Origin: Winogradskyella immobilis
Lineage (GTDB): Bacteria; Bacteroidota; Bacteroidia; Flavobacteriales; Flavobacteriaceae
Reading direction: 5' to 3'
Length of the DNA stretch: 64,000 bases
Assembly: GCF_021887715.1 (NCBI RefSeq)
Contig: NZ_JAIQXX010000004.1
Location: 124,001 to 188,000 of the forward strand
Shown here one piece after another: positions 1 through 64,000 of the stretch (its first letter is position 1; the number at the start of each line of letters is the position of its first letter). The notes under the pieces are model-generated. The model was not told the DNA's origin. It saw only the letters and a list, made by a program, of their open reading frames with translations, and did not search any database. The translations under genes and the position numbers were made by a program.

Positions 1-17
1 TTATAATCAGTAATAAA

Positions 18-1271
18 TTATAATCCAAAAGCTATTTTTACCTTATCGACGTAATCTAATTTTTCCCATGTAAATAATTCAACATCTATAGTTTTAGATT
101 CACCATGAGGTTGTACAAATATTTTAGATACGATTTCATTTTGCCTTCCCATATGTCCATAAGCAGCTGTTTCGCTATACATAGGTTGACGTAGTTTTAA
201 ACGCGATTCAATAGAAGCTGGACGCATGTCAAAGATATCTTTTACTCTTTCAGAAATTTCACTATCTGTCATATTAAAAGGGCATGTGCCATACGTGTCT
301 ACTAAAATAGAAGTTGGTTGTACAACTCCAATAGCATAACTTACTTGCACTAATACTTCATTGCAAATACCAGCAGCAACTAAATTCTTAGCTATATGGC
401 GCGTTGCATAAGCAGCACTTCTATCTACTTTACTTGGGTCTTTTCCTGAAAATGCGCCACCACCATGAGCGCCTTTTCCGCCATAAGTGTCTACAATAAT
501 TTTACGTCCTGTTAATCCTGTATCACCATGTGGACCACCGATAACAAATTTTCCTGTTGGATTTATATGATACGTAATGTCGTCATTAAATAGTATTTGA
601 ATATTTTCAGGAAGTTGCGCTTTAACTCTCGGGATTAGAATATCAACAATATCTTTTCTGATTTTTGCAAGCATAACATCGTCAGATGCAAAATCATCAT
701 GCTGCGTAGAAACTACAATAGCATCAATACGTTGAGGTATATTATCATCACTATATTCAATAGTCACTTGACTCTTAGAATCTGGACGTAGATAAGTAAT
801 ATCTTTATTTTCTCTTCTTAATTCAGCAAGCTCAATTAAAATTTTATGCGATAAATCTAAAGCTAAAGGCATAAAATTTTCTGTTTCTCTAGAAGCATAA
901 CCAAACATCATACCTTGGTCACCTGCGCCTTGTTCTTCTTTAGATTCACGGTCAACTCCACGATTTATATCTTCAGATTGTTCGTGTATTGCAGAAAACA
1001 CACCACAAGAATTACCATCAAACATATATTCGCTTTTAGTATAGCCAATTTTATTAATAGTATCTCTTGCAATTTTTTGCACATCTAAATACGTGTTAGA
1101 TTTTACTTCACCAGCTAATATAACTTGACCTGTAGTTACAAGTGTTTCACAAGCTACTTTCGATTCTGGATCGAATGCTAAAAAATTATCAATTAACGCA
1201 TCACTAATTTGATCTGCTACTTTATCTGGGTGTCCTTCAGAAACACTTTCTGAAGTAAATAAATATGCCAT
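18..1271 (-). CDS. metK: S-adenosylmethionine synthetase MetK
   Basis: Makes S-adenosylmethionine from methionine and ATP in the cytoplasm. The 417-residue protein begins with the family signature around [16 protein letters not shown] (residues 8-24) and carries the ATP and phosphate loops [12 protein letters not shown] and [12 protein letters not shown] in the second half. Length is normal for Bacteroidota MetK. It is transcribed leftward as a single gene, and its stop lies 17 bases from the window edge. Its 5' leader holds a SAM-II riboswitch (1326-1436), so the enzyme is probably repressed by its own product. The identification rests on diagnostic motifs and is close to certain; the regulation is an inference from the leader. 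Confidence 0.98.
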
Positions 1272-1325
1272 ATTCTATTTCTATTATTTATTGCAGATTT
1301 GACGAAAATGTCTAAAGAAGTTTAC

Positions 1326-1436
1326 ACTGCCTTTAGCATTTAATCCCGAACTTTGTTTCGGAATCTGTCTGTAATTAGTGACAGGTGCTGAAACAAGTTC
1401 AGCACTAGAGGTTGCAATCAGTCAAATCTGTCCTCT
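1326..1436 (-). promoter_or_regulatory. SAM-II riboswitch upstream of metK, with an internal insertion
   Basis: Read on the minus strand, the leader has P1 strands AGAGG (1432-1436) and CCTCT (1407-1411) around a loop reading GATTTGACTGATTGCAA. The conserved second half, ATTAAATGCTAAAGGCAGT, lies at 1326-1344. These match the SAM-II core (GAUUU-A--G-AUUGCAA ... AUAAAU--GCUAAA). The pseudoknot strands ACTG and CAGT are also present. Between the P1 3' strand and the second half there is an insert of about 62 bases that folds into two hairpins (1385-1405 and 1346-1361). The position between promoter and metK fits a SAM-responsive switch. The call is from remembered consensus; no covariance search was run. 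Confidence 0.85.
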
Positions 1437-1450
1437 ATTTTTTAAGATTT

Positions 1451-1458
1451 CAAAAATA
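1451..1458 (-). promoter_or_regulatory. Probable metK promoter (-7 element)
   Basis: On the minus strand this reads TATTTTTG, matching the Bacteroidota -7 consensus TAnnTTTG. The predicted transcript start is about 7 bases downstream, near 1443-1446, just 5' of the riboswitch P1 strand. The -33 element is weak (TTTCG near 1482-1486). Confidence 0.55.
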
Positions 1459-1543
1459 CAAAAATCAAAGTACTCATAAAACGAAACCAATTAAAAATAA
1501 AAGATAAAATTTTGTAAAAGTTATAGTAACCTTAAACTAAAGA

Positions 1544-2017
1544 TTATTCTGCACTTATAACCTTATCTGTAATAGCATTTAAAGCTCCACTTACTTTGGC
1601 TAAAATATCATCCTTACCTTCTATTTGATGTCTGCTTTTAAGGTAAGATGGATCATTATATGCAATATTTACATTACCACTATCATTGACATAAACAATA
1701 ATTTTTTGAGGCAAATCAATACTTACAGTTTGGCTAGTTTGCATTAGAGGTGTTCCTAGTTTTGGATTACCAAATAATATAATACGTGTAGGATTAAGAT
1801 TTAAATCTACCGAAGCTGCATTTCTACTATGATCTAATTCTAAAATAATTTTAAGATTTGGGTTAGTATCAATGATAGATCTTAATTTGGTGTAAGTTGT
1901 ATCAAAGTCATAAGGACTTTCTTTAATAATTAAGCCGTTGTTTGTATCCATGTTTTTAGTATTACAAGAAGTTAATGTTATAATCATTAAACTGATAAAA
2001 GCGAAACGATATTTCAT
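1544..2017 (-). CDS. DUF302 family lipoprotein
   Basis: A 157-residue secreted lipoprotein. The N-terminus is a type II signal peptide with lipobox LTSC (Cys at residue 18). The rest resembles the DUF302 fold: a stretch beginning IIKESPYDFDTTYTKL, then the segment RIILFGNPKLGTPLMQ, which is typical of the family. Function is unknown; DUF302 proteins are small periplasmic or cytoplasmic domains without an agreed reaction. It is monocistronic, reads toward metK and lies divergent from the arginine operon. The ATG at 2017 directly precedes the signal peptide, so the start is secure. Confidence 0.8.
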   Translation of the reverse strand: MKYRFAFISLMIITLTSCNTKNMDTNNGLIIKESPYDFDTTYTKLRSIIDTNPNLKIILELDHSRNAASVDLNLNPTRIILFGNPKLGTPLMQTSQTVSIDLPQKIIVYVNDSGNVNIAYNDPSYLKSRHQIEGKDDILAKVSGALNAITDKVISAE

Positions 2018-2147
2018 TTTGTTGATATTTTAAAATTTACTTTTTAAAGATATGATTATTAGTAGAGAAAATAATTTAAAGTTAACAAGGATTATAAAAT
2101 GATTTTAAATAATGTAGATTTTTTTAAAAAAATATTAAAACAATTTA

Positions 2148-2155
2148 TATATTTG
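2148..2155 (+). promoter_or_regulatory. Candidate promoter of the arginine operon (-7 TATATTTG)
   Basis: TATATTTG exactly matches the Bacteroidota -7 consensus. No good -33 TTG is visible at the usual distance; only an A/T tract. Transcription would start near 2161, giving a leader of about 280 bases before the first gene. That length fits an attenuated leader. Confidence 0.45.
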
Positions 2156-2159
2156 GCTC

Positions 2160-2213
2160 GTGAATACTATTGAAAATAAAATACAATTACGCAAACGCCG
2201 CTGTCGCTGTTAA
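2160..2213 (+). CDS. Arg-rich 17-codon reading frame in the arg leader (first)
   Basis: A GTG-initiated frame of 17 codons whose last eight codons read LRKRRCRC, four of them Arg. It lies between the candidate promoter and the first arg gene. The GTG would fall at or just before the predicted transcript start, so either transcription starts further upstream or this frame is not translated as drawn. Recorded because Arg codon clusters in front of an arg operon suggest ribosome-mediated attenuation. Confidence 0.3.
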   Translation: MNTIENKIQLRKRRCRC

Positions 2214-2260
2214 TACTAGAACCTTAGTTTAATCAGTAACGTAATTATTTTATTTTAACC

Positions 2261-2356
2261 TTGTATCATTTTTTCTCAATATCATTTTTTCAAACTTTAG
2301 TTATTTTTAATAATAACAAAACCATACGTCGTCGTTTTTTCTTTCGCCGTCGCTAA
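2261..2356 (+). CDS. Candidate arginine leader peptide ending RRRFFFRRR
   Basis: A short frame ends with nine codons, three Arg, three Phe, three Arg (CGT CGT CGT ... CGC CGT CGC), followed by TAA at 2354. No ATG or GTG is in frame. The only conventional alternative start is TTG at 2261, which gives 31 residues. The segment AACAAAACCATA before the Arg codons looks as if an ATG could have been lost. Six Arg codons just upstream of a hairpin and the arg operon suggest a leader peptide that senses charged tRNA-Arg. The frame is seen directly; translation is inferred. Confidence 0.5.
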   Translation: MYHFFSISFFQTLVIFNNNKTIRRRFFFRRR

Positions 2357-2373
2357 GGCGTGTACTTTATTCT

Positions 2374-2403
2374 AAGAACTTAGGTGTGTCCGGTTCTTCT
2401 TTT
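2374..2403 (+). terminator. Candidate attenuator hairpin of the arg operon
   Basis: AAGAACT pairs with GGTTCTT (last pair T-G), with an inner GG/CC pair closing the loop, followed by CTTTT. The T-tract is short and interrupted, so the terminator is of moderate strength. It sits 18 bases after the stop of the Arg-rich frame. An upstream AGAACC (2218-2223) can alternatively pair with GGTTCT (2392-2397) and CCTTAG (2222-2227) with CTAAGG (2353-2358), which would give competing folds. Confidence 0.45.
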
Positions 2404-2444
2404 CAAAACAAATTTTAAAAATAGTTTAATTAAAAGTCAAGATA

Positions 2445-3059
2445 ATGAAAGTCATTATTGCTGATAAAACACATATTGTATACGCAGATATCATTTGCGA
2501 AACCATTTCTGATGCTGCTAAAGTGCGAGGTACAGGCATAGCGAAACGGCAGCCAAAGTATATTATTTCTAAGATTGAAAAAGGTAATGCTGTTATTGCT
2601 TTGGATGGTAAAACCTTTGCTGGTTTTTGTTATATCGAATCTTGGGGGCACGATAAATTTGTAGCCAATTCGGGATTAATAGTTCATAAAAATTATAGAA
2701 ATCAAGGTCTAGCAAAAAAAATAAAGAAAAAGATATTTGAGCATTCAGTTAAAAAATTTCCAAACGCAAAATTATTTGGAATTACAACAGGACTTGCTGT
2801 AATGAAAATAAACAGTGAGCTAGGTTACAAGCCTGTTACATTCTCTGAGCTTACTACAGACGAATCATTTTGGAAAGGTTGTCAAACTTGTAAAAACTAT
2901 GATGTATTGCAACGCACCGATAGGAGTATGTGCTTGTGCACAGGTATGCTATATGACTCAGAAACCAAAACCTCAAAATCTAAAGAAGTTAAAGAAAAGA
3001 CCTTTACAAGGTTAAAAAACATGAAACAAACATTGTTTCTAAAAAAGAATAAAAAATGA
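2445..3059 (+). CDS. GNAT N-acyltransferase, first gene of the arg operon (probable glutamate N-acyltransferase)
   Basis: A 204-residue GNAT-fold protein with the acyl-CoA binding loop YRNQGLA in mid-protein and a C-terminal Cys pattern (CQTC then CLC, about residues 146-167) that may bind a metal. As first gene of the arg operon, overlapping argG by four bases (ATGA), it most likely performs the first step, N-acylation of glutamate. In Bacteroidota the intermediates may be N-succinyl rather than N-acetyl, as inferred from the transcarbamylase downstream. The last 25 residues are Lys-rich. Fold assignment is strong; the exact substrate is inferred from context. Confidence 0.8.
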   Translation: MKVIIADKTHIVYADIICETISDAAKVRGTGIAKRQPKYIISKIEKGNAVIALDGKTFAGFCYIESWGHDKFVANSGLIVHKNYRNQGLAKKIKKKIFEHSVKKFPNAKLFGITTGLAVMKINSELGYKPVTFSELTTDESFWKGCQTCKNYDVLQRTDRSMCLCTGMLYDSETKTSKSKEVKEKTFTRLKNMKQTLFLKKNKK

Positions 3060-4246
3060 GCAAATCAAAGAAACTAGTATTGGCCTATAGTGGTGGATTA
3101 GATACTTCGTATTGCGCAGTGCATTTATCAAAAGATAAAGGATTTGAGGTACATGCAGTAAGTGTAAATACGGGTGGTTTTACTAAAGAAGAAATAAAAA
3201 CCATAGAAGCAAAGGCTTATAAAATGGGCGTTATAACCTATAAAAATATTGATGCTATAACATCGTATTACAATAAAGTTGTAAAGTATCTCATTTTTGG
3301 AAATGTCTTAAAAAATAATACCTATCCATTATCGGTGAGTGCAGAACGTATTATTCAAGCAATAGAAATTATCAATTATGCAAAAAGTATAGATGCTAAA
3401 TATATAGCACATGGAAGTACAGGAGCTGGAAACGATCAAGTGCGATTTGATTTGATTTTTCAGACTCTAGCACCAGAAATTGAAATCATAACACCTATAA
3501 GAGATCAACAATTATCAAGGCAAGAAGAGATTGATTACCTCATTCAAAACGGAATAGATATGTCTTGGCAAAAGGCAAAATACTCTATCAATAAAGGGCT
3601 TTGGGGTACAAGCGTTGGCGGTGATGAAACACTAACATCCAATAAAAACTTACCAGAGGAGGCATATCCGTCACAACTGGAAAATGATGAGGAACAACAA
3701 GTGAAATTAACCTTTGATAAGGGAGTGTTTATTGCATTTAATGGTATCGAAAACACTTCTGAAAATAATATAGACATATTAAACGATCTGGCTTCAAAAT
3801 ATGCAATTGGTAGGGATATACATGTTGGAGACACTATTGTTGGTATTAAAGGTAGAGTAGGTTTTGAAGCCGCAGCGGCAACAATTATAATTAAAGCACA
3901 TCATTTGCTAGAAAAACACACATTGACCAAATGGCAATTACAACATAAAGATTACATGGCAAATTGGTATGGCATGCATTTGCATGAAGGTTTGTATTTA
4001 GATCCTGTAATGAGAGACCTAGAAGCGTTTTTAAGTAGTAGTCAAAAGCAAGTATCAGGAGATGTATTTGTGACTTTAAAACCATATCATTTCAGTTTAG
4101 ATGGTATTGACTCTAAACACGATTTAATGCATGCTAAGTTTGGAAGTTATGGCGAAGAAAACAAAGGTTGGACTGCTCAAGAAGCGAAAGGCTTTATTAA
4201 AATTTATGGAAATCAAAGTAAAATCTATCAAAGCATAAACGAATGA
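3056..4246 (+). CDS. argG: Argininosuccinate synthase
   Basis: Condenses citrulline and aspartate with ATP to argininosuccinate. The P-loop-like ATP pyrophosphatase motif LAYSGGLDTSYCA is at residues 8-20, and AHGSTGAGNDQVRF, a substrate-binding signature of the family, lies near residue 118. At 396 residues the length is typical. The start codon overlaps the upstream acyltransferase stop and the stop overlaps the argC start (both ATGA), so translation is probably coupled. Confidence 0.97.
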   Translation: MSKSKKLVLAYSGGLDTSYCAVHLSKDKGFEVHAVSVNTGGFTKEEIKTIEAKAYKMGVITYKNIDAITSYYNKVVKYLIFGNVLKNNTYPLSVSAERIIQAIEIINYAKSIDAKYIAHGSTGAGNDQVRFDLIFQTLAPEIEIITPIRDQQLSRQEEIDYLIQNGIDMSWQKAKYSINKGLWGTSVGGDETLTSNKNLPEEAYPSQLENDEEQQVKLTFDKGVFIAFNGIENTSENNIDILNDLASKYAIGRDIHVGDTIVGIKGRVGFEAAAATIIIKAHHLLEKHTLTKWQLQHKDYMANWYGMHLHEGLYLDPVMRDLEAFLSSSQKQVSGDVFVTLKPYHFSLDGIDSKHDLMHAKFGSYGEENKGWTAQEAKGFIKIYGNQSKIYQSINE

Positions 4247-5220
4247 TACAAGTAGGAATCATAGGTGGCGCTGGATATACAGCAGGAGAATTGATTAGGT
4301 TATTAATTCACCACTCTAAAGCAGAAATCAATTTTGTGTATAGCACTTCTAATGCTGGTAACCCCATTAGTGATGTACATCAGGATTTAATTGGAAGTGT
4401 TGATGCAAAGTTTACAGATACAGTTAATACTAATATTGATGTTCTATTTCTATGTTTAGGTCATGGAAATTCAAAATCATTTTTAAAACAACATACATTT
4501 TCAGAACATACAAAAATTATTGACTTAAGTAATGATTTTAGGCTTAAAAAGGATGCTATTTTTAATAAAAAAGAATTTGTTTACGGTTTGCCAGAATTGC
4601 AAAAAGAGCAAATTAAAAATGCTGATTTTATAGCAAACCCTGGATGTTTTGCCACTACTATTCAATTAGCATTATTACCATTGGCAAAGCATCAATTACT
4701 AAAAAACGATGTACACATAAACGCAGTGACTGGATCTACTGGAGCAGGCGCATCATTAGGTAAGACAACTCATTTTGCATGGCGAGACAATAACTTTTCA
4801 TATTACAAACCATTTGTACATCAACATTTGGAAGAAATACATCAAAGTGTTGTGCAATTGCAAAACGCATTTAATTCAGAGCTTTTATTTATGCCAAACC
4901 GTGGTAATTTCTCAAGAGGAATTTTTGCAACGCTATACACCACTTTTAAAGGTGATTTATCAGAAGCAAAGGGCATCTATAAAACATTTTATCAAGATGC
5001 TTCTTTTACACATGTTAGCGAAAACCAATTACACCTAAAACAGGTTGTAAACACCAATAACTGCCTGCTTCATTTACATAAACATGAAGGTAGATTATTA
5101 ATAACCAGTTGTATTGATAATTTATTAAAAGGAGCGTCAGGACAAGCGATACAAAACATGAACTTAATGTTTGGTTTTGAGGAAACAGAAGGATTACAAT
5201 TAAAAGCAACTTATTTCTAA
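4243..5220 (+). CDS. argC: N-acyl-gamma-glutamyl-phosphate reductase
   Basis: NADPH-dependent reduction of the acylated glutamyl phosphate to the semialdehyde. The Rossmann start GIIGGAGYTAGELIRLL is at residues 5-21 and the catalytic Cys is in NPGCFATT (about residue 135). At 325 residues it is of normal length. It overlaps argG by four bases. An antisense and an alternative-frame ORF inside it have no supporting features and are ignored. Confidence 0.97.
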   Translation: MIQVGIIGGAGYTAGELIRLLIHHSKAEINFVYSTSNAGNPISDVHQDLIGSVDAKFTDTVNTNIDVLFLCLGHGNSKSFLKQHTFSEHTKIIDLSNDFRLKKDAIFNKKEFVYGLPELQKEQIKNADFIANPGCFATTIQLALLPLAKHQLLKNDVHINAVTGSTGAGASLGKTTHFAWRDNNFSYYKPFVHQHLEEIHQSVVQLQNAFNSELLFMPNRGNFSRGIFATLYTTFKGDLSEAKGIYKTFYQDASFTHVSENQLHLKQVVNTNNCLLHLHKHEGRLLITSCIDNLLKGASGQAIQNMNLMFGFEETEGLQLKATYF

Positions 5221-5229
5221 ATCACAGTT

Positions 5230-6354
5230 ATGAATTTATTTGATGTATATCCTTTATTTAATATAACGCCTACTAAGGCTAAAGATGTATGGGTTTATGA
5301 TGAAAATGACAATCAATATCTTGATTTATATGGAGGGCACGCGGTCATCTCAATAGGACATTCGCACCCTCAATATGTAAAAAACATTTCTGATCAGCTT
5401 AAAAACTTAGGATTTTATAGTAACTCAATTAAAAACCCATTACAAGAAGAACTTGCAGAAAGAATAATAGAATTATCTGGTAGCAATGACTATAAATTGT
5501 TTTTGTGTAATTCTGGTGCCGAAGCTAATGAAAATGCTTTGAAATTAGCATCATTTCATACAGGAAACAAAAAAATAATTGCGTTTAAAAACGGATTCCA
5601 TGGGCGTACATCGGCTGCTGTAGCGGCAACAGATAACTCTAAAATTATAGCACCGATTAATGCACAACAGCAAGCACTATTTTTTGATTTAGGTGATATA
5701 GAGTCAGTTGAGCATTCAGTAAAAAAAGGAGCTGTTTGTGCTGTAATTATTGAGTGTATTCAAGGCGTTGGTGGTTTGGATGAAAGTACAACCATCTTTT
5801 ATCAAAGTCTTGAAAAAATTTGCAATAAACATAACGTAATGCTTATTGCAGATGAGGTGCAATCTGGGTTTGGTAGAACGGGCGATTTTTTCGCATTTCA
5901 AAAACATAACATTACACCAGATATTATTTCTATGGCTAAAGGCATGGGTAATGGGTTTCCTGTTGGGGGTATTTTAATTCATCAAAAAATTAAAGCAAAT
6001 TATGGTTTATTAGGAACCACTTTCGGGGGTAATCACCTTGCATGTAAAGCTTCACTTTCAGTTTTAGAGGTTTTAAAAAAAGAGCAATTAATGCAAAATG
6101 TAAACACAGTATCTCAATACTTTATTGAAAAAGCCAAAACGCTTCCAAAATTAAAACAGATTAAAGGTCGAGGATTGATGTTGGGTTTAGAATTTGATTT
6201 TCCAATTGCCGAATTACGAAAGGCGCTGATTTATAAACATAAAATTTTCACAGGAAATTCTAAAAACGCAAACCTACTCAGAATCCTTCCGCCATTAACC
6301 ATTCAAAAACAGCATCTAGATATTTTATTTGATGCTTTAAATAAAGAATTATAG
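5230..6354 (+). CDS. argD: Acyl-ornithine aminotransferase
   Basis: PLP-dependent class III aminotransferase that converts the N-acyl glutamate semialdehyde to N-acyl-ornithine. It shows the substrate and cofactor segments NSGAEANENALKLA and LIADEVQSGFGRTG, and the PLP lysine in SMAKGMGNGFPVGG. At 374 residues it is at the short end of the family. It starts nine bases after argC and ends one base before argF', in a tight operon. Confidence 0.96.
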   Translation: MNLFDVYPLFNITPTKAKDVWVYDENDNQYLDLYGGHAVISIGHSHPQYVKNISDQLKNLGFYSNSIKNPLQEELAERIIELSGSNDYKLFLCNSGAEANENALKLASFHTGNKKIIAFKNGFHGRTSAAVAATDNSKIIAPINAQQQALFFDLGDIESVEHSVKKGAVCAVIIECIQGVGGLDESTTIFYQSLEKICNKHNVMLIADEVQSGFGRTGDFFAFQKHNITPDIISMAKGMGNGFPVGGILIHQKIKANYGLLGTTFGGNHLACKASLSVLEVLKKEQLMQNVNTVSQYFIEKAKTLPKLKQIKGRGLMLGLEFDFPIAELRKALIYKHKIFTGNSKNANLLRILPPLTIQKQHLDILFDALNKEL

Positions 6355-6355
6355 T

Positions 6356-7291
6356 ATGAAAAATTACACAAAAATATCAGACATAAATAATTTAAACCAG
6401 ACGATTAAAGATGCGATTCAGCTTAAGGTAAATCCATTTCAATATCAAAGTTTAGGGAAGCAAAAAACCTTAGTCATGTTGTTTTTTAATTCGAGTTTAC
6501 GCACACGTTTAAGCACTGAGAAAGCAGCAAAACAATTAGGAATGGATGTCATGATATTGAACGTTAATGATGCTTGGAATCTAGAGTTTGAAGATGGAGC
6601 TATAATGAAGATGGACAAGTCTGAGCATGTTAAAGAAGCTGCGCAAGTCATTTCACAATATGCAGATATTATTGCAATACGAGCATTTCCAACATTAATA
6701 GATAAACAAAAGGATACCTCAGAATTTGTACTCAACAGTTTTTTAAAATACACATCGGTACCTATTGTAAATATGGAAAGTGCCACAGCACATCCATTAC
6801 AAGCTTTGGCTGATGCTATTACTATTGAAGAATTAAAATCACTTGCAAAACCTAAAGTAGTTCTGTCTTGGGCACCACATCCTAAAGCATTGCCACAAGC
6901 AGTTGCAAATTCATTTATAGAAATGATGCAGTATTTAGATGTGGATTTAACGATTACACATCCTAAAGGCTATGAGTTGAGCAATAACGTGGTTAAGAAT
7001 ACTAAGGTTAGTTATCATCAAAACGAAGCGCTTAAAGATGCGGATTTTGTTTATGTAAAGAATTGGAGCAGTTACAAGCATTATGGAGAAATTTTATCTC
7101 AAGATTCTAATTGGATGATGACTAAAACCAAATTAGGCACTGCAAAGTTTATGCACTGTTTACCTGTTCGTAGAAATAGTGTTGTTGAAGATGCGGTTTT
7201 AGATAGTGAGCAATCTGTAGTGATTCAACAAGCAAATAACAGAACATTTTCAGCACAAATAGTACTGAAACAAATTCTAGAAAACTTATAA
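6356..7291 (+). CDS. argF': N-succinylornithine (or N-acetylornithine) carbamoyltransferase
   Basis: Bacteroidota-type transcarbamylase acting on an acylated ornithine. The carbamoyl-phosphate loop reads FFNSSLRTRLST (residues 43-54), and the C-terminal HCLPVRRN is the family ornithine-side signature. At 311 residues it matches the Bacteroides fragilis enzyme, which uses N-succinylornithine. The residue just before EH in the 80s loop (DKSEHVKE) decides acyl specificity in this family: Pro in the succinyl enzyme and Glu in the acetyl enzyme. Here it is Ser 89. Ser is compatible with succinyl use, but this needs an assay. The alignment is from memory. Confidence 0.9.
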   Translation: MKNYTKISDINNLNQTIKDAIQLKVNPFQYQSLGKQKTLVMLFFNSSLRTRLSTEKAAKQLGMDVMILNVNDAWNLEFEDGAIMKMDKSEHVKEAAQVISQYADIIAIRAFPTLIDKQKDTSEFVLNSFLKYTSVPIVNMESATAHPLQALADAITIEELKSLAKPKVVLSWAPHPKALPQAVANSFIEMMQYLDVDLTITHPKGYELSNNVVKNTKVSYHQNEALKDADFVYVKNWSSYKHYGEILSQDSNWMMTKTKLGTAKFMHCLPVRRNSVVEDAVLDSEQSVVIQQANNRTFSAQIVLKQILENL

Positions 7292-7298
7292 TGATAAT

Positions 7299-7361
7299 GT
7301 CATTCAGAACAAAGTGAAGAATCTTTTTAAATATGAGATTCTTCGTTTCACTCAGAATGAC
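7299..7361 (+). repeat. Intergenic palindromic repeat (GTCATTC family)
   Basis: An imperfect palindrome: GTCATTCAGAACAAAGTGAAG on the left mirrors CTTCGTTTCACTCAGAATGAC on the right. It fills the gap between argF' and argB. Related copies lie at 54545-54610 and 55959-56022, with partial copies at 41734, 47482, 47805, 54901, 57624 and 60139. Confidence 0.85.
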
Positions 7362-7373
7362 AAAAATGATAAA

Positions 7374-8150
7374 ATGAAAGCATTAAAAATCATAAAAATA
7401 GGAGGAAGCATTATCGATCAACCAGACGCGTTGGATGATTTTCTATCTGAATTTTCAAAATTAGAAGGACCTAAACTGCTGGTTCATGGTGGTGGAAAAT
7501 TAGCAACAGATTTGGCAGAAAAATTGAATGTAGAAGTGAAATTAGTAGATGGAAGGCGTATTACAGATATTAATACCTTAGATATTATTACTATGGTCTA
7601 TGCAGGTAAGGTCAATAAAAAAATCATTTCAAAATTGCAACGTAATCATTGTAATAGCATAGGTTTTACAGGTGCTGATAGTAATACCATAGTGTCAGAT
7701 AAACGACCTGAAAAACCTGTTGATTTTGGTTATGTAGGGGATATTAAACATGTTAATATTGAAACAATTCAATTGCTATTAAAACAACATATTACGCCTG
7801 TATTTTGTGCCATTACACATGATGGGAATGGACAACTTTTAAATACCAATGCAGACACCATTGCTTCAGAAATTGCAATTGCTTTTTCAGAATTGTATAA
7901 CGTTGAGTTATATTATTGTTTTGAAAAATCTGGGGTGCTTCAAAATGTGGAAAACGATAATTCAGTAATCAAAAACATTGATAAAAATAGCTATGCTAAA
8001 TTATTAGGACAGAATAATATTGCCGCAGGCATGCTTCCTAAACTAGCAAACGCTTTTCATGCTATCAATAACCAAGTGCATAAGGTTTGTATTGGTAAAC
8101 CTGAAATGCTATTTAATAAAAATTCAAAATTCACAACCATTCAAAACTAA
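7374..8150 (+). CDS. argB: N-acyl-glutamate kinase
   Basis: Amino acid kinase phosphorylating acylated glutamate. It opens with KIIKIGGSI and carries LVHGGGKLATDLAEKL (about residues 35-50). Although the frame is open from 7314, those extra 20 residues are the translated palindromic repeat at 7299-7361 and have no family match. The ATG at 7374 gives 258 residues, the normal length, and puts the KIGGS motif in its usual place. The stop TAA shares its last base with the argE ATG. Confidence 0.95.
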   Translation: MKALKIIKIGGSIIDQPDALDDFLSEFSKLEGPKLLVHGGGKLATDLAEKLNVEVKLVDGRRITDINTLDIITMVYAGKVNKKIISKLQRNHCNSIGFTGADSNTIVSDKRPEKPVDFGYVGDIKHVNIETIQLLLKQHITPVFCAITHDGNGQLLNTNADTIASEIAIAFSELYNVELYYCFEKSGVLQNVENDNSVIKNIDKNSYAKLLGQNNIAAGMLPKLANAFHAINNQVHKVCIGKPEMLFNKNSKFTTIQN

Positions 8151-9214
8151 TGTCACAACAAGAATTAACACATAGCGCTATAAACTTACTTAAAAGCCTC
8201 ATTGAAACACCCTCACTTTCTGGTGAAGAAGTTGGTACGGCAAAATTGATTGAAGAATGGTTTAATGCTGAAAGCATTCCGTTTAATAGAACAAAAAATA
8301 ATGTTTGGGCTGTAAATAAGTATTTTGATGAGAGCAAACCGACATTGTTGTTAAACTCACATCATGATACGGTAAAACCTAATCAGAGTTATACTAAAGA
8401 TCCGTTTAAAGCTATTATAGAAGACGGTAAATTATATGGTTTGGGCAGTAATGATGCTGGAGGTTGTTTGGTGTCGCTGTTAGCAACATTTGCTTATTTC
8501 TATAAGCATAAAGAATTAAAGTATAATCTGGTTATTGTAGCATCTGCTGAAGAAGAAAATAGCGGTGAGAATGGAATACGACATATGTTAGAAGTTATTC
8601 CAAAGATTGATGTTGCTATTGTTGGCGAACCTACACAAATGCATTTGGCAATAGCCGAAAAAGGCCTTGTCGTATTTGATGCTAAAATTAAGGGAACTGC
8701 GAGTCATGCGGCACATCCAAATAACGATAATGCGATTTACAAGTCGATTGAAGCATTACAATGGTTCCAAAATTATAAGTTTGAAAACACATCAGAGACT
8801 TTAGGCGACGTAAAATTAACAGTAACTCAAATCAATGCAGGGAAACAACATAATGCGGTTCCATCGGAAGTAGATTTGGTGATTGATGTTAGGGTGAATG
8901 ATAAATATACCAATGAAGAAATCGCAAAAATGCTTCAAGAAGCATCACCTTGTGATACTATTACACCTAGAAGTTTACGATTAAATTCGTCTTCAATTCC
9001 TAAAAATCATCCATTAGTACAATCAGGTATTTCTTTAGGAAGAGAGACTTATGGGTCGCCAACATTATCAGATCAAGCAGCGTTGAGTTGTCCATCATTA
9101 AAGTTGGGACCAGGGAATAGTTTGAGATCACATACCGCAGATGAATTCATTTACATCAATGAAATTGAAGAAGGCATTGATTTATATATAAAATTGTTAG
9201 AAAACGTATTATAA
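8150..9214 (+). CDS. argE: M20 family N-acyl-ornithine/citrulline deacylase
   Basis: Zinc-dependent M20 peptidase family enzyme that removes the acyl group late in arginine synthesis. Metal-site motifs are visible: NSHHDTVKP (first metal His), GLGSNDAGG (bridging Asp), and SAEEENSGENG (catalytic and metal Glu). At 354 residues it is normal for Bacteroidota ArgE. If intermediates are succinylated, it acts as a desuccinylase; its family is close to DapE, which also handles succinyl groups. Translationally coupled to argB (TAATG). Confidence 0.93.
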   Translation: MSQQELTHSAINLLKSLIETPSLSGEEVGTAKLIEEWFNAESIPFNRTKNNVWAVNKYFDESKPTLLLNSHHDTVKPNQSYTKDPFKAIIEDGKLYGLGSNDAGGCLVSLLATFAYFYKHKELKYNLVIVASAEEENSGENGIRHMLEVIPKIDVAIVGEPTQMHLAIAEKGLVVFDAKIKGTASHAAHPNNDNAIYKSIEALQWFQNYKFENTSETLGDVKLTVTQINAGKQHNAVPSEVDLVIDVRVNDKYTNEEIAKMLQEASPCDTITPRSLRLNSSSIPKNHPLVQSGISLGRETYGSPTLSDQAALSCPSLKLGPGNSLRSHTADEFIYINEIEEGIDLYIKLLENVL

Positions 9215-9215
9215 T

Positions 9216-9304
9216 AGATAAAAGAAAATAGAAAATAGACAATTAAATTATGTTAGATATTAATCTTTGTTCTAACAGCAAAGCGGTCTTTTTTCTATAA
9301 TCTA
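9216..9304 (+). repeat. AT-rich imperfect palindrome between argE and argH
   Basis: The left arm AGAAAATAGAAAATAGAC ... GTTAGA mirrors the right arm TCTAAC ... GGTCTTTTTTCTAT. A partial relative (AATAGACCGCTGCGCTGTTAG) is seen at 48290-48312. This fills most of the 116-base gap between argE and argH. Confidence 0.6.
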
Positions 9305-9330
9305 AATTTTAAAAATTAAAATTTACAAAT

Positions 9331-10605
9331 ATGAAACTTTGGGACAAAGGCTTTTCAATAGATAAAACCATAGAACAATTTACTGTTGGTAACGATAGAG
9401 AAATCGATTTACACATTGCAAAATACGATATACAAGCATCTTTAGCACATGCAAAAATGCTGTATAAAATCGATATTTTATCTGCTGAAGAATTGCAACA
9501 GTTGGAAAAAGGATTGAGTAATTTGCAAACTCAGATTGATGAGAATTCGTTTTTTATAGAATCTCAATTTGAAGATGTACATTCTAAAATTGAATATGAA
9601 TTAACAAAAACTTACGGAGACGTTGGGAAGAAAATACACACTGCAAGATCCAGAAACGATCAGGTTTTAGTTGCGTTGCAGTTATTTTATAAAGATCATT
9701 TACAAAGTATTAAAGCGAAATCGAAAACGCTTTTTAATACTTTATTAGAATTAGCCGAAACACATAAAGAAAAATTACTTCCTGGTTATACACATTTGCA
9801 AGTGGCAATGCCATCCTCATTTGGATTATGGTTTTCTGCTTATGCTGAAATATTGATTGATGATATGTATCTATTAGATGCAGCTCTAAAAACAGTTGAT
9901 CAAAACCCGTTGGGATCAGCTGCGGGTTATGGAAGTTCATTCCCTATAGATAGAGATTTTACAACAAAAGCATTAGGTTTTACTACGTTAAAATATAATG
10001 TCGTTGCAGCACAAATGAGTCGAGGTAAAAACGAGCGTACCATTGCTGCTGCCTTTGGAAGTTTAGCAAACACATTATCTCGTTTTGCTATGGATATATG
10101 CTTATACATGAGTCAGAATTTTAATTTCATCTCATTTCCAGATGAGTTAACTACTGGCAGTAGTATTATGCCGCATAAAAAAAACCCAGATGTATTTGAA
10201 CTTATTAGAGGAAAATGTAATAAAATACAGGCATTACAAACAGAAATGGTATTAATCACAAATAATTTGCCAAGTGGGTATCATAGAGACTTTCAGTTAT
10301 TGAAAGAGAATATGATACAAGCATTTGTGGATTTAGAAACCATTTTAGATGTGTTTAATTATGCAATTCAACAAGTTATTGTAAAAGATGTGGATTTAAA
10401 TGATGATAAATACAAATACCTGTTTACGGTAGATAATATCAATAGTTTGGTTGAAAATGGTATGTCGTTTAGAGATGCTTATCAACAGATAGGTTCTCAA
10501 GTACAAGATGGAAGTTATAAACCAGACGCATCAAAACAACATACGCATATAGGAAGTATTCATAATTTGTGCTTGGATGAGATTAGAGAGAAGTATGATA
10601 AATAG
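9331..10605 (+). CDS. argH: Argininosuccinate lyase
   Basis: Cleaves argininosuccinate to arginine and fumarate, the last step of the pathway. The fumarase/aspartase superfamily signature GSSIMPHKKNPD (catalytic Ser loop) is present, as are KIHTARSRNDQV and the His motif GYTHLQVAMP. At 424 residues it is slightly shorter than the 450-460 of many bacterial homologues, as is usual in this phylum. It is the last gene of the operon. carA and carB, which in some Bacteroidota are part of this operon, are not here. Confidence 0.97.
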   Translation: MKLWDKGFSIDKTIEQFTVGNDREIDLHIAKYDIQASLAHAKMLYKIDILSAEELQQLEKGLSNLQTQIDENSFFIESQFEDVHSKIEYELTKTYGDVGKKIHTARSRNDQVLVALQLFYKDHLQSIKAKSKTLFNTLLELAETHKEKLLPGYTHLQVAMPSSFGLWFSAYAEILIDDMYLLDAALKTVDQNPLGSAAGYGSSFPIDRDFTTKALGFTTLKYNVVAAQMSRGKNERTIAAAFGSLANTLSRFAMDICLYMSQNFNFISFPDELTTGSSIMPHKKNPDVFELIRGKCNKIQALQTEMVLITNNLPSGYHRDFQLLKENMIQAFVDLETILDVFNYAIQQVIVKDVDLNDDKYKYLFTVDNINSLVENGMSFRDAYQQIGSQVQDGSYKPDASKQHTHIGSIHNLCLDEIREKYDK

Positions 10606-10668
10606 ATTAAGTCTTCTCAAAGATTAGGAAATAAACACATAAAATGCGCAATCATTATATTGCAAAAA

Positions 10669-10702
10669 AATACCGATATATATGGTAGTAATTATTGGTA
10701 TT
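10669..10702 (+). other. Hairpin in the metX leader
   Basis: AATACCGAT pairs with ATTGGTATT (8 of 9 positions), and an alternative shorter pairing TACC/GGTA exists inside. It lies 22 bases before the metX-like start. There is no T-tract, so it is not a terminator. I see no SAM-II core here. The role is unknown. Confidence 0.3.
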
Positions 10703-10723
10703 AAATAAATCAAATCTAAAAGA

Positions 10724-11686
10724 ATGAGTGATTTATTATATATACCGATAAAAGATTATGTAACTCATAACGGAAGTTGTATAAAAACTATTAATTTATC
10801 GTATCAATTATTTGGTAACCCATTACATACAGCACCAATTGTATTGGTTAATCATGCACTAACAGGCAATAGCAATGTTGCAGGTAAAGATGGTTGGTGG
10901 TCCAGTTTAATAGGAGACGATAAAGTTATTAATACTAAAGATTTTACGGTTTTAGTTTTTAATATTCCAGGAAATGGATATGATGGTCAGTTATTTAATA
11001 ACTATAAAGATTTTGTAACTACAGACATTGCAAAACTTTTTTTACAAGGATTAAAACACCTTAAGATTGAAAAGTTATATGCTACTATAGGTGCTTCTTT
11101 AGGTGGTGGATTAGCCTGGGAAATGGTTGCTCTACAACCTAATATAACCAAATATCTTATTCCTATTGCTGCCGATTGGAAATCTACAGATTGGCTTATT
11201 GCAAATTGCAGAATTCAAGAACAATTTTTAGAAAATTCAAAACAGCCTATTCACGATGCTCGTATGCATGCCATGTTGTGTTATCGTTCCCCACAATCGT
11301 TTAAGCATAAGTTTAATAGAAGTACTAATGAAGATTTGCAACTATTCAATGTAGAGAGTTGGTTATTACATCATGGTAAAAAGCTTCAGGGTCGTTTTCA
11401 GTTGTCGGCGTATAAGCTTATGAACCAATTATTGAAGACTATAAATATAGAAAGAGATAACGATGACATAACATCTGTTTTTAAGGCAATAAAAGGAAAA
11501 ATACATCTCATAACTATAGATTCTGATGTGTTCTTCACATCAGATGAAACGGAAGAGACTTATTCTACATTAAAATCATTAGGAGTTGATGTTCATTTAA
11601 ATATTATAGAATCTTATCACGGACACGATGCATTTTTGATAGAATATGAGAAGTTGAATGCTATTTTAAAACCGATTTTTAGTTGA
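10724..11686 (+). CDS. metX: Homoserine O-acetyltransferase-like alpha/beta hydrolase (MetX)
   Basis: Probably activates homoserine for methionine synthesis. The MetX family hallmarks are HALTGNSNVAG near the N-terminus, the nucleophile elbow GASLGGG, a late acidic residue in TIDSDVFF, and the catalytic His in YHGHDAFLIEY. At 320 residues it is of the shorter MetX type. It stands alone, about 120 bases after argH, with a hairpin in its leader. A homoserine succinyltransferase role is less likely given the fold (MetA is different). Confidence 0.88.
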   Translation: MSDLLYIPIKDYVTHNGSCIKTINLSYQLFGNPLHTAPIVLVNHALTGNSNVAGKDGWWSSLIGDDKVINTKDFTVLVFNIPGNGYDGQLFNNYKDFVTTDIAKLFLQGLKHLKIEKLYATIGASLGGGLAWEMVALQPNITKYLIPIAADWKSTDWLIANCRIQEQFLENSKQPIHDARMHAMLCYRSPQSFKHKFNRSTNEDLQLFNVESWLLHHGKKLQGRFQLSAYKLMNQLLKTINIERDNDDITSVFKAIKGKIHLITIDSDVFFTSDETEETYSTLKSLGVDVHLNIIESYHGHDAFLIEYEKLNAILKPIFS

Positions 11687-11728
11687 AAATAGATACACTA
11701 AAATTAGAAAGTAATAGTCCTGAAGATG

Positions 11729-11851
11729 ATGTTAAAAACGCCCGTTTATAATAAGATTTCTAAATCTGTAAAACTTGTAAACATAAAAAAACACAATTGG
11801 TTGAAGTTGCTAAATCGTCACCCATATTATTTGATGTTCTATAAAGAGTAA
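11729..11851 (+). CDS. Possible 40-residue small protein
   Basis: An ATG frame of 40 codons, basic and aromatic at the C-terminus (ending LLNRHPYYLMFYKE). It lies between metX and the PagL-like gene in a 206-base gap. There is no recognised family, no signal peptide and no clear ribosome site. It could be a genuine small protein or the eroded end of a lost gene. Low confidence. Confidence 0.3.
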   Translation: MLKTPVYNKISKSVKLVNIKKHNWLKLLNRHPYYLMFYKE

Positions 11852-11892
11852 TATACTTTATTATTTTACATTTGTCAGTAACTAAATTTTAA

Positions 11893-12987
11893 ATGAAGTA
11901 CTGGCTTAGTTTTATATTCTGTTTCCTAATGACTTCTGTTCTTCTTTCACAAGAAAGTACGACTTCTTCTTATTTAGATGTCAATTATTTTAGAGGTAAT
12001 ATAGCACTTCATAATAACGACATTTTAGGATTAATAACAGGTCATCCCGAAGGTGTAATTCTTAGCTGGAATAAAAAAACATTTGGCAATAAAGCTTGGG
12101 AACAACGTTATAATTATCCAGATTATGGAGTGTCTTTGATTTACCAGAATTTAAAGAATGAAAACTTAGGCAACAATATTGGTATATATGCTCACTATAA
12201 TTTTTATTTTTTTAAGCGAAATCTAATGCTACGTATTGGGCAAGGATTAGCATATACATCTAATCCCTTTGATCGTATTGATAATCCAAAAAATATAGCT
12301 TTTGGCTCTCATCTTTTAAGCAGCACTTATTTAATGCTTAATTATAAAAAAGAACGTATCATAGATCGTTTTGGTTTACAAGGAGGTTTATCGCTTATAC
12401 ATTATTCTAATGCCAATGTAAAAGCACCAAATACAAGTATTAATACTATAGCTTTAAACGTTGGGGTTACCTATAATTTAGATGAAAGTGATCCTGAGTA
12501 TATAGATAATGGTAAAGATGAAAAATTTACCGAGTCTATAAAATATAATCTTGCATTTAGAAGTGGAATTAATCAAAGCGATATTATTGGTACGGGGCAA
12601 TTTCCATTTTATATTGTATCCGCTTACGCAGATAAAAGATTAAGTCATAAAAGTGCTATTCAATTAGGAACAGAAGTTTTCTTCTCAAATTTTCTTAAAG
12701 AGCTAATAGAGTTTCAAAGTGTATCTGGTTTAGGAGATAATGTTACTGGTGATGAAGATTTTAAGCGTGTTGGTCTATTTGTAGGTCATGAATTATTTAT
12801 TAATAAAACATCGATTGAAACTCAAGTAGGATATTACGTATATTATCCATTTGATTTTGAGGGAAGAACGTATTTACGAATAGGATTAAAACGCTACTTT
12901 GGAGATAAATTATTTGGTGCCATAACTTTAAAGTCTCACGGAGCAAAAGCTGAAGCTGTTGAATTTGGAATTGGAGTACGATTATGA
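11893..12987 (+). CDS. PagL-like acyloxyacyl hydrolase / outer-membrane beta-barrel protein
   Basis: A 364-residue exported protein: signal peptide at residues 1-19 (cut after LLSQ), then alternating strands typical of a beta-barrel. The segment LIHYSNANVKAPNTSIN resembles the lipid A 3-O-deacylase (PagL) active-site His-x-Ser region, and the preceding RIGQGLAYTSNPFD also fits the family. If active, it would remove an acyl chain from lipid A in the outer membrane. Its stop overlaps the next start by four bases, so it forms a two-gene unit with a DUF2807 lipoprotein. Activity is inferred. Confidence 0.75.
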   Translation: MKYWLSFIFCFLMTSVLLSQESTTSSYLDVNYFRGNIALHNNDILGLITGHPEGVILSWNKKTFGNKAWEQRYNYPDYGVSLIYQNLKNENLGNNIGIYAHYNFYFFKRNLMLRIGQGLAYTSNPFDRIDNPKNIAFGSHLLSSTYLMLNYKKERIIDRFGLQGGLSLIHYSNANVKAPNTSINTIALNVGVTYNLDESDPEYIDNGKDEKFTESIKYNLAFRSGINQSDIIGTGQFPFYIVSAYADKRLSHKSAIQLGTEVFFSNFLKELIEFQSVSGLGDNVTGDEDFKRVGLFVGHELFINKTSIETQVGYYVYYPFDFEGRTYLRIGLKRYFGDKLFGAITLKSHGAKAEAVEFGIGVRL

Positions 12988-13733
12988 AAAAACTATTTGT
13001 CATATTAAGTGTTGTAGGTTTGCTTTTTGCTTGCGATAGTGAAAGTGCATCAGATTGTTTTCAAACTTCAGGATCTATAATTCAAGAAACAATTACAGTT
13101 CCAAATTTCAATCGCATTTTAGTGAATAGAGATATCGAATTAATTATTCGACAAGGTGAAAATTATGAAGTGACTATAGAAACAGGAGAGAACCTTATCA
13201 ATGATATAACGGTAGAAGTTATTGATGATCGATTAGTGCTTACAGATAATAATACATGTAATTTTGTGCGTGATTTCGGAATTACTAAAATGTTTGTAAC
13301 AACACCGACATTAAGTGAAATCCGTTGTTCAACACAGTTTGAGATTTCGTCAGATGGAGTTTTAAATTTTGATACTCTTAATTTGATTTCGGAAGATTTT
13401 AATGAGCCAGAGACCTTTCCTATAGGAGATTTTAGATTAGAACTTGATGTGGAAAACTTAAATATTATAGCTAATAATCTCTCTTTTTTCTTTCTCTCAG
13501 GTGAAGTTACTGAAGCCAACTTTAGATTTTTTGGTGGAGATGGACGTATAGAAGCAGAAAATTTAATTGCTCAGAACATAAATATATTTCATAGAAGTAG
13601 TAATGATATGATTATTAATCCACAGCAATCATTAACAGGCGTCATTAATAATACAGGAGATGTAATTTCAGTAAATCAGCCTCCAGTTGTCGATGTCGAT
13701 GTACTCTTTACAGGGAGATTAATCTTTAACTAG
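12984..13733 (+). CDS. DUF2807 (head GIN domain) lipoprotein
   Basis: A 249-residue lipoprotein: signal peptide with lipobox LLFAC (Cys 17). The mature part resembles the putative auto-transporter adhesin, head GIN domain (DUF2807). It shows the usual opening ETITVPNFNRILVNRDIEL and a repeated beta pattern. It is coupled to the PagL-like gene by a four-base overlap. The C-terminus overlaps the convergent gldA stop by eight bases. The cell-surface role is unknown. Confidence 0.8.
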   Translation: MKKLFVILSVVGLLFACDSESASDCFQTSGSIIQETITVPNFNRILVNRDIELIIRQGENYEVTIETGENLINDITVEVIDDRLVLTDNNTCNFVRDFGITKMFVTTPTLSEIRCSTQFEISSDGVLNFDTLNLISEDFNEPETFPIGDFRLELDVENLNIIANNLSFFFLSGEVTEANFRFFGGDGRIEAENLIAQNINIFHRSSNDMIINPQQSLTGVINNTGDVISVNQPPVVDVDVLFTGRLIFN

Positions 13734-14619
13734 TAAGAGATCTAAACAAACTCTCTAAACTTGCATTTTTCTGGTTAAGTTGAAGAATTTTCAATTCATT
13801 ATCATGTGCAAAATCAAAAACATGAGAACGCATATCTTGTTTAGTAGCAAAAGTGATTTCATAGACAAAGTCGTGCGTATTTTTCACAGAAGTTACTTTA
13901 GGTAATTTTTGTAAAAAAGCATCTTCCACTCTATAATCAAACTCAACAATAACAATTTGCTCTTGGTCTTGTCTTAGGTCTTTAAGGTATTTATCTGCGA
14001 CAATTTTACCTTTATTAATAATAATAACGCGGTCACACATAGCTTCAACTTCTTGCATAATATGTGTAGACAGAAATACGGTTTTTTCTTTTCCAACAGA
14101 GGTAATTAAATTTCTAATATCCACTAACTGATTTGGGTCTAAACCTGTTGTGGGTTCGTCTAAAATTAAAACTTCAGGATTGTGTAATAGGGCATTAGCT
14201 AAACCTACACGTTGACGATAACCTTTAGAAAGTTGCCCTATTTTTTTGTGAGCTTCAGGTGCTAATCCCGTCAATTCAATAACTTCATTAATTCTATCTT
14301 TAGATACATCATAGACATTGGCATTAAATCTCAAATATTCTTTAACATACAAATCTGTATATAAAGGATTATGCTCAGGCAAATAGCCTACTGAACTTTG
14401 TACTTCTTTTTTTTGGGTATCTACAGAGAAATCATTAACGTTTGCAGAGCCTTTAGACGCATTAATATAAGTGGTTAATATTTTCATCATTGTAGATTTG
14501 CCTGCGCCATTAGGGCCTAAAAAACCAACAATTTCAGCATCTTTTACAGAAAAAGAAACGTCGTTTAACGCTTTTTGCTCGCCATAAATTTTTGTAACGT
14601 TTTTAACTTCAATAGACAT
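13726..14619 (-). CDS. gldA: Gliding motility ABC transporter ATPase GldA
   Basis: ATP-binding subunit of the gliding-associated ABC transporter. It has Walker A GPNGAGKST (residues 35-43), the ABC signature LSKGYRQR, and Walker B LILDEPTTGLDP, with a switch His in STHIMQEVE. At 297 residues it matches flavobacterial GldA better than generic ABC ATPases. The permease partners GldF and GldG are not in the window, which is usual because gldA is often separate. Convergent with the DUF2807 gene and divergent from the aromatic operon. Confidence 0.88.
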   Translation of the reverse strand: MSIEVKNVTKIYGEQKALNDVSFSVKDAEIVGFLGPNGAGKSTMMKILTTYINASKGSANVNDFSVDTQKKEVQSSVGYLPEHNPLYTDLYVKEYLRFNANVYDVSKDRINEVIELTGLAPEAHKKIGQLSKGYRQRVGLANALLHNPEVLILDEPTTGLDPNQLVDIRNLITSVGKEKTVFLSTHIMQEVEAMCDRVIIINKGKIVADKYLKDLRQDQEQIVIVEFDYRVEDAFLQKLPKVTSVKNTHDFVYEITFATKQDMRSHVFDFAHDNELKILQLNQKNASLESLFRSLTS

Positions 14620-14724
14620 GTAGAAAGATATTTAGTCAAAAATAAGTATTATATAAGTTAGTATGGCAATTACTAAGAATTCTTTAAAACTTAAACGAGA
14701 AAAATAAAAAACTATTTTAACAAT

Positions 14725-14754
14725 TTTGATTTTTCAATTTATTAGTTACTTTAG
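14725..14754 (+). promoter_or_regulatory. Promoter of the aromatic amino acid operon
   Basis: TTTG (14725-14728), an 18-base spacer, then TACTTTAG (14747-14754), one base off the TAnnTTTG consensus. The transcript would start about 10 bases before the leader peptide ATG at 14772. Confidence 0.6.
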
Positions 14755-14771
14755 CGATATATTATTTAACG

Positions 14772-14837
14772 ATGCAAACACTTAAAATATATTATACTTG
14801 GTTTTACTTTTTTTATAATAAAGGAAGCGAGGCATAA
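14772..14837 (+). CDS. Aromatic leader peptide (Tyr/Phe/Trp-rich attenuator peptide)
   Basis: A 21-residue peptide with the core IYYTWFYFFY: four Tyr, three Phe and one Trp in ten residues. It is ATG-started, lies between a matching promoter and a strong intrinsic terminator, and directly precedes genes for Tyr/Phe synthesis. This is the layout of a classical attenuator: stalling at Tyr/Phe codons when charged tRNA is scarce would change the fold downstream and allow readthrough. The parts are seen in the sequence; the mechanism is inferred. Confidence 0.85.
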   Translation: MQTLKIYYTWFYFFYNKGSEA

Positions 14838-14866
14838 TATGTTTTATTGAAAAATATAATAACTTT

Positions 14867-14895
14867 AGTCTCGATGAAAATCGAGACTTTTTTTT
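14867..14895 (+). terminator. Attenuator terminator of the aromatic operon
   Basis: A perfect 9-bp stem AGTCTCGAT / ATCGAGACT closed by a GAAA tetraloop, followed by eight T. It ends 20 bases before the first structural gene. A terminator between promoter and first gene only makes sense as a regulated one. Confidence 0.9.
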
Positions 14896-14915
14896 GAACC
14901 TAAAAATGTGAGATT

Positions 14916-16058
14916 ATGATAGAAGTGGCCGATCGACTAAAACATGTTGAAGAATATTATTTTTCTAAAAAGCTAAAAGAGGTCGCTTTTTTGAAATCTC
15001 AAGGTAAACCTATTATAAATTTAGGAATAGGAAGCCCAGATTTAGAACCACCATTTAAGGCTATAATGGCTTTAGGAGAAAGCTTAAATGATAAAACAGC
15101 TCATAAATATCAAAGCTATTTAGGGCTTTTAGAACTCAGAGAAGCAATAGTTGATTTTTATAAAAATCATTATAGCGTTAACCTTAGTGCAAAAACTGAA
15201 GTTTTACCACTTATAGGAAGTAAAGAAGGTATTATGCATATTTCTATGGCCTTTTTAAACCCAGGTGACGAAGTATTAATTCCTAATCCTGGCTATCCAA
15301 CTTATGCATCTGTAACTAAATTATTAGGAGCTAAACCTATATATTATAATTTAACAGAAGATAAAAACTGGGAACCTAATTTTGTAGCACTAGAGCGCTT
15401 AGATTTAAGCAAAGTAAAACTAATGTGGATTAATTATCCGCATATGCCTACAGGCGCAAAGGCATCACATAAATTTTATGATGACGTTATTGCTTTTGCA
15501 AAGCGTCATAACATTCTAGTAATTAATGATAACCCTTATAGTTTTATACTTAACAAAAACCCAAAAAGTATCCTTAAGTATAAAGGAGCTAAAGATGTTT
15601 GTTTAGAGCTGAATTCAATAAGTAAAACCTTTAACATGTCGGGTTGGCGCGTAGGCATGCTAGCTGGTAATTACGATTATATTAATTCAGTTCTAAAAAT
15701 AAAAAGTAATGTCGATTCTGGTATGTTTTATGGCATTCAAAAAGGAGCTATAGAAGCATTAAAAAGTTCTGAGATGTGGTTTATAAGTCTAAATAGCGTT
15801 TATCAGCAAAGGCGTAAATTAATATGGAAATTGGCAACAGCACTTAACTGCACATACGACGAAGGTACTTCGGGTTTATTTGTATGGGCAAAATTACCAC
15901 CACATATTAAGTCTGAAGAGTTTACAAATTTAGTATTAAAGGAGCATAGTATTTTTATAGCTCCTGGAACCGTTTTTGGTAGTAATGGAGAAGGTTATAT
16001 AAGGTTATCTTTATGTGAAGAAGAAGATGTTATAAAGGAAGCGATTGCAAGAGTATGA
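14916..16058 (+). CDS. Class I/II PLP aminotransferase (aromatic pathway)
   Basis: A 380-residue fold type I aminotransferase. GSKEGIMHISMAFLNPGDEVL and PNPGYPTYASV are typical of the DapL/aspartate aminotransferase group, and the PLP lysine lies in SISKTFNMSGWRVGM. Inside an operon with tyrA and DAHP synthase it probably transaminates prephenate, phenylpyruvate or hydroxyphenylpyruvate. The motif WINYPHMPTGAKA replaces the common NYPNNPTGA. The stop overlaps tyrA (ATGA). The substrate is not decided by the sequence. Confidence 0.85.
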   Translation: MIEVADRLKHVEEYYFSKKLKEVAFLKSQGKPIINLGIGSPDLEPPFKAIMALGESLNDKTAHKYQSYLGLLELREAIVDFYKNHYSVNLSAKTEVLPLIGSKEGIMHISMAFLNPGDEVLIPNPGYPTYASVTKLLGAKPIYYNLTEDKNWEPNFVALERLDLSKVKLMWINYPHMPTGAKASHKFYDDVIAFAKRHNILVINDNPYSFILNKNPKSILKYKGAKDVCLELNSISKTFNMSGWRVGMLAGNYDYINSVLKIKSNVDSGMFYGIQKGAIEALKSSEMWFISLNSVYQQRRKLIWKLATALNCTYDEGTSGLFVWAKLPPHIKSEEFTNLVLKEHSIFIAPGTVFGSNGEGYIRLSLCEEEDVIKEAIARV

Positions 16059-16906
16059 AAAATTTATACCTTATTGGAGTAGGATTAATCGGAGGTAGTT
16101 TTGCGTTAGATATAAAAAAGAAATATCCCGATTGTAAAATTTATGGTGTTGATACTAATGGAGCTCATCTTAATGATGCATTAACACTTGGTGTTATTGA
16201 TGAAAAAGCTAATGTAGAAGATGTCTATAATGCAGAAGTTGTGTTTATAGCGATTCCTGTAGATGTAACCTTAACGGTTTTACCTCAAATATTAGATTAT
16301 ATTTCAGATGAGACACTTGTTATTGATGCAGGTTCTACAAAAGAAGCTATTTGTTTAAGTATAAAGGATCATTCAAGACGAAGAAATTATTTGGCAGCGC
16401 ATCCAATTGCCGGAACTGAATTTTCAGGACCAAATGCAGCGACCTACAACTTGTTTCAGAATAAAACTAATATTATATGCGAAGTTGAAGCAACAGCATT
16501 TAAACTTCAAGAGAAAGCTTTGGGTATATTTAGAGACTTAGGTATGCGTATTCGTTATATGAATCCTAAAGCGCATGACAAACATATTGCTTATGTGTCG
16601 CATCTGTCTCATATCAGTTCTTTTATGTTAGGAAAAACGGTAATTGAGAAAGAAAAAAATGAACGCGATATTTTTGATATGGCTGGCAGTGGGTTTGAAA
16701 GCACTGTACGTTTAGCGAAAAGTTCACCAGCAATGTGGACGCCAATTTTTAAGCAAAACAAAGCAAATGTTATTGAAACATTAGGTGAGTATATCAATAA
16801 TTTAATGCACTTTAAATCTTTAATGGAAAATGAAGATTTTGAAGCAGTGTATAAGGAAATGAAAAAAACAAACCACATTAAATCAATTTTGAGTGGTATT
16901 AAATAA
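16055..16906 (+). CDS. tyrA: Prephenate dehydrogenase
   Basis: NAD(P)-dependent oxidative decarboxylation of prephenate to 4-hydroxyphenylpyruvate in tyrosine synthesis. The N-terminal Rossmann motif is GVGLIGGSFALD; AAHPIAGTEFSGP is the family active-site signature, and HDKHIAYVSHLSH provides the second His region. At 283 residues, there is no ACT or chorismate mutase domain; the mutase is on the next gene. Overlaps the aminotransferase by four bases. Confidence 0.95.
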   Translation: MKNLYLIGVGLIGGSFALDIKKKYPDCKIYGVDTNGAHLNDALTLGVIDEKANVEDVYNAEVVFIAIPVDVTLTVLPQILDYISDETLVIDAGSTKEAICLSIKDHSRRRNYLAAHPIAGTEFSGPNAATYNLFQNKTNIICEVEATAFKLQEKALGIFRDLGMRIRYMNPKAHDKHIAYVSHLSHISSFMLGKTVIEKEKNERDIFDMAGSGFESTVRLAKSSPAMWTPIFKQNKANVIETLGEYINNLMHFKSLMENEDFEAVYKEMKKTNHIKSILSGIK

Positions 16907-16954
16907 AATAACCTATTAAGTCAGTAAGACCATTGTAGGAGTAACAATAAAATT

Positions 16955-18037
16955 ATGAAGAATAAAAAAGAATTAAGAGGATGGTTAGATAAGTTTGGTT
17001 TAGATCATCCCTTAGTTATTGCAGGTCCGTGTAGTGCAGAAACAGAAGCACAGGTTTTAAAAATCGCTCATCAATTAAAAGATAGCGATGCTACAGTCTT
17101 TAGAGCAGGTATTTGGAAACCAAGAACACGACCAGGAAATTTTGAAGGAGTAGGAGCATTAGGGTTAAAATGGATGCAGAAAGCCAAAGAAGAAACGGGT
17201 ATGATGACTACTACCGAAGTAGCAAATGCAAATCACGTAGATTTAGCCTTAAAACACGATGTAGATATTTTATGGATTGGAGCGCGTACTACAGTAAGTC
17301 CATTTATTGTACAAGAAATTGCTGATGCATTACAAGGCACGGATAAAACGGTGTTAATTAAAAATCCGGTTAATCCAGATTTATCATTATGGTTAGGTGC
17401 AGTAGAACGTTTTTATACAGCAGATGTTAAAAACCTAGGAGTTATACATAGAGGATTTTCAACCTACGAAAAAACACGATATAGAAATAACCCAGAGTGG
17501 CAAATTGCTGTAGATTTACAAAACCGTTTTCCAGATTTACCATTAATATTAGATCCATCGCATATTGCAGGTCGTCGAGATATTATTTTTGAATTAAGTC
17601 AAACAGCATTAGATCTTAATTACGATGGGTTAATGATTGAGACGCACCACGACCCAGATAATGCATGGAGTGATGCTGCTCAGCAAATTACTCCAAAAAC
17701 TTTAATTCAGTTCACAGAAGATCTTCGGATTAGAAAAGAAGTTGGTGAAGCGGCAGAATTTAAAAACAAGATAAATACACTAAGAACTCAAATTGATGTG
17801 ATTGATCATCAGCTTATTGAAACATTAGGGAAACGTATGAATATAGCTGATGAAATAGGAGCATTGAAAAAGGTGCATAATGTAGCTGTATTACAATCTA
17901 AACGTTGGAATGAAATATTAGGAAAAATGATACTTCAAGGCGAGAATAAAAATTTAAGCGAAGAGTTTATATTAAAAGTATTTAAAGCCATTCATCAAGA
18001 ATCGATTAATCATCAAGAGAAAGTTATTAATAACTAG
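16955..18037 (+). CDS. Bifunctional DAHP synthase / chorismate mutase (type II)
   Basis: Residues 1-260 are a KDPG-aldolase-like DAHP synthase (VIAGPCSAETEAQ, FRAGIWKPRTRPG, ILDPSHIAGRRD). Residues 270-350 are an AroQ-type chorismate mutase (RTQIDVIDHQLIETLGKRM, with the later LQSKRWNEIL). It links entry to the shikimate pathway with the branch to prephenate, and the mutase domain may give feedback control. At 360 residues this is the usual Bacteroidota fusion. Third gene of the attenuated operon, followed by a terminator. Confidence 0.95.
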   Translation: MKNKKELRGWLDKFGLDHPLVIAGPCSAETEAQVLKIAHQLKDSDATVFRAGIWKPRTRPGNFEGVGALGLKWMQKAKEETGMMTTTEVANANHVDLALKHDVDILWIGARTTVSPFIVQEIADALQGTDKTVLIKNPVNPDLSLWLGAVERFYTADVKNLGVIHRGFSTYEKTRYRNNPEWQIAVDLQNRFPDLPLILDPSHIAGRRDIIFELSQTALDLNYDGLMIETHHDPDNAWSDAAQQITPKTLIQFTEDLRIRKEVGEAAEFKNKINTLRTQIDVIDHQLIETLGKRMNIADEIGALKKVHNVAVLQSKRWNEILGKMILQGENKNLSEEFILKVFKAIHQESINHQEKVINN

Positions 18038-18039
18038 TA

Positions 18040-18066
18040 AAAAGCTCGCGTATTGCGAGCTTTTTT
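18040..18066 (+). terminator. Intrinsic terminator after the aromatic operon
   Basis: AAAAGCTCGC / GCGAGCTTTT with loop GTATT and a T-tract. It separates the aromatic operon from rsgA. Confidence 0.9.
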
Positions 18067-18104
18067 ATTAAATGTTGTTTCTTTGTAAAGGATATTAATA
18101 ATTA

Positions 18105-19052
18105 ATGACAGGCACAGTTTATAAATCTACAGGAAGTTGGTATACCGTTAAAACATTGAATGGTAAATTCTACGAATGCAGAATTAAAGGAAAATTTAGA
18201 TTACAAGGTTTTAAAAGTACTAATCCTATAGCTGTTGGAGACACTGTTGTTTTTGACTTAGAAACTAAGAATGATGCAGAAACAGGAGTCATAAAACGTA
18301 TTGAAGAACGCGAAAATTATATTGTTAGAAAATCGGTAAACCTCTCTAAACAAACACATATTATAGCATCTAATATAGATCAGGTTTTTCTTCTAATTAC
18401 AATTGATAATCCACCAACATTTGCAAGTTTTATAGATCGTTTTTTAGTTACTGCAGAAGCATATTCAATAAAAACAATTTTAGTTTTTAATAAGATAGAC
18501 ACTTATGATGAAGAAAAGGTATTAGAAGTTAAGTATATGAAAAACATCTATAAAACTATTGGTTACGATTGCATCTCTATTTCCGCAAAAACAGGGAAAA
18601 ATATAGACCGTATCAAAAATATCATGAAAGATAAGGTGAGTATGTTTGCAGGTCATTCGGGTGTTGGTAAATCGACTTTAGTAAATGCAATTGAGCCAGG
18701 ACTAGATTTAAAAACTAAAGAGATATCTAACCAGCATATGCAAGGTCAACATACGACTACTTTTGCGGAAATGTTTGATTTGAGTTTCGGAGCAAAAATT
18801 ATTGATACGCCAGGTATTAAAGGTTTTGGAGTTGTAGATATGGAAAGAGAAGAAGTAGGTGATTATTTCCCTGAGTTTTTTCAATTAAAGCAAGATTGTA
18901 AATTCAATAATTGTTTGCATCTTAAAGAACCAAAATGTGCGGTAAAGAAAGCTCTAGAAAATGACAAAATTTCTTATTCTAGATATAGAAGTTATCTTCA
19001 GATTTTAGAAGGCGAAGACGAACATTATAGAACAGATAATTGGAATGAATAA
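18105..19052 (+). CDS. rsgA: Ribosome small-subunit GTPase RsgA
   Basis: Circularly permuted GTPase acting late in 30S assembly. An N-terminal OB domain is followed by G4 (FNKID), then G1 (GHSGVGKST) and G3 (DTPGIKGFG), the permuted order that defines the family. The C-terminal zinc site is visible as CKFNNCLHLKEPKC. At 315 residues the length is standard. It begins just after the aromatic operon terminator and probably has its own promoter. Confidence 0.97.
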   Translation: MTGTVYKSTGSWYTVKTLNGKFYECRIKGKFRLQGFKSTNPIAVGDTVVFDLETKNDAETGVIKRIEERENYIVRKSVNLSKQTHIIASNIDQVFLLITIDNPPTFASFIDRFLVTAEAYSIKTILVFNKIDTYDEEKVLEVKYMKNIYKTIGYDCISISAKTGKNIDRIKNIMKDKVSMFAGHSGVGKSTLVNAIEPGLDLKTKEISNQHMQGQHTTTFAEMFDLSFGAKIIDTPGIKGFGVVDMEREEVGDYFPEFFQLKQDCKFNNCLHLKEPKCAVKKALENDKISYSRYRSYLQILEGEDEHYRTDNWNE

Positions 19053-19095
19053 TAGATAGTAATTTTGTAAACCTTGCAAGTTTAATTTTAAAAGA

Positions 19096-19113
19096 TTCCC
19101 ATTTTTATGGGAA
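19096..19113 (+). repeat. Small hairpin repeat before dtd (TTCCCAY-RTGGGAA family)
   Basis: TTCCCAT / ATGGGAA stem. The same unit stands directly before paaC (42152-42169) and paaI (47842-47859), each time preceded by AAAAGAT or AAAGGAT and ending a few bases before the start codon. Confidence 0.7.
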
Positions 19114-19118
19114 ATGAT

Positions 19119-19571
19119 ATGAAAGTGATTATTCAACGTGTAACTGAAGCTTCAGTTACAATTAACCATAAAGAAGTAGCTTCAATTGAAAAAGGATTTT
19201 TAGTTCTTTTAGGAATTGTTAATGAAGACACTAAAGAAGATATAGATTGGTTATGTCGAAAAATACTTGGACTTCGTGTTTTCCCTGATGAAAATGGTGT
19301 TATGAATACATCTATTTTAGACGTAAAAGGTCAGATTATAGTCGTTAGTCAGTTTACATTACATGCAAGTACAAAAAAAGGAAATCGACCTAGCTACATT
19401 AAAGCAGCAAAACCAGACGTAGCAATACCATTATATAAAACTTTTATTAAGCATTTAGAAGAATTATCGCAGATGCAAATTCAGACAGGTGAGTTTGGGG
19501 CAGATATGAAAGTTAGCCTTCTAAATGATGGTCCAGTTACAATTATTATAGATTCTAAAAACAAGATGTAA
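19119..19571 (+). CDS. dtd: D-aminoacyl-tRNA deacylase
   Basis: Hydrolyses D-amino acids mischarged on tRNA. It starts MKVIIQRVTEASV, as Dtd proteins do, and contains the conserved SQFTLHASTKKGNRPSY and the NDGPVTI C-terminal signature. The open frame begins at 19107, but the ATG there belongs to a hairpin repeat. The ATG at 19119 gives 150 residues, the normal length. It follows rsgA by 66 bases. Confidence 0.95.
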   Translation: MKVIIQRVTEASVTINHKEVASIEKGFLVLLGIVNEDTKEDIDWLCRKILGLRVFPDENGVMNTSILDVKGQIIVVSQFTLHASTKKGNRPSYIKAAKPDVAIPLYKTFIKHLEELSQMQIQTGEFGADMKVSLLNDGPVTIIIDSKNKM

Positions 19572-19646
19572 TTTTCTTAACAAATTTTTAGGAATAAAGA
19601 AATCTTTTACTAATTTAGATAGAGCTAATCATTCAATATAGACTTT

Positions 19647-21548
19647 ATGCCTCACCTAAAGAGTAAGTTACTATTAATTTATGTGCTATTAAGCACTTCT
19701 ATTTTTTCACAATCCGATAATGATTTTATAGCAATATTAGCTCCTGCTGAACTAAAGGAAAAGGCAAATGCTATTGTTCGTTACGATAAACAAGTTGTAG
19801 AAATTAATGCATACAATCGTATGATAGTAACTACAAATCGAGTAGTTACTATCTATAATAAATATGGGGATAGAAGTCATAATGCTTATGAAGCTTATGA
19901 TCCTAATACCAAAATCAAAAAAATGGAAGTTCGTATTTACGATGCTGCAGGTAAAGAAATTAAAAAAATAAAGACGAGTGACTTTGCTGATGAAAGTGCA
20001 GTTAGTGGTGGAACGTTGTATTCTGACAGTCGTGTAAAATACCTTAATTATACACCTATAAAATACCCATATACTATCCATTACAAATCTGAAGTAGAAA
20101 TGAGGAGTACGGCTTTTGTTCCACAGTGGAGACCTATAGACGGTTATTATCTTGCTGTACAATATTCCGAATTTAAAATTATAAACAATTCTGGTGTAGA
20201 AGTAAGAACAAAAAACGAGAATTTTGAAGCTTATGGTATAGAAAACTTAGGGGAAAGTCATGTATCGGCAAAAAACCTTAAAGCTATAAAATATGAAACA
20301 TATAGCTCAGATATTGGTGATATTACGCCATGTTTAAAATCGGCATTAACTACGTTTGATATGGAAGGGGTTAAGGGAGAAAATAACAACTGGGAGGATT
20401 TTGGAAAATGGATGCATACTAAATTATTAATGGGTACTGACGATTTACCGCAATCCGCTATTGATGAAGTAAAAGCTCTTACTGCTAATACCGAAGATAA
20501 AATAGAACGTGCTAAAATAGTATACAAGTATATGCAAGACAAAACACGTTATATCAGTGTGCAAGTCGGTATAGGAGGTTGGAAACCAATGTTGGCAAAT
20601 GAAGTAGATAAACTGGGTTATGCAGATTGCAAAGGCTTAACTAATTATACAAAAGCATTGTTGGAAGTTGTAGATGTACCATCGTATTATACCGTGGTAT
20701 GGGGAGATCAGAACATTAGAGATATAGATAGTGATTTCTCTATTACCGAAGGAAATCATGTAATACTATGTGTACCGAATAATGATGAAAATATTTTTTT
20801 AGAATGCACAAGTCAAACCAATCCCTTTGGGTTTACAGCTGGGTTTACTGATGATAGAGATGTACTTTTGGTAACTCCAGAAGGAGGAAAGATAGTGCAT
20901 ACTAAAGTGTATAGTGCAGACGAAAGTTTGCAGTTAACTAAAGCAAATGTGGTGTTAGACGATATGGGAAATTTTACCGCAAATATTTCTATAAAAACTA
21001 CTGGTTATCAATATGATTTACATGAAGGTATGGAGACCAGGCCTTTAAGAGATCAAAAATTACATTATAAAGAATATTGGAATAATATAAATAATTTAGA
21101 TATTACGTCTATAGATTATAAAAATGATAAGGATCAAATAGAATTGATAGAAACTCTAGATGTCTCAGCAACTAATTATGCTTCAAAAAGTGGAAATAGA
21201 TTGATTATTCAACCCAATATGTTTAATAAAGTGACAGGATTACCAACCCGTTATGATAAACGAAATTTAGATTTTAAAATTGAACGTGCTTTTAAAGATG
21301 TAGATGAATTTATAATAGAATTACCAGAAACTTTAAAAGTAGAAGCAATGAGTGAAGGGGCTAAAGTTAACACAAAATATGGCTCTTATGAATATGCTTT
21401 AGAAAAGCTAGAAGGTAACAAACTAAAATATACAAGAACTTATATAATGAATAAAGGAAATTATGATAAAGAAGATTATGAAGCCTTTAGAGATTTTAGA
21501 AAACAAATTGTAAAGCACGATAAAACCAAAATTGTACTTGTAAAATAA
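19647..21548 (+). CDS. DUF3857 / transglutaminase-like exported protein (first of a pair)
   Basis: A 633-residue exported protein: signal peptide at residues 1-21 (ending IFSQ), a DUF3857 domain in the N-terminal half, then a transglutaminase-like domain with the Cys in KLGYADCKGLTNYTKALL and a His in the ITEGNHVILCV segment. The C-terminus resembles DUF2569/3858-type beta regions. Such pairs are common in Flavobacteriia and their substrate is unknown. It is followed after 24 bases by a paralogue. Confidence 0.85.
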   Translation: MPHLKSKLLLIYVLLSTSIFSQSDNDFIAILAPAELKEKANAIVRYDKQVVEINAYNRMIVTTNRVVTIYNKYGDRSHNAYEAYDPNTKIKKMEVRIYDAAGKEIKKIKTSDFADESAVSGGTLYSDSRVKYLNYTPIKYPYTIHYKSEVEMRSTAFVPQWRPIDGYYLAVQYSEFKIINNSGVEVRTKNENFEAYGIENLGESHVSAKNLKAIKYETYSSDIGDITPCLKSALTTFDMEGVKGENNNWEDFGKWMHTKLLMGTDDLPQSAIDEVKALTANTEDKIERAKIVYKYMQDKTRYISVQVGIGGWKPMLANEVDKLGYADCKGLTNYTKALLEVVDVPSYYTVVWGDQNIRDIDSDFSITEGNHVILCVPNNDENIFLECTSQTNPFGFTAGFTDDRDVLLVTPEGGKIVHTKVYSADESLQLTKANVVLDDMGNFTANISIKTTGYQYDLHEGMETRPLRDQKLHYKEYWNNINNLDITSIDYKNDKDQIELIETLDVSATNYASKSGNRLIIQPNMFNKVTGLPTRYDKRNLDFKIERAFKDVDEFIIELPETLKVEAMSEGAKVNTKYGSYEYALEKLEGNKLKYTRTYIMNKGNYDKEDYEAFRDFRKQIVKHDKTKIVLVK

Positions 21549-21572
21549 AACCAATCAAATAAAATTTAACAC

Positions 21573-23579
21573 ATGAAAAATTTACTAACCATTATTGCTA
21601 TAGTTTTTTACAGCTCATTTATAACTGCACAAGATTTTAAATACGGAAAAGTGTCAAAAGAAGAGCTTGCTGAAAAAGTACATTCTGTTGATGCTTCTGC
21701 TAATGCAGCTGTATTATATAGAAATGAAGACATCTCTTTTGTCTATACACAAGATGGGTTTATTCAAGAAAGAGAAGTTCATGAGCGTATTAAAATCTAT
21801 AATAAAGAAGGCTATAATTGGGCAACTAAGAAGGTTTATCTCTATGAAGGAGGAGGTGGAAGTAAAGAGAAAATTCAATCTATCAAAGGAACTACTTATA
21901 ACTTAATTGATGGAAAAATTCAAAAAGACAAACTTAAAAAAGACGGTATTTTTGAAGAAGATTATAGTGAGTTTACAGAGATAAATACCATAACAATGCC
22001 TAACATCCAAGATGGTGCTGTTATAGAATATAGCTATAAAATTTCGTCACCTTTTATAGTCATTGATGATATTGTACTTCAAAATGATATCCCAATCAAT
22101 AAGTTAGATATAAGAATAGCTACCCCGCAATTTTATGTGTATAATAAACTGATTAACCCTAAAGCATTTTATTCTCCAAAACTGAACGAGTCGAAAATGA
22201 AAAAAACTTTTGTCTCTTCAAGTTCTAGCGGCAGAAGTGTAACAGGAACTACTTTTGATACAAGTACTTCTGAATATTCAGATAATGTTATTAAAGTTAC
22301 TGATGAAAACATTCCAGCATTAAAAGAAGAATCTTATGCTGGTAATATGAATAACTATCGTGCTAAAATGAGTATGGAATTATCCGCTATTGTTAACAGG
22401 TATGGAGCTGTGGAGAAATCTTATTCTTCATCATGGGAAAAAGTGTCAAAGTCAATATATGAAAGCCCTAATTTTGGAGCTCAATTTAAAAGGACTAACT
22501 TCTTCAAAGACGATGTTACTTCAATAGTAGCAGGAGTAGAGGATCCATTTCAAAAAGCATTTACACTTCAAAATTATGTAAAATCTAAAGTAAAATGGAA
22601 CGGGTATAATGGTATTTATACACAAAAAGGCATACGTAATGCTTATAAAGAAGGAGAAGGTAATGTGGCCGATATTAATTTGCTACTTATAACAATGTTA
22701 CGTTCTCAAGGTATTAATGCTAATCCAGTTTTAGTAAGCACAAGGAGTAATGGAATTCCTTTATATCCAACTCGTAATGGATTTAATTATGTAGTGTGTA
22801 TGGTTCAAAATGGACAAAACTATATTTTATTAGATGCATCAGAGCCTTATAGTATGGTAAATGTATTACCAGAAAGAGCATTAAATTGGAGAGGTCGCCT
22901 AGTTATGGATAACGGAACATCAGACTGGGTATCGTTAAGGCCAAATAGTCAGGCAAAAGAAACCACCTCATTAAATGTTCAGTTCAATGATGATTTTTCT
23001 GTAAAAGGGAAAGTACGTCAGAGTATGACTTCTAATGTGGCACTAAGATATAGAAAGAAATATGCTTCAATGAGCCAAGATGATCATATTAAATCTATAG
23101 AATCAGGGAAAGGAGCTATTGAAGTTAGTGAGATTAATTTTGAAAATGCTAATGACATTACTGAACCAGTAAAACTATCTTATAATTATGAATTATCTGA
23201 TGCAATAGATGATATTGGAGGAAAACTTTATTTTTCGCCAATGCTATTTATGGCAACAAAAGAAAACCCTTTTAAATTAGATGAACGTAATTATCCTATA
23301 GATTTTACTATGCCTATTTTAGATAAATATGTGGTTAATGTTGAAATGCCAGAAGGTTATAAAGTAGAAGCGTTACCAAAAAGTGAGATTATTGATTTTA
23401 AAGAAGGTGCAGCAAAATTCAGTTATATAGCTAAAGAGAATGGAAAGTATCTTCAATTTGTCATTAACTTTGATTTAAAAACATCTATAATAGATCCTAC
23501 AGATTATGGGGTTTTTAAGCAATTTTTTGAAAAAATGATAGAGAAACAAGCAGAACAAGTTGTGCTAACTAAAGCCTAA
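21573..23579 (+). CDS. DUF3857 / transglutaminase-like exported protein (second of a pair)
   Basis: A 668-residue paralogue of the upstream protein: signal peptide (ending FITAQ), DUF3857 region, then the transglutaminase-like core. At the position of the catalytic Cys the motif reads EGEGNVADINLLLITML, so Cys is replaced by Ala/Val-type residues. The copy has probably lost transglutaminase activity while keeping the fold. The following gene starts two bases after its stop, suggesting one transcript. Confidence 0.82.
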   Translation: MKNLLTIIAIVFYSSFITAQDFKYGKVSKEELAEKVHSVDASANAAVLYRNEDISFVYTQDGFIQEREVHERIKIYNKEGYNWATKKVYLYEGGGGSKEKIQSIKGTTYNLIDGKIQKDKLKKDGIFEEDYSEFTEINTITMPNIQDGAVIEYSYKISSPFIVIDDIVLQNDIPINKLDIRIATPQFYVYNKLINPKAFYSPKLNESKMKKTFVSSSSSGRSVTGTTFDTSTSEYSDNVIKVTDENIPALKEESYAGNMNNYRAKMSMELSAIVNRYGAVEKSYSSSWEKVSKSIYESPNFGAQFKRTNFFKDDVTSIVAGVEDPFQKAFTLQNYVKSKVKWNGYNGIYTQKGIRNAYKEGEGNVADINLLLITMLRSQGINANPVLVSTRSNGIPLYPTRNGFNYVVCMVQNGQNYILLDASEPYSMVNVLPERALNWRGRLVMDNGTSDWVSLRPNSQAKETTSLNVQFNDDFSVKGKVRQSMTSNVALRYRKKYASMSQDDHIKSIESGKGAIEVSEINFENANDITEPVKLSYNYELSDAIDDIGGKLYFSPMLFMATKENPFKLDERNYPIDFTMPILDKYVVNVEMPEGYKVEALPKSEIIDFKEGAAKFSYIAKENGKYLQFVINFDLKTSIIDPTDYGVFKQFFEKMIEKQAEQVVLTKA

Positions 23580-23581
23580 AA

Positions 23582-23908
23582 ATGAATATAAAAAATGCAC
23601 AGAAACTAGTTGATGATTGGATAAAAGAACACGGAGTTCGCTATTTTAACGAGTTAACTAATATGGCACAATTAACAGAGGAAGTCGGAGAAGTGGCAAG
23701 AATAATTGCAAGACGATATGGTGAGCAGAGCGAAAAAGAAAGTGACAAGGATAAAGACCTAGGAGAAGAACTTGCAGATGTTGTTTTTGTAGTCATGTGC
23801 TTAGCTAATCAAACAGGAATTGATCTTCAAGATGCTTTTGATAAAAAGATGAATAAAAAAACAAAACGAGATCATAATCGACATCATAATAATGAGAAAT
23901 TAAAGTAA
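23582..23908 (+). CDS. MazG-like nucleotide pyrophosphohydrolase
   Basis: A 108-residue all-alpha NTP pyrophosphatase. The metal motif is EEVGEVARI followed by LGEELADVVFVVMCLA (the E-x2-E plus E-x2-D pattern of the superfamily). Small single-domain members clean up non-canonical nucleotides; the substrate here is unknown. It begins two bases after the DUF3857 gene. Its stop codon forms the first bases of a -7-like TAATTTTG. Confidence 0.88.
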   Translation: MNIKNAQKLVDDWIKEHGVRYFNELTNMAQLTEEVGEVARIIARRYGEQSEKESDKDKDLGEELADVVFVVMCLANQTGIDLQDAFDKKMNKKTKRDHNRHHNNEKLK

Positions 23909-23913
23909 TTTTG

Positions 23914-23944
23914 TTCCCGCTATAAATTAGCGGGAATCTTTTTT
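23914..23944 (+). terminator. Terminator abutting the aroA start codon
   Basis: A perfect 9-bp stem TTCCCGCTA / TAGCGGGAA, loop TAAAT, then TCTTTTTT. The T-tract ends two bases before the aroA ATG. A -7-like TAATTTTG (23906-23913) lies directly before the stem, so transcription of aroA may start within the hairpin. Confidence 0.85.
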
Positions 23945-23946
23945 AT

Positions 23947-25173
23947 ATGAATATTCAATTACTAAAGTCAAAAGTAAAACAGCGATCTTCTATAGCGATT
24001 ACAGGATCTAAAAGTGAATCTAATAGATTATTGCTTTTACAAGCATTATATCCTAATATTAAAATTAATAACGTATCAAATTCTGACGATTCTCAATTAA
24101 TGCAAAATGCTTTAGTTTCAAAAGAGAAAATTGTAGATATACACCATGCTGGTACGGCAATGCGTTTTTTAACAGCATATTTTTCAATTCAAAAAAATAG
24201 GCAGACGATTTTAACAGGTTCTTCGAGAATGAAAGAGCGCCCAATAGCTGTATTAGTGAATGCTTTAAAAGATTTAGGTGCCGATATAGAGTATATAGAG
24301 AACGAAGGCTATCCGCCATTAAAGATTACAGGTAAAGAAATTCTTAAAAATAAAGTAACATTAAAAGCAGATGTAAGCAGTCAATACATTTCGGCATTAT
24401 TACTAATTGCATCATGTTTAAAAAATGGTTTAGAGGTCACTTTAAAAGGGAAAATTACATCAGTACCTTATATAAATATGACACTTCAATTATTAAGTCA
24501 AATAGGTGTAGCATCTAATTTCTATGGTAATGTTATTACAGTAAACCCTCAAACGGATAAAATAAAATCTCAAATATTAACAGTAGAATCGGATTGGTCT
24601 TCTGTGTCTTATTTTTATAGTATTGTAGCACTAAGTGAAATTGGGACTGAGGTTAAATTATCTTCATATAAGGAAAACTCACTTCAGGGGGATTCAGTAT
24701 TAGTAAAAATTTATAAAAGTTTTGGTGTAGATACTGTGTTTGAAAAAAATAGTATCAGGCTTAAAAAATCAAAAATTGTAGATCGTTCAGTATCAATCGA
24801 CTTAGATTTAAGTAATGCTCCAGATATTGCTCAAACCATTTCAGTAACTGCTTTTGGTTTAGGCCTTGCTTGTCATTTAAAAGGACTTCATACATTAAAA
24901 ATAAAAGAAACAGATCGATTAGTTGCATTAAAAACAGAGCTCGAAAAATTAGGAGCTGAGGTTAGTATTACTAATAACTCATTAATGCTTAAAACTTCAG
25001 GAATAATAAAAGAAAATATTAGTGTTGCTACATATAACGATCATAGAATGGCAATGGCATTTGCCCCGTTGGCTTTAAAAACAAATATTAATATTGAAGA
25101 TGCTAATGTAGTTTCTAAATCTTATCCAGATTTTTGGAAAGATCTAAAACATATTGGTTTCAACATTAAATAA
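23947..25173 (+). CDS. aroA: 5-enolpyruvylshikimate-3-phosphate synthase
   Basis: Joins shikimate-3-phosphate with PEP in the shikimate pathway. Conserved points are ITGSKSESNRLLLLQAL at the N-terminus, AGTAMRFLTAYFS, GSSRMKERPI, and YNDHRMAMAFAPLAL near the C-terminus. At 408 residues it is slightly short, as in other Bacteroidota. It lacks the canonical GNAGT (here HHAGTAM). It starts right after a terminator, so it needs readthrough or a start inside the hairpin. Confidence 0.95.
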   Translation: MNIQLLKSKVKQRSSIAITGSKSESNRLLLLQALYPNIKINNVSNSDDSQLMQNALVSKEKIVDIHHAGTAMRFLTAYFSIQKNRQTILTGSSRMKERPIAVLVNALKDLGADIEYIENEGYPPLKITGKEILKNKVTLKADVSSQYISALLLIASCLKNGLEVTLKGKITSVPYINMTLQLLSQIGVASNFYGNVITVNPQTDKIKSQILTVESDWSSVSYFYSIVALSEIGTEVKLSSYKENSLQGDSVLVKIYKSFGVDTVFEKNSIRLKKSKIVDRSVSIDLDLSNAPDIAQTISVTAFGLGLACHLKGLHTLKIKETDRLVALKTELEKLGAEVSITNNSLMLKTSGIIKENISVATYNDHRMAMAFAPLALKTNINIEDANVVSKSYPDFWKDLKHIGFNIK

Positions 25174-25185
25174 ATACCATATTAC

Positions 25186-25217
25186 TTGACAAGGCCTGTT
25201 TTCAGATTGTATATTTG
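25186..25217 (+). promoter_or_regulatory. Promoter of queA
   Basis: TTG (25186-25188), 21-base spacer, TATATTTG (25210-25217), an exact Bacteroidota -7. The segments AGATTGTATATTTG and TTAACCAATATTAGA around it recur upstream of the polyprenyl synthase gene at 27574. Confidence 0.8.
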
Positions 25218-25244
25218 CGCCTTGTAAAAATTAACCAATATTAG

Positions 25245-26294
25245 ATGAAATTATCACATTTTAACTTTGACCTTCCAGACGAATTACTAGCCGAATATCC
25301 TGCAGACCATAGAGATGAAGCAAGATTAATGGTATTAGATAGAGCTAATCAAACAATTGAGCATAAATTATTTAAAGATGTTATCGATTATTTTGATGAA
25401 GGAGATGTAATGATTTTAAATAACACTAAAGTTTTTCCTGCTAGATTATATGGTAATAAAGAAAAAACAGGAGCACGTATTGAGGTTTTCTTATTAAGAG
25501 AATTAAATCAAGATCAGCGATTATGGGATGTATTAGTAGATCCAGCAAGGAAAATAAGAATAGGTAATAAATTATATTTTGGTGATGACGAGACACTAGT
25601 CGCTGAGGTGATTGATAATACTACATCTAGAGGTCGTACACTTCGCTTTTTATACGATGGATCATATTCAGATTTTAGAAATAAGTTAACAACACTTGGA
25701 GAAACTCCACTTCCAAAATACATTAAACGAGAAGTAGAAGCAGAAGATGAAGAACGTTACCAAACGATATACGCACGTAATGAAGGCGCAGTAGCTGCAC
25801 CAACCGCAGGATTACATTTCTCTAAGCATTTACTAAAACGTTTAGAGATTAAGGGTGTCGATTTAGCAGAAGTAACATTACATGTTGGGTTAGGGACATT
25901 CAATCCTGTAGAGGTTGAAGATTTATCTAAGCATAAAATGGATAGTGAAGAAATTGAAGTTAGAGAAGAAGCTGCTGACATTATAAATAATGGAATTAAA
26001 AATAAGAGACGAATTTGCGCTGTAGGAACAACATCAATGCGAACTGTTGAAAGTTCGGTATCATCTAGTGGGTCTTTAAATCCATATCAAGGTTGGACCA
26101 ATAAATTTATATTTCCTCCTTATGATTTTAGTATTGCAAATTGTATGATTACAAATTTTCATACTCCAAAATCAACATTATTAATGATGGTTTCAGCTTT
26201 TGCTGGTCACGATTTTATGAAAAAAGCTTACGAAGAAGCTGTAAAAGAAAAATACAAATTCTATTCTTATGGTGATGCTATGTTAATCATCTAA
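25245..26294 (+). CDS. queA: tRNA preQ1(34) S-adenosylmethionine ribosyltransferase-isomerase
   Basis: Adds the epoxycyclopentanediol precursor to preQ1 in tRNA, using SAM as ribosyl donor. The protein begins [20 protein letters not shown] and has ALHVGLGTF-like [16 protein letters not shown] and the C-terminal [18 protein letters not shown], all QueA signatures. At 349 residues the length is standard. It has its own promoter and a terminator after it. Confidence 0.97.
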
Positions 26295-26315
26295 AAGTAT
26301 TGAAAACGCTATATA

Positions 26316-26365
26316 AAAAGCCTCTTATTCACTGAGTAAAGTCGAAGTGTAAGAGGCTTTTTTTT
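26316..26365 (+). terminator. Terminator after queA with a repeat-derived loop
   Basis: A 12-bp stem AAAAGCCTCTTA / TAAGAGGCTTTT, then eight T in total. The loop contains TTCACTGAGTAAAGTCGAAGTG, a fragment of the GTCATTC/GTCGAA repeat family, and CACT/AGTG extends the stem inside. Confidence 0.9.
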
Positions 26366-26392
26366 GTTTATAGATTAATCCGTTCATTTAAG

Positions 26393-26400
26393 TAACTTTG
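26393..26400 (+). promoter_or_regulatory. rlmN promoter (-7 TAACTTTG)
   Basis: TAACTTTG exactly fits TAnnTTTG and ends only six bases before the rlmN ATG at 26407. Transcription would start at or within one or two bases of the start codon, giving a leaderless or almost leaderless mRNA. Confidence 0.6.
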
Positions 26401-26406
26401 CACCAA

Positions 26407-27447
26407 ATGGAAGTAAAAAAGAAAGACATACGCGCATTAACCAAAGAACAACTCAGAGCGTTTTTTGTAGATCATGGCGACAAAGCGTTTAGAGGCAATC
26501 AGGTGTATGAGTGGTTATGGCAAAAAGGGGCACATAGTTTTGAAGATATGACAAACATTTCTTTAGAAACTCGTAAAATGCTTCAAGATAATTATGTCAT
26601 TAACCATATCCGTGTAGATCAAATGCAACGTAGTGAAGATGGTACTATTAAAAATGCAGTTCGTCTTCATGATGACTTAATTGTAGAATCTGTTTTAATT
26701 CCTACAGCATCACGTACAACAGCATGCGTGTCATCTCAAGTTGGTTGTAGTTTAGATTGTAAATTTTGTGCAACAGCACGTTTAAAGCGTATGCGTAATC
26801 TTAACCCTGATGAAATCTACGATCAGGTTGTGGCTATAGATAACGAAAGCCGTTTATACCATAATAGACCTTTAAGTAACATTGTGTTTATGGGTATGGG
26901 TGAACCACTGATGAACTATAATAATGTGCTTAAAGCTATTGATAAAATCACATCTGATGAAGGTTTAGGAATGTCTCCAAAACGTATTGTAGTCTCTACA
27001 TCTGGTATTCCAAAAATGATAAGAAAAATGGCAGATGACGAAGTGAAATTTAAACTAGCAGTATCGTTACATTCTGCAATCGATGAGGTAAGGACTACAA
27101 TTATGCCATTTAATGCCACTTTTCCATTACAAGATTTAAGAGAAGCACTGCAATATTGGTATGCGAAAACCAAAAATAGAATTACATATGAGTACGTGGT
27201 TTGGGAAGGTATTAATGATACCCGTAAAGATGTTGATGCCTTAGTAGAGTTCTGCAAATTTGCACCAAGTAAAGTCAATCTTATTGAATATAACCCTATA
27301 GACGATGGTATGTTTCAACAGGCTAATGCTAAAGCTATTGATATGTATGTTTCTGTTTTAGAAGCTAACCATATTACAGTTACAGTTAGACGAAGTAGAG
27401 GAAAAGATATTGATGCAGCTTGCGGACAATTAGCAAATAAGAGTTAA
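26407..27447 (+). CDS. rlmN: 23S rRNA (A2503-C2)/tRNA (A37-C2) methyltransferase RlmN
   Basis: Radical SAM methyltransferase. The cluster motif is CSLDCKFCA (C-x3-C-x2-C), with VFMGMGEPLMNY and the C-terminal catalytic Cys in DAACGQLA; the partner Cys lies in TACVSSQVGCS. The frame opens at a TTG (26398) that is part of the -7 element. The ATG at 26407 gives 346 residues and is the chosen start. Confidence 0.95.
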   Translation: MEVKKKDIRALTKEQLRAFFVDHGDKAFRGNQVYEWLWQKGAHSFEDMTNISLETRKMLQDNYVINHIRVDQMQRSEDGTIKNAVRLHDDLIVESVLIPTASRTTACVSSQVGCSLDCKFCATARLKRMRNLNPDEIYDQVVAIDNESRLYHNRPLSNIVFMGMGEPLMNYNNVLKAIDKITSDEGLGMSPKRIVVSTSGIPKMIRKMADDEVKFKLAVSLHSAIDEVRTTIMPFNATFPLQDLREALQYWYAKTKNRITYEYVVWEGINDTRKDVDALVEFCKFAPSKVNLIEYNPIDDGMFQQANAKAIDMYVSVLEANHITVTVRRSRGKDIDAACGQLANKS

Positions 27448-27474
27448 ACATTAGACTTACTTTATATTAGATTG

Positions 27475-27482
27475 TATATTTG
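27475..27482 (+). promoter_or_regulatory. Promoter of the polyprenyl synthase gene (-7 TATATTTG)
   Basis: An exact TATATTTG inside a 14-base block identical to the one at queA. The leader is about 85 bases and also shares TTAACCAATATTAGA with the queA leader. Confidence 0.6.
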
Positions 27483-27573
27483 AAAAATAATATTTTGTTA
27501 TATAAATAATAAACGCTTTAACCAATATTAGAGGATAAAGCCAACTCTGAAGAATAAAAATCTCGATTATCGA

Positions 27574-28551
27574 GTGAAAATAACCGAACAAATAAAGCAA
27601 CCCATTGCATACGAGATGGAACTTTTTGAACAAAAGTTTCAACTAGCTATGTCTAGCAAAGTAGCTTTACTAAACAGAATTACACATTACATTGTAAATA
27701 GAAAAGGGAAACAAATGCGCCCAATGTTTGTTTTTCTTGTAGCTAAGATGTTAAATGATGGAGAAGTCATTGATAGAACTTATAGAGGAGCTTCTGTTAT
27801 AGAGTTAATTCATACAGCAACTTTAGTACATGATGATGTTGTGGATGATAGTAATCGTCGTCGTGGTTTTTTCTCAATTAATGCACTTTGGAAAAATAAA
27901 ATTGCTGTCCTCATTGGCGATTATTTATTGTCTAAAGGATTGTTGCTTTCTATAGATAATAATGATTTTGATTTATTAAAAATCATTTCTGTAGCGGTGC
28001 GCGAAATGAGCGAAGGAGAATTACTTCAAATTGAAAAAGCACGTCAGTTAGACATTACAGAAGATGTTTATTACGAAATTATCCGTCAAAAGACAGCAAC
28101 CCTAATTGCTGCATGTTGCAGTTTAGGGGCAGCCTCTGTAAAACCAGATTCTATTGAAGTGTCTCGCATGCGTAAGTTTGGAGAACTTATAGGTATGGCG
28201 TTTCAAATAAAGGATGATTTATTTGATTATGGAGAAGCCAAAATAGGAAAACCTACAGGCATAGATATTAAAGAACAAAAAATGACTTTACCTTTAATCT
28301 ATGTGCTTAATAATGCTTCAAAAAAAGAGAAATCTTGGTTAATCAATTCCGTAAAAAAACATAACAAGGATAAAAAACGAGTTAAAGAAGTTATAGCTTT
28401 TGTTATAGAAAGAGGAGGTTTAGATTATGCGGAGGCAAAGATGAAAGTATTCCAAAAAGAAGCCTTAGAATTATTAAAAGATTACCCAGAATCTGAATAT
28501 AAATCTTCATTAACCTTAATGGTTAATTATGTTATTGATAGAAAAAAGTAA
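27574..28551 (+). CDS. Trans-isoprenyl diphosphate synthase (polyprenyl synthetase)
   Basis: Chain elongation of isoprenyl diphosphates, for quinone side chains or carrier lipid. The first Asp-rich motif is LVHDDVVDDSNRRRG and the second is QIKDDLFDYG. At 325 residues with GKQMRPMFVFL near the N-terminus it resembles the long-chain (IspB-like) group of Bacteroidota. The GTG at 27574 lies in a small inverted repeat CTCGAT/ATCGAG. An ATG 42 bases later (before ELFEQKF) is possible but would shorten the N-terminal helix. Confidence 0.9.
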   Translation: MKITEQIKQPIAYEMELFEQKFQLAMSSKVALLNRITHYIVNRKGKQMRPMFVFLVAKMLNDGEVIDRTYRGASVIELIHTATLVHDDVVDDSNRRRGFFSINALWKNKIAVLIGDYLLSKGLLLSIDNNDFDLLKIISVAVREMSEGELLQIEKARQLDITEDVYYEIIRQKTATLIAACCSLGAASVKPDSIEVSRMRKFGELIGMAFQIKDDLFDYGEAKIGKPTGIDIKEQKMTLPLIYVLNNASKKEKSWLINSVKKHNKDKKRVKEVIAFVIERGGLDYAEAKMKVFQKEALELLKDYPESEYKSSLTLMVNYVIDRKK

Positions 28552-28699
28552 AATAATTATATTTTTAAATTGCTGATTTTTAATTAGTTACATCATCATA
28601 GTCAATTCTTATTTAAAAAAGTAACACTGCAGACAACCTTTTGCATCACTTTTGCGTCTTTATAAATAGAAGTGCAAACCAAAGCTATTAAAATACTAA

Positions 28700-29263
28700 G
28701 TGAAAGTCATTCAGCTTCATAATAACGAAATTAAGCTTATACAAAAAGCAGCGAAGAATAATCGCGAAGCCCAGCATGTATTGTATGAGTTACATGCGCC
28801 AAAAATGTTGAGTGTATGTCGTTATTATATAAAGGATGTGCAACAAGCAGAAGAAGTACTGCTAAATGGATTTTTTAAAGTATTTAAACATTTAAAATCA
28901 TTTAAAGGAGAAGGTAGTTTTGAAGGTTGGATAAGACGAATAATGGTAAGAGAAGCGATTTCGTATTTACGAGGAAAAAAGAAGTTAGAGTTTCCAGTAG
29001 AAGATGTAGATTTTAAACAAAATTATTCAGACAGTATTAATTCTAATATCGCAGTAGCAGAGATACAACAACTTATAGACAGTTTGCCAGAAGGTTACAA
29101 AATGGTATTTATTATGTATGCCATTGAAGGTTATAAACATCATGAAATTGCAAAAATGCTTCAAATATCAGAAGGTACATCAAAATCGCAATTATATAAG
29201 GCAAGACAATTGCTACAACAAAAAATTAAAGATTTAAATAACACCAATTATGGCGCCAATTAA
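28700..29263 (+). CDS. RNA polymerase ECF sigma factor
   Basis: A 187-residue ECF sigma: region 2 around YELHAPKMLSVCRYYIKD, region 4 with LPEGYKMVFIMYAIEGYKHHEIAKMLQISEGTSKSQLYKARQLL (helix-turn-helix in the last part). The GTG start at 28700 is chosen because it begins the conserved N-terminal helix. It overlaps the next gene by 14 bases. The partner is a single-span protein, the usual sigma and anti-sigma layout. Confidence 0.93.
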   Translation: MKVIQLHNNEIKLIQKAAKNNREAQHVLYELHAPKMLSVCRYYIKDVQQAEEVLLNGFFKVFKHLKSFKGEGSFEGWIRRIMVREAISYLRGKKKLEFPVEDVDFKQNYSDSINSNIAVAEIQQLIDSLPEGYKMVFIMYAIEGYKHHEIAKMLQISEGTSKSQLYKARQLLQQKIKDLNNTNYGAN

Positions 29264-30029
29264 ATTTGAAGAAAATATAAAAGATAAGCTAGAGAAGCGC
29301 ACAGTAATGCCTTCGGAAGCATCTTGGTCTAAACTCTCTCAGCGATTAGATGTTGAAGAAAAACGAAATAAAAAATCATCATTTTGGTGGTTCGGTATCG
29401 CAGCGAGTATCGCAGCATTAGTATTTGTTTCTATCACTTATTTTAATAGTCAAGAAAGAGAAACTTTATCTCCTAAAATGGTAGAAGAAAAAGTTGAAGA
29501 ATTTATTAATGAAACTAATATAATTAATAAGGAGCAGCCTATTGAAGTAGTTGCAGATGAAACCTCAAAAATTGAAAAAGAAAATGCATTAATAAAAGAA
29601 GAAACACCAAAGATCAATGTTTCTCAAAAGGATATAATTAAAGCAGTAAAATCAATAGAAACTAGTGTGGCAAGTGTAAATAAAGATAAATCAGAAGTGA
29701 ATCAAAATACAACAGAGCCTACTAATAGTGTTACAGAAGTGATATCTATAGATACAGAGAAACTTAATAACGTTTTAGAAGCTGTGGCAGATGCAAAAAC
29801 AAAAAATCAAGAGATTAGTGAACAGCTAATAGATTCACTTCTAAAAAATGCAAATAGAGAAATTTTAAAAGCCAAAATACTTAAAAAGAAAACAAATGTT
29901 GTAGATGCCAATTTGTTACTTCAAGACATTGAAGAAGCTTTGGGGCAATCTTTTAGAACTAAAATTTATGAAGCCTTAAAAGATGGTACAAAAAAGGCAA
30001 GAACTGCAATTGCCGACCGTAATAATTAA
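29250..30029 (+). CDS. Putative anti-sigma factor (single-span membrane protein)
   Basis: A 259-residue protein: a cytoplasmic segment of about 43 residues (EASWSKLSQRLD, resembling the anti-sigma N-terminus of this phylum), a membrane span at about residues 45-64 (WWFGIAASIAALVFVSITYF), then a long charged, Lys/Glu/Thr-rich periplasmic region. It overlaps the ECF sigma gene. No zinc-binding HCC motif is seen. Anti-sigma function is inferred from neighbourhood and topology. Confidence 0.7.
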   Translation: MAPIKFEENIKDKLEKRTVMPSEASWSKLSQRLDVEEKRNKKSSFWWFGIAASIAALVFVSITYFNSQERETLSPKMVEEKVEEFINETNIINKEQPIEVVADETSKIEKENALIKEETPKINVSQKDIIKAVKSIETSVASVNKDKSEVNQNTTEPTNSVTEVISIDTEKLNNVLEAVADAKTKNQEISEQLIDSLLKNANREILKAKILKKKTNVVDANLLLQDIEEALGQSFRTKIYEALKDGTKKARTAIADRNN

Positions 30030-30109
30030 GAATTTTAAAGGCAATCTCATATAAAATTTCATCAATTAAAAAACGAATAGTTTAATTATTAACATCAAAA
30101 AAACGAACA

Positions 30110-31195
30110 ATGAAAACGATTACTAAACACATCGTAGCACTTATCTTATGTCTATCTGTAACTGGATTAAGTGCACAAGATAAAGTAGAGACTACAGTTA
30201 AAACAGACACTGATAAGGAGTATAAAATTGAACTTTTAGAAAAAGAAAAAGAAAGAATAGAAGAAAGCGAACGCGAAGGACTGAAATCTAGAATTAAATC
30301 GATTAATAAAAAACAAGATCGAGGAGAAATTACTGCTGCTGAAGCCGATGAATTAAAAAAAGAAGCAGCAAAGAATACCGCATTAAATATTGAAAACCGT
30401 TTAGCAGTTATAGACAACAAAATTGAGTTCTTAAAACGTAATAGTTTTGTGTTTAACGACGGATTCAGTAAAGAAGTTAGAGGCATAGGAATTAATGGAA
30501 GAGATTATTCTATAGGTATTAATTACGATTCTAAAATTAAACCACCTAAATATGATCGTCGTACAAATAACCAGTTTGTTTTTGCAATAGGCTTTAATAA
30601 TGCTATCGAGGATGGACAGAGCTTAGGAGATACACCATACGAGCTCGGTGGTTCTGGTTTTGTAGAATTAGGTTGGAATTGGAAAACGCGTTTATTCAAA
30701 GAGTCTAATTTTTCAAGAATAGTATATGGATTTTCATTTCAATGGAATAAATTAAATGCTAAAGATGATTTATTCTTTGTGCAAAATGGTGATATAACTT
30801 CTTTAGAAGAGTTTCCTGTAGACCTTAAAAAATCTCAATTAAGAGTCACTAATTTAGTTTTCCCTGTACATTTTGAATTTGGACCTTCAAAAAAACGAGA
30901 ATATAAAGACAAAATTAGATATTCAACATACAATCAATTTAAAATTGGTGTTGGTGGTTATGGAGGTGTTAGATTAGCAACGCAACAAAAATTACGCTTC
31001 AGAGAAGATGGAGATCGTGTAAAACAAAAAATAAGACGAAATTTCAATGCTTCCGATTTTATATACGGATTAAGTGCTTATGTAGGCATAGGAAGCACAT
31101 CCTTATATGCCAAATACGATCTTAATTCATTATTTAAAGACCAAGCTGTAGATCAGAATAACATCTCTTTAGGAGTTAGATTCGATTTTGACTAA
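30110..31195 (+). CDS. Outer-membrane beta-barrel protein with N-terminal coiled coil
   Basis: A 361-residue exported protein: signal peptide (ending GLSAQ at about residue 23), a strongly charged helical region at about residues 30-105 (rich in Glu/Lys, coiled-coil-like), then an amphipathic beta region typical of flavobacterial outer-membrane barrels, ending in ISLGVRFDFD with a terminal aromatic. Lies 80 bases after the putative anti-sigma and before a terminator, so it may be a target or partner of the sigma module. No specific function recognised. Confidence 0.7.
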   Translation: MKTITKHIVALILCLSVTGLSAQDKVETTVKTDTDKEYKIELLEKEKERIEESEREGLKSRIKSINKKQDRGEITAAEADELKKEAAKNTALNIENRLAVIDNKIEFLKRNSFVFNDGFSKEVRGIGINGRDYSIGINYDSKIKPPKYDRRTNNQFVFAIGFNNAIEDGQSLGDTPYELGGSGFVELGWNWKTRLFKESNFSRIVYGFSFQWNKLNAKDDLFFVQNGDITSLEEFPVDLKKSQLRVTNLVFPVHFEFGPSKKREYKDKIRYSTYNQFKIGVGGYGGVRLATQQKLRFREDGDRVKQKIRRNFNASDFIYGLSAYVGIGSTSLYAKYDLNSLFKDQAVDQNNISLGVRFDFD

Positions 31196-31218
31196 AACAA
31201 ATGTGTGAGTTGTTTTTT

Positions 31219-31260
31219 AAAAGCCTTAATCTTTATGTAGATTAAGGCTTTTTCTTTTTT
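31219..31260 (+). terminator. Terminator after the sigma/OM module
   Basis: A perfect 14-bp stem AAAAGCCTTAATCT / AGATTAAGGCTTTT, loop TTATGT, followed by a T-rich tract. Confidence 0.95.
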
Positions 31261-31355
31261 TAAAACTTTACATTGTATTAAATTTACCATTCGTTTCTTC
31301 GAAAAAGGGAAACCTATTAATTTTTGAAAAGATTTCTGCTTATGCAGAGAGTAGT

Positions 31356-33323
31356 ATGATTTCACAGAATACCATAACTCAAGTTTTTGAAACCGCTCGT
31401 GTAGAAGAGGTTATTGGTGATTTTGTGCAACTCAAAAAATCAGGATCAAACTTTAAAGGGTTAAGTCCTTTTAGTGATGAGCGCTCTCCAAGTTTTATGG
31501 TCTCTCCAGTAAAACAAATTTGGAAAGATTTTTCTAGTGGTAAGGGCGGCAACGCGGTTACATTTTTAATGGAACATGAGCATTTTACCTATCCCGAAGC
31601 TATAAAGTATTTAGCTAAAAAATATAACATTGAGATTGAAGAAACCGAACGCACAGACGAAGAAAAAGAACAAGCTGATACACGTGAAAGTTTGTATCTA
31701 GTCAGTGAGTATGCGAACACCTATTTTCAAAACATATTACATAAAACAGATCAAGGAAAATCTATTGGTCTAAGCTATTTTAAAGAACGTGGATTTACAG
31801 AAGATACTATTGAAAAATTTCAATTGGGTTATGCTTTAGATGAGTGGCAAGCTTTTACAGATGAAGCTTTAAAAAAAGGCTATAATATTAATTTTTTAGA
31901 AGGAACAGGCTTAACCATAGTAAAACCTGAAAAGCATTTCGATCGTTTTAAAGGACGTGTTATGTTTCCTATTCATAGTATGAGTGGCCGTATTTTAGGG
32001 TTTGGCGGTCGTATTTTAGTAAATGATAAAAAAGCAGCGAAGTATTTAAACTCGCCTGAGAGTGAAATTTACCATAAAAGTAAGGTGCTATATGGATTAT
32101 ATTTTGCAAAACAGAGTATCGCTAAAGACGATAATTGTTATTTGGTTGAAGGTTATACAGATGTTATTCAATTTCATCAAACCGGAATTAAAAATGTAGT
32201 ATCCTCTTCTGGTACAGCATTAACTTCAGATCAAATTAGGTTAATTAATAGATTAACCAATAATATAACAGTGCTTTTTGATGGTGATGCAGCAGGTATG
32301 CGAGCATCTGTACGTGGTATAGATTTAATATTAGAGCAAGGAATGAATGTTAGGGTTTGTTCATTTCCAGATGGTGAAGATCCAGACAGTTTTGCCAAAT
32401 CGAATACACTAGAAGAACTCACAGATTATCTTAACGAAAATGCTAAAGATTTTATTCAGTTTAAGGCATCGCTTTTAGTTAAAGAAGCCAATAATGACCC
32501 TATAAAAAAAGCTGAAACAATACGAGATATTGTAAATAGTATAGCAAAAATTCCAGATCAAATAAAAAGAGAGGTTTATGTACAAGAATGCGCACGTATT
32601 ATGGATATTAGTGAGAGTGTTTTGTTTAGTACGTTGGCACAGATCAATAAAAAGGAATCTCAAGACGCAAATAAAAAATACAAGCAAGAACAAAAAGCAT
32701 TTCAGGTTGTTAAGCCAGAACAAAAACCTTCAAAAAAAGTTGATATTCAATATGAATTAGAACGAAAAATTATTGAAATTTTACTGCTTTATGGAGAAAA
32801 GACAGAACGGTTTGAAGATTTAGTTTTAAAAGAGGACGAAGTCTCTGGAGATTTAATTTTAGAACCTGTAGTTCAGGAAACACGTGTTTTTGAAAAAATA
32901 TATTTAGACCTTCAAGAAGATGAAATGCAATTTACAGACGAACGTTTTAAAACCTTGTATTATTCTATTATAGACAAGTTAAATCAAGATCAAGAATTTT
33001 CTACACGTCATTTCATCAATCAAATCGACCAAGATATGGCAGCTACTGTAACTAGTATTTTGATGGAGGAGGAGAAATATTCTATTGATGATTGGGAGCG
33101 AAATCAAATTGTACCAAAGAAGAAAACAGAAAAACTAGAACAACTTGTACATCAAACCATATTGAGTTTAAGATGTTTTTTGATAGAACATAAAGTGGAA
33201 AATCTTAAAAATAATATTCTTCTTGAGAATGCTAATGCAAAATCAATATTAGAAGATGTTAGGGATTATTCTGATTTAAAAAAATTATTGTCTTATAAAT
33301 TAGGCAAAGTAATTAGCGGTTAA
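31356..33323 (+). CDS. dnaG: DNA primase DnaG lacking the zinc ligands
   Basis: Makes RNA primers for replication. Its 655 residues contain an N-terminal CHC2-fold region, a Toprim core (YLVEGYTDVIQFHQTG, and LFDGDAAGMRASVRG) and a helicase-binding C-terminus. The four zinc ligands of the usual Cys-His-Cys-Cys site are all replaced: Ser 37 and Ser 40 in LSPFSDERSPSF, Asp 58 and Ser 61 in IWKDFSSGKGG. The fold is probably kept without zinc. It ends overlapping the convergent response regulator by four bases. Confidence 0.95.
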   Translation: MISQNTITQVFETARVEEVIGDFVQLKKSGSNFKGLSPFSDERSPSFMVSPVKQIWKDFSSGKGGNAVTFLMEHEHFTYPEAIKYLAKKYNIEIEETERTDEEKEQADTRESLYLVSEYANTYFQNILHKTDQGKSIGLSYFKERGFTEDTIEKFQLGYALDEWQAFTDEALKKGYNINFLEGTGLTIVKPEKHFDRFKGRVMFPIHSMSGRILGFGGRILVNDKKAAKYLNSPESEIYHKSKVLYGLYFAKQSIAKDDNCYLVEGYTDVIQFHQTGIKNVVSSSGTALTSDQIRLINRLTNNITVLFDGDAAGMRASVRGIDLILEQGMNVRVCSFPDGEDPDSFAKSNTLEELTDYLNENAKDFIQFKASLLVKEANNDPIKKAETIRDIVNSIAKIPDQIKREVYVQECARIMDISESVLFSTLAQINKKESQDANKKYKQEQKAFQVVKPEQKPSKKVDIQYELERKIIEILLLYGEKTERFEDLVLKEDEVSGDLILEPVVQETRVFEKIYLDLQEDEMQFTDERFKTLYYSIIDKLNQDQEFSTRHFINQIDQDMAATVTSILMEEEKYSIDDWERNQIVPKKKTEKLEQLVHQTILSLRCFLIEHKVENLKNNILLENANAKSILEDVRDYSDLKKLLSYKLGKVISG

Positions 33324-33949
33324 GCTAAATCGTGATGCTTGGCTTGATGAATTAAATCTACAAGATTTGTAACATTCAATTTTTTAAACAAGCGTGCTTT
33401 ATATGTACTTACTGTTTTTTCGTTAATCTCTAACTCTTTAGCAATTTCCTTATTTTTCTTACCTATAGATAAAAGTTTTAAAACTTCAACTTCTCTTGTA
33501 GACAATCTTTTAAAAAGGCGTGTACTACTCTTACGAGTATCTTCAAATTTATAATGCTTATCCATTTTTTCACTCAGATAAACTTTATCATCTTGAATGG
33601 TATTTATGGCTTCTATAATTTTGTCTGGACTAGCGGATTTATGCAAATAACCAGAAGCTCCGGCTTTTAATGTACTTATAGCATAAATTTCTTCAGGTTG
33701 GTTGCTAAACATTAATACATTAATGTGTTTGTTTTCTTTTTTAATGGCTCTTAAGGCAGTGATGCCATTAAGTTCAGGTAAGTCAACTTCCGAAATAATA
33801 ACATCAACATCATTCCTTCGTACAAATTCAAAAATTTCTATACCGCTATTGAGTAGTCCAACAACTTTAAAGTCAGGAAAACTGTCGAGAATGAGTTCTA
33901 AACCTTTTCTAACAATAGGGTGGCTGTCAACAATTAATATCTTTACCAT
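33320..33949 (-). CDS. NarL/FixJ-type response regulator with degenerate receiver
   Basis: A 209-residue orphan regulator: receiver domain at 1-120, LuxR-type helix-turn-helix at 145-205 (LSTREVEVLKLLSIGKKNKEIAKEL). The phosphoacceptor Asp is replaced by Glu 54 (IISEVDLP), and the second acidic residue of the metal site is Ser 9 (VDSHP). The conserved Lys is present in YLHKSA. It may work without phosphorylation or in a fixed state. No histidine kinase is adjacent. Convergent with dnaG. Confidence 0.9.
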   Translation of the reverse strand: MVKILIVDSHPIVRKGLELILDSFPDFKVVGLLNSGIEIFEFVRRNDVDVIISEVDLPELNGITALRAIKKENKHINVLMFSNQPEEIYAISTLKAGASGYLHKSASPDKIIEAINTIQDDKVYLSEKMDKHYKFEDTRKSSTRLFKRLSTREVEVLKLLSIGKKNKEIAKELEINEKTVSTYKARLFKKLNVTNLVDLIHQAKHHDLA

Positions 33950-34081
33950 GTTCTAACATTATTTAATATAGGGAACCAGAATAGGTAATATTCAATTTTG
34001 ATTAAAAAAATACGTGGCTGGTTAAACAAAAATAATGAAAAAAATAAGATTTTAATATTTTTAATATTAAAAACGCAATAA

Positions 34082-34870
34082 TTATTTTATATTCTTAGGA
34101 ATTTCGCAAATAGGTATAGGAATCATCTTGTGTTTGTTTGATGTGTTATAACGCATAAAAATTTCAAAAACAGTACGTTGCCTTCCAGAAAAATCCTCAG
34201 CAACTTTACCTTCATCTTTCATCTGCATGGCCCATTCTAACTCAGGATAAGAAGCTCCGATTTGATCTTCGTCACTACGCGCATCTCCAAATAATCCATC
34301 ACTTGGCGCTGCATTCATAATAGAATCAGGAACATTTAATGCTTTTCCAATAGTGTAGACTTCCGATTTTAAAAGATCAGCAATAGGGCTTAAATCCACT
34401 CCGCCATCTCCGTACTTGGTGTAAAACCCAACCCCAAAATCTTCTACTTTATTTCCTGTGCCAGCAACTAACAAGCCTAACAAGCCTGCATGATAATAAA
34501 GTGTGGTCATTCTTAAACGTGCTCTGGTATTTGCTAAAGCCATATCTACTGCAGCTTGTTTACCTTCTAGGCTAACTTCAGTTTTAAATTCTTCAAAAAC
34601 AGGAGTCAAATCAGTCCGCGTATCTTTTACATTAGCAAAGCGGGTTTTAAGTTGTGCAATGTGTTCTTGTGCTCTACTAACATGGCTTGGTGCTTGATGG
34701 ATTGGCATTTCAATACACAAAACATCTAAGCCTGTTTTTGCACAAAGTGTTGAGGTAACAGCAGAATCTATTCCCCCAGAAATGCCAACAACAAAACCAT
34801 TAACTTTTGCGTTTAAAGCATAATCTTTTAACCAATTAACAATATGGTCAATAACCTTTTCTGTTTGCAT
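34082..34870 (-). CDS. nadE: NAD(+) synthase
   Basis: Amidates nicotinic acid adenine dinucleotide to NAD. The P-loop-like VGISGGIDSAVTSTL is at about residues 27-41; GTGNKVEDFGVGFYTKYGDGGVD is the family signature. At 262 residues it is the ammonia-dependent short type without a glutaminase domain. It lies divergent from gldB, an order common in Flavobacteriaceae. Confidence 0.96.
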   Translation of the reverse strand: MQTEKVIDHIVNWLKDYALNAKVNGFVVGISGGIDSAVTSTLCAKTGLDVLCIEMPIHQAPSHVSRAQEHIAQLKTRFANVKDTRTDLTPVFEEFKTEVSLEGKQAAVDMALANTRARLRMTTLYYHAGLLGLLVAGTGNKVEDFGVGFYTKYGDGGVDLSPIADLLKSEVYTIGKALNVPDSIMNAAPSDGLFGDARSDEDQIGASYPELEWAMQMKDEGKVAEDFSGRQRTVFEIFMRYNTSNKHKMIPIPICEIPKNIK

Positions 34871-34900
34871 AATTTAGATGTTTTTTTACACAAAGAAGTG

Positions 34901-34908
34901 TACCTTTG
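34901..34908 (+). promoter_or_regulatory. Promoter of gldB-gldC (-7 TACCTTTG)
   Basis: TACCTTTG fits TAnnTTTG; a T-tract at 34881-34887 takes the -33 position. Predicted start near 34914, with a leader of about 40 bases to gldB. Confidence 0.6.
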
Positions 34909-34955
34909 CACAACAAAAATACTTTAAAGAGTTAAGCTTTAAAAATGTTTTCTAA

Positions 34956-35918
34956 ATGAGAATACAAAATTATAGTATAACACTAGTGCTGCTAGTTTTA
35001 ATGTCTTGTAACAAAGACTCTGCTTTAGAAAAAGAGATTGCTAATGTAGAGGTGTCATTTAATGTAGAACGTTTTGATAAAGCATTGGCAGTAGCAACTC
35101 CAAAAGATTTATCAACATTGAAACAGACGTATCCGTTTTTGTTTTCGAAACGCATTCCAGATTCTGTATGGATTGGTAGATTCAATGATTCATTACAAAA
35201 AGTACTCTTAAACGAAGTTGATAAAGCATTCGGAGATTTTAAAACGGAAACTGCTGAATTAAAGGGACTTTTTCAACATTTAAAATATTATGATAAAAAC
35301 TATAAAACACCTCGAGTTATTACTTTAACTAATGATGTGGATTATAGAAACAAAACAATAGTTAATGATTCTTTAGTATTAATAGCGTTAGATAATTACT
35401 TAGGCGGAGATCATCCATTTTATCAAAATATACAATTATATATTTCTGAAAGATTATCAGGTGACAAAATAGTATCAGATATTGCAGAGGAATATGCTAA
35501 GAAATATACATACCAACAACGTAGAAAAACATTATTAGACGAAATGATTTATTTCGGAAAGTTATTATACTTTAAAGATGTTATGATTCCTTTTAAATCT
35601 GATGCAGAAAAAATAGGATATACAACAGAAGATGTTGAGTGGGCTAAAGTAAATGAAAATCAAATTTGGAGCTATTTTGTAGAGAAAGAAGTACTCTTTA
35701 GTTCCGAGAGTAAGTTGTTTGGTCGTTTTATTGCACCAGCTCCGTTTTCAAAATTTTATTTACAATTAGATAATGAATCTCCAGGACGATTAGGACAATA
35801 CATTGGTTGGCAAATTGTAAGAGCTTACGCCAATCGAACAGGAGATGATGTTTTTAAAATACTTAGAACAGAACCTGACGATATTTTTAAAAATTCAAAA
35901 TATAAACCAAGAAAGTAA
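34956..35918 (+). CDS. gldB: Gliding motility lipoprotein GldB
   Basis: A 320-residue lipoprotein of the gliding apparatus: lipobox LMSC (Cys 18), then VEVSFNVERFDKAL and a central region with YLGGDHPFY and the terminal IGWQIVRAYANRTGDDVFKIL, as in GldB of Flavobacterium. The fold is related to zinc peptidase-like regulators but no HExxH is seen. Stop and gldC start share one base (TAATG). GldB is needed for gliding in studied flavobacteria. Confidence 0.92.
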   Translation: MRIQNYSITLVLLVLMSCNKDSALEKEIANVEVSFNVERFDKALAVATPKDLSTLKQTYPFLFSKRIPDSVWIGRFNDSLQKVLLNEVDKAFGDFKTETAELKGLFQHLKYYDKNYKTPRVITLTNDVDYRNKTIVNDSLVLIALDNYLGGDHPFYQNIQLYISERLSGDKIVSDIAEEYAKKYTYQQRRKTLLDEMIYFGKLLYFKDVMIPFKSDAEKIGYTTEDVEWAKVNENQIWSYFVEKEVLFSSESKLFGRFIAPAPFSKFYLQLDNESPGRLGQYIGWQIVRAYANRTGDDVFKILRTEPDDIFKNSKYKPRK

Positions 35919-36253
35919 TGGCAAATACAATACAATCTAAAATAGAACTTAATGTAGAACTCGATGAAAATCGAGTGCCTGAGAAATTAAGATGGTCAGC
36001 ACAAGACGGAGGGATTGATAATGAAGAAGCAAAAGCAGTTATGCTTTCAGTTTGGGATGGTAATGCACAAGAAACATTGAAAATAGATTTGTGGACTAAA
36101 GACATGCCTGTAGATGAAATGAAATTGTTTTTTCACCAAACATTGGTAACTATGAGTGATACTTTTTTGCGTGCGACTCAAGACGAAAAGATGACAGCTA
36201 CAATGAAAGATTTTTGTGATTACTTTGCGGAAAAACTAGAATTAAAGAAGTAA
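35918..36253 (+). CDS. gldC: Gliding motility protein GldC
   Basis: A 111-residue small protein matching GldC: IELNVELDENRVPEKLRWSAQDGG, then LWDGNAQETLKIDLWTKDMPVDEM-like sequence. No signal peptide. In flavobacteria GldC increases gliding and associates with GldB. Translationally coupled to gldB. Confidence 0.92.
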   Translation: MANTIQSKIELNVELDENRVPEKLRWSAQDGGIDNEEAKAVMLSVWDGNAQETLKIDLWTKDMPVDEMKLFFHQTLVTMSDTFLRATQDEKMTATMKDFCDYFAEKLELKK

Positions 36254-36392
36254 TTTTTTTAATCATTTTTAATGTTTAATTAACATTAAATAAACTTGTT
36301 AGGGTTATTTTTGGATTGCTATTAATTAACGAAAACATTAGTCGAAGTTTATATTAAACGAAGGCTGGTGTTTTTTTTATGTAAATTAGCGT

Positions 36393-37004
36393 ATGCGAAA
36401 AGTTCTATTTGGAGTCATTATTACATTAATTGTTTTATTCACATTTAAGTTTTGTGATGATGACAATGATCGCATTGTTTTAAAAGAAAATGCCTCTATA
36501 ATACAAGAACAACTGAAAAATGTAAGTAAGTTAGTCGTAACCGAAGGTCATTTTTCAGAAGTTTTTAATTATGAAAATTCAAAAGAAATTTTTGGAGATT
36601 ATTTTACAGCTGAAAAAAAGGCTTTAGTGGTTGTTAATGCTAAAGTGAGTATTGCTTATAATTTAAAAGAAGTAAAATACAGTTTAGATGAAGCTAATAA
36701 AACAGTGGAAATTATATCTATACCAAACTACGAAATAGATATAAATCCAGATTTAGAATACTATGATATACAATCTGATTTTTTAAACCCTTTTGAAGCT
36801 GAAGATTATAACCAAATTAAAGAAACAGTAAAGGAGTCTCTACTTAAAAAAGTTGAAAATTCTAAGCTTACCACTAATACTCAAGACAGATTAATAAGTG
36901 AATTAGCTAAATTTTATATTCTAACAGAATCTTTGGGCTGGACATTGATTTACAAGAATAAACCAATGAGCTCGCAGGAAGATTTTGAAAAATTACTACT
37001 ATAA
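36393..37004 (+). CDS. DUF4230 family membrane-anchored protein
   Basis: A 203-residue protein with an N-terminal hydrophobic anchor (residues 2-20) and a DUF4230-like extracytoplasmic domain (LVVTEGHFSEVFNY near residue 50, then a region ending in LLKKVENSKL). Function unknown. It lies 139 bases after gldC and converges on the hydroxylase gene. A TATTTTTG box (about 36306-36313) upstream could be its promoter but has no clear -33. Confidence 0.75.
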   Translation: MRKVLFGVIITLIVLFTFKFCDDDNDRIVLKENASIIQEQLKNVSKLVVTEGHFSEVFNYENSKEIFGDYFTAEKKALVVVNAKVSIAYNLKEVKYSLDEANKTVEIISIPNYEIDINPDLEYYDIQSDFLNPFEAEDYNQIKETVKESLLKKVENSKLTTNTQDRLISELAKFYILTESLGWTLIYKNKPMSSQEDFEKLLL

Positions 37005-37102
37005 ACTCATATAGTAGTATTTCACCTTTATTAATCCCATTAGATCTTAACGCACAGTTTTATCTTAGAAAGTATACTGTTATAAAATGAGCGATTATAG
37101 GT

Positions 37103-38863
37103 TTATTTATAGTTTTTTATAATAATTTCTATACCATCCGATATGAGATGTGCAATTTTTGGTTGTTCCTTTTTTTGTAATTTTAAATACTCTAAAAGTG
37201 TTTCAGAAAAGACATTTAATTGCTTTTCTTTAGTGAGCTCTAATAATTCAATAGATAACAACCAATCTTTAGGATGATCTTGTTTTAAACTCTTAAATAT
37301 AGTTTTGAGTTGAGATTCCTCATACTTCTCAGTAGATCTATAATTTCTAACGGTTTGGTATAAGTTTTCTAATTCAATAGTTTTTTGATTTTGTTCAGCT
37401 TTTACTGTTTTGCTTTCTGGAGCATGATAAAGATTCTCAAAAGAATGATAATCTGCACTGCCAGCATAAGCAGAAACAATTGAAGAGCCTACAGCCAAAT
37501 CAAAAGTGCCGTCTTCTGGGGTAAATAGAACCTCATTATTATAAGTAACGGTACAATCTTCAAACTGAATTAAAATTAGTTTTCCTTGTAGATTTCTAAT
37601 TCCTGTAATGTTTAAGCCTTCTATAGTAATACCACTTTCGTACTCAAAAGCAATACGTTTATTGTCATAAAAATTATAAGCTTTTAAATCTCGTGGTCCC
37701 ATATCTTCAATGGCAAGATTAATACCTTTTAGCTTACCAATAGGTGAGCTAAACCCTTTAGAATGCGCTTCTGTACCGTGACCAATTAATTCTTTTTCTC
37801 TATTAGCAAGTGCGGTAGAGCCCTCAGTCTTAAAAAAAACAACATTGTTGTCTTCGTCTCTAATCATTCTAGTAAAAACTCCAGAAATTTGTAATCCCGT
37901 ATTTAATTCTATAGTCCCAATCTTTTTAGATTCTATAAGTTTATTGAGTCCTCTCCAACCTCCTTTACGTAAAGCCATTGTATTTGTAAACTCATCTAAA
38001 ACTTGCATTAAATATGAGAAATCTGGTGTTACAAAAAGTTGTGGTTGCGGTTTAGTAATATCAAATTCAGTATGCGCAGCAGAAATTGAATAAGGTATTT
38101 TTTTTACATTATCAGATAAACACCAAGCACTTTCGCCAATAGAAGACAATAATCCTGCACCATACAATTTTGGGTCTTCTAAGGATCCAATCATACCATA
38201 TTCTACAGTCCACCAATGTAAATTTCGTATTTGAGCCATTTCGGATAACGGAGGCTTTTGCGATTGTAGATGATTAACTTCTTCCTCAGCATTATCGATT
38301 TCTTGTTGGGTAGAATATTTAGCTTCTTTTAAGATAGAAAGTTTTCGTACAGCTTCATACATGTCATTATCATGAGACGACAAAATGGCTTTCGCTCCGA
38401 TCTCACCAAAACGACGTAAATATTCAGCATAATCCGGATTAGCAATTATTGGAGCATGTCCTGCAGCTTCATGTATAATATCTGGTGCAGGAGTATATTC
38501 AATGTTTTCGAGTTGTCTAATGTCGCTAGCGATAACTAATACTTTGTAAGCTTGGAATTCCATAAAAGCATTTGGAGGAATAAATCCATCAACAGCAACA
38601 GCAGCCCAGCCAATTTCTTTTAAAATACGATTCATACCATACATGCTAGGAATAGCATTAATAGAAATACCAGTTTGCTCAATCCCTTTTGTATACGAGT
38701 GATGTGCAACTTTACCTAAATACGAAATATTTTTTCGCATTACAAAACGCCAAACCGCTTGATTAATCGGAGTGTAATCTTCATAATCTTGAGGTTTTAT
38801 AAATTGCTTTAAATGAGGTGGTAATCGATCTATTAAGGGATTAGTCTCTATTTGCTGATTCAT
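37103..38863 (-). CDS. phhA: Aromatic amino acid (phenylalanine) hydroxylase, long form
   Basis: Pterin-dependent iron monooxygenase, probably converting Phe to Tyr. Iron ligands are His 131 and His 136 in HEAAGH, with the Glu in WWTVEYGMIG. At 586 residues it is much longer than the 260-300 of proteobacterial PhhA. Residues from about 350 onward form an extra C-terminal region of beta and helical character, found in Bacteroidota homologues and of unknown role. Divergent from the paa regulator, so Phe oxidation and phenylacetate breakdown are neighbours. Confidence 0.9.
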   Translation of the reverse strand: MNQQIETNPLIDRLPPHLKQFIKPQDYEDYTPINQAVWRFVMRKNISYLGKVAHHSYTKGIEQTGISINAIPSMYGMNRILKEIGWAAVAVDGFIPPNAFMEFQAYKVLVIASDIRQLENIEYTPAPDIIHEAAGHAPIIANPDYAEYLRRFGEIGAKAILSSHDNDMYEAVRKLSILKEAKYSTQQEIDNAEEEVNHLQSQKPPLSEMAQIRNLHWWTVEYGMIGSLEDPKLYGAGLLSSIGESAWCLSDNVKKIPYSISAAHTEFDITKPQPQLFVTPDFSYLMQVLDEFTNTMALRKGGWRGLNKLIESKKIGTIELNTGLQISGVFTRMIRDEDNNVVFFKTEGSTALANREKELIGHGTEAHSKGFSSPIGKLKGINLAIEDMGPRDLKAYNFYDNKRIAFEYESGITIEGLNITGIRNLQGKLILIQFEDCTVTYNNEVLFTPEDGTFDLAVGSSIVSAYAGSADYHSFENLYHAPESKTVKAEQNQKTIELENLYQTVRNYRSTEKYEESQLKTIFKSLKQDHPKDWLLSIELLELTKEKQLNVFSETLLEYLKLQKKEQPKIAHLISDGIEIIIKNYK

Positions 38864-38885
38864 TTTGTTGTTTGCTTCTATCTTG

Positions 38886-38893
38886 CAAACTTA
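38886..38893 (-). promoter_or_regulatory. Promoter of the hydroxylase gene (-7 TAAGTTTG, minus strand)
   Basis: On the minus strand TAAGTTTG fits TAnnTTTG. It lies 23 bases before the ATG at 38863, giving a short leader. Confidence 0.55.
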
Positions 38894-38963
38894 TCAATTT
38901 ATGAAATAGCATCAGTTAAATAATTGTTTAAAAATAAAGAGATTGTTTATCTTCATCGTCACT

Positions 38964-39533
38964 ATGAAAACATTAAACAGAAAAGACGAAATTTTAATTG
39001 TTGCAGCCAAACTATTTAAAGAAAAAGGATATAGTGCTGTAACTATGCGCGATTTAGCAACCGATATGCATATAAAGGCGGCGAGTTTATATAATCATAT
39101 AGAATCTAAACAAGCAATTTTAAAAGAGATTATCTTGTCTATTTCTGAGCAATTCACTGAAGGAATGGAGCGTATTATAAAACTTGATGCGTCTTCAATT
39201 GAAAAACTAAAAAAGGTTATTCGTCTTCATGTAAAGATAACAAGTCGTAATACAAATGGCATGGCATCACTTAATAATGATTGGATGCACTTAGGGGATC
39301 AATTAGAATATTATAAAAAACTAAGATATAATTATGAAGATAATTTCAGGCAGATAATTCAAAATGGAATTGATTCGAATGAAATTAAAAATGAGAAGTT
39401 AGATGTATTGTTGTTTTCTATGCTATCTACATTAAGATCCTTATATATATGGATTCCTAAAAAAGAAGATATAAATATAGAAGAATTGTCCGATTCTTTA
39501 AGCGAAATCTTAATCACCGGAATTAACAAATAA
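38964..39533 (+). CDS. TetR family regulator, probable controller of the paa operon
   Basis: An N-terminal TetR helix-turn-helix (KEKGYSAVTMRDLATDMHIKAASLYNHIESKQ) and a helical C-terminal ligand domain; 189 residues from the ATG at 38964. A TTG at 38943 opens the frame but adds only MFIFIVT and is unlikely. It lies 67 bases before paaE and in the same direction. A 16-bp perfect palindrome stands just after the paaE -7 element. TetR regulators of phenylacetate genes usually respond to phenylacetyl-CoA; this is inferred here. Confidence 0.88.
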   Translation: MKTLNRKDEILIVAAKLFKEKGYSAVTMRDLATDMHIKAASLYNHIESKQAILKEIILSISEQFTEGMERIIKLDASSIEKLKKVIRLHVKITSRNTNGMASLNNDWMHLGDQLEYYKKLRYNYEDNFRQIIQNGIDSNEIKNEKLDVLLFSMLSTLRSLYIWIPKKEDINIEELSDSLSEILITGINK

Positions 39534-39549
39534 TTAGCAAATAATTTTG

Positions 39550-39581
39550 TAAATTTGTAACCAAAACTAACAATTGTTAGT
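39550..39581 (+). promoter_or_regulatory. paa operon promoter and TetR operator candidate
   Basis: TAAATTTG (39550-39557) is an exact -7 element. Nine bases later ACTAACAATTGTTAGT (39566-39581) is a perfect 16-bp palindrome, placed where bound repressor would block the start of transcription. Palindromes of this size and symmetry are typical TetR sites. Confidence 0.7.
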
Positions 39582-39600
39582 CTAACTTGAAAAACCAAAA

Positions 39601-40674
39601 ATGGCAGATTTTTATTCAATAAAAGTTGTAGATATATATAAAGAAACTAAGGATTGTTCAGTGGTTTCTTTTGCTATTCCAGATGATTTGTACGACAAAT
39701 TCACATTTACTCAAGGACAGTATTTAACATTGCAAACAAAAATAAATGGCGAAGATGTAAGACGTTCATATTCGTTATGCTCAAGTCCATTAGACAATCA
39801 ATGGAAAGTTGCTGTAAAGCAAATCCAAGGAGGTGTTTTTTCTACGTATGTGAATACAGAATTGAAGCAGGGAGATACTTTAGGGGTAATGCAACCTTCA
39901 GGTAATTTCTTTGTTGAGGTGGATAAAACATCTTCAAAAAATTATATTGCATTTGCTGCAGGAAGTGGTATTACGCCAATGCTGTCTATAATTAAGACAC
40001 ATTTGCTATCAGAACCAAACAGTACCTTTAAGCTGTTTTATTTAAATCGTACAGTAAAGTCAATCATTTTTAAAGAAGAAATTGAAGAACTTAAAAATCA
40101 ATTTTTTGAGCGTTTTCAAGTATTTTATTTTTTAACTAAAGAACAGCGTGATATTCCATTTTTAAATGGGCGTTTCGATAAAGAGAAGTTAGAGGTCTTA
40201 ACTAAAACATTTATTGATGTTGAAGATACAAGTGATTGTTTTATTTGTGGTCCTCAATCTATGATTTTTCTAATTCGAGATCATTTAGAAGAAAAAGGGT
40301 TGGATAAAGATAAAATACATTACGAGTTATTTTTCTCTGGTGATAATAAAGATTCTGATGGCCAAATAGCAGAAGTGTTAGAGCAAAAAGTAGAAGGGAC
40401 AGAAGTTACTATTATTGATGGTGGCAAAGAATTCCATTTTACAATGGATGATGATTTTGATAATATTTTGGATGGCGCTTTAGCTGCTGGAGCAGATTTG
40501 CCTTATGCTTGTAAAGGAGGTGTTTGTAGTACGTGTAAGTGTAGAGTTGTAGAAGGAGATGTTAAGATGAAAATCAATTATGCTTTAGATGAAAAAGAAG
40601 TATCACAAAACTTAGTATTAAGTTGTCAGGCAGTACCAATAACAGAAAAAGTAGTTGTTGATTTTGATGTGTAA
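39601..40674 (+). CDS. paaE: Phenylacetyl-CoA epoxidase reductase subunit PaaE
   Basis: Passes electrons from NADPH to the PaaABCD oxygenase. Residues 1-240 form a ferredoxin-NADP reductase module (RRSYSLCSSP for FAD, AAGSGITPMLSI for NADPH). Residues 265-357 are a plant-type 2Fe-2S ferredoxin (ACKGGVCSTCKCRV, and a last Cys in VLSCQA). At 357 residues the length is standard. First gene after the palindromic operator; in this cluster paaE leads rather than follows paaABCD. Confidence 0.95.
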   Translation: MADFYSIKVVDIYKETKDCSVVSFAIPDDLYDKFTFTQGQYLTLQTKINGEDVRRSYSLCSSPLDNQWKVAVKQIQGGVFSTYVNTELKQGDTLGVMQPSGNFFVEVDKTSSKNYIAFAAGSGITPMLSIIKTHLLSEPNSTFKLFYLNRTVKSIIFKEEIEELKNQFFERFQVFYFLTKEQRDIPFLNGRFDKEKLEVLTKTFIDVEDTSDCFICGPQSMIFLIRDHLEEKGLDKDKIHYELFFSGDNKDSDGQIAEVLEQKVEGTEVTIIDGGKEFHFTMDDDFDNILDGALAAGADLPYACKGGVCSTCKCRVVEGDVKMKINYALDEKEVSQNLVLSCQAVPITEKVVVDFDV

Positions 40675-40678
40675 AATA

Positions 40679-40766
40679 TTAGCGATTTAAGAATGTTGAT
40701 TGGAGATTTAAGAAATTTGAGTATACAATTCAGAAATCAAAAATCCTTAATCAAAAATCATAAATT
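40679..40766 (+). repeat. paa palindromic repeat copy 1 (ATTAACGATT family)
   Basis: An AT-rich imperfect palindrome: a left arm with GATTGGAGATTTAAGAAATT and a right arm with AAATCAAAAATCCTTAATC. It occupies the paaE-paaA gap and ends next to the paaA start. Confidence 0.75.
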
Positions 40767-40769
40767 ATT

Positions 40770-41726
40770 ATGAGTGAAGAACAAATAAAAAATTTAGAAA
40801 CACAATTTGAAGCACGTATTGCACGTGATGAAAAAATTGAACCAAAAGATTGGATGCCAGAAAAATATCGTAAAACACATATTAGGCAGATGTCTCAACA
40901 CGCACATTCCGAAATCATTGGTATGTTGCCTGAAGGTAATTGGATAACACGTGCGCCTTCTTTACGTCGTAAAGTGGCATTACTGGCAAAGGTTCAAGAC
41001 GAAGCTGGTCACGGTTTATACTTGTATAGTGCTTGTGAAACTTTAGGGATTTCTCGTAATGAATTGTACGATCAATTACATACAGGCAAAGCCAAATATT
41101 CGAGTATTTTTAATTATCCAACAGTGACGTGGGCAGATATGGGTGCTATTGGTTGGTTGGTAGATGGTGCTGCAATTATTAATCAAGTGCCACTATGTAA
41201 TACATCATATGGGCCGTATGCAAGAGCTATGGTTCGCGTTTGTAAGGAAGAAAGTTTCCACCAACGTCAGGGATATGAAATCATGATAAAATTAGCAAAT
41301 GGTACACCAGAGCAAAAAGAAATGGCACAAGATGCTTTAAATCGATGGTGGTGGCCAAGTTTAATGATGTTGGGTCCAACAGATGATAAATCGGTACATA
41401 CAGAGCAATCTATGAAATGGAAATTAAAGCGTAAATCTAATGATGATTTACGTCAACAATTTATAGATCAAACAGTACCTCAAGCAGATTTAATTGGTTT
41501 AACAATTCCAGATCCAGATTTAAAATGGAATGAAGAAACAGGGCATTATGATTTTGGTGAAATTAATTGGGATGAATTTTGGCAAGTGGTTAAAGGTCAT
41601 GGTCCAATGAATAAAGAACGTATGAAAGCTAGAGTGGGAGCTTGGGAACGTGGTGAATGGGTGAGAGATGCAGCAGTAGCTTATGCAGATAAAAAACAAA
41701 ATAGAAAAGAGAAGCAAGCAGTTTAA
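40770..41726 (+). CDS. paaA: Phenylacetyl-CoA 1,2-epoxidase subunit PaaA
   Basis: Catalytic di-iron subunit that epoxidises the ring of phenylacetyl-CoA. The ferritin-like metal motifs are [11 protein letters not shown] and [13 protein letters not shown] (E-x2-H pairs), with the conserved [23 protein letters not shown]. At 318 residues the length is normal. Flanked by a palindromic repeat on each side. Confidence 0.97.
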
Positions 41727-41733
41727 AATGTTT

Positions 41734-41758
41734 GTCACCTTGAGCGCAGTCGAAAGGT
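41734..41758 (+). repeat. GTCACC-type repeat fragment between paaA and paaB
   Basis: GTCACCTTGAGCGCAGTCGAAAGG is nearly identical to the copy at 47805-47828 and close to GTCACTTCGAGCGCAGTCGAGAAG inside paaH. Confidence 0.7.
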
Positions 41759-41784
41759 TATCAGGCAAATAACAAGATAAGATT

Positions 41785-42075
41785 ATGACAACAAAAAAGA
41801 ATTGGCCACTTTGGGAAGTATTTGTAAGAAGCAAAAACGGATTAGAACATCGTCACTTCGGAAGCCTTCACGCAGCAGATGAAGAAATGGCTTTAGAGAA
41901 TGCACGCGATGTCTATACCAGAAGAAATGAAGGTGTTAGTATATGGGTTGTAGAATCAAAACACATAACAGCTTCAAATCCTGAAAATTATGGAGAGTTA
42001 TTTGAGCCTGCTCAAGATAAAGTATATCGTCACCCAACATTTTATGATTTACCTGACGAAGTAAAACATATGTAA
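41785..42075 (+). CDS. paaB: Phenylacetyl-CoA 1,2-epoxidase subunit PaaB
   Basis: Small structural subunit of the epoxidase, 96 residues, with the family start WPLWEVFVRSKNGLEHRHFGSLHA and a middle ENARDVYTRRNEGVSIWVV. Normal length. It lies 58 bases after paaA, separated by a repeat fragment. Confidence 0.95.
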   Translation: MTTKKNWPLWEVFVRSKNGLEHRHFGSLHAADEEMALENARDVYTRRNEGVSIWVVESKHITASNPENYGELFEPAQDKVYRHPTFYDLPDEVKHM

Positions 42076-42151
42076 TTTGAGTTTTACTCAAATTACAATT
42101 CCTGAGAAATCAGGAAACTCAAAAATTAATATAAATGTTTAATCTAAAGGA

Positions 42152-42169
42152 TTTCCACTTTCGTGGAAA
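42152..42169 (+). repeat. Hairpin repeat at the paaC start
   Basis: TTTCCAC / GTGGAAA with loop TTTC. It ends six bases before the paaC ATG, where it may affect ribosome loading. Two further small inverted repeats (TTGAG..CTCAA and CCTGA..TCAGG) fill 42076-42116. Confidence 0.7.
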
Positions 42170-42175
42170 GTAAAC

Positions 42176-42931
42176 ATGAAAAATCAAAACTTATACAACT
42201 ATATACTAGGAATAGCAGATAATAGTTTAATTCTTGGGCAACGAATGGGAGAGTTAACTGGTCACGGCCCAAGTCTAGAAACAGATATTGCTTGCACTAA
42301 TATCTCACTCGATTTATTTGGTCAAGTAAGAAGCTATTATCAATATGCGGCAAAAATAGCTGGAGATAAAAGAACTGAAGATGATATTGCAATGCTTCGT
42401 AAAGAGCGCGAATATGTAAACGTATTATTGGTAGAGCAACCAAATACAGATTTTGCATATACCATTGCACGACAGTTTTTATTTGATGTTTACCATTTTA
42501 TGTTTTTAACAGAGTTGCAAAAAAGTCGTGACGTTACTTTATCTGCTATTGCAACAAAATCAATAAAAGAAGTGAGTTACCATCAACGCTTTTCTTCAGA
42601 TTGGATAAAGCGTTTAGGAGATGGTACAGAAAAAAGTAAATCGAAAATACAAAATGCAATTGATTCACTTTGGACCTATACAGATGAATTGTTTCATCAA
42701 GTAGAAGCAGATAAGGTAATGGTTGGAGAAAATATTGGAGTAGATGTTACCCAATTAAAAGATAACTACTACCAAAGAGTGAATGCGATTTTAACTGAAG
42801 CAATGCTAGAAGTTCCAGAATCAAAATGGTTTCAAAAAGGAGGAAAAGAAGGTGTGCATACAGAACATCTGGGGTACTTGCTAAGCGATTTACAATATAT
42901 GCAGCGCGCTTATCCTAATATGGATTGGTAG
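42176..42931 (+). CDS. paaC: Phenylacetyl-CoA 1,2-epoxidase subunit PaaC
   Basis: Structural ferritin-like partner of PaaA, 251 residues. LADNSLILGQRMGELTGHGPSLETDIA-like start (here IADNSLILGQRMGEL), and the KEVSYHQRFSSDWIKRLGDGTE segment are PaaC hallmarks. Length is normal. A hairpin repeat ends six bases before its ATG. Confidence 0.96.
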   Translation: MKNQNLYNYILGIADNSLILGQRMGELTGHGPSLETDIACTNISLDLFGQVRSYYQYAAKIAGDKRTEDDIAMLRKEREYVNVLLVEQPNTDFAYTIARQFLFDVYHFMFLTELQKSRDVTLSAIATKSIKEVSYHQRFSSDWIKRLGDGTEKSKSKIQNAIDSLWTYTDELFHQVEADKVMVGENIGVDVTQLKDNYYQRVNAILTEAMLEVPESKWFQKGGKEGVHTEHLGYLLSDLQYMQRAYPNMDW

Positions 42932-42934
42932 GAT

Positions 42935-43012
42935 GATTAATGATTGTAGAATTTTGATTTTAGATTTATGAGTGACTAATTCAGAAATCAAAAATCGTTA
43001 ATCAACAATCTT
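42935..43012 (+). repeat. paa palindromic repeat copy 2
   Basis: The left arm GATTAATGATTGTAGAATTTTGATTT mirrors the right arm AAATCAAAAATCGTTAATCAACAATC. Fills the paaC-paaD gap. Confidence 0.8.
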
Positions 43013-43021
43013 GGATATTTT

Positions 43022-43522
43022 ATGACAACAACAGAACAACATATTGACGAAAAATTAATCCCAATACTGGAGCAAGTGTCAGATCCAGAAATTCCAGTGT
43101 TATCTATTATGGATATGGGTGTTGTGCGTTCTGCTGTTGTAATTAATAATATAGTAAAGGTTGAAATTACACCAACCTATAGTGGTTGTCCTGCAATGGA
43201 TGTCATAGGGGACGATATAAAAAAAGCACTTCATGAAGCAGGATATAAATCTGAAGTTGATTTGATTCTGTACCCAGCTTGGACAACCGATTGGATTACA
43301 CCAAGAGGTAGAAAAGCGCTTGAAGATTATGGAATAGCTGCACCTTTAGATGCCGATGCAGATAAAGACGTGTTGCTTAATGGAAAACGAATTGTTAAGT
43401 GTACCAATTGCGGTTCGCAAAATACACGAATGGTTAGTCAGTTTGGTTCAACAGCATGCAAAGCACAATTTCAATGTGAGAATTGCCAAGAGCCATTTGA
43501 TTATTTTAAATGTTTAAAATAA
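43022..43522 (+). CDS. paaD: Phenylacetyl-CoA epoxidase subunit PaaD (PaaJ)
   Basis: A 166-residue accessory subunit: N-terminal MIP18/DUF59 domain (VSDPEIPVLSIMDMGVVR, TPTYSGCPAMDVI) and a C-terminal zinc ribbon (CTNCGSQNTR ... CENCQEPFDYFKC). It is needed for iron-sulphur or metal maturation of the epoxidase. Length is normal. The stop TAA shares its last base with the VOC gene ATG. Confidence 0.95.
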   Translation: MTTTEQHIDEKLIPILEQVSDPEIPVLSIMDMGVVRSAVVINNIVKVEITPTYSGCPAMDVIGDDIKKALHEAGYKSEVDLILYPAWTTDWITPRGRKALEDYGIAAPLDADADKDVLLNGKRIVKCTNCGSQNTRMVSQFGSTACKAQFQCENCQEPFDYFKCLK

Positions 43523-43872
43523 TGTTGGGTTTAAGAACAACGATATATAAAGTAGGTGACATATCTGAGGCAAAAACTTGGTATGCAAAAGCATTTAAAA
43601 CAGAACCTTATTTTGATGAACCTTATTATGTGGGTTTTAATATTAAAGGGTACGAATTAGGATTACAACCAGACGATTCAGTAAAAGGAGATAATGTTAT
43701 CTCTTATTGGGGAGTTGAAGATATTCAAGAAGAATACAAAAGATTAATAGACTTAGGAGCAATTAAACATGAAGTGCCAACCAATGTCGGAGGTGAATTA
43801 ATGGTTGCTAGTGTTTATGACCCTTGGAATAATATTATAGGATTAATTTATAATCCATATTTTAAACTTTAG
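43522..43872 (+). CDS. VOC superfamily (glyoxalase-like) protein in the paa operon
   Basis: A small VOC-fold protein: LGLRTTIYKVGDISEAKTWY, then a paired beta-alpha-beta module ending VYDPWNNIIGLIYNPYF. The frame opens at an ATG at 43510 inside paaD; the ATG at 43522 (TAATG junction, 116 residues) suits the fold and coupling better. Not part of the classical paa set. It might detoxify or isomerise a reactive pathway intermediate, but nothing in the sequence proves that. Confidence 0.8.
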   Translation: MLGLRTTIYKVGDISEAKTWYAKAFKTEPYFDEPYYVGFNIKGYELGLQPDDSVKGDNVISYWGVEDIQEEYKRLIDLGAIKHEVPTNVGGELMVASVYDPWNNIIGLIYNPYFKL

Positions 43873-43911
43873 TTCCTACGAAAGTAAGGATCTCATAAAA
43901 GGTAATAAGAG

Positions 43912-44691
43912 ATGAGTTCAATAGAACTAAAAATAGAAAATAAAGTAGCGTACATAACGCTAAATAGACCAGAAGTATTTAATAGCTTCAATAGAGAAAT
44001 GGCTTTAAACCTTCAAAGCACGCTAGATAATTGTGATAACAATGACGAAGTGAGAGCAATTGTACTTTCAGGAAACGGAAAAGCATTTTGTGCTGGTCAA
44101 GATTTAAAGGAAGTCACTGATCCAGAATTAAACCCAGGATTTAAGAAAATATTAGAAGAACATTATAATCCAATAATTACAAGACTACGTTCTGTTAAAA
44201 AACCCATTATTGGAGCAATTAATGGTGTTGCAGCAGGAGCAGGAGCTAATATTGCATTAGCCTGTGATATTGTTGTTGCTCATGAAAAAGTTAGTTTTAT
44301 TCAAGCCTTTAGCTTAATTGGCTTAGTTCCAGATAGTGCGGGCACGTTCTTTTTACCACGTTTAATTGGTTTTCAAAAAGCACAAGCTTTGGCAATGCTT
44401 GGTGATAAAATTTCAGCAGAAGAAGCAGAAAAAATGGGAATGATTTATAAATCAGTGCCTTTAGAAGAATTTGAAGAAACGATTTCTAAACTAGCAGTTA
44501 AAGTAGCTAATATGCCAACTAAAGCTTTGTGGCTTATCAAAGAACTATTTAATAAGTCAATGACAAATACGCTTGAAGACCAATTGGCTTTAGAATCTAA
44601 ATTACAAATCGAGGCTGCAAGTAGTAATGACTATGCAGAAGGTGTCGCTGCATTTATAGAAAAACGTAAACCAAATTTTAAAGGGAACTAA
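43912..44691 (+). CDS. paaG: Enoyl-CoA hydratase/isomerase, probable PaaG
   Basis: Crotonase-fold enzyme, probably turning the ring epoxide of phenylacetyl-CoA into oxepin-CoA. The oxyanion loops are AFCAGQDLKE and NGVAAGAGANIALACD, and LIGLVPDSAGTFFLPRLIG contains the acidic residue typical of PaaG-type isomerases. At 259 residues the length is normal. It precedes the inserted DUF559 unit. Confidence 0.88.
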   Translation: MSSIELKIENKVAYITLNRPEVFNSFNREMALNLQSTLDNCDNNDEVRAIVLSGNGKAFCAGQDLKEVTDPELNPGFKKILEEHYNPIITRLRSVKKPIIGAINGVAAGAGANIALACDIVVAHEKVSFIQAFSLIGLVPDSAGTFFLPRLIGFQKAQALAMLGDKISAEEAEKMGMIYKSVPLEEFEETISKLAVKVANMPTKALWLIKELFNKSMTNTLEDQLALESKLQIEAASSNDYAEGVAAFIEKRKPNFKGN

Positions 44692-44707
44692 AAAGGATTA
44701 ATCGAAC

Positions 44708-45139
44708 AATTGTCCCCTTGAGGGGACTTTAGGGGTGTAAACATCAGAGTGAAAAACAAAATAATTCCATATAACCCAAAATTAAAAGAATATGCAAGAG
44801 AGCTAAGAAAAAACAGCACACTTGCAGAAGTTCTTCTATGGAAAAACATTAAAAATAGAGCGTTAGGTGTTCAGTTTCATAGGCAAGTCCCAATGTTAGA
44901 TTATATCGCTGATTTCTATTGTCATGAAATTCAACTTGCAATCGAAATTGATGGCAATTCTCATGATTTTAAATATTTTGAAGATACAGACAGGCAAAAC
45001 AAGCTTGAAGAACGTGGTGTAAAGTTTATTAGATTTAGTGATTCTGATGTTAAAAATAATATGTTTAGTGTTTCTATGTCGTTAGAGGAAAAAGTAAAAT
45101 CTTTAAAAACACCCCTCAAGTCCCCTCAAGGGGACAATT
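44708..45139 (+). mobile_element. 432-bp DUF559 unit with 31-bp terminal inverted repeats
   Basis: The left end (44708-44738) reads AATTGTCCCCTTGAGGGGAC then TTTAGGGGTGT. The right end (45109-45139) is its inverted complement with a single mismatch (30 of 31). Each end also holds an internal palindrome, GTCCCC-TTGA-GGGGAC on the left and GTCCCC-TCAA-GGGGAC on the right. The unit contains only the DUF559 ORF starting GTG at 44749, and no transposase. The ORF runs through the right end into the next gene. It looks like a self-contained insertion of a nuclease-linked palindromic element; movement is inferred. Confidence 0.8.
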
Positions 45140-46071
45140 TAAAACAAACCCTCATACAAGCTCACAATAGAATAAAACCATTTATTCATAAAACGCCTGT
45201 ATTAAGTTCTAGCTTAATAAATGAAATAGTAGGTGCAAATATTGTGTTTAAATGCGAGAATTTTCAGAAGATGGGAGCCTTTAAAATGCGAGGTGCAGCA
45301 AATGCAATTCTTTCGCTTTCAGAAGAAGAAAGGCAACGTGGAGTCGTAACGCATTCCTCAGGTAATTTTGCGCAAGCGGTGTCATTAGCAGCTCAAAAAT
45401 TGGACGTTAAAGCCTATATTGTAATGCCAGAAAATGCACCACAAGTCAAAAAAAATGGTGTAAAAACTTACGAAGGTGAAATTATAGAATGCGAGTCAAC
45501 GCCACAAGCAAGAGAAGCAACTGCTAATAAAATAAAAGAAGAAAAAGGCGCTTCTTTTTTACATCCATCAAACCAAGATGAAGTCATTTATGGTAACAGT
45601 ACTGCTGCTATAGAATTGTTAGAAGACCACCCAAATTTAAATGTAATTTTAACGCCTGTCGGCGGTGGCGGACTTATTGCTGGTACTGCTTTAGCAGCAC
45701 ATTATTTTTCAAATAATTGTAAAGTTATTGGTGGTGAACCTATGGAAGCAGATGATGCATATCGTTCTTTGATTTCTGGTAAAATAGAAACCAATGATAG
45801 TTTTCATACAGTTGCAGATGGCTTACGAACACATTTAGGCGATCGTAATTTTCCAATTATTCAAAAGCATGTCGATAAGATTATTAGAGTAGAAGAAGAT
45901 GAAATTATAAATGCGATGCAACTCATTTGGGAGCGTATGAAAATTATTATAGAACCTTCATGCGCTGTACCTTTTGCTGCAGTATTGAAGAATAAAGAAG
46001 AATTTAAAAATAAAAATGTCGGTATTATTTTATCTGGCGGAAATGTAGATGTGAAAAATTTACCTTTTTGA
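44749..46071 (+). CDS. In-frame fusion of a DUF559 nuclease-like domain with a threonine dehydratase/serine racemase-like enzyme
   Basis: Residues 1-120 are a DUF559 (Vsr-like) domain with conserved Glu 27 (LAEVLLW), Asp 55 (IADFYC) and Glu 66/Asp 68 (AIEIDGNSH), apparently intact. Residues 121-130 are the translated terminal inverted repeat (KTPLKSPQGD). Residues 133-440 are a nearly complete fold type II PLP enzyme: PLP Lys 179 in GAFKMRGA, SSGNFAQA, and GGGGLIAGTAL, most like threonine dehydratase or serine racemase. No ATG remains at the natural start of the enzyme, so it seems to be translated from the DUF559 GTG. The enzyme is not part of known phenylacetate pathways. Confidence 0.88.
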   Translation: MKNKIIPYNPKLKEYARELRKNSTLAEVLLWKNIKNRALGVQFHRQVPMLDYIADFYCHEIQLAIEIDGNSHDFKYFEDTDRQNKLEERGVKFIRFSDSDVKNNMFSVSMSLEEKVKSLKTPLKSPQGDNLKQTLIQAHNRIKPFIHKTPVLSSSLINEIVGANIVFKCENFQKMGAFKMRGAANAILSLSEEERQRGVVTHSSGNFAQAVSLAAQKLDVKAYIVMPENAPQVKKNGVKTYEGEIIECESTPQAREATANKIKEEKGASFLHPSNQDEVIYGNSTAAIELLEDHPNLNVILTPVGGGGLIAGTALAAHYFSNNCKVIGGEPMEADDAYRSLISGKIETNDSFHTVADGLRTHLGDRNFPIIQKHVDKIIRVEEDEIINAMQLIWERMKIIIEPSCAVPFAAVLKNKEEFKNKNVGIILSGGNVDVKNLPF

Positions 46072-46115
46072 TTAATGATTGTGGAATGATGATTTATGAG
46101 TTTTGAATTAAAAAA
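46070..46115 (+). repeat. paa palindromic repeat copy 3 (left half only)
   Basis: GATTAATGATTGTGGAATGATGATTTATGAG matches the left arm of the family; the right arm is missing. It sits immediately before the four-helix-bundle ORF, whose other side also carries the repeat. Confidence 0.65.
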
Positions 46116-46123
46116 TATTATAA

Positions 46124-46483
46124 GTGAAAGCTAATGAACTAGAAAAAAGATTGATTCAATTTTCAATTGATATTATTCTGTTGTGTAAAACAATAGATAA
46201 ATCTTTTGCTTCAGAACATTTGGCAAAACAATTAATACGTTCAGCAACATCATCCGCTTTAAATTATGGTGAAGCTAGAAGCGGAGAATCAACAAGGGAT
46301 TTTCTTCATAAAATGAAAATTTGTTCAAAAGAGCTAAGAGAATCTTTCATAAATTTAAAAATAATGAAAGGTGCAAATCTAATTTCAGATATGGAATTAT
46401 TAGAAAAACTATCAAAAGAAAATAATGAGTTAATTTCAATATTCGTATCGAGTATTAAAACAGCATCAAATAAACTAAAATGA
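46124..46483 (+). CDS. Four-helix-bundle protein (23S rRNA intervening-sequence protein family)
   Basis: A 119-residue helical protein with the family pattern LEKRLIQFSIDIILLCKTI, then SATSSALNYGEARSGESTRDFLHKMKICSKELRES. Such proteins are encoded in rRNA intervening sequences of some bacteria and, in Bacteroidota, as stand-alone genes; their function is unknown. It starts at GTG 46124 and is bracketed by paa-type repeats on both sides, in a place (between dehydratase and paaH) with no pathway link. Probably a passenger of the repeats; this is inferred. Confidence 0.85.
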   Translation: MKANELEKRLIQFSIDIILLCKTIDKSFASEHLAKQLIRSATSSALNYGEARSGESTRDFLHKMKICSKELRESFINLKIMKGANLISDMELLEKLSKENNELISIFVSSIKTASNKLK

Positions 46484-46605
46484 TTAACGATTGGAGATTC
46501 ATGATTGAAGATTTTAGAATTTAAAAATCAAATATCAGTAACTTCAAATCAAAAGTAATATGAGTAAGGATCAAAAATCAAATATCAGTAATCAAAAATC
46601 AAAAA
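46481..46605 (+). repeat. paa palindromic repeat copy 4, running into paaH
   Basis: GATTAACGATTGGAGATTCATGATTGAAG then AAATCAAATATCAGTAA, repeated again inside the first codons of paaH (GATCAAAAATCAAATATCAGT). The right arm is duplicated and overlaps the paaH start. Confidence 0.75.
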
Positions 46606-47780
46606 TCCTACATGTAGGAATTATTGGTTCGGGAACAATGGGAAGCGGCATTGCACAAGTTGCAGCCACTGCTGGTTGTCAAGTAAAATTATACGATACA
46701 AATCAAGCTGCTTTGGATAAAGCTAAAGCGGCATTAGAAAAAATATTAAATCGTTTGATTGAAAAAGGTCGAATTGATGCTGACGAAAAAGTTAGAATTC
46801 AATCTAATATCTCTTATGTTGATAGTCTGAAAGATTTAGCAGATTCAAATTTGACCATTGAAGCTATTATTGAGAACCTCGATATAAAGAAAAAAGTCTT
46901 TTCTGAACTTGAAACATATGTGTCTGACGATTGTATCATTGCATCAAACACATCAAGTTTATCTATAGCATCTATAGCCGCATCATTAGAAAAACCAGAG
47001 CGCTGTATCGGGATACACTTTTTTAATCCAGCACCTTTAATGAAGTTGGTCGAGGTTATTCCTGCTATTCAAACTTCTCAAGAGGTGCTTCAAAAATCAA
47101 TTGATACCATTTCTAACTGGAAGAAAGTAGTAGCAGTAGCAAAAGATACACCAGGCTTTATTGTAAATAGGGTTGCGCGCCCATTCTATGGAGAAGCGCT
47201 TCGTATTTATGAAGAAGGTATTGCAGATTTTGCAACCATTGACTGGAGTTTAAAAGCTATTGGCGGATTTAGAATGGGGCCATTTGAATTAATGGATTTT
47301 ATAGGAAACGATGTGAATTATACCGTCACAGAAACTGTATTCACAGCATTTTATTTCGATCCAAGATATAAACCAGCATTCACGCAAAAACGTTTTTCAG
47401 AAGCAGGTTATTTAGGTCGCAAATCTGGTAAAGGTTATTATGATTATGATGAAAACGGGAAAATAATGGGAAGTTTAGATGTCACTTCGAGCGCAGTCGA
47501 GAAGTCTCTAGCAGAATCGATATTCAACCGTATATTAGTGATGTTAATTAACGAAGCTGCAGATGCACTATTTTTAAACATTGCTTCAACAGAAGATATT
47601 GATAATGCCATGACAAAAGGCGTTAATTACCCTAAAGGTTTATTGTCTTGGGCAGATGAAATAGGAATTGACAACTGTGTTACAGCATTAGACAGATTGT
47701 ATGATGAATACCATGAAGATAGATACCGTTGTAGTCCGCTATTACGTAAAATGAATAGAGAACATAAAACATTCTTTTAA
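46560..47780 (+). CDS. paaH: 3-hydroxyacyl-CoA dehydrogenase PaaH
   Basis: NAD-dependent oxidation of 3-hydroxyadipyl-CoA. The N-terminal Rossmann motif is GIIGSGTMGSGIAQV, with NTSSLSIASIAA and the HFFNPAPLMKLVEV signature. At 406 residues it is longer than a single-domain enzyme but shorter than the 470-residue proteobacterial PaaH. The first 17 residues (MSKDQKSNISNQKSKIL) are the translated palindromic repeat and vary from the family. A second repeat fragment is translated at residues 308-317 (DVTSSAVEKS). Confidence 0.93.
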   Translation: MSKDQKSNISNQKSKILHVGIIGSGTMGSGIAQVAATAGCQVKLYDTNQAALDKAKAALEKILNRLIEKGRIDADEKVRIQSNISYVDSLKDLADSNLTIEAIIENLDIKKKVFSELETYVSDDCIIASNTSSLSIASIAASLEKPERCIGIHFFNPAPLMKLVEVIPAIQTSQEVLQKSIDTISNWKKVVAVAKDTPGFIVNRVARPFYGEALRIYEEGIADFATIDWSLKAIGGFRMGPFELMDFIGNDVNYTVTETVFTAFYFDPRYKPAFTQKRFSEAGYLGRKSGKGYYDYDENGKIMGSLDVTSSAVEKSLAESIFNRILVMLINEAADALFLNIASTEDIDNAMTKGVNYPKGLLSWADEIGIDNCVTALDRLYDEYHEDRYRCSPLLRKMNREHKTFF

Positions 47781-47804
47781 TTAAAATTTAAAATATAACT
47801 AGAT

Positions 47805-47859
47805 GTCACCTTGAGCGCAGTCGAAAGGTCTCATAAAAAGATTCCCACTTTCGTGGGAA
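47805..47859 (+). repeat. GTCACC repeat followed by a hairpin repeat at the paaI start
   Basis: GTCACCTTGAGCGCAGTCGAAAGG (47805-47828), then TTCCCAC / GTGGGAA (47842-47859) with loop TTTC. The hairpin ends six bases before the paaI ATG, the same spacing as at paaC. Confidence 0.75.
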
Positions 47860-47865
47860 GTGAAC

Positions 47866-48273
47866 ATGAAAGGAGAGCAAATTCCATATAAAATGCTAAG
47901 TCAAGATGCTTACAGTCAATGGTTGGGTATTGAGATTTTAGAATGCGAAATTGGTCGTTGCAAAGTTGCTATGACCATCAGAAAAGAGATGCTTAACAGT
48001 ATGAATAAAGCGCATGGAGGAATAAGCTATTCGTTAGCAGATACAGCTTTTGGTTTTGCGGCAAATACGCATGGCAAATATGCAGTATCAATAGAAACAA
48101 GTATCAATCATATTGAAGCGTTAAATGAAGGCGATTATTTGGTGGCCGAATCAGTTATTGAAAAAGTAAATAATAAATTAGGATTTAATATCATTGAAGT
48201 GAAACGTGGTGATGAATTAGTAGCACTTTTTAAAGGTGTAGTCTATAGAACTCAAAAAGATTGGGAAGAATAA
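47866..48273 (+). CDS. paaI: Hydroxyphenylacetyl-CoA thioesterase PaaI
   Basis: Hotdog-fold thioesterase that releases CoA trapped in dead-end pathway thioesters. The catalytic Asp region is AHGGISYSLADTAFGFAAN. From the ATG at 47866 it has 135 residues, normal for PaaI; the frame opens two codons earlier at a GTG of the hairpin repeat. Its position after paaH fits the cluster. Confidence 0.93.
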   Translation: MKGEQIPYKMLSQDAYSQWLGIEILECEIGRCKVAMTIRKEMLNSMNKAHGGISYSLADTAFGFAANTHGKYAVSIETSINHIEALNEGDYLVAESVIEKVNNKLGFNIIEVKRGDELVALFKGVVYRTQKDWEE

Positions 48274-48282
48274 AAAAGAAAT

Positions 48283-48330
48283 TAGATAATAGACCGCTGC
48301 GCTGTTAGAAATTAGCCTGCAGGTAGTCAC
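48283..48330 (+). repeat. Repeat remnant before the DUF6090 gene
   Basis: AGAAATTAGATAATAGACCGCTGCGCTGTTAGAAATTAG: an inverted AT-rich motif related to the one between argE and argH. The remaining 70 bases before the next gene show nothing else clear. Confidence 0.5.
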
Positions 48331-48404
48331 TGTTGAAATGAGGAATTTTTGATTCGTTTTGTTTCAAGACAAAATGAATAAAGAAATAAAGAAGATATAA
48401 ATTA

Positions 48405-49166
48405 ATGATTAAGTTTTTTAGACATATTAGAAAATCATTGCTTACACAAGGCAAAACAGGAAAATATTTCAAATATGCTATTGGTGAAATTATCCTTGTA
48501 GTTATTGGAATACTTATTGCTTTACAAATTAACAATTGGAACGAAAATCGAAAGCTCAATGAGCAACGAAAAGAATTGATTAGTAATTTAATTACAGACT
48601 TTACCGATACAAATGAAACATTAGTTTCAGCGATTGAAAAGCGAGAAAATGAACTCAACACAATGAACACCTTTTATAAAATCATCGAAAACGAGACACA
48701 AACTATTTCTGTTGATTCTTTAAGGAAAATTGCAACGGTATTTTTTATGGAAGACAATTTTAAACCTACTATTTCAAGCTATAATGAGGCGGTTTCGAAT
48801 GGGGATTTCAGATTGTTAAAGAGTAGGTCCTTGACACAATATATTGATAGGTTTTTTGAAAGTGCTGATTCATACAGTAATACCTTTAATTTCGGTGGAG
48901 AAAATTTTTTCAATGGGTCAGCTTGGGAACTTCGTAAAAGTTTAGGCTCATTACAACCTATTGTTGTAAGCAGAAGTAATTTTGATGCAATGCCGTACAA
49001 AAAATTATTGTACAGTGAATATATTTCTAAAGTAAATGAGCCTCTTACTACGGCCACATTTGAAAATAGTTATGTTATAAAAAAGAACTTGGCTGGAAAC
49101 CTTAAACAAATGAAAACCAGTTGCGATAGTATAATTGCAACTTTAAAAAAATTAGATAATGATTAA
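48405..49166 (+). CDS. DUF6090 family single-span membrane protein
   Basis: A 253-residue protein: a basic amphipathic start MIKFFRHIRKSLLTQGKTGKYFKYAIGEI, then one membrane span (IILVVIGILIALQINNW, residues 29-45) and a helical extracytoplasmic part. This start is characteristic of the DUF6090 family, which is multiplied in many Flavobacteriaceae; function unknown. It interrupts the paa operon between paaI and paaJ and lies between two repeats of different families. Probably an insertion into the operon. Confidence 0.8.
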   Translation: MIKFFRHIRKSLLTQGKTGKYFKYAIGEIILVVIGILIALQINNWNENRKLNEQRKELISNLITDFTDTNETLVSAIEKRENELNTMNTFYKIIENETQTISVDSLRKIATVFFMEDNFKPTISSYNEAVSNGDFRLLKSRSLTQYIDRFFESADSYSNTFNFGGENFFNGSAWELRKSLGSLQPIVVSRSNFDAMPYKKLLYSEYISKVNEPLTTATFENSYVIKKNLAGNLKQMKTSCDSIIATLKKLDND

Positions 49167-49249
49167 TGATTGTAGATTGCTGATTTTGGATTTTAGAGAT
49201 ATGAGTAAGTACTTCAAAAATCAAAAATCGTTAATCTACAATCTCAAAT
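49161..49249 (+). repeat. paa palindromic repeat copy 5
   Basis: The best-preserved palindrome of the family: left GATTAATGATTGTAGATTGCTGATTTT, right AAAATCAAAAATCGTTAATCTACAATC. The two arms are nearly perfect inverted complements around a centre near 49203. It overlaps the end of the DUF6090 gene. Confidence 0.85.
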
Positions 49250-49256
49250 AATAAAA

Positions 49257-50462
49257 ATGGAAGCATATATCATAGATGGTGTTCGCACACCAATAGGAAA
49301 TTACAAAGGCACATTATCTGCTGTTCGTACAGACGATTTAGGAGCAATCGTTATAGAAGAGATTGTAAAACGAAATCCTAATATTCCAAAAGAAGCCTAT
49401 GATGATGTCATTATGGGTTGTGCAAACCAAGCAGGTGAAGACAACCGTAATGTAGCACGAATGTGCTCGCTTTTAGGAGGCCTACCTTTTTCAGTTCCGG
49501 GAGAAACTGTTAATAGATTATGTAGTTCGGGATTATCAGCCATTATACATGCCAACCGTGCAATAAAAGCAGGAGATGGAGAGGTATTTATTTCTGGTGG
49601 TGTGGAGAATATGACACGCGGACCCTACGTAATTGCAAAACCATCGACAGGATTTGGTGGCGATTCTAAAATGTATGATTCTACCTTCGGATGGCGTTTT
49701 ATAAACCCTAAAATGCATAAATTATACGGAACTGATGGCATGGGGAATACTGCCGAAAATCTGGTAGAGAAATATAATATTTCAAGAGAAGACCAAGATA
49801 AGTTTGCGTATTGGAGTCAGATGAAAGCTGCTAAAGCACAAGAGAACGGAAGGTTGGCAAAAGAGATTGTAACGGTTGAAATTCCACAACGTAAAAAAGA
49901 CCCCATTCAATTTTCTAAGGATGAATTTGTAAAACCAAACACATCATTAGAAGTTTTAGGAAAATTAAGAGCTGCTTTCAAAAAAGAAGGAGGTAGTGTA
50001 ACTGCAGGAAATTCATCAGGATTAAACGATGGTGCCGCAGCAACTATAATTGCATCCGAAGATGCCGTAAAAAAATACAACCTAAAACCATTAGCGCGAA
50101 TCGTAAGTTCTGCAGTAGTGGGTGTAGAACCAAGAATTATGGGAATAGGGCCAGTTCAGGCATCTAATAAAGCATTAGAAAAAGCAGGACTAACAATGGA
50201 TGATATAGATGTCATTGAATTAAATGAAGCTTTTGCTGCACAAGCATTAGCGTGTACACGTGCTTGGGGCTTAGCAGATGATGACCCTAGATTAAATCCT
50301 AATGGTGGTTCCATAGCTATTGGTCATCCTTTAGGAGTAACTGGAGCGAGAATTGCGTATTCAGCAGCTTTAGAATTAAAAGAGCAAAATAAAAAATATG
50401 CTTTAGTAACCATGTGTGTTGGTGTTGGGCAAGGTTATGCTGCTGTTATAGAAAGAGTATAG
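49257..50462 (+). CDS. paaJ: 3-oxoadipyl-CoA / 3-oxo-5,6-dehydrosuberyl-CoA thiolase PaaJ
   Basis: Thiolase cleaving 3-oxoadipyl-CoA to succinyl-CoA and acetyl-CoA. It has the nucleophile Cys in [11 protein letters not shown] (about residue 90), the His in [13 protein letters not shown] and the second Cys in MCVGVGQG. At 401 residues it is a standard beta-ketoadipyl thiolase. It is bordered by two copies of the paa palindromic repeat. Confidence 0.94.
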
Positions 50463-50463
50463 A

Positions 50464-50549
50464 AATTAACGATTGAAGATTGTCGATTGGAGATTTAAGA
50501 AGTGAGAAGGGTTTCAAAAATCAAAAATCGTTAATCAACAATCTCAAAT
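50464..50549 (+). repeat. paa palindromic repeat copy 6
   Basis: Left AATTAACGATTGAAGATTGTCGATTGGAG, right AAATCAAAAATCGTTAATCAACAATC. Fills the paaJ-paaZ gap. Confidence 0.8.
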
Positions 50550-50554
50550 AATAA

Positions 50555-53095
50555 ATGATGAACAAGATTCAACATTACGTCCAAGGAAAATGGACAACAG
50601 GAAAAGAAGAAGGAACACCAATTCTAGATGCTGTAACTGGTGAAGCATTCACAAGTATCGCTATCGAAGGATTAGATATTCCAGAAATTCTTCAATATGG
50701 AAGAACAAAAGGAGGCGAAGTACTTCGCAAAATGACTTTTCAAGAGCGTGGTAATATGCTCAAAAAATTGGCATTGTATCTCACAAAAAGAAAAGATGCT
50801 TTTTATGAATTGAGTTATAGAACTGGAGCTACTAAAGTGGATAGTTGGATTGATATTGAAGGTGGTTTTGGTAATCTTTTTGCAAATGCGTCTTTACGAA
50901 AATTGTTTCCGAATCAATCGTATCATGTAGAAGGTGATGCCATCGATTTGTCAAGAGGGGGTCGTTTTATGGCACATCATATTATGGTGCCTAAAAAAGG
51001 AGTGGCAGTACATATAAATGCTTTTAACTTCCCAGTTTGGGGAATGCTTGAAAAATGTGCGGTCAATTGGATGGCAGGAATGCCTGCTGTAGTTTTACCA
51101 GCACCTTCTTCATCCTATTTAGCAGAGGCTGTTGCCAAAGAAATTATCGATTCTGGTATTTTACCAGAAGGAGCACTTCAAATTATAAACGGAACCGTAA
51201 AAACAATATTAGATACCGTAGAATCTCAAGATGTGGTCACCTTTACAGGGTCTGCTTCAACTGGGCGTTTATTAAAAGCGCATCAAAGATTAATACAAGA
51301 AGCTGTACCATTTACGATGGAAGCTGATTCCTTAAATGCATCTATTTTAGGTGAAGATGCTGTTCCTGGCACACCAGAATTTGATTTATTTATTAAAGAG
51401 GTCAGAAAAGAAATGACCGTTAAAGCTGGTCAAAAATGTACTGCTATTCGTAGAATCATTGTGCCAGAAAAATTGGTTGAAGATGTTCAAATTCAATTAG
51501 GCAAAGCATTAGACAAAGTAACCATTGGTGACCCAAGACTAAAAGAAGTACGAATGGGTTCTTTAGTGAGTCAACAACAAGTGCAGGCAGTAAGAGATTC
51601 TGTAAACGATTTAGCTAAAGAAGCGCAAATTGTTTATGGTAATTTAGATACAATAGAAACTATCGGTGCTGATGCAGAAAAAGGCGCTTTTATAAGTCCG
51701 ATTTTACTAAGAGCTGACCATCCTTTTGAAAATACAGTTATTCACGAACGTGAAGCATTCGGTCCAGTAAGCACCATAATGCCTTATAAAAATTTAGACG
51801 GAGCCATTACATTAGCACAAATGGGTAAAGGCTCACTAGTGTCTTCTATTGCTACTAATGATGATAAAATTGCAACCGATTATGTCGTAAATGCTGCGTC
51901 TCATCATGGGCGAATACTAGTACTTAATAGAGAAAGTGCTAAACAAAGCACTGGCCATGGTTCACCTTTACCATATTTGGTACATGGAGGTCCAGGGCGC
52001 GCTGGTGGAGGTGAAGAAATGGGTGGCATGCGTGGTATAAAACATTATTTGCAGCGTACGGCAATTCAAGGTTCGCCAACTACTATTACTGCAATTACAG
52101 GTATTTACCAACAGAATGCAAAATATAAGGAAGCAGAACAGCATCCATTCAAATACCATTGGGAAGACATTGAAACTGGGATGTCAATGAAAACCCATAA
52201 ACGTACTTTAACAGATACAGATATACAGAATTTTGCCAATTTAACTTGGGACCATTTCTACGCACATACAGACATCACATCTTTAGATGGAAGCATTTTT
52301 GAAAAGCGAACTGCGCATGGTTATTTTATTATATCTGCAGCGGCAGGATTATTTGTCTACCCAAACAAAGGTCCAGTTGCGGCGAATTACGGTTTAGATA
52401 GTATTAGATTCTTAAGACCATTGTATCATAACGATACGATTTATGTACGATTAACTTGTAAAGAAAAAGTGGACCGTGATGTAGCTTCGGCAGAGCATCC
52501 AAGCGGAATTGTAAAATGGCATGTTGAGGTGTTTGATGCTAATTTTGAAAATAGACCTGAAAGTCAAAAAACAGATAAAGATAGTCCGCTAGTTGCAGTT
52601 GCTACCATTTTAACAATGGTTCAAAAGAAACAAGAAACATTTGTTGAAATGACTGATGAAAAGATTAATGAATGTCTATCAAAACTCACTGAAAATAGCA
52701 AAGCAAATTGGGGAATGATGACGCCGCAACATATGATTGAACATTTGGAGTATACTTATAAAATTGCTTCAGGAGAAATTCAAGATTTTGAGATTGCAAC
52801 ACCAGAGAAGATTTTAGAAAAGGTAAAAAATAGCCTTTGGAACTATGAGCCTTTTCCTAAAAACAGTCAATTTCCATTACTAGAAAAAGATAAATTAGAC
52901 GATTTAAAACATAAAGATTTAGCAACAGCAATTGAGAAGTTTAAAGCACAAAGAAATTTATATGTAGACTATTTTAAAGAAAATCCAGATGCTATTTTAA
53001 AGAATATGGTATTTGGTGAATTAAATAAATACGAGTGGTATTTATTAGAGCGCAAGCATTTGAATCATCATTTTGAGCAATTTGAATTAATATAA
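50555..53095 (+). CDS. paaZ: PaaZ oxepin-CoA hydrolase / semialdehyde dehydrogenase with extra DinB-like (DUF1569) C-terminal domain
   Basis: Opens the oxepin-CoA ring and oxidises the resulting aldehyde. Residues 1-515 are an aldehyde dehydrogenase with Glu 256 and Cys 295 at the same positions as the studied PaaZ. Residues 530-686 are a MaoC-like hydratase with Asp 566 and His 571 (WDHFYAH). Residues about 690-846 are extra: WGMMTPQHMIEHLEYTYKIA and a terminal ERKHLNHHFEQF resemble DUF1569/DinB domains. E. coli PaaZ ends near 681, so this is a three-domain form. The role of the extra domain is unknown. Confidence 0.93.
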   Translation: MMNKIQHYVQGKWTTGKEEGTPILDAVTGEAFTSIAIEGLDIPEILQYGRTKGGEVLRKMTFQERGNMLKKLALYLTKRKDAFYELSYRTGATKVDSWIDIEGGFGNLFANASLRKLFPNQSYHVEGDAIDLSRGGRFMAHHIMVPKKGVAVHINAFNFPVWGMLEKCAVNWMAGMPAVVLPAPSSSYLAEAVAKEIIDSGILPEGALQIINGTVKTILDTVESQDVVTFTGSASTGRLLKAHQRLIQEAVPFTMEADSLNASILGEDAVPGTPEFDLFIKEVRKEMTVKAGQKCTAIRRIIVPEKLVEDVQIQLGKALDKVTIGDPRLKEVRMGSLVSQQQVQAVRDSVNDLAKEAQIVYGNLDTIETIGADAEKGAFISPILLRADHPFENTVIHEREAFGPVSTIMPYKNLDGAITLAQMGKGSLVSSIATNDDKIATDYVVNAASHHGRILVLNRESAKQSTGHGSPLPYLVHGGPGRAGGGEEMGGMRGIKHYLQRTAIQGSPTTITAITGIYQQNAKYKEAEQHPFKYHWEDIETGMSMKTHKRTLTDTDIQNFANLTWDHFYAHTDITSLDGSIFEKRTAHGYFIISAAAGLFVYPNKGPVAANYGLDSIRFLRPLYHNDTIYVRLTCKEKVDRDVASAEHPSGIVKWHVEVFDANFENRPESQKTDKDSPLVAVATILTMVQKKQETFVEMTDEKINECLSKLTENSKANWGMMTPQHMIEHLEYTYKIASGEIQDFEIATPEKILEKVKNSLWNYEPFPKNSQFPLLEKDKLDDLKHKDLATAIEKFKAQRNLYVDYFKENPDAILKNMVFGELNKYEWYLLERKHLNHHFEQFELI

Positions 53096-53096
53096 C

Positions 53097-53849
53097 ATGA
53101 CACAACCATACGTAAAACAAACCTTAGAAAACGAAGTAGGATACATCGAATTTTTTCATCCTGCTCATAATTCGCTACCAGGAAATGTGTTAGCTGAATT
53201 AGCACAAACAATTACTGATGCAGGACAAAACGATGCTATTAAAGTGATTGTATTAAAAAGCGGTGGAGATCGTACATTTTGTGCTGGAGCAAGTTTTAAA
53301 GAGTTGATTAATATTAATGATGCGGCAACTGGAAAAGTGTTCTTTTCAGGATTTGCCAATGTAATAAATGCCATGCGAAAATGTCCGAAGTTTATCATCG
53401 GTCGTATCCAAGGTAAAACCGTGGGTGGTGGCGTAGGTCTTGCAGCTTCAACAGATTATTGTATGGCAACAAAATTTGCAGCCATTAAATTAAGCGAACT
53501 TAACATAGGCATTGGACCTTTTGTGGTTGGACCAGCAATTGAGCGCAAAATGGGATTAAGTGCGATGTCACAAATAGCTATTGATGCAAACTCATTTTAT
53601 CCACCAGAATGGGCAAAACAAAAAGGCTTATTCACGCATGTTTATGAAAGTACAGAAGCGCTAGATGAAGCGGTAAAAGCAACAGCAGAACATTTGTGTA
53701 CTTACAATACAGAAGCTATGTTAGAAATGAAAAAGGTGTTTTGGAAAGGTACAGACGATTGGGATGAGTTATTAGCAGAACGTGCTGCAACTAGCGGTCG
53801 ATTAGTGCTGTCTGAGTTTACAAAAGAGAAATTGAAAGGATTTAAATAA
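53097..53849 (+). CDS. paaF: Enoyl-CoA hydratase, probable 2,3-dehydroadipyl-CoA hydratase PaaF
   Basis: Crotonase-fold protein of 250 residues. The oxyanion loops are TFCAGASFKEL and IQGKTVGGGVGLAASTDYC; the active-site region reads KLSELNIGIGPFVVGPAIERKMG. It starts one base after paaZ, so it is co-transcribed. PaaF is assigned by elimination (paaG is the other crotonase). The phenylalanine and valine after GIGP are unusual against the common GLxPGxGG. Confidence 0.82.
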   Translation: MTQPYVKQTLENEVGYIEFFHPAHNSLPGNVLAELAQTITDAGQNDAIKVIVLKSGGDRTFCAGASFKELININDAATGKVFFSGFANVINAMRKCPKFIIGRIQGKTVGGGVGLAASTDYCMATKFAAIKLSELNIGIGPFVVGPAIERKMGLSAMSQIAIDANSFYPPEWAKQKGLFTHVYESTEALDEAVKATAEHLCTYNTEAMLEMKKVFWKGTDDWDELLAERAATSGRLVLSEFTKEKLKGFK

Positions 53850-53933
53850 TTATCGATTGAAGAATGTCGATTGGAGATTTTGGAAGTATGAGTGAGAAAT
53901 TCGAAAATCAATAATCCTTAATCAACAATCTTA
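53850..53933 (+). repeat. paa palindromic repeat copy 7
   Basis: Left TTATCGATTGAAGAATGTCGATTGGAG, right AAAATCAATAATCCTTAATCAACAATC. Fills the paaF-paaY gap; the last copy of the family in the window. Confidence 0.78.
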
Positions 53934-53943
53934 AATAAATAAT

Positions 53944-54540
53944 ATGATATATAGCTTTAAAGGATATACACCAGTAGTACACGAAACGAGTTTCGTACAT
54001 CCTTTGGCTGCCGTAACTGGTAATGTCATTATTGGTAAAAACTGTTATATAGGTCCTGGAGCTGCCATTCGTGGTGATTGGGGACAAATTATTTTAGAAG
54101 ACGGTGTTAATGTTCAGGAGAATTGTACAGTACATATGTTTCCAGGGAAATCGATAACTCTAAAAGAGAGTGCTCACGTTGGGCATGGTGCCATAATACA
54201 CGGTGCTAATTTAGGTCGAAATTGTCTCATTGGTATGAACACAGTGATTATGGATGATGCCGAAATTGGTGACGAATGTATTGTAGGTGCAATGGCATTT
54301 GTAAAAGCAGAAACTAAAATTCCAAAGCGAAGTTTAGTAGTTGGTAATCCCGCTAAAGTGATTAAAGAAGTGAGTGATGAAATGATTGCTTGGAAAACAA
54401 AAGGAACACAATTGTATCAGCAATTACCTGCCGACTGCCACGAAAGTTTAAAAGAAGTAGAACCTTTGAGAGACGTACCCGATAATATGAAATTGCAAGA
54501 TAGTATGTATGATACGTTACGTGATTTTATGAAAAAATAG
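53944..54540 (+). CDS. paaY: Gamma-carbonic-anhydrase-like hexapeptide protein PaaY
   Basis: A 198-residue left-handed beta-helix protein with hexapeptide repeats (VIIGKNCYIGPGAAIRGDWG, VNVQENCTVHMF, HVGHGAIIHGANLGRN). His residues of the gamma-carbonic anhydrase metal site are visible in TVHMF and HVGHG. PaaY is a thioesterase-like helper that protects the pathway from inhibitory CoA esters. Last gene of the paa cluster. Confidence 0.9.
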   Translation: MIYSFKGYTPVVHETSFVHPLAAVTGNVIIGKNCYIGPGAAIRGDWGQIILEDGVNVQENCTVHMFPGKSITLKESAHVGHGAIIHGANLGRNCLIGMNTVIMDDAEIGDECIVGAMAFVKAETKIPKRSLVVGNPAKVIKEVSDEMIAWKTKGTQLYQQLPADCHESLKEVEPLRDVPDNMKLQDSMYDTLRDFMKK

Positions 54541-54544
54541 AATT

Positions 54545-54610
54545 GTTATTCCGAGGGAAATGAGGAATCTCATAAAGAGATTCTCACATCATTTCATTTC
54601 TCGTAATGAC
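54545..54610 (+). repeat. GTCATTC-family palindrome before the E2 gene
   Basis: GTTATTCCGAGGGAAATGAGGAATCTC mirrors GAGATTCTCACATCATTTCATTTC ... GTAATGAC. Fills most of the paaY-E2 gap. Confidence 0.8.
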
Positions 54611-54627
54611 AAATAGAAAAATTAAAA

Positions 54628-55950
54628 ATGTCAAAAGTTGAATTAAAAATGCCCAAAATGGGCGAGAGTATTACAGAAGGAACTATTATCAATTGGTTGA
54701 TTAATGAGGGTGATAGCTATGAAGAAGGCGATATTATCCTTGAAGTAGCAACCGATAAAGTAGATAATGAAGTTCCAGCTACTGAAGATGGAATATTGGT
54801 AAAAATACTATTTCAAGCAAAAGATGTTGTACCAGTTGGAGAAGTGATTGCAATCCTTGAAGTTTCAGAAGAAACTAAATCAACCAAGCCTAAAACAGAT
54901 GTCACGTCGAGTACGGTCACTGAGCAAAGTCGAAGTGCAGTCGAGCCTTCACAAAAGAAAAAAGAAATCAAAAAACCTAAACAGGTAAAACCAGTTTCAA
55001 ATTCATTTTCCGTTTCAAATTCTAATACCTTCTTTTCACCACTAATTATTTCTATAGCAAAAGACCATCATATTAGTTTTGAGGAATTGGCACGTATTCC
55101 TGCTACTGGAAATGAAGGGAGATTACGTAAAAGTGACGTATTTCATTATATAGAAGAAGGAAGACCATTTAAATTTGCTCAACCTGTTGCAGAACCAGAC
55201 CCAACTGCATATCGTATACCACAATTAAATTTAGATAAAGGTAAAGGCAAGATCATTAAAATGGACCGTATGCGCCAAATGATTGCAGACCATATGGTGT
55301 ATTCAAAGCATACATCACCGCACGTCACGGCATATGTTGAAGCAGATTTAACCAATATGGTAAATTGGCGAAATGCAAATAAAAAAGCGTTTCAAGATAA
55401 ATATGGAGAACGTTTAACTTTTACACCTTTATTTGTTGAAGCAGTAGCGAAAGCGGTTAAAGATTTTCCTAATATCAATGCCTCGGTTGATGACACTAAT
55501 ATTATCGTAAAGGAAGATATTAATATAGGTATGGCGACAGCTTTACCTAGTGGAAACCTTATTGTTCCAGTAGTAAAAAATGCCGATACTAAAGATTTAA
55601 AAGCTTTAGCAGAAAATGTAAATGAGTTAGCTGGAAAAGCACGAGAAAATAAATTAAGCGGAGACGATATTCAAGGGAGTACATTCACAATATCTAATGT
55701 AGGAACATTTGGAAGTTTAATGGGAACACCAATTATCAATCAACCAGAAGTCGCGATATTAGCTTTAGGGATTATTAAAAAACGCGCAGAAGTGATTGAG
55801 AAACCTGAAGGTGATACTATAGAAATTCGAAGTATGATGTACTTGTCTTTGTCATTCGATCACCGTGTCGTCGATGGCTTTTTAGGAGGTAGTTTCCTAA
55901 AACGTGTTGCAGATTATTTTGAAGAGTTTGATGTGAATAGAAGTATATAA
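54628..55950 (+). CDS. Branched-chain 2-oxo acid dehydrogenase E2 (dihydrolipoyl acyltransferase)
   Basis: Transacylase core of a branched-chain keto acid dehydrogenase. Residues 1-80 form a lipoyl domain (EVATDKVDNEVPA, lipoyl Lys in TDKVD). Residues about 135-175 form an E1/E3-binding domain (ARIPATGNEGRLRKSDV). The catalytic domain ends in SLSFDHRVVDGFLGG (His and Asp of the active site). The linker at residues 92-106 (VTSSTVTEQSRSAVE) is translated from a GTCACGTCGAG-type repeat fragment. With ilvE and the fused E1 downstream, a branched-chain substrate is likely. Confidence 0.9.
   Translation: MSKVELKMPKMGESITEGTIINWLINEGDSYEEGDIILEVATDKVDNEVPATEDGILVKILFQAKDVVPVGEVIAILEVSEETKSTKPKTDVTSSTVTEQSRSAVEPSQKKKEIKKPKQVKPVSNSFSVSNSNTFFSPLIISIAKDHHISFEELARIPATGNEGRLRKSDVFHYIEEGRPFKFAQPVAEPDPTAYRIPQLNLDKGKGKIIKMDRMRQMIADHMVYSKHTSPHVTAYVEADLTNMVNWRNANKKAFQDKYGERLTFTPLFVEAVAKAVKDFPNINASVDDTNIIVKEDINIGMATALPSGNLIVPVVKNADTKDLKALAENVNELAGKARENKLSGDDIQGSTFTISNVGTFGSLMGTPIINQPEVAILALGIIKKRAEVIEKPEGDTIEIRSMMYLSLSFDHRVVDGFLGGSFLKRVADYFEEFDVNRSI
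54901..54945 (+). repeat. Repeat fragment inside the E2 linker
   Basis: GTCACGTCGAGTACGGTCAC then GAGCAAAGTCGAAGTGCAGTCGAG, of the same family as the intergenic copies, translated in frame within the flexible linker between two domains. Confidence 0.65.
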
Positions 55951-55958
55951 ATTAGACT

Positions 55959-56022
55959 GTCATTCAGAGCGAAGTGAAGAATCTCTCGAAGAGATTGCGA
56001 CGTCCTTCGTCCTCGCAATGAC
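55959..56022 (+). repeat. GTCATTC-family palindrome between E2 and ilvE
   Basis: GTCATTCAGAGCGAAGTGAAG on the left; CGTCCTCGCAATGAC on the right, with CTCTCGAAGAG at the centre. Closely matches the argF'-argB copy on the left side. Confidence 0.85.
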
Positions 56023-56037
56023 AAAAACAAAAATATT

Positions 56038-57096
56038 ATGAGTTACAATATCAATATAACAAAAATCGAAAAATCAAAAGTATCAGATTTAGATTTTAAT
56101 AACATCCCATTAGGAACAACATTCACAGACCATATGTTTATCTGTGATTATGATAATGGACAATGGGGCAACCCTAGGATAGAGCCTCTAGAAACAATTC
56201 CAACACATCCTGCAGCAATGGCATTGCATTATGGTCAAGCTATTTTTGAAGGAATGAAGGCTACTGTAGATAAAGATGGAAACCCTATGTTATTCAGAGC
56301 TAATAAAAATGCAGCACGATTAAATACAAGTGCAGACCGAATGGGAATGCCTAATTTTCCTGAAGATTTATTTGTAGAAGGCTTAAAACAACTTGTAGAT
56401 ATAGAGCGTAATTGGATACCGCCACAAGAAGGAAGTGCATTATATTTAAGACCATTTATGTATGCTGATGAACCTTTTATTGGTATGCGAGCGGCTACAC
56501 ATTACAAATTTATCATTATTGCGTCACCATCAAATGCTATGTACAGTAATCGCATTAAATTATGGGCAGAAAAGCAATATATAAGAGCAGCAAATGGCGG
56601 AACAGGAGAAGCAAAAGCAGCAGGTAACTACGCCGCCGCCATACGTCCAACAGAATTAGCCAAAGCAAAAGGCTACGATCAGGTATTGTGGTTAGATGCT
56701 AATGAGCATAGATATATTCAAGAAGTAGGGACTATGAATATATTTTTTATGATTGACGGAAAGTTTATAACCCCTAAACGAGATGGATCTATTTTAGACG
56801 GTATCACTAGAATGAGCGTTATAGATGTTCTAAGAGATAAAGGTTATGAGGTCACTGAAACAATGATTACTATAGATGAAATTAAAACCGCATCTCGTAG
56901 TGGAACTTTGCAAGAGGCTTTTGGTACAGGTACGGCCGTTGGTATTGCCTATATTCAAGAGATTGGTTTAGACGGTGAAGTAATACACGTTTCAGATCAA
57001 AGCCCTGTAGCAAATGATGTTAATGACACTTTAAATGCTATAAAAACAGGGAAAGTAGAGGATAAGTTTAACTGGATGACCAAAATTAAAAATTAA
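56038..57096 (+). CDS. ilvE: Branched-chain amino acid aminotransferase
   Basis: Interconverts Val, Leu, Ile and their keto acids (PLP fold type IV, 352 residues). It shows ALHYGQAIFEGMKA near the N-terminus, the PLP lysine region GGTGEAKAAGNYAAAI, and the signature EVGTMNIFFMIDGKFITP with GTGTAVGIAYIQEIG. Its location between E2 and E1 of the keto acid dehydrogenase suggests a catabolic role. Has a repeat in front. Confidence 0.95.
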   Translation: MSYNINITKIEKSKVSDLDFNNIPLGTTFTDHMFICDYDNGQWGNPRIEPLETIPTHPAAMALHYGQAIFEGMKATVDKDGNPMLFRANKNAARLNTSADRMGMPNFPEDLFVEGLKQLVDIERNWIPPQEGSALYLRPFMYADEPFIGMRAATHYKFIIIASPSNAMYSNRIKLWAEKQYIRAANGGTGEAKAAGNYAAAIRPTELAKAKGYDQVLWLDANEHRYIQEVGTMNIFFMIDGKFITPKRDGSILDGITRMSVIDVLRDKGYEVTETMITIDEIKTASRSGTLQEAFGTGTAVGIAYIQEIGLDGEVIHVSDQSPVANDVNDTLNAIKTGKVEDKFNWMTKIKN

Positions 57097-57188
57097 CCTC
57101 TATTAAAGTTTTATAATCATTCTGTTAAATGCAGAATGCTTTCTGAAATATAAAACCTCAAAAATAAGTTTCTGCCTTAGTAGAAATA

Positions 57189-59264
57189 ATGAATATGGAT
57201 AAAAAAATATTAGAAAAAGGATTTTCAAACCTGTGTACAGCAAAAGCACTAACCGAGTTATACGAAGCTAATTTTAAACAAGTTTCAAAATATGTACACG
57301 CCACTTCACGTGGTCACGAAGCAATTCAAACTGCTTTAGGGTTGCAATTATTACCACAAGATTATGCATTTCCTTATTACAGAGATGATGCAATGTTGTT
57401 AGCATTAGGAATGCAACCTTATGATGTAATGTTACAATTGTTAGCAAAAAAAGAAGATCCGTTTTCTGGAGGACGCACCTACTATTCGCATCCAAGTTTA
57501 AAAGATATAGATAAACCAAAAATACCGCATCAATCTTCAGCTACAGGTATGCAAGCTATACCTGCAACAGGTGTAGCAATGGGAATGCAGTATATTGAGA
57601 AACAAGGTTTAAGTAACCCTAATGTCATTCAGAACGATAGTAAAGAATCTCAATTAAATCCAATTTCAGTATGTTCATTAGGCGATGCTTCAGTTACCGA
57701 AGGCGAAATCGCAGAAGCATTTCAAATGGCAGCATTAAAACAGATGCCTATTTTATATTTAGTGCAAGATAATGGTTGGGATATTTCAGCAAATGCAGCA
57801 GAAACAAGAGCGCAAAATGCCTATGAATATGCACAGGGATTTCACGGATTAGAAGCGATTTCTATAGATGGTGCTAATTTTACAGAAAGCTATGAAGCTC
57901 TAGAAAAAGTGATTGCTACCATTCGTAAAGAACGTCGTCCGTTTTTGGTACACGCTAAAGTACCTTTACTAAATCATCATACTTCTGGTGTGCGAATGGA
58001 ATGGTATCGTGACGATTTGGAAGAAGCACGCTCTCGCGATCCATATCCTGTATTAAAAAAACAATTAGAAGACGCTGGGATTTCTTTAAAAGATATTGAA
58101 GCCATAGAAGTTGAAATAAAAGCAAAAGTGCAATCTGATTTTGAACGTGCTTTACAAGCCGAAGATCCACAACCTGAGGATTTATTTACTCACGATTTTG
58201 CACCAACACCAATTACCGAAGAGGTAGGAGAACGTTTTCCTAAACGCGACGAAAAAGTGGTGATGGTAGACTGTGCATTATTTGCTGTAGAAGAATTAAT
58301 GAGAACCCATAAAGAATGTTTAGTCTACGGACAAGATGTTGGTGGACGATTAGGTGGTGTATTTCGCGAAGCTGCAACTTTAGCACAAAAATTTGGAGAT
58401 GACCGTGTATTTAATACACCAATTCAAGAAGCATTTATAGTTGGGTCTACAGTTGGAATGTCTGCAGTAGGTTTAAAACCAATAGTAGAAGTACAGTTTG
58501 CAGATTATATTTGGCCAGGGCTTAATCAATTGTTTACCGAAGTAAGCCGTAGTTGTTATTTATCTAACGGAAAATGGCCTGTGAGTATGATTCTTCGCGT
58601 GCCAATTGGTGCATATGGTAGTGGAGGCCCATATCATTCATCTTCAGTAGAAAGTGTAATAACTAACATTAGAGGTGTTAAAATAGCCTACCCAAGTAAC
58701 GGAGCTGATTTAAAAGGGTTGATGAAAGCAGCCTATTACGATCCTAATCCGGTAGTGATTTTAGAGCACAAAGGCTTGTATTGGTCTAAAGTACCTGGAA
58801 CCAAAGGAGCAACGTCTATAGAGCCTGCAGAAGATTACAGATTACCTTTTGGTAAAGCCAATGTTTTACAAGAAATCTGGAAACAAGAAGATAAAGAAAC
58901 TTTAACTGTTGTAAGTTATGGGATGGGTGTGCATTGGGCAATGAATGCTACAAAGGGAATGAGAGATCAAGTTGAGGTAATAGACCTGCGTACTTTGTTT
59001 CCATTAGATGAAGACACGATTATGAAATCGGTTAAAAAAACAGGAAAGTGTTTGGTAGTTACTGAAGAGCCTACTAATAATAGTTTTGCAAGAGCATTGT
59101 CTGGGCGAATACAAGAAGAATGTTTTAAGTATATAGATGCACCTGTAATGACTATTGGTAGTGAAAATATGCCAGCAATTCCTTTAAACTCTACTTTAGA
59201 ACAAACGATGATACCGTCTACAGAAAAGGTAAGAACAAAGATTGAAGAGATATTGAATTATTAA
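57189..59264 (+). CDS. Branched-chain 2-oxo acid dehydrogenase E1, alpha and beta fused
   Basis: Thiamine diphosphate-dependent decarboxylase. Residues 1-330 are the alpha part (thiamine motif GDASVTEGEIAEAFQMAALKQMPILYLVQDNGW) and residues 340-691 the beta part (ECLVYGQDVGGRLGGVFREA, GAYGSGGPYHSSSVES). In many bacteria these are two proteins. Residues 146-155 (VIQNDSKESQ) are the translation of a GTCATTC-type repeat fragment in a loop just before the thiamine motif. The E3 subunit is not in the window. Confidence 0.93.
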   Translation: MNMDKKILEKGFSNLCTAKALTELYEANFKQVSKYVHATSRGHEAIQTALGLQLLPQDYAFPYYRDDAMLLALGMQPYDVMLQLLAKKEDPFSGGRTYYSHPSLKDIDKPKIPHQSSATGMQAIPATGVAMGMQYIEKQGLSNPNVIQNDSKESQLNPISVCSLGDASVTEGEIAEAFQMAALKQMPILYLVQDNGWDISANAAETRAQNAYEYAQGFHGLEAISIDGANFTESYEALEKVIATIRKERRPFLVHAKVPLLNHHTSGVRMEWYRDDLEEARSRDPYPVLKKQLEDAGISLKDIEAIEVEIKAKVQSDFERALQAEDPQPEDLFTHDFAPTPITEEVGERFPKRDEKVVMVDCALFAVEELMRTHKECLVYGQDVGGRLGGVFREAATLAQKFGDDRVFNTPIQEAFIVGSTVGMSAVGLKPIVEVQFADYIWPGLNQLFTEVSRSCYLSNGKWPVSMILRVPIGAYGSGGPYHSSSVESVITNIRGVKIAYPSNGADLKGLMKAAYYDPNPVVILEHKGLYWSKVPGTKGATSIEPAEDYRLPFGKANVLQEIWKQEDKETLTVVSYGMGVHWAMNATKGMRDQVEVIDLRTLFPLDEDTIMKSVKKTGKCLVVTEEPTNNSFARALSGRIQEECFKYIDAPVMTIGSENMPAIPLNSTLEQTMIPSTEKVRTKIEEILNY
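57624..57651 (+). repeat. Repeat fragment inside the E1 gene
   Basis: GTCATTCAGAACGATAGTAAAGAATCTC matches the left arm of the intergenic palindrome (GTCATTCAGAACAAAGTGAAGAATC at 7299) and keeps the reading frame. Confidence 0.75.
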
Positions 59265-59326
59265 ATAGAGGACTTTGTTTTTTAATACAAAGATTTCAGT
59301 AAATTTATCTGCTAAAAGCTATATTG

Positions 59327-60124
59327 ATGAAATCTATAATTAAAAAGTATGTTGTAGTAATTACTTTATTACTATTAATATCAAGCTGTAAACAAACACA
59401 ATCTGAAAACACTTTAGAAGAAAAACAACTAAACGAAGTTTTGGTTATGGGGATGATCCACGGTGGTCACCTTACCGATAGCGTATATACTACAGCTTAC
59501 GTGGAAAAACTAATTAGAGAAATCAACCCCGATTATATCTTAACAGAAATTCCACCAGATCTTTTTGAAGCTGCTATGGAAGGATTTAAACGCGATGATA
59601 GTATTTCTGAACCTCGTGTGATGCGTTTTCCTGAATATACAGATGCCGTATTTCCGTTAACTAAAGAAATGGATTTTGAGATTATTCCAACGGCAGGCTG
59701 GACCAGACCTATGGCATTAGAGCGTAGTCAAAAACTAAGAGCTATTAGTGAAGATCCAAATCGTGCAGACGATTGGGCAGCATATAGAAAAGGAAATCGT
59801 GAATCAGACTCTATATACCGAGCAACAGGAAAAGTAAACGACCCCTATTTTATTCATACCGATGAGTACGATCGTATTCAAGATATTGCATTGCAACCTT
59901 ATAACAAGTTGTTTAATGTAGAGCTTGGTCTTGGAGGTTGGGAGAATATCAATATTGCACATTATTGGCATATTGAAAAAGCGCTAGAAAAACACCGCTA
60001 CAAAGGAAAACGTATTTTAATTACGTATGGCGCAGGACATAAAGGTTGGTTCTTAAGACAGCTTCGTAAGCGTGACGATATCAAATTATTAGATATGAAA
60101 CCTTTTTTAGATGCCATTCAGTAA
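59327..60124 (+). CDS. Lipoprotein of unknown function (TraB/ChaN-like features)
   Basis: A 265-residue lipoprotein: lipobox ISSC in the first 22 residues. The mature part opens with LVMGMIHGGHLTDS and closes with RILITYGAGHKGWFLRQL, a pair of His-containing motifs reminiscent of TraB/ChaN-like or DUF5694 proteins. The identity is uncertain and I do not assign a reaction. The TTG at 59324 opens the frame; the ATG at 59327 is chosen. It stands alone after E1. Confidence 0.7.
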   Translation: MKSIIKKYVVVITLLLLISSCKQTQSENTLEEKQLNEVLVMGMIHGGHLTDSVYTTAYVEKLIREINPDYILTEIPPDLFEAAMEGFKRDDSISEPRVMRFPEYTDAVFPLTKEMDFEIIPTAGWTRPMALERSQKLRAISEDPNRADDWAAYRKGNRESDSIYRATGKVNDPYFIHTDEYDRIQDIALQPYNKLFNVELGLGGWENINIAHYWHIEKALEKHRYKGKRILITYGAGHKGWFLRQLRKRDDIKLLDMKPFLDAIQ

Positions 60125-60138
60125 TTCTAAATAAAGAG

Positions 60139-60163
60139 ATGTCTGTTCAAGCGTAGTCGAGAA
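60139..60163 (+). repeat. GTCTGTTCAAGCGTAGTCGAGAAC repeat fragment
   Basis: A degenerate member of the GTC..AGCG.AGTCGA family, in the 72-base gap before the dehydrogenase gene. Confidence 0.5.
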
Positions 60164-60196
60164 CTAATCAATTTTAAAAAAGAGATAATATAGCGA

Positions 60197-61237
60197 GTGA
60201 AAGCAGCCGTTTTTGAAAAATTCCAAGGACCAATAACGGTTCAAAATGTTAAAGACCCAATACCAAAAAATGATGGTGTGGTTATAAAAGTAAGTGCTAC
60301 AGGCTTGTGCCGTAGCGATTGGCACGGATGGATGGGACACGATAGTGATATTGATTTACCTCACGTACCTGGACACGAACTAGCGGGAACTATTGAAACA
60401 GTTGGTAAGGATGTAAAAAACTTTAAAGTAGGTGATCGTGTAACCGTACCTTTTGTTTGTGGTTGTGGTATTTGCGGGCAATGTATTTCAGGAAATCATC
60501 AAGTATGTGATACACAATCGCAGCCTGGTTTTACACATTGGGGTTCGTTTGCAGAATACGTCGCTTTAGATTATGCAGACACAAATTTGGTAAAGCTGCC
60601 TAATGAAATTGATAATGTCACTGCAGCAACTTTAGGCTGTCGATTTATTACATCTTATCGTGCTATTGTAGCACAAGGAGAAGTAGCTGGTGGTCAATAT
60701 GTGGTAATTCACGGTTGTGGTGGTGTAGGACTTTCAGCTATTATGATTGCAAATGCTTTAGGAGCGCAAGTGATTGCTGTAGATATTAATGAGGACACAC
60801 TAAATTTTGCAAAAGAAATAGGCGCAGTAGAAACTATAAATGCTAGTAATCATCCAAGTGTAGTTGAAGAAATTAAATCCATCACTAATGGCGGTGCGCA
60901 CGTTTCTATGGATGCTTTGGGAAGTGCAACTACCTGTTTTAATTCTATTTCTGGTTTGCGAAAACGAGGTAAACATATTCAAGTTGGTTTGATGACAGGA
61001 GATCATCAAAATGCTAAAGTGCCTATGGTTAAAATACTAGCAGATGAATTGGAAGTGATAGGAAGCCACGGAATGCAAGCGTTTAAATATCCCGAAATGT
61101 TAGAGATGATTAAAAACAGGAAATTACATCCAGAAAAATTAATCGAACGTACCATTAGTTTAGAAGAAGCAACGACAGAATTACCAAGAATGAATGCGTT
61201 TAAGAACAGAGGAGTATTAGTGATAGATAGTTTTTAA
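60197..61237 (+). CDS. Zinc-dependent medium-chain alcohol dehydrogenase
   Basis: A 346-residue MDR dehydrogenase, GTG start. Catalytic zinc ligands: Cys in [10 protein letters not shown], and HVPGHELAG. Structural zinc: [17 protein letters not shown] (Cys spacing 2-2-7). Rossmann: [14 protein letters not shown]. The substrate is unknown; the sequence resembles the group acting on primary alcohols and aldehydes. It ends three bases before the amidohydrolase start. Confidence 0.9.
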
Positions 61238-61240
61238 AAA

Positions 61241-62662
61241 ATGAAAAACCCATTACTTTTTAGCTTATTGATGATATTGTTTTTTGGTTGTAAAACTGAA
61301 AACAAGAAGACGTTCGATATGATAGTAACCAATGGGAATATCATTAATATCGAAACAGGAGCAATTGAGCAACAAGATATTTTTATCAATGAAGGTCGTA
61401 TCGTTAATATAAAACCAGCAGTAGAGTATTCTAATATCACTTCAGAAAAAATAATTGATGCTACAGGTAAATACGTCTTACCAGGGTTTTGGGATAATCA
61501 CGTACATTTTAGAGGTGGAGATACCTTAATTCAAGCCAATAAAGACTTTCTAAAACTATTTATAATGAATGGCATTACAACCGTTCGTGATGCAGGTGGC
61601 GATTTAACACCATCGGTTTTAGAATGGAATACTCAAATTGCTAATAATGAATTAATGGGGCCTACAATTTTCACTTCTGGCCCTAAATTAGATGGACCTA
61701 ATGCAACTTGGGCTGGTTCTTTGGTGGTAACTAATCCAAAAGATGTATCAAAAGCTCTAGATTCATTAGAAGTATTAAAAACCGATTTTGTAAAAATATA
61801 CGAAAGCCGAATTTCTAGAGAAGCATACTTAGAAACAGTGAAGCAAGCGACCTCTAGAGGACTCATCACTTCAGGGCATATGCCGTTTACTGTTGAGCTT
61901 ACAGAAAATATTGAAGCTGGTATAGGCGCAATTGAACATTTATATTATGTGTTAAAAGGATGCTCTTCAAAAGAGCAAGAGATTACACAAGCCATTATAA
62001 ATAGAGAGTATGGTTTTTGGCAATCGATGGCTAAACTCATTGCAACCTATGATGAGTTTACAGCAGAAAATACATTCAAACAATTAAAGGAAAATAATGT
62101 TTACGTTGTACCTACACTTCATATAGGAAATGTATTGAGTTACTTAGATGAAGAGGACCATACTAATGATGCGTATTTAAAATTAATGCCAGCAGGAATT
62201 ATTACAACTTACCAAGGTCGAATTAATAGCGCTTTAAATGGTTCTGAAAAAGCACGACAAGATCGAAAAGCTTTAAATTCATTTTTTAAAAAATTATCAA
62301 AATCATTAAATGATGCAGGCGTTAGTTTGTTAGCTGGTTCAGATAGCGGTGCATTTAATTCATTTACCTATCCAGGTATTTCATTGCATAAAGAATTGGA
62401 AGCTATGGTTAATTCGGGAATTTCAAATTTAGAAGCACTACAAACATCAGCGTATAATGGATCTAAATTTTTAGAAAAAGGTGAAGATTATGGTACAATC
62501 GAAACTGGTAAAAAAGCAGATTTAGTGGTTTTAAACGCAAACCCATTGATAGAAATTACACAAACTAGAAATATTTATAGAATTACTAAAAACAATCAAA
62601 TATACAATCCGCAGACTATTGCAAAAACTATTGACTGTGAAGATTGTATTATTCAAAATTAA
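61241..62662 (+). CDS. Metal-dependent amidohydrolase lipoprotein (imidazolonepropionase-like)
   Basis: A 473-residue lipoprotein: lipobox LFFGC near residue 16, then an amidohydrolase fold with metal motif WDNHVHFRGG, the Lys region DFVKIYES, SGHMPF, GAIEHLYY, and the terminal Asp in LAGSDSGAF. It resembles exported dipeptidases and prolidase-like amidohydrolases of flavobacteria; the substrate is unknown. It is followed after six bases by a second, related gene. Confidence 0.85.
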   Translation: MKNPLLFSLLMILFFGCKTENKKTFDMIVTNGNIINIETGAIEQQDIFINEGRIVNIKPAVEYSNITSEKIIDATGKYVLPGFWDNHVHFRGGDTLIQANKDFLKLFIMNGITTVRDAGGDLTPSVLEWNTQIANNELMGPTIFTSGPKLDGPNATWAGSLVVTNPKDVSKALDSLEVLKTDFVKIYESRISREAYLETVKQATSRGLITSGHMPFTVELTENIEAGIGAIEHLYYVLKGCSSKEQEITQAIINREYGFWQSMAKLIATYDEFTAENTFKQLKENNVYVVPTLHIGNVLSYLDEEDHTNDAYLKLMPAGIITTYQGRINSALNGSEKARQDRKALNSFFKKLSKSLNDAGVSLLAGSDSGAFNSFTYPGISLHKELEAMVNSGISNLEALQTSAYNGSKFLEKGEDYGTIETGKKADLVVLNANPLIEITQTRNIYRITKNNQIYNPQTIAKTIDCEDCIIQN

Positions 62663-62668
62663 ACACGA

Positions 62669-64000
62669 ATGCGAAATTTTATTTTTTTAATAGGAACATT
62701 AATCTTGTGTTCTTGTAATCAAACACAGGTTAGTGAAACAGCAATTTTAATAACAGATACAAATGTACTTAATGTTCGAAACGGTGCTATCGTTGAGCAT
62801 AGATATGTTGTTGTTGATTCAGGGAAAATTAAAAGTATTTCTGAAGCTGTTGAAAATCAAAATGCTTATAAGACAGTTATTGACGGAACAGATAAATTTT
62901 TAATGCCTGGGTTAGCAGAGATGCATGCACACATCCCGCAACCTTCAACTAGAAACCCTGAAATAGTTGATGAAACTCTGTTTTTGTATTTGTCTAATGG
63001 TATTACGACTATTCGCGGAATGCTAGGTCATCCGTCTCATTTGGAGCTTAGAGAGAAAGCATTGAATAACGAAATATTATCCCCTCGAATTTACACATCT
63101 AGTCCATCATTAAACGGTAATACTATTAGCACTAAAGAAGAAGCCGTTGAAAAAGTAACACAATATCAAAAAGAGGGTTATGATTTTTTAAAAATACACC
63201 CGGGAATTCAACTAGACGTTTTTGATACAGCTGTAGAAACAGCTAATAAAGTAGGTATTCCATTTGCAGGTCATGTACCTGTTGATGTTGGTGTACGTCA
63301 CGCTATGGAAAGTGGTTATGCATCCATAGATCATGTGGATGGGTTTTTAGAAGGTTTAGTCCCACAATCAGCTAATGTAGATCCTAATGCAAATGGATTT
63401 TTCGGTTATGCATTTACACCTTTAGCAGATGTGAAATATATGGATGAACTGGTAGATATGGCAAAAGAAAATGAGGTTTGGATCGTTTCAACACAAAGTC
63501 TTTACGAGCGTTGGTTTGCGCCTATAAGTGGTGAAGAATTATCTAAGCAACCAGAAATGAAATATATGGCTGCATCTACATTAAAAAACTGGATAACTAG
63601 AAAAGCGCAATTAACAGAAACTGATGATTTTGATGTTGAACAGTGGCAACAATTCAATACAATTAGAAGACAGTTGATGAGAAAATTACAAAATAAAGGT
63701 CATGGTATGTTATTGGGTTCTGACGCACCACAATTATTTAATGTTCCAGGATTTTCTATTCATCATGAAATTGATGGCATGAGGCGAGCTGGTTTAACAC
63801 CTTTGCAAATTATACAATCCGGAACTATCAATCCAGCCAAATACTTTAATGAAGAAGGTACTTATGGGGAAGTTAGAGTTGGTGTTGATGCTGATTTAAT
63901 TCTGCTGAATGCAAATCCTTTACAAGATCTTAAAGCGTTAAAAGATTTTACAGGTGTTATGGTAAGAGGACAGTGGTTATCAAAAGAAAGTATCGACGCT
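62669..64000 (+). CDS. Second amidohydrolase lipoprotein (3' end beyond the window)
   Basis: The frame is open from the ATG at 62669 to the window edge (444 codons) with no stop, so the gene is truncated by the window. It has a lipobox LILCSC, metal motif GLAEMHAHIPQP, Lys in YDFLKIHPG, AGHVPVDVG, SIDHVDGF and GSDAPQLF, that is, the same active-site set as its neighbour. It is probably a paralogue from tandem duplication. Nearly the whole domain is present. Confidence 0.88.
   Translation, partial: MRNFIFLIGTLILCSCNQTQVSETAILITDTNVLNVRNGAIVEHRYVVVDSGKIKSISEAVENQNAYKTVIDGTDKFLMPGLAEMHAHIPQPSTRNPEIVDETLFLYLSNGITTIRGMLGHPSHLELREKALNNEILSPRIYTSSPSLNGNTISTKEEAVEKVTQYQKEGYDFLKIHPGIQLDVFDTAVETANKVGIPFAGHVPVDVGVRHAMESGYASIDHVDGFLEGLVPQSANVDPNANGFFGYAFTPLADVKYMDELVDMAKENEVWIVSTQSLYERWFAPISGEELSKQPEMKYMAASTLKNWITRKAQLTETDDFDVEQWQQFNTIRRQLMRKLQNKGHGMLLGSDAPQLFNVPGFSIHHEIDGMRRAGLTPLQIIQSGTINPAKYFNEEGTYGEVRVGVDADLILLNANPLQDLKALKDFTGVMVRGQWLSKESIDA

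Follow-up and report, generated by a model that had tools for sequence, protein, structure and literature searches.

DUF559 nuclease genes framed by hairpin repeats and in frame with host genes: a probable class of homing-type elements

Why does a small nuclease gene between inverted repeats share one reading frame with a PLP-dependent enzyme? The question arises in a 64,000-nucleotide stretch of the Winogradskyella immobilis genome (hereafter the window). Repeat comparison and a match to PF04480 confirmed the 31-bp inverted repeats around a DUF559 gene reported in a preliminary description of this DNA, from which the paa gene names at the locus are also taken (Table 1). The repeats of 31 nt each are complementary at 30 of 31 positions (97%) and 370 nt apart, and the unit spanning both measures 432 bp and contains an intact DUF559 nuclease gene. 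The core GTCCCCTTGAGGGGAC is present at both unit ends, one copy having two mismatches when read in the same direction, and this palindrome gave a mean of 0.01 matches in shuffled window sequence. A 440-aa ORF with a GTG start (44749–46071) encodes DUF559 and then PALP in frame; PALP, DUF559, and MTES_1575 are the only Pfam families that it matches, with 89.9 bits for DUF559 (PF04480, aa 11–110, cut-off 20.6) and 250 bits for PALP (PF00291, aa 143–430). The frame indeed stays open through the right repeat, translated as TPLKSPQGD, into the PLP enzyme, and the nuclease residues Glu27, Asp55, Glu66, and Asp68, previously noted as intact, show no variation among 22 aligned sequences. The best NCBIfam match of the PLP enzyme is BhcB (beta-hydroxyaspartate dehydratase) at 408 bits, below the cut-off of 550. 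In relatives without a junction repeat, a TTG overlaps the stop of the preceding gene (TAATTG or TAGTTG); others have an ATG at about the same place, and these codons are probably the starts of their enzymes. The window reads AATTTAAAACAA at this position, and the junction comparison with these putative starts agrees with the earlier claim that the enzyme has lost its own. Directly downstream of the fusion (46124–46483) lies a small gene for a 23S rRNA intervening-sequence protein (PF05635, 44 bits).

Table 1. Features of the DUF559 unit and its surroundings, in window coordinates
Feature	Position	Strand	Description
Enoyl-CoA hydratase upstream	43912..44691	+	PF00378; its stop forms the left side of the insertion junction
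Left inverted repeat	44708..44738	+	Hairpin GTCCCC TTGA GGGGAC (44712-44727), then inward-pointing G-rich TTTAGGGGTGT, candidate third strand
DUF559 nuclease frame to right repeat	44749..45108	+	PF04480 (domain ~44779-45078), conserved residues, predicted fold
Right inverted repeat	45109..45139	+	Complement of the G-rich stretch, then hairpin; translated in frame
PLP-dependent dehydratase-like enzyme (PALP)	45140..46071	+	PF00291; own start lost, fused to DUF559

The predicted fold of the window DUF559 domain (mean pLDDT 85) was matched by Foldseek to 3hrl, a DUF559 protein (E 9e-6), followed by I-Bth0305I (3r3p_B, E 3.8e-3, probability 1.00, TM 0.63) and more weakly by Vsr (TM 0.54, E 0.19), and a profile search linked DUF559 to the same I-Bth0305I entry (E 4e-5). 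Judged by modelled structure and profile, the nearest characterised relative of DUF559 is the homing endonuclease I-Bth0305I, with the same predicted catalytic fold, which is presumably of the EDxHD (Vsr-like) type. Both are mobility-linked nucleases, but I-Bth0305I is a mobile intron protein according to its PDB entry, whereas the window unit is intron-less, read as part of a host protein, and equipped with hairpin repeats. No HUH tyrosine transposase was among the Pfam matches of the window protein, whose nuclease fold is Vsr-like. All six core residues were intact in 90 of 93 copies outside the window's family (including the best 80 of at least 571 candidates), and within the family in 58/65 fused and 30/32 free-standing copies, as counted on sequences of at least 80 aa.

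Hairpin repeats accompany DUF559 across phyla. C-rich hairpins adjoin the gene in most of 12 loci of a plasmid collection, from Alphaproteobacteria, cyanobacteria, Deinococcus, and Neisseria. A detector script for a hairpin with a G-rich arm and an antiparallel G-rich third strand was written after these loci had been viewed and was then run on 80 genome loci, all unseen except L210, a Neisseria gene also present as L198; these were the best 80 of at least 571 confirmed candidates and lean to Pseudomonadota. The motif occurred within 250 bp of DUF559 at 60 of these best 80 loci, and its density per kb was 3.33 over the first 250 bp, 0.29 over the next, and 0.00–0.19 beyond 500 bp. With a wider linker, the detector found it at 78 of the 94 loci from other families than the window's and on both sides in 44, a set comprising the best 80 of at least 571 together with the 12 plasmid-collection loci and E. 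coli; the same detector scored 1 of 197 base-shuffled flank pairs. In a comparison with control ORFs more than 500 bp away, 77 of 93 DUF559 genes of this set and 3 of 92 controls had the motif (Fisher p 1e-31, the loci not being independent). DUF559 genes without palindromes, which the preliminary description had named as evidence against its reading, thus amount to 16 of the 93 by this detector. Within the window's family the motif was present at 38 of the 65 copies that are fused and 17 of the 38 that are free-standing, and a stricter detector found it at 0 of 6 MetH copies. The left repeat of the window (L003) fits the script grammar in a short form with five third-strand positions. Among two-sided arrangements, hairpin-tail-gene-tail-hairpin is the most frequent outside the family (35/94, including the best 80 of at least 571), and 8 of 13 PALP sites also have it. 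The reverse arrangement occurs in RecG (10/18, with six more on the left side only), IleRS (1/1), and LeuRS (2/15, with ten more on one side only), and HemD shows both; one simple mobile unit leaves the existence of two orientations unexplained. In some copies of the window's family the linker seems by eye to contain CGTC. CGTC-tagged REPs were considered as the same repeat family and set aside on account of the triplex form of the flanking repeats.

The window genome holds three DUF559 genes, namely the window copy, a free-standing gene adjoined by a palindrome pair, and a gene that shares the frame of recG, lies within it, and has a different palindrome. The window palindrome has 11 copies in this genome (reversed control pattern, 0), several of which form inverted pairs with starts 42 bp apart, and some lie at several contig ends. 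In a search for an empty site of one solo repeat pair, the stretches fetched from the eight relatives that have the neighbouring gene contained no palindrome and provided no usable comparison. Across the genus the palindrome was present in all 20 genomes with the window's DUF559 clade (mean 11.1 copies) and in 16 of 40 others (mean 2.9), an association with a Mann-Whitney p of 2e-7, or 1e-5 after subtraction of two copies per DUF559 locus, that is uncorrected for kinship. Genomes without the clade have up to 32 copies.

DUF559 was detected in 43 of 60 genomes of the genus, 77 of 159 of the family, and 170 of 296 of the phylum. Leaving out 15 rows below 60 bits, 35 of the 61 genus hits lie in stop-free open frames of at least 439 aa, and five of the remaining 26 have a stop. 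The hosts include RecG, MetH, LeuRS, IleRS, and HisD, all above curated NCBIfam cut-offs, and HsdR, HsdM, and several DNA methylases above Pfam cut-offs; HemD is the best match of a further host, but below its cut-off. Outside the window's family, DUF559 interrupts IspE internally in a Gastranaerophilales genome (L233) and is fused N-terminally to agmatine deiminase (Nitrospirales, L222) and FolC (an alphaproteobacterium, L247). In such N-terminal fusions (HemD, agmatine deiminase, FolC, and other PALP copies) the host may be read from inner starts. The joints of the fused proteins are, by eye, translated hairpins such as PLKSPQGD and PPQSSQRE; this also holds for the insert ends, and Pfam and NCBIfam scans of the fused proteins matched no splicing families. 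At the PALP site the fusion is present in 13 genomes of two genera, including 12 of the 54 genus genomes that have the PLP enzyme. A one-off fusion in the window genome is thereby ruled out, and the earlier suggestion of a fresh event that made a new bifunctional protein is not supported. Two genomes have tandem free-standing DUF559 genes (L050, L051), and in a 1460-aa open frame from Rickettsiales (L258, 1624–6003) DUF559 lies between translated stretches that resemble repeats. A partial DUF559-like domain also occurs in a 717-aa frame of genome G184 (L297) containing NGVVVHNC, a motif that we take to be intein-like.

Host sites exist in filled and empty form. Among the 53 RecG loci examined, beside which eight further full-length genus matches are of empty size, 30 are empty with the same 54-nt junction length, 18 are filled, and five have short in-frame remnants, one of which (L147) seems to retain both insert ends. 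The remnants indicate that loss can leave scars; the empty form, by contrast, is uniform in length, and the empty allele of G024 has no visible scar next to its filled close relative G058. The preliminary description had proposed a comparison with close relatives and had allowed that all of them might carry the fusion; empty sites proved common. By eye, about 9 nt of the empty RecG allele appear to be replaced upon insertion, and no target site duplication, as left by some insertion sequences, was seen at RecG, the one site examined. At the PLP-enzyme junction, other palindrome-like repeats were noted by eye upstream of the enzyme in loci without DUF559 (L090, L092, L094, L150–L156, and others), which suggests that this junction may be a hot spot.

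On trees of the single host genes, the filled state requires nine changes in RecG, six of them forced by well-supported branches, and likewise nine in PALP, six of them forced; on the PALP tree, which included 35 of the 42 unfilled genus genomes, filled loci show hardly any clustering (35 of 500 shuffles gave a value as low). The DUF559 tree (122 rows, few columns, 25 random loci from outside the family, domains shorter than 85 aa dropped) needs 11 changes for 11 site labels. A single, strongly supported change suffices for each of the PALP, MetH, and HemD sites and one with support 86 for RecG, but LeuRS needs three. Of the five sites with at least six copies, four each correspond to a single DUF559 clade, a pattern that one old gain followed by many losses would also produce.

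Some insert pairs differ in history from their hosts. Insert versus host dS was 0.086 v 0.31, 0.10 v 0.29, and 0.126 v 0.39 in three RecG pairs and the opposite (1.46 v 0.37) in another; at PALP it was 0.149 v 0.676 and, oppositely, 1.74 v 0.169. Over 55 PALP pairs, insert dS was less than half of host dS in two and more than twice host dS in ten. In the four closest pairs of RecG inserts for which dS of the insert or the host is low, dN/dS was 0.04–0.20. Taken over all RecG pairs, third positions of inserts are slightly more diverged (0.461) than those of flanks (0.407), and insert distances correlate with those of flanks (Mantel r 0.57, a value reached in 0 of 2000 permutations). The flanks of L063 and L064 are 97–99% identical at 450–1350 bp upstream and 91–99% at 450–1050 bp downstream, above the 77–79% of their DUF559 domains. 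L064 and L066 share 92–99% identity in the domain, 91–94% upstream to 600 bp, and 57–90% further out. Both profiles would fit homing with co-conversion, and allele exchange by other recombination could also have produced them. Presence and absence at one site together with an insert history unlike that of the flanks are expected of a homing element, and both appear here, in few pairs and on single-gene trees.

Taken together, these comparisons make it probable that the unit is a selfish element of the homing type whose ends are REP-like hairpins and which survives within genes by being translated. In this reading it is an element of minimal size, in which a single Vsr-like nuclease, DUF559, stands between two REP-like ends that each combine a C/G hairpin with an antiparallel G-rich third strand. 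Spread would be mainly by homing: DUF559 would cut the unoccupied allele, and repair of the break from the occupied copy would transfer the insert with some flanking sequence. Splicing would be unneeded, since a single open frame runs through both repeats and the insert would sit at points that tolerate an extra domain; the host protein would be made with the nuclease domain inside or at one end. Comparison supports mobility, whereas the cutting of empty sites, the recognition of hairpins, and the mobilisation of solo repeats in trans are inferred, and the first colonisation of new sites and the production of the long fused proteins are likewise putative. Against homing stand the confinement of the signal to few pairs and the RecG insert/flank correlation, as vertical descent would give; interspecies recombination, for example by transformation, could also swap alleles without nuclease action. 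The preliminary description had likened DUF559 and its palindromes to a minimal mobile element of the REP/RAYT kind. The association with repeats (77/93 outside the family) supports this core of the proposal far outside the window. Overall, the data favour homing at fixed sites over free transposition of the REP type.

That transposition would be the work of a RAYT-like REPtron, in which DUF559 recognises the hairpin/triplex ends and moves itself together with the repeats, whether solo or paired, mostly to new sites, homing having no special role. Such a system would account for the repeats beside DUF559 in the outside-family loci (the best 80 of at least 571 included) as opposed to control ORFs, for the solo and paired copies elsewhere in the genome, and for the palindrome in 20/20 clade-bearing genus genomes against 16/40 others. 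We nevertheless consider it unlikely, since DUF559 clades are faithful to sites, same-site inserts and flanks disagree, no target duplication was seen by eye at RecG, and the enzyme family is a hydrolytic nuclease and not an HUH transposase; moreover, the genome association (p 2e-7, or 1e-5 after the two-copy subtraction) is uncorrected for kinship, and clade-less genomes reach 32 palindrome copies.

The main functional rival is that DUF559 is a VSP mismatch-repair nuclease or another housekeeping enzyme and that the repeats merely mark unstable regions where it happens to sit. The accessible text of PMC12907096 proposes that the Caulobacter DUF559 protein VsrA acts in VSP repair and may itself cause DNA breaks, and reports that methyltransferase-lacking cells need VsrA for an SOS response, and Vsr is among the weaker fold matches. 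We regard this explanation as quite improbable: it leaves unexplained the in-frame insertion into unrelated proteins, the repeats within 250 bp on both gene sides in 44/94 loci (including the best 80 of at least 571), and the presence and absence at exact sites. A very improbable alternative is domestication, with old fusions kept because the nuclease domain serves the host, as in RecG or restriction enzymes, and no current mobility. The low dN/dS of a few pairs, the six core residues kept in 58/65 fused copies of the window's family, and hosts that act on DNA (RecG, HsdR, HsdM, and methylases) agree with it, but metabolic enzymes and tRNA ligases are also among the hosts, close relatives lack the insert without a visible scar (G058 v G024), and insert and flank histories differ in some pairs.

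A homing-type element translated within its hosts has partial counterparts among known systems. Inteins reside in frame in conserved proteins, form site-specific lineages, and spread by homing. The DUF559 inserts resemble them in the first two respects and probably in the third, but no splicing domain was matched in the DUF559-fused proteins scanned, and the extra domain would remain in the product. We know of no gene carried by Rickettsia palindromic elements (RPE), whereas the DUF559 unit carries its own. RPEs are otherwise similar in being palindromes inside protein genes, as described in the accessible part of PMC3733652. REP/RAYT systems (REPtrons) and GTAG and CGTC repeats share with DUF559 units the short hairpin repeats, single or in inverted pairs, that flank a mobility gene. 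The flanking repeats of REP/RAYT are also dispersed in the genome, as is the window palindrome, but an HUH tyrosine transposase takes the place of the Vsr-like nuclease. CGTC repeats, which are without a dedicated transposase or enzyme in the available portion of PMC3733652, differ from the triplex form of the DUF559-flanking repeats.

The same hairpin and antiparallel G-rich third strand as in DUF559 repeats characterise the BoxC/PIT/TM repeats of E. coli. These motifs were linked to genome instability, and no mobility functions were reported around them in E. coli, in the accessible sections of PMC4666352 (2015), which also place BoxC-type and TM motifs always in intergenic regions of K-12, whereas DUF559 repeats lie around a nuclease gene and, in some hosts, belong to the translated frame. 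A search of open-licence literature found no paper tying DUF559 to such repeats or to in-frame insertion, and the accessible text of the RepRanger paper (PMC12306157) mentions no nuclease, DUF, or transposase. We see an even chance that DUF559 proteins are the unrecognised mobility enzymes of BoxC/intrastrand-triplex repeats in many phyla and include a homing class that is translated, not spliced, inside essential proteins. If so, a long-known and widespread repeat class, BoxC/PIT, would gain a candidate enzyme, and the genome instability reported at BoxC-type repeats would be the work of a DUF559 nuclease. It would be explained why some bacteria have a nuclease domain in RecG, LeuRS, MetH, and further core proteins, and a homing element could persist in essential genes without a splicing device. 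What moves BoxC would also become directly testable with YcjD of E. coli K-12. Its gene ycjD, the DUF559 gene of this strain, has one hairpin/third-strand motif about 175 bp past its stop. In the sapF-fabI region of E. coli, ycjD and its neighbourhood are variable, at least 80% of an 801-bp query being present in 3364 of 5426 genomes; ycjD-less strains were set aside as a clean empty site, as both strains fetched have an efflux operon there. Another E. coli strain seems by eye to have more such motifs.
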